Positions 1-28,400 of a DNA stretch of 28,400 bases are shown piece after piece. A program made the translations under genes and the position numbers. The notes under the pieces are model-generated. The model saw only the letters and a list, made by a program, of their open reading frames with translations. It ran no database searches and was not told where the DNA came from. The stretch's first letter is position 1, and each line of letters begins with the position of its first letter. Origin of the DNA: a virus; the IMG/VR virus record IMGVR_UViG_3300006802_000405, positions 1 through 28,400 of that record. One strand, given 5' to 3'.

Positions 1-1
1 G

Positions 2-193
2 GCCAGGATTGAAGCGGTCGATGCTCGAGAGAGATGTTTCATTTGTGATGAGGTCGGCCTGGTCGGGCCTGATGTCGTCCCATTGGCTTCTGGTCACTGG
101 GTGCATCATGGCCACTGCCATCAGCTCCTCATCAAGTATGATCTGGGAGATCTGAGCGATGGCACAATTCCCGAACATGCCGCTGTGGACTGA
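2..193 (+). CDS. Partial small zinc-binding-type protein (3' end only)
   Basis: The reading frame is open from the left edge of the window to a TGA at 191-193, giving the last 63 residues. It contains a Cys-x2-Cys pair (CFIC) followed about 25 residues later by a His/Cys cluster (HWVHHGHCH). That spacing suggests a small zinc-binding fold, but the family is not recognised. The start lies outside the window. It overlaps the next gene's start at 159 by 35 bases, which fits the tight packing of this operon. The call rests on the open frame and the Cys/His pattern only. Confidence 0.5.
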   Translation, partial: ARIEAVDARERCFICDEVGLVGPDVVPLASGHWVHHGHCHQLLIKYDLGDLSDGTIPEHAAVD

Positions 194-1022
194 CGCCTAT
201 CTCGGCGACACCAGGCACCTGTCATTAGAGGAGCACGGGGCATATCTGATATTGCTCATGTGCGCCTGGCGATCGAAGGATTGCAACTTGCCGGCAGACG
301 ATAAAAAGCTTGCTCAGATGGTCGGCGTTGGACCCAAGAAATGGGCAAAGCTAAAGACATCGATCTTGGAATTCTTCGACGAAAAAAACGGGCAACTCAC
401 ACAAAAACGGCTCCTGAAGGAACGCTTTTGGGTCGAGGAAAAACGAAACCAGCAATCGCAAGCCGGAAAGGCTAGTGCATTGAAAAGAAAGAAAACAACA
501 TCAACGACCGTACCAACGACCGAGGCAACGGGAGGGGCAACGGAACGTCAACCCCCATACCCATACCCATATAGTAGTTATGTAGATATTACTGACGTAA
601 TATCTCCATTGTCAGAATCTGCGATTCCGACAATCTCCGATGAGACCCGGATGGCTGTTTCGGCATACAACGAAATTGCAGCTCGTGTCGGTCTCCCGAA
701 AGCGCAAAAGATCACCTCGACACGCCGATCGAAAATCAAGGCCCGGCTGAAAGACGCCGGCGGCATCGATGGATGGCATGCAGCCCTTGCAAAGCTCGAA
801 GCGGCAACCTGGATGCACGGCGATAACGACAACGGCTGGAGAGCCGACCTGGACTTCATGCTCCAGGAGAGATCATTCACAAAGCTCATGGAGGGCTCGT
901 ATGACCGAAACCAAACAGCTCGCAATCCCGGACAAGGCAACGCGGCACCAGGTCGATCAGATCGTGCGTCAGTCGCTGCCGCAGTCAATCGCGTCTTCGA
1001 TCGACGAGGTGACAAATGCTGA
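159..1022 (+). CDS. DUF1376 (YdaU-like) phage protein
   Basis: A 287-residue protein. The N-terminus (about residues 4-75) has the DUF1376 pattern: MPLWTDAYLGDT, then HLSLEEHGAYLILL, then a W-containing segment and a short winged-helix-like stretch. This family is common in phage early regions beside replication genes; its biochemical role is not established. The middle is a low-complexity Ser/Thr/Lys linker (about 100-135). The C-terminal part (about 160-240) resembles the tails of other replication-associated DUF1376 proteins. The ATG at 159 follows a GGGAGA-type ribosome site. The last 122 bases overlap the following gene in another frame. Family is fairly certain; a replication role is inferred from neighbours. 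Confidence 0.85.
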   Translation: MAQFPNMPLWTDAYLGDTRHLSLEEHGAYLILLMCAWRSKDCNLPADDKKLAQMVGVGPKKWAKLKTSILEFFDEKNGQLTQKRLLKERFWVEEKRNQQSQAGKASALKRKKTTSTTVPTTEATGGATERQPPYPYPYSSYVDITDVISPLSESAIPTISDETRMAVSAYNEIAARVGLPKAQKITSTRRSKIKARLKDAGGIDGWHAALAKLEAATWMHGDNDNGWRADLDFMLQERSFTKLMEGSYDRNQTARNPGQGNAAPGRSDRASVAAAVNRVFDRRGDKC

Positions 1023-1416
1023 TTTCGATGTCGTCAGGTTCATCTTGCCCGGCGAACAGTCGATGGAAGATCTCGTGACAGCTCGGGACATCATCGCAAA
1101 GGCATCAATCCCGATGGATCGCAGCGAGATGGCACAGGCAATCACAAAGCTCCTCGTCCTGACCAAACGGCGAGCGGAAGACCAGGTCGATCTTGAGCTC
1201 ATGGTCTCGGCATACGCTGAACGGCTCGAACAGTTCCCAGGCGATATCGTCGCCGAGGTGCTGGACAGGTGGCCGGCTAACTCGAAATGGTGGCCGGCAT
1301 GGCAAGAACTCGAAGAGGAAATCAGATGGCGAAACGAACGGGCAATGATGAAAGCGGCGATCGAACGGAAGATCGAAAAGCTCAACCTGGAAAAGATCAA
1401 GGCAGGGAAACCGTGA
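901..1416 (+). CDS. Hypothetical replication-region protein
   Basis: A 171-residue protein. The open frame reaches back to 769, but the ATG at 901 is preferred: it has GGAGG 6-7 bases upstream, and the sequence before it is unlike a protein core (Trp, Arg and Ser clusters). The C-terminal part is strongly helical and charged, with AYAERLEQFPGDIVAEVL, a Trp-rich turn (SKWWPAWQEL) and a basic helix. This layout recalls small proteins encoded beside phage replication initiators, some of them suspected helicase loaders. No ATP-binding motif is visible. It overlaps the DUF1376 gene by 122 bases and couples to the next gene through GTGA. Function unknown. Confidence 0.7.
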   Translation: MTETKQLAIPDKATRHQVDQIVRQSLPQSIASSIDEVTNADFDVVRFILPGEQSMEDLVTARDIIAKASIPMDRSEMAQAITKLLVLTKRRAEDQVDLELMVSAYAERLEQFPGDIVAEVLDRWPANSKWWPAWQELEEEIRWRNERAMMKAAIERKIEKLNLEKIKAGKP

Positions 1417-2195
1417 AGGCTGACGATGGACGTCCGGATTTCGGAGGGCTCGATAAGCTGCCGAGCTGGTTCGCTCGGATCCCAACAGCTGCCGTTATGG
1501 ATTTGAAGATCACGCCAGGTCAGCTCAGAGTGCTGGCGGTCATCTGCTGCTATGCCAACAACCAAGGGTTCGCCTGGCCAAACCGCAAGACGATCTTCGA
1601 GAGGTCAGGTCTCAGCGATCACACGTTCCAGAAGGCAATGCGAAAGCTCAAGGCCCGAGGGCATATCCAAATCGTCAGCCGGCATCGCAGCCATCCGAAA
1701 TGGCGGCATGTGATGGGCAACGTCTATCGCGTCATGTTTGACGAATCGCTCGAGACTGACAGATTGATCGCCGATATGAACCATGAAGACGCCCTAGAAG
1801 GCTCTCAGAAGCTCGAGGAGGGGCCTTCTGTCGATTTCAGGGCCCAGGACACCGGAAAAGAAGAGAAGGGCGCTCAGCGGGCCTTAAAATCAATCGGGGC
1901 AGATGGCGAAATGCTCGAGAGTAATCACGATCGGCAAGAGGGGGGAAAGGAACTAGCTGAAATGGAAAGAGAGGCGCAAAGGGTCGCGATGCGGTACACG
2001 CAAATGGCGCAGCAGAGCCACGGGCAGCTGCGGCTGGCGAACCCGAGAGCGATCGGCGCGGCTCTCGACCTGTTGACGGCCGGCATGTCAGCGGATCAGA
2101 TCCTCGATCGAGCGGCATCGATCCTGGCTGAACGAAGAGCACGGGCAGCACCAGCGCCGCAGCACCTGGGCGATGCAGGGATCAGTGTCAAATGA
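1413..2195 (+). CDS. Helix-turn-helix replication-initiator-like protein
   Basis: A 260-residue protein if the GTG at 1413 is the start. The frame is open back to 1287, but the GTG lies in a GTGA overlap with the previous stop and has an AGGG ribosome site, whereas the upstream extension looks non-coding. Residues 33-90 form a HTH_36-type winged helix: LKITPGQLRVLAVICCYA, then WPNRKTIFERSGLSDHTFQKAMRKLKARGHI. Such domains occur in phage replication proteins (lambda O/RepA type) that bind the origin and recruit the host helicase. The C-terminal part (about 190-245) is Ala/Arg-rich and helical. The neighbouring proteins fit a replication module; a plain transcription regulator is the alternative. 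Confidence 0.75.
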   Translation: MKADDGRPDFGGLDKLPSWFARIPTAAVMDLKITPGQLRVLAVICCYANNQGFAWPNRKTIFERSGLSDHTFQKAMRKLKARGHIQIVSRHRSHPKWRHVMGNVYRVMFDESLETDRLIADMNHEDALEGSQKLEEGPSVDFRAQDTGKEEKGAQRALKSIGADGEMLESNHDRQEGGKELAEMEREAQRVAMRYTQMAQQSHGQLRLANPRAIGAALDLLTAGMSADQILDRAASILAERRARAAPAPQHLGDAGISVK

Positions 2196-2413
2196 CCAAA
2201 CGACCGTATGGAAAATTGACACGAGGAGGGGGTGGCCTGGCGCTGCGGATCGCGGATGAAAATGCCGGCGCGGCCCGAGGCTTGTCGGTCGCCAGCCGGG
2301 GCGCAAAAAGTGCGCCTTTGGGGGGGGGTGGGGGCCTCGTGCGTAGGGGGGGTCTCACAAAAATATTTCCCACTTTCCCGGCCCCTAGTGCGGATCGTGG
2401 AGCTTCGCGATGA
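2192..2413 (+). CDS. Doubtful small ORF, Gly/Arg-rich
   Basis: A 73-codon frame starting in an ATGA overlap with the previous gene and ending over the start of the methyltransferase gene. The product is low complexity, with RGGGG, a run of five Gly and many Arg, Ala and Pro, and no motif I recognise. Translational coupling at its start argues for it. The homopolymer G-runs and hairpin in this stretch argue that the DNA may be conserved as a site rather than a protein. If it is not coding, this is the longest non-coding stretch in the first 11 kb. Confidence 0.3.
   Translation: MTKRPYGKLTRGGGGLALRIADENAGAARGLSVASRGAKSAPLGGGGGLVRRGGLTKIFPTFPAPSADRGASR
2298..2352 (+). other. Hairpin followed by G-runs (possible G-quadruplex or DNA site)
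   Basis: GGCGCA (2300-2305) pairs with TGCGCC (2311-2316) around an AAAAG loop. Runs of nine G (2320-2328), five G (2330-2334) and seven G (2346-2352) follow. Homopolymers this long occur nowhere else in the window. With GGGG at 2298-2301 there are four G-tracts on one strand, enough for a quadruplex. It could be a processing or packaging site, a transcription pause or simply relaxed sequence between modules. Confidence 0.4.
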
Positions 2414-3171
2414 CCTTGCGTATTTTGGATTTATTTGCTGGCATTGGCGGGATGAGCTACGGTTTGACCTTGGCTTCTCCGTTGTTTCAGCCGGCTGGGT
2501 TTGTTGAGGTGGATAGTTTTTGCCGTGCGGTATTGCAAAAGAACTTTCCTGGTGTTCCTGTTTTTGGCGATGTGAGGGATTATCGTGGCGGAGAGGTCGG
2601 ATCAGTTGATGTTATTTGCGGAGGGCCCCCATGCCAGCCTTTTTCCACAGCCGGAGACCGGGACGGGATGGCGGATGACCGTTGGCTCTGGCCTGAGATG
2701 TATCGGATCGTGGTTGCCGAGAGGCCGCGTTGGGTTGTTGTTGAGAATGTTTTTGGCTTCCTCGAGATGGCGCTCGAGGAGGTGTGCGCTGACTTGGCGA
2801 GTGCGGGGTACGTTGCATGGCCGGTTGTACTTGGAGCTGTATCCGTTGATGCCCCGCACTGGCGACGGCGAGTTTTTGTTGTTGCAAACGCCGACTTCGA
2901 CGAACAAGCCGGCGGAAGACCCGGAGAGGTTTCGGGCCCGAGCGTTGAGGAACGGTTATCGGAATTCGACGCGGTACAACGGGCTGGAGGCGCAGATTGT
3001 TTATGGCCTGGGGGAGGGTGGCGATGGGCGTCTGAACCCGGAGTGGCTCGAATGGCTGATGGGGTTCCCGGTCGGGTGGACAGAAATCGAGCGTTAGGGA
3101 ATGCTGTTGTTCCGCAGATATTGGAGATGTTTGGCTTGGCGATATTGGAGGTTGAATGTGAACAGGCTTGA
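2410..3171 (+). CDS. DNA cytosine-5 methyltransferase (short phage type)
   Basis: A 253-residue enzyme that would transfer a methyl group from S-adenosylmethionine to C5 of cytosine. Motifs in order: I, DLFAGIGG (7-14); IV, GGPPCQPFS with catalytic Cys75 (71-79); VI, VVVENV (109-114); VIII, HWRRRVFVVA (150-159); and X, ALGNAVVPQ (228-236). The target-recognition segment between VIII and X is only about 60 residues, is rich in Gly/Glu/Arg and looks poorly structured. The ATG at 2410 has GGAG 8 bases upstream. Codons are richer in third-position T than in the replication genes, which suggests separate acquisition. Most of the gene is overlapped by a second credible frame (2585-3097). Likely role: protecting phage DNA from host restriction. 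Confidence 0.93.
   Translation: MTLRILDLFAGIGGMSYGLTLASPLFQPAGFVEVDSFCRAVLQKNFPGVPVFGDVRDYRGGEVGSVDVICGGPPCQPFSTAGDRDGMADDRWLWPEMYRIVVAERPRWVVVENVFGFLEMALEEVCADLASAGYVAWPVVLGAVSVDAPHWRRRVFVVANADFDEQAGGRPGEVSGPSVEERLSEFDAVQRAGGADCLWPGGGWRWASEPGVARMADGVPGRVDRNRALGNAVVPQILEMFGLAILEVECEQA
2585..3097 (+). CDS. Overprinted methyltransferase-associated protein nested in the methyltransferase gene
   Basis: A 170-residue frame with a GTG start at 2585, lying wholly inside the methyltransferase gene. GAGGG ends about 8 bases before the GTG. The product does not look like a chance shadow. It has CALTWRVRGTLHGRLYLE (67-84) followed by a PLMPRT-type segment, LQTPTST (100-106) and LNPEWLEWLMGFPVGWT (150-166). 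From memory, these three blocks, in this order, typify phage proteins encoded beside or within C5 methyltransferase genes and usually left as hypothetical. Its most conserved block lies opposite the methyltransferase's EPGVARMADGVPGRVDR. Function unknown; it may help target recognition, since the enzyme's own recognition segment is minimal. Separate translation is an inference. Confidence 0.6.
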   Translation: MAERSDQLMLFAEGPHASLFPQPETGTGWRMTVGSGLRCIGSWLPRGRVGLLLRMFLASSRWRSRRCALTWRVRGTLHGRLYLELYPLMPRTGDGEFLLLQTPTSTNKPAEDPERFRARALRNGYRNSTRYNGLEAQIVYGLGEGGDGRLNPEWLEWLMGFPVGWTEIER

Positions 3172-3433
3172 GTGTTTGGAGGCTGCGATCGGCGCGGTTT
3201 GTAACGATCGAGAGGATACGCATGGCGATCCTCACGAATCGTTTCAGAATGTTGCTGATATGTGGAGCATGGTTGCGAAGACGGAGATCCGGCCTTGGCA
3301 AGTGTGTTTGATGTTGGCCCAGATGAAGATTGGGCGCATTGTGGATGGTGATCGGCGTCATGCGGATCATTATGTGGATGCTGCGGGGTATGTTGCTCTT
3401 GCGGTGGAATTAATAACTGAGAGGAAAAATTGA
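3158..3433 (+). CDS. DUF6378 family phage protein
   Basis: A 91-residue protein starting at the GTG at 3158, which has GGAGG about 6 bases upstream. The frame is open back to 3101, but those extra codons are Trp/Arg-rich and overlap the methyltransferase. The sequence follows the DUF6378 pattern: an N-terminal helix ending in CNDREDTHGDPHESFQNVADMW, then IRPWQVCLMLAQMKIGRI and HADHYVDAAGYVALAVEL. These small helical proteins are common in phage genomes and may relate to MazG-like all-alpha nucleotide hydrolases, but activity is unproven. It overlaps the methyltransferase stop by 14 bases and the next gene by one. Confidence 0.8.
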   Translation: MNRLECLEAAIGAVCNDREDTHGDPHESFQNVADMWSMVAKTEIRPWQVCLMLAQMKIGRIVDGDRRHADHYVDAAGYVALAVELITERKN

Positions 3434-3747
3434 TGTCTGATAGGTTTGATTTGTGCGTGGCGCGGCCTCGTAAGGATGGGAAGGTTTACTGGCACAAGAT
3501 TGGCAGTGCGTTCTCGAATGATAAGGGTGGTTTCGACCTAACGTTTGATTCGCTGCCGGTCCCTGAGTATTCGGATCAGTATGGGTTGCAAGTCCGGGCC
3601 AAGGCATTCCCTGCGAAGCCGCGTGATGATGTCGGCGGGTCTCAGAGGCAGAGGGCTGCGGATCAGAGCCAATCGCCGCATAATCGGGCGAAGGCTGACG
3701 GGTATCAGCCGCAGCAGAATCTTAATGACGAAATCCCTTTTAAATAG
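3433..3747 (+). CDS. Conserved small protein with SSB-like C-terminal tip
   Basis: A 104-residue protein starting at ATG 3433 in a TGATG overlap, with GAGG 8 bases upstream. The N-terminal half (DLCVARPRKDGKVYWHKIGSAF, then GGFDLTFDSLPV) looks like a small beta-rich fold found in phages and mobile elements. Residues 60-95 are a Gln/Arg/Asn-rich disordered linker, and the protein ends LNDEIPFK. A folded head, disordered linker and acidic DEIPF tip is the layout of single-stranded DNA-binding proteins, whose tips recruit partner enzymes. I cannot confirm an OB fold, so SSB-like function is a hypothesis. Confidence 0.7.
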   Translation: MSDRFDLCVARPRKDGKVYWHKIGSAFSNDKGGFDLTFDSLPVPEYSDQYGLQVRAKAFPAKPRDDVGGSQRQRAADQSQSPHNRAKADGYQPQQNLNDEIPFK

Positions 3748-3796
3748 GCCTTAGCCCCTATAGAATGGATTTCATCTGAAATCTGGAGTTAAGGCG
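3748..3796 (+). promoter_or_regulatory. Short intergenic region with perfect palindrome and weak promoter-like boxes
   Basis: This 49-base gap separates the early-type genes from the HNH/terminase group. It holds a perfect 7+7 inverted repeat, GATTTCA-TC-TGAAATC (3768-3783), just upstream of the HNH gene's GGAG ribosome site. TAGAAT (3761-3766) with TTTAAA (3738-3743) at 17-base spacing is a weak sigma70-like match. The palindrome could be an operator or an RNA hairpin next to the ribosome site. No T-tract follows, so it is not a terminator. Confidence 0.35.
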
Positions 3797-4237
3797 ATGA
3801 AGGTTTGTTTTAAGTGTGGCGATGAAAAACCATTATCGGATTTTTACCGTCACAAGGCAATGAAGGACGGGCATCTCAACAAGTGCAAGGATTGTGTGAA
3901 GAGGGATGTTCGCCTTCATAGGAGGGAAAACGATAGTGTTCGAGAGTATGATAGGCGCAGATATCGCGAAGACTTGCGCCGTCGCCAGATCTCTGGCGAA
4001 AATTCTGCCAAGTGGAAAAAGCGGCATCCTGAGAGATACAAGGCGCATTATCTCGTCAGCAACGCGATACGGGACGGTCGGCTTGTGAGGGGTTGCTGTG
4101 AGGGGTGCGGGACGGCGGAGAATGTTCACGCTCACCATGATGACTACAGCAAGCCGTTAGATGTGCGCTGGCTTTGTGCTAAGTGTCATCATCGACACCA
4201 TGCAGAAAAAAGGATGGCCGATGGCGGAAAAGTCTGA
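3797..4237 (+). CDS. HNH endonuclease-type zinc protein
   Basis: A 146-residue protein. The N-terminus has a zinc ribbon (C4-x2-C7 and C30-x2-C33). The C-terminus has a second Cys set framing an HNH core: CEGCG (101-105), HAHHDDY (111-117) and LCAKCHHRHHAE (126-137). The middle is a highly basic helix (about 40-80), plausible for DNA contact. HNH proteins beside terminase genes are well known in phages, where some are required for genome-end cleavage during packaging; a free-standing homing-type nuclease is the alternative. The ATG at 3797 has GGAG 8 bases upstream. The 3' end overlaps the small terminase gene by 17 bases. Confidence 0.85.
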   Translation: MKVCFKCGDEKPLSDFYRHKAMKDGHLNKCKDCVKRDVRLHRRENDSVREYDRRRYREDLRRRQISGENSAKWKKRHPERYKAHYLVSNAIRDGRLVRGCCEGCGTAENVHAHHDDYSKPLDVRWLCAKCHHRHHAEKRMADGGKV

Positions 4238-4727
4238 GGAGGCTCGGGCGTACAACCCGATCAAGAGGTTTGGCGGGATCCGCCAGCTTGAGAACCGGCT
4301 GAAAGGCCGGTCTCAGGTTCTCCAGCAAAACAAGGAAGCAGTGGCGGCGGAGCTGATGAGCATCGGCTTCGCTAATTTGACGGATGTTGTTCGCTGGGAC
4401 GCGGAGGGCAATCTTCAGATTTTGCCATCGGAGGAGATTGATGATGCGGCCTTACGAGCGATTAAGAAGGTTAAGAGCACGGTCAGGACCGACAAGGACG
4501 GGGCCCGGTCTGTTACAACGGAAATTGAGTTGCATGACAAGGTCCGTGTCTTACAGGTACTGGCGAAGGCGTCTGGTTTGTTGGATGAAGCGGATAAGCA
4601 ACCAAACGCGCCTTCTGTTGTGGGGATTAAGATGGTCGGCCCGGACGTTATTGACGCGCAGTATGAGGAGGTGACGAAGGATGGCGAAACAGCCGACATC
4701 GAACGGGAAGGAGATGGCGAGCCTTGA
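4221..4727 (+). CDS. terS: Terminase small subunit
   Basis: A 168-residue protein starting at ATG 4221, with AGGA upstream; the frame is open to 4161 inside the HNH gene, but that extension is not needed. Residues about 45-122 match the C-terminal part of the Terminase_2 family: AAELMSIGFANLTDVVRWDAEG, then IKKVKS, then a TEIELHDKVRVLQVLAKASGLL helix. The family usually has an N-terminal helix-turn-helix for binding the packaging site. Here only about 40 basic residues precede the conserved part, so that domain is short or divergent. It overlaps the large subunit gene by 47 bases. The pair recognises and delivers DNA for packaging. Confidence 0.82.
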   Translation: MAEKSEEARAYNPIKRFGGIRQLENRLKGRSQVLQQNKEAVAAELMSIGFANLTDVVRWDAEGNLQILPSEEIDDAALRAIKKVKSTVRTDKDGARSVTTEIELHDKVRVLQVLAKASGLLDEADKQPNAPSVVGIKMVGPDVIDAQYEEVTKDGETADIEREGDGEP

Positions 4728-6228
4728 TCTGGATTTTTCCAAAGCTCGCACGGTTTGGAATTTTTTAGCGGCGGATAATTTTGTCAGGGGCCTTATGGGG
4801 CCTGTTGGTTCGGGGAAGAGCTACGCTTGCGCGGCGGAGATCATGCTGCGGGCGGTGAAGCAAAGTCCGAGCCCGAGGGACGGGATCCGCTACAGCCGGT
4901 TTGCGGTGGTTCGGAACAGTTACCCGATGTTGAGGACGACAACGCTCAAGACCTGGGCGGAGCTGTTCCCGGAGAATGTTTGGGGGCGGATGCATTGGTC
5001 GCCGCCAATCACGCATCATATTAAGTTGCCGACCAGGGACGGGGCAGCTGGGGTGGACTGCGAGGTCATATTTCTGGCCCTTGATCAGCCCAAGGATGTT
5101 CGGAAGCTCTTGTCGTTGGAGCTGACGGGGGCCTGGATCAACGAGGCTCGAGAGCTTCCCAAGGCGATCGTTGACGGCCTGACGCACCGAGTTGGGCGAT
5201 ATCCTGTGCAGTCTGATGGCGGGCCGACCTGGCGCGGGATCTGGATGGATACGAACCCGATGGACGACGATCATTGGTGGTGGCGTCTGGCGGAAGGCGG
5301 GGAGAGCCCCGGCGGCGAATTCTCATGGAAATTTTTCAGACAGCCCAGCGGCGTCCTTGAGGTCGAGAGCTCGGAGCTGCCGGCGGATCCTGAGTTTAAC
5401 GGGTTTATTCAGAGCGCCGGCAGATGGTGGATGACGAACCCAAACGCCGAGAACCTCAACAATTTGCCTGGCGGTTATTACGACCAGCTCGTGGGCGGCA
5501 AAAGCCTGGATTGGATCCGCTGCTACGCGAAAGGCGAATACACATATGTCCAAGAAGGCAAGCCGATCACGCCGGAATATGACGACGATCTTATGTCGAT
5601 CGATGGTCTCGAGTATGACCCGGCCCTGCCCCTGCAGATCGGGTTGGATTTTGGTTTGACGCCGGCGGCGGTGTTCGGTCAGCGATCGGGATCTGGGCAG
5701 TGGCGGATTATTCACGAGCTCGTGACGTTTGATATGGGCCTCGAGAGGTTTGGCAATCAGCTGAAGGCCGAGGTTGAAACGCTGTTTCCGAAAGCGGCTC
5801 CGATGATCTGGGGAGATCCAGCTGGTCAGCAGCGCGATCAGATCTATGAGGTCACGGCCTTCGACCATCTCAAGACAATGGGCCTAATGGCCAGGCCGAC
5901 ACACACAAACGATTGGAAGACGCGCCGCGAAGCGATGGCCGCACCGATGATCCGGTTCATCGATAAGCTGCCGGGCCTTCTCGTGGACAAGCGTTGCACC
6001 AGAATTCGCAAAGCTCTCGCCGGCGGCTATCATTTCAGCCGGGTGGCGATGGGGGCTGGCCAGGAAAGGTTCCGCGATGTGCCGAACAAGAACGAGCATT
6101 CACACGTTGGTGACGCCTACGGCTATCTTGTCCTGGGCGGTGGGGAGCACCGGCATATGACGCGGCGAAAATCGGCTGGAAATGGAGCCCCGGCAGTAGC
6201 CAAGATGGACTTCGACCTATGGACTTGA
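4681..6228 (+). CDS. terL: Terminase large subunit (ATPase and nuclease)
   Basis: A 515-residue packaging motor. Walker A is GPVGSGKS (40-47); Walker B and catalytic Glu are in LTGAWINEARELP (148-160). The RNase H-like nuclease acidic residues are probably D323 in GLDFGLTPA, D379 in IWGDP and D478 in HVGDAYGYL. Length and motif order are typical of phage large terminases, and the sequence resembles those of short-tailed phages. A GGAGG site lies upstream of ATG 4681. An in-frame ATG at 4714 has its ribosome site too close. In the head it would translocate DNA through the portal (7290-8867) and cut it, with the small subunit and probably the HNH protein. Confidence 0.95.
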   Translation: MAKQPTSNGKEMASLDLDFSKARTVWNFLAADNFVRGLMGPVGSGKSYACAAEIMLRAVKQSPSPRDGIRYSRFAVVRNSYPMLRTTTLKTWAELFPENVWGRMHWSPPITHHIKLPTRDGAAGVDCEVIFLALDQPKDVRKLLSLELTGAWINEARELPKAIVDGLTHRVGRYPVQSDGGPTWRGIWMDTNPMDDDHWWWRLAEGGESPGGEFSWKFFRQPSGVLEVESSELPADPEFNGFIQSAGRWWMTNPNAENLNNLPGGYYDQLVGGKSLDWIRCYAKGEYTYVQEGKPITPEYDDDLMSIDGLEYDPALPLQIGLDFGLTPAAVFGQRSGSGQWRIIHELVTFDMGLERFGNQLKAEVETLFPKAAPMIWGDPAGQQRDQIYEVTAFDHLKTMGLMARPTHTNDWKTRREAMAAPMIRFIDKLPGLLVDKRCTRIRKALAGGYHFSRVAMGAGQERFRDVPNKNEHSHVGDAYGYLVLGGGEHRHMTRRKSAGNGAPAVAKMDFDLWT

Positions 6229-6728
6229 GCGATGTGCCGGCGCTGAACCAGCGGCTCGGGCTGACGGGCGATCGGCACCTCGTGCCGTTCTCAGGCATTC
6301 ATGTGTCGATGATGCGCCTGGATCGATGGGAGCGGGGCTACCTCCAGCATATCCCCAACTATCAGGCCGTTCTCGATGGCTACGCGCAGATCGGACACAC
6401 ATATACCGGCGTTGCGAACGGGAAACCTGTCTGCTCGTTCGGGATAATCTCGATGTGGCCGGGCGTGGCAGAGATGTGGATGGTGCCGGATATGTCCCTG
6501 GGACATCATCGCTACACATTTCACAGGGCAACTTTCCGCTGGATTAACATAATGGTGGCAGAGCTCCAACTTGTTCGCCTCCAGGCCACTGTCCACACGG
6601 GCAACGATCGCGCTGACAAATGGATCCGATCTCTGTACTTTCAGAAAGAGGGTGTTCTCAAGGCCTTTGGGCCCGAGGGTGCCGATTATTCAATGTATGC
6701 AAGGTTGTTCAATGGCCGGAATTTTTAG
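6219..6728 (+). CDS. T7 gp13-like (DUF2833) virion assembly protein, GNAT-like fold
   Basis: A 169-residue protein overlapping the terminase stop by 10 bases. The pattern (a Gly/Val strand with NGKPVCSFGII, then WMVPD, then a helix with RWINIMV and LQATVHTGNDRADKWIRSLYFQKEGVLKAFG) is that of a GNAT-type acetyltransferase fold. It matches the T7 gp13/DUF2833 group, somewhat longer than T7 gp13 (about 138 residues). In T7 the protein is needed for virion morphogenesis; catalysis is unproven. Placement between terminase and portal fits a head or internal-core role. Confidence 0.75.
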   Translation: MDLSDVPALNQRLGLTGDRHLVPFSGIHVSMMRLDRWERGYLQHIPNYQAVLDGYAQIGHTYTGVANGKPVCSFGIISMWPGVAEMWMVPDMSLGHHRYTFHRATFRWINIMVAELQLVRLQATVHTGNDRADKWIRSLYFQKEGVLKAFGPEGADYSMYARLFNGRNF

Positions 6729-6987
6729 CACACCGAAATCACCACCTCCCCCTCCGGGCCCTGACCCAGAGCTTGTTAAAAAGCAGCAAGAGCAAGAGGC
6801 CCGCCTCGAGCGCCAAGAGCGCCAGAAACAACAAGAGATTGCCGCACGGCGCAGATCTCGCACCAGCGCCGGCAACCGGCAGCTGATCTTTCAAGCCCGC
6901 CTCGATCCGCAGCTCGGCGTTCCGCAAAACACAACCCTGGGCACAAGCCCAACCGTTAGAACCCCAAACCAACGAAGGGAGGCCTGA
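6712..6987 (+). CDS. Small Pro-rich/coiled protein upstream of portal
   Basis: A 91-residue protein starting at ATG 6712, overlapping the previous gene by 17 bases. The frame is open back to 6571, but AAGG lies upstream of 6712. It begins MAGIFSTPKSPPPPPG, followed by a Gln/Glu/Arg-rich stretch (about 20-50) likely to be a single helix or coiled coil, then a basic tail ending in a PQLGVPQNTTLGTS-type segment. The next protein has a similar C-terminal block (PLGVAQNTGQ), so the two may be distant paralogues. Tiny proteins like these often sit before the portal in podovirus-like genomes. Function unknown. Confidence 0.7.
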   Translation: MAGIFSTPKSPPPPPGPDPELVKKQQEQEARLERQERQKQQEIAARRRSRTSAGNRQLIFQARLDPQLGVPQNTTLGTSPTVRTPNQRREA

Positions 6988-6988
6988 C

Positions 6989-7216
6989 ATGGGTGGCATT
7001 ATTTCGAGACCCTCACCTCCGCCCCCACCTCCGCCGCCCCCGGCTCCAGAGCCGGCAGCTCCAGAACGAGTAAGTCGTTCGCAGCAGCAAGCGGCAGCGT
7101 CAGCTCAAGCTCGCCGGCGTGGCCGGCCATTGTTGAGCGGCTCGCCTCTTGGCGTGGCGCAAAATACCGGCCAGGCTGCGTTGCAGACTACATTGGGACC
7201 AGGCCGTCAACAATGA
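6989..7216 (+). CDS. Small protein with nine-proline run
   Basis: A 75-residue protein with GGGAGG about 6 bases before ATG 6989. It begins MGGIISRPS, has nine consecutive prolines, an Ala/Gln/Arg-rich middle, and a C-terminal GSPLGVAQNTGQAALQTTLG block related to that of the preceding protein. Polyproline runs stall ribosomes and usually need elongation factor P, so expression may be tuned at this point. No enzyme motif is present. The stop overlaps the next start as ATGA. The conserved C-terminal block suggests a virion-associated linker, which is inference. Confidence 0.68.
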   Translation: MGGIISRPSPPPPPPPPPAPEPAAPERVSRSQQQAAASAQARRRGRPLLSGSPLGVAQNTGQAALQTTLGPGRQQ

Positions 7217-7290
7217 GCGAAGAATTCAAGCGGCACCCCAAGCAACGCAAGGATAAGCCGAAACCGAAACCCCAAGGCGGGAAAAAGTAA
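7213..7290 (+). CDS. 25-codon basic micro-ORF
   Basis: A 25-residue frame, MSEEFKRHPKQRKDKPKPKP and five more residues. It is joined to the previous gene by ATGA and to the portal gene by TAATG, so it exactly fills the gap between two genes in a chain of overlaps. The product is extremely basic (Lys/Arg/Pro). It may be a real small virion peptide, or mainly a device to keep ribosomes moving into the portal gene. Confidence 0.5.
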   Translation: MSEEFKRHPKQRKDKPKPKPQGGKK

Positions 7291-8867
7291 TGGCGGCACT
7301 GACACCCACGCAGCTCCACAAGCGGGCAAGCGCAGCCTGGAACCGCAAGGAAGAATGGCGCGTTCTCTACGAGACCGCGTATGAGTACGCCCTGCCGCAG
7401 CGCAACCTGTACGATGGCAGCTGGGACAGCGGCACTCGAGGCAAATCGAAGGGCAACAACGTCTTCGATTCGACAGCCGTCCACGCCACGCAGCGGTTCG
7501 CCAACCGCATGCAGTCTGGCCTATTCCCTCCCGACAAGAAGTGGATGGATCTGCAGCCGGGCACCGACATCCCAGACGATCGAATGGACGAGGTGCGCCA
7601 AGCCCTCCAGGTTTACAACAAGCGTTTCTTTGCGCTGCTGCGCCAGACAAATTTCGACCTGGCGATGGGCGAGTTCCTTATGGATCTCTGTGTCGGCACC
7701 GCTGCGATGATGGTGCAGCCGGGCGATAGCCAGAACAAGATCCGCTTTACGCCGATCCCTTCGTTCCTCTTGGCTTTGGAAGAAGGGCCGGATGGCGAGG
7801 TGCAGAACGTCTATCGTAAGATCAAGACGCCGCCGGAAAACATCAAGCGCACCTGGCCTGATGCCCAGCTAAACGAAGCTCTCGAGAAGCTCCTCGAGGA
7901 CAAGCCGACAGAGCCAATCAATTTGCAAGAGGGCACGGTGTACGATATTGTCGATCAGCAGTGGCGATATTACGTTTGGCACAAGGCCGCGAACGACGAA
8001 GCCGACATCATTGTCGAGCGAAAGCTCAAGCGCAGCCCCTGGATTGTCAGCCGCTTTATGAAAATCGCCGGCGAGGTCATGGGCCGAGGCCCCGTCATCT
8101 CAGCACTGCCTGACATCAAGACATTGAACAAGACGCTCGAGCTGCTACTCAAAAACGCATCCATCAATATCGCCGGCGTTTACACCGCGATTGATGATGG
8201 CGTCTTGAACCCGCAGACGATCCGCATTGTCCCTGGGGCAATCATCCCGGTCAGCCGCAACGGCGGGCCGCAGGGCCCCTCCCTGCAACCCCTCATCCGC
8301 TCCGGGGATCTTCAACTAAGCCAGGTCGTCATCCAAGACCTTCGCATGAACATCAAAAAGATCATGCTCGATGACAGTCTGCCGCCCGACAATATGTCAG
8401 CTCGATCGGCGACAGAGATCGTCGAACGGATGCGTGAGCTTGCAACAAACCTGGGCTCCGCCTTTGGTCGTCTGATCACCGAGACAATGGTGCCCCTCGT
8501 GCGCCTGGTTCTCGACATCATGTCCGATGAAGGCCTGATTGATCTGCCGCTGAAGGTCGATGGCCTCGAGGTGCAGATCGTTCCGGTCTCGCCGCTGGCG
8601 CAAGCGCAGAACCTCGACGAGGTGCAGAACGTCTTGCAATGGCTCGGCATCGCCACGCAGCTCGGCCCGATGGGCATGCAGACTGCCGACATGGAGGCCA
8701 TCTCTGATTGGGTGGCCAACCAGCTGGGCGTTCCGATCGACCTCCGCACAACGCAAGACGAGCGACAGGCGGCACAAGAGATGGCCGCGCAATACATGCA
8801 GAACCAGGTACAGCAGCAGCAGATGCCTGTTGATCCTGGAGGGCCCCCGCCGGGAGCTCCCGTCTAA
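7290..8867 (+). CDS. Portal (head-tail connector) protein, T7 gp8-like
   Basis: A 525-residue protein, close to the length of T7 gp8 (536). The N-terminus has the head-tail connector family pattern: WNRKEEWRVLYETAYEYALPQ, then GKSKGNNVFDSTAVHATQRFANRMQSGLFPP, then W-MDLQPG. The C-terminal third has the family's helical region (SATEIVERMRELATNLGSAFGRL) and ends with a Gln-rich tail (YMQNQVQQQQMP). Twelve copies would form the ring through which DNA passes, contacting terminase during packaging and tail tubular protein A afterwards. The start overlaps the micro-ORF stop (TAATG), as does its own stop with the next gene. Confidence 0.93.
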   Translation: MAALTPTQLHKRASAAWNRKEEWRVLYETAYEYALPQRNLYDGSWDSGTRGKSKGNNVFDSTAVHATQRFANRMQSGLFPPDKKWMDLQPGTDIPDDRMDEVRQALQVYNKRFFALLRQTNFDLAMGEFLMDLCVGTAAMMVQPGDSQNKIRFTPIPSFLLALEEGPDGEVQNVYRKIKTPPENIKRTWPDAQLNEALEKLLEDKPTEPINLQEGTVYDIVDQQWRYYVWHKAANDEADIIVERKLKRSPWIVSRFMKIAGEVMGRGPVISALPDIKTLNKTLELLLKNASINIAGVYTAIDDGVLNPQTIRIVPGAIIPVSRNGGPQGPSLQPLIRSGDLQLSQVVIQDLRMNIKKIMLDDSLPPDNMSARSATEIVERMRELATNLGSAFGRLITETMVPLVRLVLDIMSDEGLIDLPLKVDGLEVQIVPVSPLAQAQNLDEVQNVLQWLGIATQLGPMGMQTADMEAISDWVANQLGVPIDLRTTQDERQAAQEMAAQYMQNQVQQQQMPVDPGGPPPGAPV

Positions 8868-10138
8868 TGCCCACCCCGACAAGACCTGAGAGGCACTCGT
8901 CCTGGTATGCCGCCCGGCATGCCCTCGTCTTCGAGAAATCAGACGGCCTTATTTATGATGTTAAGGCCAATGATCCGTTCCCAGTGTCGATTTCAGGATC
9001 GATGTCGCAGTTTGGCGAGATCGTCACTACTGAGCGCACTCCAATCATTAAACTGAACAGTTCCTACGGCACGTCCTTATTGCGTGATGTCGAGGAGCTT
9101 ACTGGCTCGGCCAGCGTCACCTCTCTGAATGGCGAATTGAAACTGTCTACGGGCACGACAGCGAGCAGCAAGGCGCATTTGGATAGTGCGGAGGGTGGCC
9201 GATACATTCCCGGCTATGGCGCTGAGATGGGGGTCGGAGTCCGTATCCCAACGCTTCCGACCGGCAACCAATATGCCCAATGGGGCGGTCACGATGTTAC
9301 CGAGAACAATGGTTATTACTTTGGCGTTGATGCGACGGGCGTCTACGTTGCGATTGAGGATGGGGGCACCGTCAGCAAGACCTACCAATCAAACTGGAAC
9401 ATCGACACGCTAGATGGCAACGGTCCCTCCGGCGTGACACTGGACCTCGCCAATGGTTCGATTTTCCGCATCGTCTTTACTTGGTACGGCTACGGGCAGA
9501 TCGTCTTTGGTAAGATTTCAACCATCAACAACCAGCAACAGTTTGTTCCTTGCCACCAGATTGTTCCCACAGGTTCATCATCTATCGAAAGCCCCAACCT
9601 TTATGTCTTTGCGGAGGCAGACAACGGCGGGGATGCGGCTAACTTGGATATGTACGTCGGCGGCCGGCAGTACAGCATCGTTGGCCAGTATCGCCCCAAG
9701 TTCCGCTACACGTCTGAAATTCGCACAGGGCTGGCGACAAGCACCTCAATCATCCCGGTTGTGTCATTCCGCAACAAGACTGCGTTCCTCGACCGCAGTG
9801 TTCGCGTTGCTGGCATGGAAATTATCCCCGTCACTGAAGATGTCGTTGTCGAACTGCGGATCAACTGCACATTGACGGGTGCCGCATGGCAGACGCCTAC
9901 CAATCACACCGCCGCCGAGACTGCCGTCGAGAGCGACATCAGCGCCACGGCGTTGACCAACGGCATCGTCGTCTGGTCGGAGATATTTGAGGCGGGAAAA
10001 AAGAACGAAAACAACATTCTCGCCGGAGAAGCGTTGGATATTGATCTACCACAGCAACAGCCTGTTACGCTTTGTGTTCGGACGCTTTCTGGTACAGGCA
10101 GAGTGACAGCGAACTTCCGCGTACAAGAGGAGTGGTAA
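8867..10138 (+). CDS. Beta-rich virion surface or spike-like protein (unknown family)
   Basis: A 423-residue protein with no helical core. It is rich in Thr, Ser, Gly and aromatic strands. Residues about 15-60 have FEKSDGLIYDVKANDPFPVS and FGEIVTTERTPIIKLNSSYG. A central part (about 120-215) contains YYFGVDATGVYVAIEDGG, YQSNWNIDTLDGNGPSG and FTWYGYGQIVFGKI. From memory these blocks recur in structural proteins of phages and some large DNA viruses. It sits where T7 has nothing, between portal and scaffold, as if inserted. It has no CTCGAG hexamer, unlike most surrounding genes. A capsid decoration, neck fibre or spike role is inference. Confidence 0.7.
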   Translation: MPTPTRPERHSSWYAARHALVFEKSDGLIYDVKANDPFPVSISGSMSQFGEIVTTERTPIIKLNSSYGTSLLRDVEELTGSASVTSLNGELKLSTGTTASSKAHLDSAEGGRYIPGYGAEMGVGVRIPTLPTGNQYAQWGGHDVTENNGYYFGVDATGVYVAIEDGGTVSKTYQSNWNIDTLDGNGPSGVTLDLANGSIFRIVFTWYGYGQIVFGKISTINNQQQFVPCHQIVPTGSSSIESPNLYVFAEADNGGDAANLDMYVGGRQYSIVGQYRPKFRYTSEIRTGLATSTSIIPVVSFRNKTAFLDRSVRVAGMEIIPVTEDVVVELRINCTLTGAAWQTPTNHTAAETAVESDISATALTNGIVVWSEIFEAGKKNENNILAGEALDIDLPQQQPVTLCVRTLSGTGRVTANFRVQEEW

Positions 10139-10141
10139 TTT

Positions 10142-10432
10142 ATGGCAGAGATACATGATATATCGAGTGCCGGCTGGGAGGGTGTAAACGCACAATCACA
10201 TGCGGAGACCCCCCAGTATTCGGCAACAGACCAGGCTCAGATCGACAAGGCCATCGCCGTTATGTTCGATTCGCAACAAGGGCAAGAGGTTCTCGCCTGG
10301 CTACAGGAGGCATATCTCCATCAGCCGGCATGGGCACCTGGCTATTCGACGGATTTCGGCTTCTTCCGCGAAGGCCAGAACACTTTAATCCGGGAGCTGA
10401 TGGCTCGCATGGAGCGAGCGAAGGAGAGGTAA
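10142..10432 (+). CDS. Bbp19-like small phage protein
   Basis: A 96-residue helical protein with a GGAG site upstream of ATG 10142. The C-terminal half (TDFGFFREGQNTLIRELMARM) matches the short Bbp19-like family named from the Bordetella podovirus BPP-1, whose members combine an F-x-EG(Q/R)-x2-L-x-R block with a preceding VLAWLQEA-type helix. The function is not established; members are encoded near head genes. Its stop overlaps the next start (TAATG). Assignment relies on one short motif. Confidence 0.65.
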   Translation: MAEIHDISSAGWEGVNAQSHAETPQYSATDQAQIDKAIAVMFDSQQGQEVLAWLQEAYLHQPAWAPGYSTDFGFFREGQNTLIRELMARMERAKER

Positions 10433-10656
10433 TGGCAAAAGCAGCAGCGAAAAAAGCGCCGGCGAAAAAGCGCGGGCGTCCACCGAAACGCGCTCACAAC
10501 GAGGATGGCACGTTCAAGGCCGATGACCCTAAGACGGCGGTCAATGAGTCGATCGATGTCTATCCTGTTGTGCAAGCGTACAACATCCTGATGGCGATCC
10601 CCATGAAATCTATGGGCGTCCAGGCCGCATTGAAGATACTGCAACGGGAGGTTTGA
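10432..10656 (+). CDS. Small basic protein with AT-hook-like N-terminus
   Basis: A 74-residue protein; ATG 10432 in a TAATG overlap is chosen over the frame's upstream extension inside the previous gene. The N-terminus is an Ala/Lys tail reminiscent of histone H1 (MAKAAAKKAPAKKRGRPPKR) with the AT-hook core RGRPPK at 14-19. The C-terminal half is a short helical segment (VQAYNILMAIPMKSMGVQAALKIL). It could bind DNA or RNA in the procapsid or act as a scaffold partner. The scaffold gene starts just after its stop. Function unknown. Confidence 0.72.
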   Translation: MAKAAAKKAPAKKRGRPPKRAHNEDGTFKADDPKTAVNESIDVYPVVQAYNILMAIPMKSMGVQAALKILQREV

Positions 10657-10657
10657 T

Positions 10658-11515
10658 ATGTCAGAAGGTTTAGCAGTCGCGCCGCCGCAACAAGCGCCGG
10701 CACCGTCACTCGAGCAAACGATTGAACAAGAGGACATGACGCAGGGGCAGCTCGATGAGAGCAAAGGGCTCCTCGATGCCGTGTCAATGGAAGGGCCAGA
10801 ACCGGAGCCTTCGCCGGAAGACACGATCATCAACCACCGATCGGAAGACACTTCGCCGATCCCGGAAGAGGTGCCGGCCAAGTTCGTCAAAGACAATGTC
10901 GTTGATATTGTCAGCCTAGCGAAGAGCTATAAAGAGCTCGAGGGCAAGTTCCGATCGAACCTCCACAAGGTGCCCGAGGAGGGCTATGACCTTTCGGTTG
11001 CCACAGCTGCCGGCGTCCCGGAAGACGACGAGGTTTTGAAGGCATACGCCGGCTGGGCAAAAGAGGCGGGGATCTCGCAAGAGTATTTCAACCAGCTCGC
11101 CTCGACGGTTCTCAAAAACGCCGGCGCTCAAGAAGCGCAGTCAGAGTTCGATGCCAAGGCAGAGATAGAAAGCCTTGGGCCGAATGCCCAGGCGATCATC
11201 GATGACCAGGTCGATTGGGCTCGCAAGCTCGTAAAAACCGGCACCTGGGGAGCTGATGATTTTGAAGAGTTCAAGGTCTGGGGGGGCACCGCGAACGGGA
11301 TCCGGGCGATCCAAAAGCTCCGTCAGTTCATGGGCGACACCAACAAGATCCCGGTCAACGTCAACCCAGCAGAAGATGCGCTGCCCTCGGAAGAGGAATG
11401 CTATCAGATGGTCAAGGATCCGCGTTATCAGTCGGACCCCAGCTACCGGCAAAAGGTCGAGAAGATCTTTGCTCGAGTGTTTGGCACCGGAGCAAACGAA
11501 CAAACGATCCTCTAA
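10658..11515 (+). CDS. Capsid assembly scaffolding protein, T7 gp9-like
   Basis: A 285-residue acidic protein, close to T7 gp9 (307). Residues 1-70 are disordered and rich in Glu, Pro, Gln and Ser. Residues about 70-150 have the conserved scaffold part: EVPAKFVKDNVVDIVSLAKSYKELEGKF, then VPEEGYDL, then a WAKEAGISQEYFNQLAST helix. A helical middle and a C-terminal segment with SEEECYQMVKDPRYQSDPSYRQKVEKIF follow. That tail has the shape of scaffold ends that bind capsid protein. It would guide capsid shell assembly and leave before DNA fills the head. A terminator follows, so capsid expression is uncoupled from it. Confidence 0.9.
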   Translation: MSEGLAVAPPQQAPAPSLEQTIEQEDMTQGQLDESKGLLDAVSMEGPEPEPSPEDTIINHRSEDTSPIPEEVPAKFVKDNVVDIVSLAKSYKELEGKFRSNLHKVPEEGYDLSVATAAGVPEDDEVLKAYAGWAKEAGISQEYFNQLASTVLKNAGAQEAQSEFDAKAEIESLGPNAQAIIDDQVDWARKLVKTGTWGADDFEEFKVWGGTANGIRAIQKLRQFMGDTNKIPVNVNPAEDALPSEEECYQMVKDPRYQSDPSYRQKVEKIFARVFGTGANEQTIL

Positions 11516-11540
11516 ATCAACCGGAATTGACAAGATATAG

Positions 11541-11570
11541 GGCGGGTGGAATTGACACCCGCCTTATTTT
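11541..11570 (+). terminator. Intrinsic terminator after the scaffold gene
   Basis: A perfect 8-bp stem, GGCGGGTG (11541-11548) with CACCCGCC (11556-11563), encloses a 7-base loop and is followed by TTATTTT. It lies 25 bases past the scaffold stop codon. On the minus strand no T-tract follows, so it acts only on rightward transcription. The promoter for the capsid gene overlaps its loop and descending arm. Confidence 0.85.
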
Positions 11571-11581
11571 GTGCTTATAAA
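11552..11581 (+). promoter_or_regulatory. Near-consensus sigma70 promoter for the capsid gene
   Basis: TTGACA (11552-11557) and TATAAA (11576-11581) are separated by 18 bases, predicting transcription start near 11588. The -35 box straddles the loop and 3' arm of the terminator, so termination and re-initiation share DNA. The 10-mer GGAATTGACA occurs twice, at 11523-11532 and 11548-11557, 25 bases apart. The upstream copy has no matching -10 box and could be an activator site or a relic of duplication. A host-polymerase late promoter is implied. Confidence 0.75.
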
Positions 11582-11589
11582 CGAATCGG

Positions 11590-11680
11590 CTGACAACCCG
11601 CAAGGGCCAGCCTGGTGGCGAGGAAAACTCGCAGCGATACGGGCGCACCCCGAGCCGCAGCCAGGCATCTGTCTGACAAC
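11590..11680 (+). ncRNA. Structured 5' leader of the capsid mRNA (candidate)
   Basis: Downstream of the predicted transcription start the RNA can form CCC-GCAA-GGG (11597-11606), a hairpin with a GNRA-type tetraloop. It can then form a three-way junction. P1 is GCCTGG/CCAGGC (11610-11615 with 11661-11666). P2 is GCGAG/CTCGC with a GAAAA loop (11618-11622 with 11628-11632). P3 is CGGG/CCCG (11640-11643 with 11649-11652). The 8-mer CTGACAAC flanks the structure at 11590-11597 and 11673-11680. No ORF of note is present. It could stabilise the capsid message or regulate translation. Pairings were found by eye, without energies or covariation. Confidence 0.45.
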
Positions 11681-11719
11681 TGCAGCGTTTTTGTTTAACC
11701 CTGCACAGGAGTGACAGAA

Positions 11720-12562
11720 ATGGCCGTAAGCCTTTCAACCAACTTTGTCACACTATTCGACGCAGAAGTGAAACAGGCTTATCAGTCTGAGCAAAAGCTC
11801 ATGGGAACGTGTCGTTCCCGCATGGGCGTTGTTGGCTCGACGGTACAGTTTCCGAAAATCGGCAAAGGTATCGCTCAAGCCCGCATCCCTCAGACAGATG
11901 TCGTTCCGCTGAACGTGGCACACACCAACGTGACCGCCACGATGTCGGACTATGTGGCTCCCGAATACACCGACATTTTCGACCAATCCCATGTCAACTA
12001 CGAAGAGCGCCAAGAGCTGGTGCAAGTCGTCGCGAAGGCCATCGGTCGCCGCGCTGACCAGATCAAGCTCGATGCCTTGACGGCAAGCTCGACCTCGTTG
12101 ACTGTGTCGAACGACATCGGTGGTACTGACACCAACCTTAACTTGGCCAAAATCCGCGAAGCCAAACGTCTGCTGGATGGCAACAACGTCCCGAAAGAGG
12201 GCCGTTATTTCACCATGCATGCTGACGGTCTGGCATCCTTGCTCGGCGAAACCGAAATCGGTTCGACGGACTACAATGCGGTCCGCGCGCTGGTTCAAGG
12301 TGAAGTGAACACCTACCTCGGGTTCACTTTCATCACGTTCGGCGACATGGACGAAGGTGGCCTGGCGATCGATGGCTCCAGCGATCGGAGCTCGTTTGCC
12401 TGGCACAAGGACGCGCTTGGCTATGCTGAGTCCATGTCTCAGAAGACGGAGATCAACTACGTCCCTGAGAAAACCTCGTGGCTTGTGACTTCCATGCTTT
12501 CCGCCGGCGCTGTTGCGATCGACGATGAAGGCATCGTGAAGATCACCACCCGCGAAGCGTAA
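11720..12562 (+). CDS. Major capsid protein
   Basis: A 280-residue protein. ATG 11720 is preferred because AGGAG lies 8-9 bases upstream; the GTG at 11711 overlaps that ribosome site. The sequence matches the capsid group of podovirus-like phages: a VSLSTNFVTLFDAEVKQAYQ start, FPKIGKGIAQARIPQTDV, TATMSDYVAPEYTDIFDQ, an EELVQVVAKAIGRRADQIKLDAL-type helix and a C-terminal segment with KTSWLVTSMLSAGAVAIDDEG. This is consistent with an HK97-type fold, with no separate protease gene nearby. Its position directly after a scaffold gene and its own strong promoter fit the most abundant virion protein. Confidence 0.92.
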   Translation: MAVSLSTNFVTLFDAEVKQAYQSEQKLMGTCRSRMGVVGSTVQFPKIGKGIAQARIPQTDVVPLNVAHTNVTATMSDYVAPEYTDIFDQSHVNYEERQELVQVVAKAIGRRADQIKLDALTASSTSLTVSNDIGGTDTNLNLAKIREAKRLLDGNNVPKEGRYFTMHADGLASLLGETEIGSTDYNAVRALVQGEVNTYLGFTFITFGDMDEGGLAIDGSSDRSSFAWHKDALGYAESMSQKTEINYVPEKTSWLVTSMLSAGAVAIDDEGIVKITTREA

Positions 12563-12573
12563 GGAGACTGATT

Positions 12574-12849
12574 ATGGCTTATAGCGCAGATGGTCTAAAT
12601 CCGATCGGTGGTCAGTCCAAGGCCGGCAACGCGCCGTCTATTTGGACGTACACCTCGGCGGATGCGATCGCCACGGTAAACACCAGCGGCTATTTCAACG
12701 ATGCCTCCGATATCTTGAAGGTTCGGGATATTATCTTTGTCGTTGATAGTGCCACGCCTACGTTAAACATCGTCAGCGTTCTCTCGAACGCAAGCGGCGT
12801 TGTTGACGTATCTGATGGCACGGCAATCGCTGAAACGGACACCGACTAA
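12574..12849 (+). CDS. Small head decoration-type protein
   Basis: A 91-residue protein with AAGGAG 8 bases before ATG 12574. It begins MAYSADGLNPIGGQSKAGNAP. The rest is beta-rich: WTYTSADAIATVNTSGYFNDASDILKVRDIIFVV, then short strands and an acidic end. Proteins of this pattern commonly follow capsid genes in marine and alphaproteobacterial podovirus-like genomes and are taken as head decoration or minor structural proteins; the exact role is inferred. It shares the promoter and leader of the capsid gene and is followed by a strong terminator, so the two form an isolated bicistronic unit. Confidence 0.78.
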   Translation: MAYSADGLNPIGGQSKAGNAPSIWTYTSADAIATVNTSGYFNDASDILKVRDIIFVVDSATPTLNIVSVLSNASGVVDVSDGTAIAETDTD

Positions 12850-12868
12850 CTCTAGTTGGGATCCCTAG

Positions 12869-12907
12869 CTGGGGGAGGTTTTCCTCCCAGGGCCTCCCCC
12901 AGTTTTT
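12869..12907 (+). terminator. Strong intrinsic terminator after the capsid unit, with alternative hairpin
   Basis: CTGGGGGAGG (12869-12878) pairs perfectly with CCTCCCCCAG (12893-12902), followed by TTTTT (12903-12907). The same left arm can instead form GGGAGG-TTTT-CCTCCC (12873-12888), a smaller hairpin with no adjacent T-tract that would prevent the terminator stem. The 10-bp stem should dominate. Readthrough must occur, or an unseen promoter exist, for the tail genes beginning at 12924. Confidence 0.88.
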
Positions 12908-12923
12908 CTTTAGGAGTACGCTA

Positions 12924-13568
12924 ATGGCGGCGGGTGACAGTGACGTAAAGATCTGCTCAGATGCGATGGTCATGCTCGGCGTCAAAGAGATCTCATCGTT
13001 CGATGATGGGACAACCCGTGGCGGGATCGCCGAAAATCTTTATCCGTATGTTCGTGATCAGCTCCTATCGATGTATCGGTGGAGCTTTTCAGTTAAGAAG
13101 GTTCAGCTGCAACAGGGGGCAACCGCTCCGGTCAACGAGTGGGACTATGCCTATCCTATGCCGAGCGACAGCCTGACCGGCGTTCCGATCGCGGTCTATA
13201 ACTCGACATCCTCGGGCGTGTCGCCGATCAATGCCGGCTGGGAAATGTTGGGCAGCGACCTCCTGACGAACAACAACATTGTCGTCATCGACTATCAGTT
13301 CACGCCTCTCGAGGCCCAAATGCCCACCTATTTTGTCAATCTTCTGAAGACGGCATGTGCGATGTATTTCGCCGAGCCGATGACAGATCAGATCACTAAG
13401 GCAGCGCATTGGGAGCGCATCGCGTTCGGCAACCCGGCAGAGGGTGGCCGAGGGGGTCTGTTCCGCCAGGCAGCAGCGACAGACGGCATGGGCACCCCGA
13501 CATCGTTTATCGCGGATTATCCGCTGATTGACACCAGGCTGACCCTCTCTGATACATGGATCCGGTAA
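12924..13568 (+). CDS. Tail tubular protein A, T7 gp11-like (adaptor/gatekeeper)
   Basis: A 214-residue protein, close to T7 gp11 (196). AGGAG lies 7-8 bases before ATG 12924. The N-terminal pattern (DVKICSDAMVMLGVKEISSF, then AENLYPYVRDQLLSMYRWSFSVKKVQL) and the middle (WDYAYPMPSD, then DYQFTPLEAQMPTYFVNLLKTACAMYFAEPMT) are typical of the family. It would form a ring below the portal, joining it to the tail nozzle encoded next. Its stop is immediately followed by the next start. Confidence 0.9.
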   Translation: MAAGDSDVKICSDAMVMLGVKEISSFDDGTTRGGIAENLYPYVRDQLLSMYRWSFSVKKVQLQQGATAPVNEWDYAYPMPSDSLTGVPIAVYNSTSSGVSPINAGWEMLGSDLLTNNNIVVIDYQFTPLEAQMPTYFVNLLKTACAMYFAEPMTDQITKAAHWERIAFGNPAEGGRGGLFRQAAATDGMGTPTSFIADYPLIDTRLTLSDTWIR

Positions 13569-16070
13569 ATGTCGCGGGTCATCAAGCTACAAACAAATTT
13601 CACAGTTGGCGAGATCAACCCCGAGCTGCGTGGCCGGATTGATCTGCAGCAATATGAATCTGCCCTCGAGCGAGCTCGCAACGTCATTGTGAACCCTCGG
13701 GGCACCGTCGATCGCCGGCCAGGTCTCAAGTATCTTTTCACGCTGCCATCGGGCGACAGCCCAGAGAACGGGTTCCGCCTAGTGCCCTTCGCCTTCTCGA
13801 CAACGCAGACCTATATGCTGCTGTTCCTCACCGGCAAGATGTATGTGTTCTATTCCGGCGGCACCCAGGCGACCGACATCAACGGGATCTCTGGCCGCGA
13901 TTACCTCGACATCGATGCTCAGGAGACCTTCACCATCTCAGCGGCCTCTGGTACGTTTACGCAGGGCGAGACAATCACGGGCGGCACCAGCGGGGAGACA
14001 GCAGAGGTTCTCGCCGATAACAGCGGCACGTTATTGGTGCGGTCTGTTTCCGGTGCGTTTACCGCGTCAGAAACGATAACAGGTGGCACGAGCTCAGAAA
14101 CGGCGACTTTCGATTCGACGGCGACAACGGTTGCAGATGGCGTGGCCGCAGCGCAGCTCAGTGATATGTGGTGGGTGCAGTCGGCTGACACGCTATTGAT
14201 CTTCCAAGAGGACATGCAGCCAATCCAGATCCAGCGCGGTGCGACTAACAGCGATTGGACGGTAGCGGATATCGCTTGGGATAGTATCCCTCGTTATCTT
14301 TTTACGGCCAACGAAACAAACCCTGCACAGACGCTGACGCCATCAGCGACCGACGGCAATGTTGATCTGACAGCTGGTGGTTCTGTTTTCCACGATGGCA
14401 GATCAAATACGGCTCAAGGTGGGGGGGCATCGACGATCACGCTTGACGCCGCCGCCTCGGCGACAGATGACATCTACAATGGCTCAACTATCACAACGAC
14501 GGGCGGAACCGGATCTGGCCAAACGAACGTGATCTCTGATTACAATGGGACGACGAAGGTCGCAACCGTTTCCACGGCATGGACAACGCAGCCAGACGCA
14601 ACAACAACGTTTACAATTTCGAGCCATGTTGGTCAGAAGATCTTTGACAATGCATCTGGAATCGGCTTGGCCAGGATCATCGAGGTTGAGTCTGCCACCG
14701 TCGTTAAGGCAATCACTGAAACGCCGTTCTATGATACAGATGCGATCGCCTCTGGCGATTGGACGCTGCAACAGGGATGGGAAGATGCTTGGTCAACCTC
14801 GAGGGATTGGCCCCGGACCGCTACGTTCCACGAGGGCCGGCTGATCGTTGGGGGGTCGAAGAGCCTCCCGACAACAGTTTGGGGGTCGAAGGTCGGTTTC
14901 TTCTTTGACTTTGACCAAGGGCAGGGCCTCGATGACGAGGGCCTCGAGGCGACGATCGACACCGACCAGGTCAACGCGGTGACGGCTGTCATGTCCAGCC
15001 GGGATCTCCAGGTCTTCACTACTGGCACAGAATTCACGGTGCCGCAGCTCGATGGCGAGCCGCTGACGCCCCTGTCTTTCCTCTTTAAGGTCTCCACGCG
15101 GCGCGGATCGAAGACGGGGATCCGCCCGCAGATGACCGAGGGGGGCACCATCTTCTTGCAGCGCGGCGGCAAAAGCCTCCGAGAGCTGATCTTTAACGAT
15201 GTCGAAGGTGCCTTTGTCTCGAACGACATCAGCATGTTGAGCTCGCATCTCCTACAGAACCCGTCAGAGATCGCGATGCGTCGAGGCTCGAACGTCGATG
15301 AGGGTGACCTGATGCTTGTGGTCAACGGGGGCTCAGGCACAATCGCCGGATCGATCGCTGCGTTTTCGATTCTTCGATCGCAGAACGTCATCGCGCCATC
15401 CTTGCTGACAACCGAGGGCACGTTTGAGACTGTCGGCATTGAGGACAGCGACACGCCGGTCATCTATGTTGTGACAAAACGAACAATCAACAGCGCGACA
15501 GTGTACTATCTCGAGGTGTTCGATGTTAATTATACGACAGACGCCGCAGTCCAATATGGAGCCGCTGGGGCCACGTTTACCGGCCTCGGGCACCTGGAGG
15601 CGGAAACCGTCAAGATCATCGCTGATGACGCTGTCTTGGCGGATGGGACAGTATCTAGCGGGCAAGTTACGGCAAGCCGAGCTTCAACGACATATGCAGA
15701 AATCGGCCTCGAGTATCCTTCGTTCACAGACGAGCTCGTCAACGACGAAACAAAGACAACGCCAATGATCCGCACCATGCCTGTCGAGACACGGCTCAGT
15801 AGCGGGCCGGTCACTGGTTTCTTAAAGCGCATCATCGATGTCGATCTGATCATCGATGACACACAGAACCTGTCGGTCAACGGCGATGTGGTGCCGTTCC
15901 GCCGGCTGGACAATGACAAGCTGGATAGTGGGATCGCATTCTTCACGGGTACAAAAGATGCGGGCCCTTTCCTCGGATATGATAAAGAGGGGCAGATCGA
16001 GGTGACGCAGACAGCTCCGCTATTCTTCACCTTGCTGGCAATGGATTACAAAGTGAGTGTCGGTAAATGA
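13569..16070 (+). CDS. Tail tubular protein B (nozzle), T7 gp12-like, with inserted modules
   Basis: An 833-residue protein, close to T7 gp12 (794). The N-terminus (QTNFTVGEINPELRGRIDLQQYESALERARNVIV, then RRPGLKYL) and the region with FHEGRLIVGGSKSLPTTVWGSKVG are family signatures. Two additions are visible. Residues about 127-181 hold two copies of an SG-x-F-x3-ETITGGTS-x-ETA repeat. Residues about 286-351 hold a module with DDIYNGSTITTTGGTGSGQT and DYNGTTKVATVSTAW, which recurs in many phage tail proteins. These likely decorate the nozzle. It would be the tip of the short tail and fibre attachment site. Stop and next start overlap as ATGA. Confidence 0.9.
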   Translation: MSRVIKLQTNFTVGEINPELRGRIDLQQYESALERARNVIVNPRGTVDRRPGLKYLFTLPSGDSPENGFRLVPFAFSTTQTYMLLFLTGKMYVFYSGGTQATDINGISGRDYLDIDAQETFTISAASGTFTQGETITGGTSGETAEVLADNSGTLLVRSVSGAFTASETITGGTSSETATFDSTATTVADGVAAAQLSDMWWVQSADTLLIFQEDMQPIQIQRGATNSDWTVADIAWDSIPRYLFTANETNPAQTLTPSATDGNVDLTAGGSVFHDGRSNTAQGGGASTITLDAAASATDDIYNGSTITTTGGTGSGQTNVISDYNGTTKVATVSTAWTTQPDATTTFTISSHVGQKIFDNASGIGLARIIEVESATVVKAITETPFYDTDAIASGDWTLQQGWEDAWSTSRDWPRTATFHEGRLIVGGSKSLPTTVWGSKVGFFFDFDQGQGLDDEGLEATIDTDQVNAVTAVMSSRDLQVFTTGTEFTVPQLDGEPLTPLSFLFKVSTRRGSKTGIRPQMTEGGTIFLQRGGKSLRELIFNDVEGAFVSNDISMLSSHLLQNPSEIAMRRGSNVDEGDLMLVVNGGSGTIAGSIAAFSILRSQNVIAPSLLTTEGTFETVGIEDSDTPVIYVVTKRTINSATVYYLEVFDVNYTTDAAVQYGAAGATFTGLGHLEAETVKIIADDAVLADGTVSSGQVTASRASTTYAEIGLEYPSFTDELVNDETKTTPMIRTMPVETRLSSGPVTGFLKRIIDVDLIIDDTQNLSVNGDVVPFRRLDNDKLDSGIAFFTGTKDAGPFLGYDKEGQIEVTQTAPLFFTLLAMDYKVSVGK

Positions 16071-16699
16071 GTCTGGCAGTTGCGGCCGTTATAATGGGGG
16101 TGACCACGGCGATCGGACAGGTCCGATCTGGCCAAGCACAGGCAGCTGGGCTAAAAGGGCAAGCTGCGGGCCTCGAGACACAGGCCGAATTCAAGCGGCT
16201 CGAGGGCAAACAAGCGTCCCTCGTTCATAAGAAAAAGGCAGTTGATCAGCTCCAAGGCATTCTCGAGCATATGTCGAGCGTGAATGCTCGAGCCGGGGCC
16301 GGCAGCATTGATCCATTTTCTGGCAACCCGGAAGGCATTAAGGTCAAAGGCCTCAATGTTGGTGGGTTGAATGTTGTTGTCTCCAACGAAAACTTTGCGA
16401 TCACGCGCCTCGTCAGCGAAGGCCAGGCTCAACAGCTCGAGTATCAGGCGGCTCGGGCTCGGGCTGCGGCATCAGCAGCAAAACAAGCCGGCATTACGAG
16501 CGCAATGATGACCTTAGCCATGACAGCGTTTAGCGCGGCGCAATCTGGCATGTTCGATGGGGGCCTTTCTGGCAACGATGCTATGAGCTTCAACACGCCG
16601 GGCAACATCCCGACTGCTATGCGGTATGGCACAAATATTGGTTCGCAACAGACATCAATGCTGGCATTGCAAGACGCCGGCATGTTCATGTTTAGGTGA
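16067..16699 (+). CDS. Internal virion protein, T7 gp14-like
   Basis: A 210-residue protein, near T7 gp14 in size (196). Residues 1-17 are hydrophobic (MSLAVAAVIMGVTTAIG) and a second hydrophobic helix lies at about 144-163 (MMTLAMTAFSAAQSGMF). Between them are Ala/Gln/Lys-rich helices and a Gly-rich loop (ARAGAGSIDPFSGNPEG). In T7 this protein leaves the head and forms a pore in the outer membrane; position and profile fit that role. The last residues (about 165-210) are Gly/Asn-rich. Confidence 0.8.
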   Translation: MSLAVAAVIMGVTTAIGQVRSGQAQAAGLKGQAAGLETQAEFKRLEGKQASLVHKKKAVDQLQGILEHMSSVNARAGAGSIDPFSGNPEGIKVKGLNVGGLNVVVSNENFAITRLVSEGQAQQLEYQAARARAAASAAKQAGITSAMMTLAMTAFSAAQSGMFDGGLSGNDAMSFNTPGNIPTAMRYGTNIGSQQTSMLALQDAGMFMFR

Positions 16700-16702
16700 T
16701 GC

Positions 16703-18472
16703 ATGGCTTATAAGCTCCCAGGCATAAACACACAGGCGACGGTCGGGCCCACGCAGATGGCGGCGACGACCGTGCCGACAGGCATGGACCCTGTGCTCGC
16801 AATCGAGAAGCAGCAAGCTGACAACTTGTCTCAGCGCATGAGCCAGATGTCGAACGCCGCGTTCAAAATCGCGAACAAGCAAGCCCAGGCGAAGGGCACC
16901 GCGTTCGGAGCTCTCAAAGCCCCGACAGCTGAACAGATCAAGCTTGCCAAAGAGGCGGGCAAACCGATCACCTTGGCCGATCTGCCGGGGGATCCTGGTT
17001 CGATCTCTGTTGCACAACAGGCCGCAAGCGCCGGCGCGTTGGCTGTCGTCGAGGATCGCCTCGAGATGGCCGGGCGCAAAGAGCTGACGCGCGTCACGCT
17101 CGCAGCTGCTGCAGATCCTGACATGACGCCGCAGCAGTTCGGTGCGGCAATCGACGATGTTGTTCAAAGCTATACACAAGCGATGAACAATATCTCGCCT
17201 GGCTCCGCAGCCAAAGTCTCCGCCTCCCTGGCTATGGTGGCAAACAGCCAGGCGGTTTCATTCAGCCGCAGTTATTCGACAGCATCGAAAAAGCGCACAA
17301 AAGACGAAGCTCTCGAGAACGTGAACGACATCATCGGAACGTTCCCGTCGATCATCCAAGGGCATGTGCCAAAGGGGCCTGGCAACCCTGACGGGGTGAA
17401 GCTCGCTGATAAGCTCGATCTGACGCGGCTGCGTTCGATGCTCGAAAACGCCGGCCACAACGAGACCAAGATCAAAAGCGTTTTGTCTCGAGCTCAGACC
17501 GAAATCAGCAAAGCGAAGGTCGCCGCTGTTTCTGAGTGGGCAAACAGCGATGAGTTTGCAACGAACCCGACCGGCGCAATGCGGGCGATGGCCCAGGGCA
17601 AGATGCCGGCGCACCTCAAGGAGATCTGGGGATCGATGACTGATGTCGAGAGGTCGGATGCCCGCAAGGCCATCAACGATGCGGCCTCGGGTCTGAACCG
17701 TGCGATCGAGATCGAGATCAATCGAGAGAAATTCGAGAACGAGCAACTCGAGCTGGATGCCGAGCGCCGGTTCAACGATGCATATAGTTCGAACAACAAG
17801 GCCGCAATGGACAAGGCCATTGAAGACATGGACACGGTGGATCCCGGCAAGGCAAGGGATATGCGGACGCTCCAGGTCGAACAGGCTGGCGCATTGGCCG
17901 ACAATGAGGAAGACATCAAAAAGCTCGATGAGCTCCGCGCTCGCCGCATCCTTACAATAAAGGACATTAACGAGGCGCAGCTAACGGGCAAGACGAAGGG
18001 CGATTACATCTCAAAGCTCGGCACACAAACGGATGCTTTGATGAGCGAAGCCGAAGCAATCGCCAAGGGCACCTTGCAGCCGCCATCCGGGACGCTGTCC
18101 TCCAAACAGCTGACCGAGGCTGAGCGCATTGCTCGTGGCAAATTTACGCGCCTTGTGTCTGAGCTTTCGAAGGCTCGGCGTAAGGCTGAAAGAGATGGCC
18201 TTCCATTTGACCCGATCGAGCAAGTCGAGACTTTACTGGGCAAGATCGATGCTGCAGATATTCGAGAAAAGCGTAAGGGATACGAGAGCACAGTCAACCA
18301 GGCCTATTCGTTTATGCCGCCAGAACTGCAGAACGAAGCTGGGCTGCGGAAAGCTCTTACATTGAAGACGGACGAGTACTTCTCTGATTTTGTCTTCGAT
18401 ACGCTTCAGCGTTATCAGATCCAGAAGGCAATCAATGCGCTTGAGGCGATGAAGGAGCTCGAAGCACGATGA
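16703..18472 (+). CDS. Internal virion protein, T7 gp15-like
   Basis: A 589-residue helical protein, shorter than T7 gp15 (747). It starts MAYKLPGINTQATVGPTQMA with repeated Ala/Gln/Lys helices. The middle (about 190-260) carries VSFSRSYSTASKKRTKDEALENVNDIIGT. The C-terminal two-thirds is long charged helix, probably coiled coil. The assignment rests on gene order (after the gp14-like gene) and the long soluble helical profile rather than a clear motif. It would be part of the ejected DNA-translocation tube across the periplasm. The AGGTGA site lies just upstream of ATG 16703, and the stop overlaps the next start (ATGA). Confidence 0.7.
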   Translation: MAYKLPGINTQATVGPTQMAATTVPTGMDPVLAIEKQQADNLSQRMSQMSNAAFKIANKQAQAKGTAFGALKAPTAEQIKLAKEAGKPITLADLPGDPGSISVAQQAASAGALAVVEDRLEMAGRKELTRVTLAAAADPDMTPQQFGAAIDDVVQSYTQAMNNISPGSAAKVSASLAMVANSQAVSFSRSYSTASKKRTKDEALENVNDIIGTFPSIIQGHVPKGPGNPDGVKLADKLDLTRLRSMLENAGHNETKIKSVLSRAQTEISKAKVAAVSEWANSDEFATNPTGAMRAMAQGKMPAHLKEIWGSMTDVERSDARKAINDAASGLNRAIEIEINREKFENEQLELDAERRFNDAYSSNNKAAMDKAIEDMDTVDPGKARDMRTLQVEQAGALADNEEDIKKLDELRARRILTIKDINEAQLTGKTKGDYISKLGTQTDALMSEAEAIAKGTLQPPSGTLSSKQLTEAERIARGKFTRLVSELSKARRKAERDGLPFDPIEQVETLLGKIDAADIREKRKGYESTVNQAYSFMPPELQNEAGLRKALTLKTDEYFSDFVFDTLQRYQIQKAINALEAMKELEAR

Positions 18473-20814
18473 GCGACCTCAGACAGTATTACCAAGACAG
18501 GGCTGACGCCATCACCACCGGCGACGGCAAGAACACATACATCACGCCTCAAGGCGTCGAGGTGCGGAACTTCTTCAGCCCGGCGATTGACCTGGCGAAG
18601 GATGTGGGTGCCGGTATTGCGGAGGGTGCCGAGAGCTTGGCAGCTGGCCTGGTTCTCGGCGCAGAGAATATCAATAAGGCTGTCGATGCGATCTTGCCTG
18701 GGGATCCGATGCAGACGATCGCCAAGGTATCATCCGATGCTTTGCAGTCCGTAGGCGTCCCAGAATTCCGACCGGAAATTGGGGAGGGTGTGGGCGACCA
18801 GATGATCGCCGGCGTTGCCCAGGCATTGCCTGGGATGATCCCTGCGATCCGCTTTTTGAAAGGTCTCGGCGCTGTTCCAGGCCTTGTCACAGAGATGGCC
18901 GGCGGGTTTATCGGCGACATGCTGACCACCGGCAAAGATGATGCCACGGGGCTGATCGAGCTGATCGACATGATCCCTCTCGAGCAAATGCCGGCGGTCA
19001 CCAAGGCGATGACAGATTTCATCACGAGCGAAGACGGCACGATTGACGAGCTCAACGCTCGATTGGTCGGAAGCGTTCCTGGCCTGGTTCTCGGCCCGGC
19101 GGTTGAAGCTCTCGGCAAGCTGATTGTCGCGGCCAAGAAAGCCGGCATGCCAGTGGTCCAGGATCTGATTGCCACGATGGTTGAGCGGTACAAGGCCGGC
19201 AAGTCTCCGGTTCCTATGGGCATGTCTATCGAAAATGTTAGCGAACGTCCGATGGATAACCTTCTCGGGCCGCAGCTTTCTGGGCCGGGCGGCGATGTCG
19301 TCCCTGGTCAGAGCATCGACGTCACGCTCGAGAATGCCTGGCTCGATCAGACGTCTGGCAAGATCGGCGTCCAGGGTTCGGCGAACGTCTTGGATGACGC
19401 GCCCCTCTCTTACAAGCACAAGCCCGTGCATCAATGGTCGGCGAACGATTTCGAGCAAGTGGGCAACGAGCTGGGCATCGAGCGCCTCGGCCCGGCGTCA
19501 GCTCCGAGCGAGGTCTCTCTGATGGATGGCCGCACGGTCAACATCCCTGGTGGGCTCGATGGCAAGTTCACCTATTACGACATGCTGACCATCAAGGCCC
19601 AGGGAATTGATGCTTCGCAGCTGCCCGAGAAATTCCACGCCGAACTGCAGAAGAAGATGTCGCGCAGCCTGATGATCGAGAAGCTGACAGACGAACAAGT
19701 CTGGGCCGGTCTCGCCTTTGGTATGACTTCGCCTAACAACCCGCTGTTCCCGAACCAGCTCGCTATGAGCCGGCTGCGCGGCAAGGGTGCCATCGATGAG
19801 CTCGCGAATAGCATCACATGGAAATTTGGCGACGAGGTGAACCCTGATGTTCGCGCTGATGCCGATCGAGCGATTGCCGCTAAGTTCGGATTGAACGCCG
19901 GCGAGCAAGGGGGCCTGGGCGTTCGAGGCACCCAAAACTACACGCGGGTGGCTGAGATGGCGCAGCTCTTTAAAGAGAACCCCGAGTTCTTCCGCCGCAA
20001 ACGTGGCGAAGATTGGCCTGACTTTGCCGAGCGTGTGTTCTCTCAGGTGGCCGGCCTCCGAGCCAAAACGGGATCGTTCTCTGTTGTATTCCAGGATCCC
20101 CTCGAGGCCGGCGTGTCGGCGATCGACCGTCACATGGCCCGGCTATTCCATGACCAGATCCTCACCACGCCGGCAGAGCGCCTAGCCTGGCAGAAGCGCA
20201 CGATTGACCTGTTCAATGCTCGCATGAAAAAGGCCGGCAACTCTCGCCGGGCGAAGACCATGAACGACATCCCCGATGGCATGATCGGCGAAATGATTCT
20301 CTCCGAGGTCGGGAAGACGGCGAGCCCGAAATTTAGAATGGCCGATGGCTCAAAGAACCCGAACGTGCCTGACCGATTCTACGAGACAGATTGGATTAAA
20401 GAGCCGGCGCAGATCGAGATGATGGGCAAGCAATACAAAGCCGCGTTGAAGCAGAACCAGCAAGAAGCTCTCAAGCATGGCCTGGGCATCTTCTCCAGCC
20501 AATGGATGCTGTGGGACCGCATGCGCCGCCGCCTCGAGCCGCACGAGAATATGTTTCCAGGCCTTGAGCGTTTGCCTCGTATGGACATGGAGCAAGCTCG
20601 CCTGGCCGACAAGACACACCTCGAGACCGGCCACAAGGACTACACGAAAGAGTTCGTCGATGAGAAGGGCCAGGTGGTACAGAACCCAACCGACCTCGAG
20701 AAGGAGGCCCTCACCTCGAGGCTTCGCCCAACCAAGCCGATCGACAACCCGGCGCGGCTCGCATACTTCGCGTTCCCGTTCGGGCTGATGATGATGCAAG
20801 GGGAAGAACAATGA
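18469..20814 (+). CDS. Large internal virion/ejection protein with unusual central domain
   Basis: A 781-residue protein. Residues 1-40 are YYQDRADAITTGDGKNTYITPQGVEVRNFF. Residues about 40-155 are Ala/Gly-rich amphipathic or hydrophobic helices (GMIPAIRFLKGLGAVPGLVTEMAGGFIGDML), plausible for membrane contact during ejection. Residues about 385-580 form a distinct globular-looking part: EQVWAGLAFGMTSPNNPLFPN, NYTRVAEMAQLFKEN, VAGLRAKTGSFSVVFQDP and VSAIDRHMARLFHDQ. The K-TGSF ... D-x-HM layout recalls helix-hairpin-helix glycosylase-like phage domains, but this is a weak impression. The C-terminal part (about 600-780) is charged helix. The stop overlaps a 36-codon ORF (ATGA). Confidence 0.75.
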   Translation: MSDLRQYYQDRADAITTGDGKNTYITPQGVEVRNFFSPAIDLAKDVGAGIAEGAESLAAGLVLGAENINKAVDAILPGDPMQTIAKVSSDALQSVGVPEFRPEIGEGVGDQMIAGVAQALPGMIPAIRFLKGLGAVPGLVTEMAGGFIGDMLTTGKDDATGLIELIDMIPLEQMPAVTKAMTDFITSEDGTIDELNARLVGSVPGLVLGPAVEALGKLIVAAKKAGMPVVQDLIATMVERYKAGKSPVPMGMSIENVSERPMDNLLGPQLSGPGGDVVPGQSIDVTLENAWLDQTSGKIGVQGSANVLDDAPLSYKHKPVHQWSANDFEQVGNELGIERLGPASAPSEVSLMDGRTVNIPGGLDGKFTYYDMLTIKAQGIDASQLPEKFHAELQKKMSRSLMIEKLTDEQVWAGLAFGMTSPNNPLFPNQLAMSRLRGKGAIDELANSITWKFGDEVNPDVRADADRAIAAKFGLNAGEQGGLGVRGTQNYTRVAEMAQLFKENPEFFRRKRGEDWPDFAERVFSQVAGLRAKTGSFSVVFQDPLEAGVSAIDRHMARLFHDQILTTPAERLAWQKRTIDLFNARMKKAGNSRRAKTMNDIPDGMIGEMILSEVGKTASPKFRMADGSKNPNVPDRFYETDWIKEPAQIEMMGKQYKAALKQNQQEALKHGLGIFSSQWMLWDRMRRRLEPHENMFPGLERLPRMDMEQARLADKTHLETGHKDYTKEFVDEKGQVVQNPTDLEKEALTSRLRPTKPIDNPARLAYFAFPFGLMMMQGEEQ

Positions 20815-20921
20815 GACCAGCTCCACGCCTTGGGACGAACAGACCTTGCGGTCTTGTAGTCCCGACAGCTGTCGCCGGCCTCGACGTAAATATAGCAATG
20901 GTATGTCAATATGGCAACTGA
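20811..20921 (+). CDS. 36-codon ORF coupling two ejection-protein genes
   Basis: The frame starts at ATG 20811 in an ATGA overlap with the previous stop and has an AAGGGG ribosome site at suitable spacing. It ends at TGA 20919-20921, 11 bases inside the next gene. The 36-residue product begins MRPAPRLGTNRPCG and has a mildly hydrophobic C-terminal half (LVVPTAVAGLDVNIAMV). The next gene has no visible ribosome site, so translation of this ORF could deliver ribosomes to it. Without the ORF this would be an unusually long gap for this cluster. Confidence 0.5.
   Translation: MRPAPRLGTNRPCGLVVPTAVAGLDVNIAMVCQYGN
20832..20874 (+). other. Hairpin plus palindrome between ejection-protein genes
   Basis: GGGAC (20832-20836) pairs with GTCCC (20859-20863), and inside it AGACC (20841-20845) pairs with GGTCT (20850-20854) around a TTGC loop, separated by a symmetric 4+4 internal loop. 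The perfect 12-base palindrome CGACAGCTGTCG (20863-20874) follows. No T-tract follows, so it is unlikely to be a terminator. It may mask or expose the following start, processing the message or slowing ribosomes on the small ORF. Confidence 0.5.
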
Positions 20922-23862
20922 TCCGAACGCAGAAGAACTAACACCTGGTCCGTCGATTAGCCTGGAGGTGGCTGTCGAAGACACGGCTGCGGCCACGATC
21001 GATGATCCGGCTTTTGACCCGGCGCTCGAGGGACAGCCGGAGCCTGAGATCCTTTCCGATGCTCAGAGCTTGGGCCTCGACAGCCCGGATGCTATGCCGA
21101 TCGAAGATGCCCCTGCAGACAAGCCTGTCCAGGTTGCCGGGATGGGCAAAGGATTGATTGGCGCAGCTCAGAAGCTCGCCAAAAGTGCGCCAGCTAATCA
21201 GGGCCCCAAGCCTATGTCATCGGGCCCGCCGACTGCAGCTGCCAATATCACAAAAGATCGCATCGTTATTGTCGATGCAGACGAGACAACCGCCGCCCGC
21301 TTCCGCCAGATCTACAACATGCCGGCGGATCAGCGAGTGCCGATCTACAAGCCGAACCTCGGCTCTCTCGCCAGCGACAACATTTCGACCACCGGGGGCG
21401 GCAACTCGGCTGCGCTCGATGATGTGACGCGGGGATACGTTGACGCGCTCAACATCCTGTATGAGCAAGAGGTCAAGGCCGCACGGCGCGGCACGATGAA
21501 GATCGACGACATAATGAAGGCGGCGACCAAGGCCGGTTTCGATCAAGCGTTCCTCGATGTCGTTGGCCGGCAGATCGGTGACAAGATCAGCCCGGAGATC
21601 CTCGCCAAGAGCTTGTGGGTTTTCCAACATACATCTGCGGCGCTCGATGATGTGATGATGAACGGAACCGATGAAGAGGTTCTGCAAATGCTGCCGATCG
21701 CAGCGCGGGTCACAATGAATGCCGGCGCGGCAGCTGCCGAGGCTGGGCGATCGATGGCCGTACTGTCGCATGCCGGCAAGACGGGAGCCCTCGCAAACAT
21801 CGAGAGGCTGTCCAATCTGCCCGATATGTTGAAGCGTTATGGCGTCAGCCTAGAAACCGTCCAGGACATGCGGGCGGCATACACGGCTTTGCCGAAAGAC
21901 ACGCAGCGCAAGACGATGGCACGAGGCCTGATACAAAAAGGTCTCGATGTCTGGGCGGAGCTCTATATCAATGCGTTTCTATCAAGCCCGGTGACGCATG
22001 CTGTCAACATAGCATCGAACCTGATCTTTGGAATGTTCCAGTTGCCCGAGCGAGCCCTGGCCGGCGTGATCGGCGCAATACGGACAAACATCTTCCGGGG
22101 CATGACAAGCGAAGAGCGGGTCTATATGAGCGAGAGCATGGCGATGCTGCAGTCTCTCCGCTATAGCCTCGGCGATGCGTACCGAGCTGCCGCTCGAGCA
22201 ATGGTAGACGAAGAGGAAACCTTTGGCGCGATGACAAAGGTGGATACTCGACAGCGCCGGGCGATCAGCTCGGAGTATCTGATGCCGAATCGGGAGCCTG
22301 GTCTCGTGACCGGCGCTGTCGATGCTGTCGGCGTTGTCACCCGGTTTATGGGATCCCGCCTCCTGTTGGCCGAGGATGAATTCGCCAAGGGCATTGCATA
22401 CCAGGCGGAGATCTATGCCCAGGCCACCCGCCGGATGGAGAGCCTCGTCGCCAATGGCATGGACCCAGCTGATGCGGCCAAAGAAGGCGCGGCTATTCTC
22501 AACGGGCGGGATGCCACGGCTGTTCGTAGAGCCCAGGAGATGGCGCAGCGCATGACGTTCCAAGGCAAGCTGGGGCCTGTCGGCGAAAAGATCTCTGCGT
22601 TTATGTCGCACCCGCTGATCAAGGTGTTTGTGCCTTTCTACAAGACACCGACCAACATCGTCAAAGAGACACTAAGCCGAACGCCTCTCGGCCTAATTCC
22701 CGGCTCCGGGTTCTGGTCAGAGTTCAAAGCCGGCGGCGCGTCAGCTGATATGGCTTTGGCTCGCATCACAATGGGAACGGGTCTGTTCGCCACATTTGCG
22801 ATGGCGTCTACCGGGGCTGATGACGGCAATATCATCCTGACCGGGGCAGAGCCCAGCGACAAGACAGCTGCAGCTGCATGGCGGCGGCAGAAACTTCAGG
22901 CCTATTCGATCGCAGTGAAGAATGAGGACGGCACATATACCTCATATGATTACTCGAGGTTCGCGCCGATCGCGGGCGTCCTGGCGATGGCGGCTGATTT
23001 CGCACAATACGCGCAGTATGAAGACGACCCCTCTGTTCTCGAGCAGCTCGCGATCGCGGGGCCCTTGTCGATGTATAACGTGCTCAAAGAGCTGCCGATG
23101 CTGCAGGGCATGTTCCAGATTGCGGATATCTTTGGGTCTGAGTACGAGACAGGCCGAGACAAGATTGAAAGAGCGTTTGAGCTCTTGGCCAAACAGTTTG
23201 GCACAGCGGCAATTTCGGCTATCCCTCTCGCCCCGACCGGCTCTCTGACAGCAACGGTCGAGCGCACCCTGGATCCCAAGGCCTCGAGCCCAATGTTGAG
23301 CGGCGACCAGGTCGATGCCAATCCATTGATGCGCGGTTTCTACGAAGCCCTGCAGAGAGCCAAAAGCCGCAACCCGTTTTTCTCTCGCAGTGTCGAGCGC
23401 AAGCTCAATCTGTACGGGGAAGAGATGCGCCAATGTGAGAACGGTCTCTGGTGTTTCATCAGCCCGATCCGCGTTCTCGACAGCAAGTATAACGCAGTCG
23501 ATCAGGAGATGGTGCGCCTGGGCCTTGGGGTGCCAATGCCCAAGAAGACGCAGCGCGGCATCAAGCTCAACGCCGAACAATACAACAGGATGATCATCGA
23601 GATGAACACGATCGACAACGGCATCAATGCTGGATCGATGCTCGAGGAGATGGCCTGGCGGATCCAGCAGCCTGACTATCAGGACGCGCCGATCGGCGAC
23701 AACGAAGAGGACGGCACCGATGGTAAGATCGGCATGCTGCGGTCAATCAAGAACGCCCGACTGAAACAGGCCCTCGATACTTTGTTCGGAGAGGATCCTT
23801 CCCTCCAGGCGAAGTGGTCCCGCCGGAAGGCGATCATCCAGAAGACAGGCAAAGTACCATGA
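20911..23862 (+). CDS. Large internal virion/ejection protein, T7 gp16-position
   Basis: A 983-residue protein starting at ATG 20911; a stop lies in frame just upstream and no ribosome site is evident. Residues 1-110 are acidic and disordered (Pro, Asp, Glu, Ala). The conserved core has WAELYINAFLSSPVTHAVNI (about 348-367) and NLIFGMFQLPERALAGVIGA, then LLLAEDEFAKGIAYQAEIYA and HPLIKVFVPFYKTPTNIVKETLSRTP. A weak membrane-like segment lies near 614-634. This pattern recurs in the largest ejection protein of many marine podoviruses. No lytic transglycosylase motif, as at the N-terminus of T7 gp16, is seen. It would line the DNA-ejection channel across the inner membrane. Confidence 0.82.
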   Translation: MATDPNAEELTPGPSISLEVAVEDTAAATIDDPAFDPALEGQPEPEILSDAQSLGLDSPDAMPIEDAPADKPVQVAGMGKGLIGAAQKLAKSAPANQGPKPMSSGPPTAAANITKDRIVIVDADETTAARFRQIYNMPADQRVPIYKPNLGSLASDNISTTGGGNSAALDDVTRGYVDALNILYEQEVKAARRGTMKIDDIMKAATKAGFDQAFLDVVGRQIGDKISPEILAKSLWVFQHTSAALDDVMMNGTDEEVLQMLPIAARVTMNAGAAAAEAGRSMAVLSHAGKTGALANIERLSNLPDMLKRYGVSLETVQDMRAAYTALPKDTQRKTMARGLIQKGLDVWAELYINAFLSSPVTHAVNIASNLIFGMFQLPERALAGVIGAIRTNIFRGMTSEERVYMSESMAMLQSLRYSLGDAYRAAARAMVDEEETFGAMTKVDTRQRRAISSEYLMPNREPGLVTGAVDAVGVVTRFMGSRLLLAEDEFAKGIAYQAEIYAQATRRMESLVANGMDPADAAKEGAAILNGRDATAVRRAQEMAQRMTFQGKLGPVGEKISAFMSHPLIKVFVPFYKTPTNIVKETLSRTPLGLIPGSGFWSEFKAGGASADMALARITMGTGLFATFAMASTGADDGNIILTGAEPSDKTAAAAWRRQKLQAYSIAVKNEDGTYTSYDYSRFAPIAGVLAMAADFAQYAQYEDDPSVLEQLAIAGPLSMYNVLKELPMLQGMFQIADIFGSEYETGRDKIERAFELLAKQFGTAAISAIPLAPTGSLTATVERTLDPKASSPMLSGDQVDANPLMRGFYEALQRAKSRNPFFSRSVERKLNLYGEEMRQCENGLWCFISPIRVLDSKYNAVDQEMVRLGLGVPMPKKTQRGIKLNAEQYNRMIIEMNTIDNGINAGSMLEEMAWRIQQPDYQDAPIGDNEEDGTDGKIGMLRSIKNARLKQALDTLFGEDPSLQAKWSRRKAIIQKTGKVP

Positions 23863-23909
23863 TGACAGATTACACGATCTGCGCTATACATTCGGAAAGG
23901 AGCCGATAG

Positions 23910-25355
23910 ATGGCAGACATACCTATCAATGCAGTAACGAGGCGGGTGCAGTACACCAGCGTTGGATCTGCGGGCCCATATTCCTTTTCCTTTGCCATCC
24001 TCGATGAAGGCGACCTGGCCGTCTATGACGCCTCGACGCTAAAGACGCGGACCACGCATTACACAGTCAGCCTCAACGCGGACGGCACAGGATTGATTAC
24101 CTTCACCGGCGGCAACGAGCCGACATCCGGCAACATTGTCACGATCGAATCAAACCAGGCGATCGAGCGCACCACCGACTATTCGACCTCCGGGGATTTT
24201 ACGGCGGCATCGATCAATACGGAGCTGGATCAGATCACGATCTCTCTGCAGCAGCTCGAGACCTTGAGCCGAAAATATGTGCAGCTCGATTCCTTTGCGA
24301 ACCGAGATGTCAGCTCCGGTGGCCTGGGCCCTCTCAAGTTCCCGTATGATGACACGCCGGCGAACCAGGCAGACAAGGCGATCGTCTTTGATAGTAATGG
24401 CACCGCGCTAACCACCAGCTCTGTTATCACGCCAGCGTCATTGACCGGCGAAGCCTTATCAATGCTCCGCGTAAATGCGGGAGAGACTGCTTACGAGTTC
24501 CGCACCCCGTCGGAAGTTCTGTCCGACATCAGCGGCATCAGCGCGAGTTCAAGCGACACGTTGACGAACAAAAGCATCGCGCTTGGCAGCAATACAATCA
24601 CAGGCACGACGGCGCAATTTAACACGGCTCTGTCTGATGGCTCGTTTGTCACGCTGGCCGGGACTGAAACCCTGACGAACAAGACGCTGACTTTGCCAAC
24701 CCTTACTGCCCCTGTTCTGAATGGCACACTGTCCGGCACCGGCATCCTTGACGAAGATAACATGGCGTCGAATAGCGCGACCGGGGTGCCGACGCAGCAA
24801 TCGGTGAAAGCCTATGTGGACGCGCTGGTTTCTTCCAACGGGGGTAACTGGAAAGCCTCGGTCAAGGTGGCGACAACTGCGAACATCACTTTGTCAGGCG
24901 AGCAGACTATCGACGGTGTTCTGACCAGCGCCAGCCGCATCCTCGTTAAAGACCAGACAGCACCAGCGGAGAACGGCGTCTACGTTACCGACGCGGGGGC
25001 GTGGTCTCGCGCTGCCGACGCGGATACGTGGGACGAATTGGTTTCGGCGGCAATCTTCGTTGAAGAAGGCACGACAAATCAAGACACGTCTTACATTTGC
25101 ACGGTCGATGACGGCGGCACACTGGATACGACTTCGGTGGTCTGGACGCAGTTCGGCGTCGGCGGTGGCGGTGGCCTGTTTCGTGGCAACAACGGCACGG
25201 TCGGCTCAGCACCGGGAGACATCTTCCGCGTCAACTCGGCAACGCTGACGGCAGACGAGGAAATTGAAACGGGTGAGAACGCAAGCTGCACTGGGCCATT
25301 GTCGGTTGATAGCGGCGTCACCCTCACTGTAACCGGAACATTGGTGATCATCTGA
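23910..25355 (+). CDS. Tail fibre protein with T7 gp17-like N-terminus
   Basis: A 481-residue protein with AAGGAG about 8 bases before ATG 23910. Residues 1-135 match the T7 tail-fibre N-terminal domain: NAVTRRVQYTSVGSAGPYSFSFAILDEGDLAVY, then GNIVTIESNQAIERTTDY, then a helix with LDQITISLQQLETLSRKYVQ. The shaft that follows has repeats of the DTLTNKSI / TETLTNKTLTLPTLTAPVLNG type common in phage fibres. Residues about 290-420 form a module with GNWKASVKVATTANITLSGEQ and ILVKDQTAPAENGVYV, seen in many tail proteins. It ends in a short beta segment, SVDSGVTLTVTGTLVII, without a recognisable receptor-binding head, so the following genes may supply that. Confidence 0.9.
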   Translation: MADIPINAVTRRVQYTSVGSAGPYSFSFAILDEGDLAVYDASTLKTRTTHYTVSLNADGTGLITFTGGNEPTSGNIVTIESNQAIERTTDYSTSGDFTAASINTELDQITISLQQLETLSRKYVQLDSFANRDVSSGGLGPLKFPYDDTPANQADKAIVFDSNGTALTTSSVITPASLTGEALSMLRVNAGETAYEFRTPSEVLSDISGISASSSDTLTNKSIALGSNTITGTTAQFNTALSDGSFVTLAGTETLTNKTLTLPTLTAPVLNGTLSGTGILDEDNMASNSATGVPTQQSVKAYVDALVSSNGGNWKASVKVATTANITLSGEQTIDGVLTSASRILVKDQTAPAENGVYVTDAGAWSRAADADTWDELVSAAIFVEEGTTNQDTSYICTVDDGGTLDTTSVVWTQFGVGGGGGLFRGNNGTVGSAPGDIFRVNSATLTADEEIETGENASCTGPLSVDSGVTLTVTGTLVII

Positions 25356-26110
25356 TGAGTGAATTACGCGCAGACACAATTACGTCAGCCACGGATAACA
25401 CGGACCTTGAGATACAGGCGCGTGGCACGGGCGTTCCTAATCTTGAGAGTGGATTTAAAGTAGGCGGGACCGCTGGTTTGCCTGTTAGCGAACTACGATC
25501 GGGTACTGACGGCGAATTGATTACTTGGGATGCTTCCGGCAACCCAACAACGGTAGCTGTTGGCACCGCTTCACAAGTCCTCACCAGCAATGGGGCGGGT
25601 GCTGCGCCGACATTTCAAACGCTATCTACTGGCCCCACAGAACTAACCCAGCAAAGCATTGTGCTAAACTCGACCTCTACGGAATTTACGGGCATTGCGT
25701 CTGGCGCTCGTTTTGTTGTTTTGTCCGCTATTAACTTTGCCGCCAATAGTGCAGCGTGGGGTCCAGCCGTCCAAATTGGTGACAGCGGGGGCTTTGAGAC
25801 TAGCGGATACAACGGCAACTCGACTAACGGAGACGCGACAACATACGCTTGGAGTGCTGCGGCTTCTTGTGGGGAGCCAAACGGTTTGAACTCGGGCGAC
25901 GATCTGAACGTGACATGGATTTGTCATCATGTAACCGGAAACTCCTGGTGCATTAGTTGTTGGGGCAGCAAGTACAGCCCCTCAAACAAGCAGCTATTCG
26001 GACAAGGCTTTAAACAGCTAAGTGGTGAGTTAGACCGTATCCGCTTCACCTCCTCAAGCGGAGCCGACACATTTGCCGCGCAAGGCAACGTCCACGTTTT
26101 TTATTGGTGA
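25355..26110 (+). CDS. Adapter-bearing fibre/receptor-binding protein 1
   Basis: A 251-residue protein whose ATG overlaps the tail fibre stop (TGATG). Residues 1-88 are the adapter shared with the two later fibre genes (GTGVPNLESGFKVGGTAG, then SELRSGTDGELITWDASGN, then VLTSNGAGAAPTFQ). Residues 89-251 are a unique beta-rich domain with several Trp and four Cys in the last third (SCGEPNG, WICHHV, WCISCWG), ending in FAAQGNVHVFYW. The domain lacks an enzyme motif. The adapter probably docks to the tail or main fibre, with the C-terminal part contacting the host. The family is inferred from adapter and position. Confidence 0.75.
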   Translation: MSELRADTITSATDNTDLEIQARGTGVPNLESGFKVGGTAGLPVSELRSGTDGELITWDASGNPTTVAVGTASQVLTSNGAGAAPTFQTLSTGPTELTQQSIVLNSTSTEFTGIASGARFVVLSAINFAANSAAWGPAVQIGDSGGFETSGYNGNSTNGDATTYAWSAAASCGEPNGLNSGDDLNVTWICHHVTGNSWCISCWGSKYSPSNKQLFGQGFKQLSGELDRIRFTSSSGADTFAAQGNVHVFYW

Positions 26111-26115
26111 GTAAT

Positions 26116-26376
26116 ATGTCTGACATCAAACAAGTAAACGGCGAAATTTTAAAACTAAGCCCAGAGGAACAGGCGATTGTTGATGCCGCTCGGGCGGAAA
26201 AGGCGGCCAATCAGCCCATGCGTGATTGGATTTCGCAGATGGAAGAACTCGACAGAGCGATAACGCCTCGCATGGTCGAGGACATATATGAGTTTGCCGT
26301 CAACGGCACACCTATCCCACAAGAAGTTGTTGACGTAATGACGGCGCGACAGACTAAGAGAGGACAACGTCCATGA
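26116..26376 (+). CDS. Small coiled fibre-partner protein 1
   Basis: An 86-residue protein if ATG 26116 is used; GTG 26107, in a GTGA overlap with the fibre stop, is an alternative start. Helical and charged, with LSPEEQAIVDAARAEKAANQP and MEELDRAITPRMVEDIYE. The L-x-R-x2-TPR-x3-E block recurs in the next small gene. Such small proteins follow tail-fibre genes in many phages, where similarly placed products act in fibre folding or attachment; that role here is inferred. The stop overlaps the next fibre start (ATGA). Confidence 0.68.
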   Translation: MSDIKQVNGEILKLSPEEQAIVDAARAEKAANQPMRDWISQMEELDRAITPRMVEDIYEFAVNGTPIPQEVVDVMTARQTKRGQRP

Positions 26377-27176
26377 GCCAGCTTGATGTAGATACAGTAC
26401 AGGCCAAGACGACCAACGGCGACTTGACGCTGCAAGGCAACGGGACGGGTGTCCCTAACTTAGAGTCCGGTTTTAAAGTAAACGGAACTGTAGGTGTTCC
26501 TGTTAGTGCATTACAAACTGGCACTGATGGTGAGTTAATTACATGGGACGCTTCTGGCAACCCTACTACGGTTGCTGCTGGAACGGCTACACAACTTCTC
26601 ACGTCGAACGGAGCGGGTGCGGCTCCGACATTTCAAGACGCTCCTGCGGGTGGTGCCTCGACCTTGTTGGCTACAAATACGTTTTCAACAGATGCAACAT
26701 CTGTATTTACTGGATTGAACAGTGATTATGACGTTTACATGGTTGAAGGCTTTATCAGGTCTGACCTTGCCGCAAGCAACCAAGACACGTTACGGCTGGA
26801 AGTTTCAACAGACGGTGGTTCAACTTATGAAAGTACAAACTACCAAGGGTCAGTGCAAGGTGCTGATTATTATGTTTCAAACCTAGCATCATCAACAGCT
26901 ACATCATATTTCGAGTTTGGCAATAGTGGCAGTAATGCCGGTAGTTTCCATCAAGCACACTTTCGCTGTTGGATCATTGACCCTTCCTCTGCGTCTGATC
27001 GGTTAATCGTCCATTTGCAAATGGGCGGTATGTTTAGACCCAATTTGGGTGAAGGTATGGTCACGCACTTTGGTGGCGTCTGGGATGATACCACATCAGC
27101 CGTTGATGCTATCCGTTTTTCTTTACGTGTTGGCAACTTCGGTTCCGGTAAAATGCGCTTATATGGGGTAAAATGA
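26373..27176 (+). CDS. Adapter-bearing fibre/receptor-binding protein 2
   Basis: A 267-residue protein with GAGG about 9 bases before ATG 26373. Residues 1-88 are the shared adapter. Residues 89-267 form a jelly-roll-like beta domain: LLATNTFSTDATSVFTGLNSD, then DTLRLEVSTDGGSTYESTNY, then FHQAHFRCWIID, ending FGSGKMRLYGVK. The STDGGST block and LYG-[IV]-K end are shared with fibre 3 but not with fibre 1. Base composition is more A+T-rich than in the head genes, suggesting horizontal acquisition. Likely host-contacting; no enzymatic motif. Confidence 0.76.
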   Translation: MSQLDVDTVQAKTTNGDLTLQGNGTGVPNLESGFKVNGTVGVPVSALQTGTDGELITWDASGNPTTVAAGTATQLLTSNGAGAAPTFQDAPAGGASTLLATNTFSTDATSVFTGLNSDYDVYMVEGFIRSDLAASNQDTLRLEVSTDGGSTYESTNYQGSVQGADYYVSNLASSTATSYFEFGNSGSNAGSFHQAHFRCWIIDPSSASDRLIVHLQMGGMFRPNLGEGMVTHFGGVWDDTTSAVDAIRFSLRVGNFGSGKMRLYGVK

Positions 27177-27421
27177 TGGCACGTTTTCATGTTAAAAATG
27201 GCGAGCGTGTACCTTTCACGCCTAAAGAAGAAGCTGAGTTTGACGCAAGACAAGCTGCCGTAATTGCGGCACAACCCATTAATGACGTGCTTGCAGAAAT
27301 CACCCGCCTAGAACGCCTCGAAACCCCGCGTCGATTAGCGGAGGCTGTTTTAACCACTGAAGGTAAAACGTGGCTAGCAAATAACCGCGCACTAATTGCC
27401 GCTGAGAGGGCAAAACTATGA
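27173..27421 (+). CDS. Small coiled fibre-partner protein 2
   Basis: An 82-residue protein; ATG 27173 overlaps the fibre stop, and the adjacent ATG 27176 is equally possible. The sequence has ARFHVKNGERVPFTPKEEAEFDARQ, then LAEITRLERLETPRRLAEAVLTTEGKTWLANN and an Ala/Arg helix. The LERLETPRRLAEAVL...WL pattern is common in small phage proteins located after tail-fibre genes. It clearly aligns with the third partner protein at the N-terminus (MARF...PFTPEEE). Likely role: fibre folding or docking. The stop overlaps the next fibre start (ATGA). Confidence 0.72.
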   Translation: MMARFHVKNGERVPFTPKEEAEFDARQAAVIAAQPINDVLAEITRLERLETPRRLAEAVLTTEGKTWLANNRALIAAERAKL

Positions 27422-28242
27422 GTACCATTAAAGCAGACGCCATTGAGGCGGCAACCGGGACCAACACTGATCTTGTGCTGACGGGCAAAGGTACTGGTGT
27501 CCCAGACATCGAAACAGGCTTTAAGGTTAGCGGAACAGCAGGACTTCCTGTGAGTGATCTTAGAGTAGGCACTGACGGTGAGTTGATTACATGGGATGCA
27601 AGCGGTAATCCGACAACTGTTGCTGTGGGTACTGCCGCACAAGTACTTACCAGCAACGGCGCTGGCGCGGCTCCTACGTTCCAAGATGCAGCAGGCGGTG
27701 CATATGAGTTTATATCGTCTGTGACAGCATCTAGTGCAGCATCTGTTGATTTTGATGCAGTGTTTAGCGGCTCGTACACAAATTACTTAATGATCGCTGA
27801 AGGGATTATCCCTGCGACAGATGCAACCGTTATGTGGATAAGATTAAGCACCGATGGCGGTTCTACATGGGTGTCGAGTGCGGGCGCATATACAACTAAC
27901 TGGCTAGCAAATCCTGCCTCAACTGCTGTTCAAGGTAGTTTAGGGCATGCAACAGCTATTGAAGTCAATTCATCTACAGTTTCGAACAACGGTCAAAGTA
28001 ATGTTACAACTGATGGCTATTCTGCGTTTTCAGCGACGATTTATAGTCCACAAAGTTCCAGTCATTTTACACGCGTCGTAGGACATGCAATTATTGCAGA
28101 CTCTGGCGATCCCAGCTCAATCAACCAAAACCTCTTTGCTGCGGGTCGGCGCGCTGCTGAAGCTCACGACAGCATTCAAGTGTTGTCTTCGAGCGGCAAC
28201 ATTAGTGGCGTGTTCAAACTTTACGGAATAAAGGACGCATAA
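27418..28242 (+). CDS. Adapter-bearing fibre/receptor-binding protein 3
   Basis: A 274-residue protein with GAGGG about 8 bases before ATG 27418. The shared adapter occupies residues 1-89, with one extra residue relative to the others. The remainder is a beta domain like fibre 2: FISSVTASSAASVDFDAVFS, then LMIAEGIIPATDATVMWIRL followed by STDGGSTW, and an ending SGNISGVFKLYGIKDA. Between these it is unrelated enough to suggest a different ligand. It would be a second or third receptor-binding variant carried in one virion or used alternatively. AT-rich like fibre 2. Confidence 0.76.
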   Translation: MSTIKADAIEAATGTNTDLVLTGKGTGVPDIETGFKVSGTAGLPVSDLRVGTDGELITWDASGNPTTVAVGTAAQVLTSNGAGAAPTFQDAAGGAYEFISSVTASSAASVDFDAVFSGSYTNYLMIAEGIIPATDATVMWIRLSTDGGSTWVSSAGAYTTNWLANPASTAVQGSLGHATAIEVNSSTVSNNGQSNVTTDGYSAFSATIYSPQSSSHFTRVVGHAIIADSGDPSSINQNLFAAGRRAAEAHDSIQVLSSSGNISGVFKLYGIKDA

Positions 28243-28243
28243 C

Positions 28244-28400
28244 ATGGCAAGATTTAAAGCCGTCCCTGTATCTGAAGCATATCCAAATGGATTAAAGCCT
28301 TTCACGCCTGAAGAAGAATCGCAGCGAGACGCAGACGAGGCAGCGTGGGAAGCCGCAAAACCACAGCTGGAAACATTAGCCAAGATCGCCGTCCTTGAAA
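28244..28400 (+). CDS. Small coiled fibre-partner protein 3 (partial, cut by window edge)
   Basis: The frame starts at ATG 28244, with AAGGA about 8 bases upstream, and is open to the end of the window (52 codons seen). It reads MARFKAVPVSEAYPNGLKPF followed by TPEEESQRDADEAAWEAAKPQ, then a helix. The MARF...PFTPEEE start matches partner 2, so it completes the third cassette. The rest of the gene, and any further cassettes, lie outside. Confidence 0.7.
   Translation, partial: MARFKAVPVSEAYPNGLKPFTPEEESQRDADEAAWEAAKPQLETLAKIAVLE

Follow-up and report, generated by a model that had tools for sequence, protein, structure and literature searches.

Two overlapping frames of one phage gene, both read from the same strand, most probably encode the two chains of a single C5-cytosine methyltransferase, with the nested chain as its recognition-bearing small subunit; we give this reading a probability of roughly 0.8. 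We have very high confidence that the nested frame is a genuine gene on which protein-coding selection acts in its own right. The gene lies in a 28.4-kb viral record (IMG/VR IMGVR_UViG_3300006802_000405, positions 1-28,400), the whole of which is called the window below.

Motifs and Predicted Fold of the Large Frame

The large (alpha) frame matches PF00145 (E 2.4e-38), the match being limited to residues 4-161, and phrog_363 (E 2.4e-70). Motifs I, IV (PCQ), VI (ENV), VIII and X are all present, with invariant residues in 16 and 62 homologues. The AlphaFold2 model has the fold of a C5 catalytic domain with a mean pLDDT of 83, in which motifs I-VIII and X mostly exceed 85, residues 193-226 stay below 50 and the recognition segment is of low confidence or disordered. 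The solved fold closest to this model is that of M.HhaI (Z 25.7, rmsd 1.9 over 190 residues). An ordered small domain, a feature of the monomeric enzymes, is absent from the alpha model, and alpha is accordingly predicted by the model to fold like a C5 methyltransferase minus its small domain. The canonical motif IX (LxPxxxxxLMGF) was searched for in the large frame and is absent, the sequence at its position being non-canonical. The claim of the earlier note that the enzyme frame keeps all catalytic motifs therefore stands for motifs I-VIII and X but not for motif IX, as a motif IX-like sequence is found in the nested frame instead. The coordinates of all features are listed in Table 1.

Table 1. 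Features of the overlapping methyltransferase locus, positions counted from the first letter of the window
Feature	Position	Strand	Remarks
Large (alpha) subunit, C5-cytosine methyltransferase frame, motifs I-VIII and X	2410..3171	+	253 aa
GAGGG, Shine-Dalgarno-like site, 6 nt before the nested GTG	2574..2578	+	read from the sequence
Putative small (beta) subunit, nested ORF, +1 frame, GTG start	2585..3097	+	170 aa; phrog_1008 E 2e-18
QLMLF, nested residues 7-11, opposite the stretch just before motif IV	2603..2617	+	matches the sliding-clamp consensus QLxLF
Motif IV, PCQ with the catalytic cysteine, alpha frame	2629..2637	+	P74, C75 and Q76 invariant in alignments A2 and A6
Motif VIII, HWRRRVFVVA, alpha frame	2857..2886	+	R152 and R154 invariant
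Variable target-recognition segment between motifs VIII and IX	2893..3031	+	probably functional in the nested frame, judged from homologues
Motif IX-like LNPEWLEWLMGFPVGWT (nested), opposite EPGVARMADGVPGRVDR (alpha)	3032..3082	+	near-invariant, 87 nested proteins
Motif X, ALGNAVVPQ, alpha frame	3091..3117	+	G230 and N231 invariant; in the nested frame instead in split relatives

In the gap that separates the methyltransferase start from the upstream replication gene (end 2195), long G runs (ggggggggg t ggggg, 2319-2334) could be slippage-prone or regulatory. For the downstream gene (3101-3433) the matches are DUF6378 (E 4e-25) and the PHROGs families of phage 'phosphofructokinase'. A GTG near 3160 is probably where this gene truly starts; it overlaps the methyltransferase stop, so that both genes look translationally coupled.

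Homologues and Annotation of the Nested Frame

The peptide blocks, the GTG start and the GAGGG site that the earlier note had read in the nested frame are all present. Across the family, conservation of the nested frame already sets in upstream of motif IV, and a start with a Shine-Dalgarno-like site lies near the nested start position in 88 of 155 loci, whereas 39 were expected. The proposed homologues beyond this phage exist: next to the match to phrog_1008 (Table 1), tblastn with the nested protein returned 111 phage records (Paenibacillus, Mycobacterium, Lacticaseibacillus and others), and no matching model was found in Pfam or NCBIfam. These homologues always overlap a methyltransferase; stand-alone nested genes without one were found at 0 of 260 loci.

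The nested ORF already carries annotations: it is called 'g62/g55 internal gene' in the Paenibacillus larvae phages Lily and Shelly, and a second 'DNA methyltransferase' in other phage records. PHROG 1008, which is itself labelled 'DNA methyltransferase', is the family of the nested second-frame protein (2585-3097 in the window), and automated annotation will therefore call a methyltransferase twice per locus. A description of phage methyltransferases of the overlapping two-frame type was not found in the open-licence literature, an absence that counts as weak evidence, and the searched passages of a survey of P. larvae phages are silent on the overlap.

Outside the phage records, phrog_1008 matches occur in 17 of 299 sampled Pseudomonadota genomes. 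By their organism titles, several of which denote metagenome bins, the genome loci come from Bacillota, Pseudomonadota, Bacteroidota, Spirochaetota, Acidobacteria, Planctomycetes and Calditrichota, and many of them are probably prophages. The overlapping pair is also present in the E. coli PCP07014 prophage (L301:5367-6128), where the record says pseudogene and each frame is broken by a stop at nearly the same position (LLV*IG and LFE*DL).

Selection on the Nested Frame

Loci were gathered by a profile of the nested protein, by a pattern in the methyltransferase frame alone and from bacterial genomes. A nested ORF in the +1 frame was present in all 180 relatives of the first sets (nested profile and methyltransferase pattern), in 80 of the 80 loci selected by the methyltransferase pattern alone, and in 260/260 loci once the bacterial genomes were added. 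In the codon-shuffle null the enzyme protein and its codon usage were kept fixed over the region from motif IV to motif X in 137 loci; these are mutually related and not independent trials, and each locus was compared with its own null. The +1 frame was fully open in 109 of the 137 loci, with 2.9 expected, and stops are rare in it, 43 being observed against 546 expected, whereas the +2 frame used as control showed no effect (1716 observed, 1749 expected). The profile of the nested family scored 148 bits on the real sequences versus 62 on the codon shuffles, and its score lay above every shuffle in 121/121 loci outside the profile-building set. The relatives of E. coli Dcm, a small negative control, have 40 stops versus 50 expected and thus no open nested frame. 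The view that both frames are real, constrained proteins is borne out by these numbers. For the window gene alone the open nested frame has a probability of P = 0.005 when its own synonymous codons are shuffled and of P = 0.155 with average phage codon usage. Its openness in the window by itself is only modestly surprising, and the comparative evidence is decisive.

This value for the single gene is also what would speak for a shadow ORF, i.e., an open and seemingly conserved nested frame forced by the methyltransferase protein and the codon bias alone, because this one GC-rich gene stays open in 15% of its synonymous re-codings with phage codon usage. For the family, codon shuffling rejects the shadow explanation, and we consider it scarcely credible: the 137 loci include AT-rich ones, the +2 control is clean, the profile score is in excess and the Dcm control has no open frame. 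Moreover, the glutamine of a QLxLF motif at the nested N-terminus lies opposite threonine, serine, proline and alanine codons all ending in CA, and is therefore not dictated by the large-frame protein. A constraint at the level of the nucleotide sequence or the RNA, as another cause of the conserved open frame, fits poorly with stop avoidance in +1 but not in the other alternative frame of this strand, and with an excess found at the level of the protein profile.

Recognition Segment and Motif IX

The frame in which the recognition segment is maintained was read from the substitutions in 22 independent pairs whose recognition segments are similar. The changes at alpha codon positions 1, 2 and 3 number 386, 174 and 148 between motifs VIII and IX, compared to 166, 122 and 355 over the non-overlapping motifs I-III in these pairs (Fisher P 2e-40). 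Since nested codons have their wobble base at alpha position 1, it is in the nested frame that the recognition segment is maintained; this looks new and runs contrary to the published prediction for M.EcoHK31I. With this substitution pattern, an overprinted partner aiding recognition, as the earlier note had suggested, is the best reading of the data. In a broader set of pairs the shares at alpha positions 1, 2 and 3 are 0.50, 0.22 and 0.28 in the motif IX region, motifs IV-VIII show mostly large-frame constraint, and beyond the nested stop the normal large-frame pattern is seen. No gene closely related to that of the window was found, and the frame of its recognition segment is therefore assigned from the homologues.

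The motif IX-like consensus of the nested proteins is LNPxWxEWLMGFPxGWT, and the register of the two opposed segments in Table 1, which had been proposed before, was confirmed. In Dcm the canonical motif IX is RRLTPRECARLMGF and lies in the same frame as motif X; the nested LNPEWLEWLMGF is similar to it. Neither the profile of the nested family nor the IX-X region of the split relatives described below gave a sequence match to solved structures, including any methyltransferase small domain. Motif IX is therefore assigned by its resemblance to the canonical pattern and by its position. Modelled alone, the nested chain reaches a mean pLDDT of 65 and a pTM of 0.30 in AlphaFold2, with moderate confidence only at a hairpin (68-88) and in the motif IX region, and Foldseek with this low-confidence model returned no fold match below E 0.4.

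Several LWPTPxAxD repeat units are often present in the nested recognition segment, as in L056:1795-2862 and many relatives. By analogy, recognition modules may have been duplicated here, as in the multi-specific phage methyltransferases.

Motif X and the Split Relatives

At 236 of 260 loci the large frame is open through motif X, which is thus part of the large ORF. In L056 (= L181, Brevibacillus), L076, L079, L189, L200, L214 and L256, however, many stops interrupt the large frame downstream of motif VIII, and it is the nested frame that continues via LNPDWVExLMGFPIGWTD into motif X, e.g., RLKACGNAVVPAQ. In a tree of 110 N-terminal regions of large subunits, six of these split loci require four state changes, of which supported branches force at least three, so close relatives have motif X in different frames. 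Motif X has shifted to the nested frame in some relatives, giving rise to M.AquI-like split enzymes, which looks new. As the nested chain carries motif X in the split forms, it must belong to the enzyme there.

Two further loci, L156 and L249, were considered as other architectures and rejected, as they look like indels that shift both frames. A single large-frame stop in the recognition segment, with the nested frame open, is found in L048/L125 (L048:93-642), L179:1623-2421 and L207:2330-3152, which are either truly truncated large subunits or sequencing errors. In L083:130-2100 (IMGVR_UViG_3300025112_000507) the overlapping alpha/beta pair is present twice in tandem, the copies being frame-shifted relative to each other.

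A Clamp-Type Motif at the Nested N-Terminus

The nested protein of the window begins with VAERSDQLMLF and so carries QLxLF in its terminal tail. Q-L-x-L-F is the established consensus for binding to the bacterial beta sliding clamp (PMC4549789). QLx[LMI]F is found at the nested N-terminus in 40 of 155 loci, where codon shuffling gives an expectation of 0.83, and in 87/220 with the genome loci added (1.65 expected), the genome loci being biased by the query; QLxLF is missing from many family members. Judged from this motif, the nested N-terminus may tether the enzyme to the sliding clamp of the host, and a clamp-type motif on the small subunit of such an enzyme looks new.

Two-Chain Model and Its Alternatives

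According to the favored model, the large subunit would supply the catalytic domain with motifs I-VIII and the helix of motif X, and the nested ORF, translated from its own GTG with the Shine-Dalgarno-like site, would supply the small domain with recognition segment and motif IX. The large-frame DNA between motifs VIII and X would be kept mainly as a connector. The two chains are expected to assemble, methylation would need both of them, and the nested chain would set the specificity. In relatives, motif X has changed frames, leading to M.AquI-like splits, and the nested QLxLF might recruit the enzyme to the host's sliding clamp. Being a solitary phage enzyme, it would most likely shield the phage DNA from host restriction.

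Alternatively, the nested protein could be real without being a subunit, i.e., an overprinted partner with another role, such as a sliding-clamp-binding regulator, next to a self-sufficient large frame. Such a role would agree with the strong over-representation of QLxLF at the nested N-terminus and with a large frame that is open through motif X at most loci, but the recognition segment evolves in the nested and not in the large frame, the large-frame model contains no ordered small domain, and the split relatives have motif X in the nested chain, which is part of the enzyme there; we therefore regard it as unlikely. Still less probable, and in our view very improbable, is programmed ribosomal frameshifting after motif VIII, by which both frames would be joined to a single chain with motifs I-VIII, the recognition domain and motif IX. 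Downstream of motif VIII the +1 frame of the split relatives indeed holds recognition domain, IX and X in this order, but a joined product would not require the nested reading across from motifs IV-VIII, and this frame is already conserved ahead of motif IV and has its own start with a Shine-Dalgarno-like site in more than twice the expected number of loci.

A wider form of the two-chain reading can be put forward only tentatively, and we think it somewhat more likely to fail than to hold. The overprinted subunit would combine a recognition domain with a clamp-docking tail and direct methylation to the replication fork, and the family would be a large, mostly unrecognised class with the recognition half of the enzyme in an alternative frame of the catalytic half and with motif X repeatedly switching frames.

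Implications and Comparison with Known Systems

With the two-chain reading, the two-polypeptide layout of one E. coli enzyme would become that of a widespread class of phage and prophage methyltransferases, and the family is an unusually clear example of long-maintained dual coding on the same strand. It would follow that the called ORF of many supposedly single methyltransferases misses half of the enzyme, and expression of the annotated ORF alone might therefore yield inactive or non-specific protein. The QLxLF tail suggests a possible link of phage DNA methylation to the replication clamp, and the frame switches offer a natural series for studying how overprinted genes are split and rejoined.

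In M.EcoHK31I the small-subunit gene reportedly lies inside the large-subunit gene in another frame. This enzyme is a two-polypeptide C5 methyltransferase (Lee, Kam and Shaw 1995; described in PMC3404938). Its large subunit carries motifs I-VIII, X and the predicted target-recognition domain, and its smaller subunit motif IX only (PMC3404938). The expectation of a new arrangement has to be given up in view of this enzyme and of the P. larvae phage records that already annotate the nested ORF: the arrangement is a variant of the known two-polypeptide methyltransferases and not a wholly new type. In the distribution of motifs the window agrees with M.EcoHK31I, having motifs I-VIII and X in the large chain and, by resemblance, motif IX in the second; its second gene overlaps the large one in the other frame and is under selection. 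However, M.EcoHK31I is part of a restriction-modification system, whereas the window holds a phage gene with no restriction enzyme recognised alongside; the predicted recognition domain is in the large subunit of M.EcoHK31I, whereas the recognition segment of the window family evolves in the nested frame; and the clamp-motif-like QLMLF at the nested N-terminus of the window is unlike M.EcoHK31I. The phage setting and the wide spread likewise set the family apart.

In M.AquI, motifs IX-X lie in the second subunit together with part of the recognition region (PMC3404938). The window shares with it the two chains, the second with part of the recognition region and motif IX, but has motif X in the large frame and a second ORF that is nested and overlaps motifs IV-VIII; motifs IX and X are together in the second chain only in the minority of the family formed by the split relatives named above. 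PHROG 1008 and the 'internal gene' of phages Lily and Shelly are the identical family to that of the nested ORF, the PHROG label obscuring its nature as a second chain in another frame. With the monomers M.HhaI and M.HaeIII the alpha chain of the window has the predicted fold of the large domain in common, but these enzymes have both domains and every motif in one chain.
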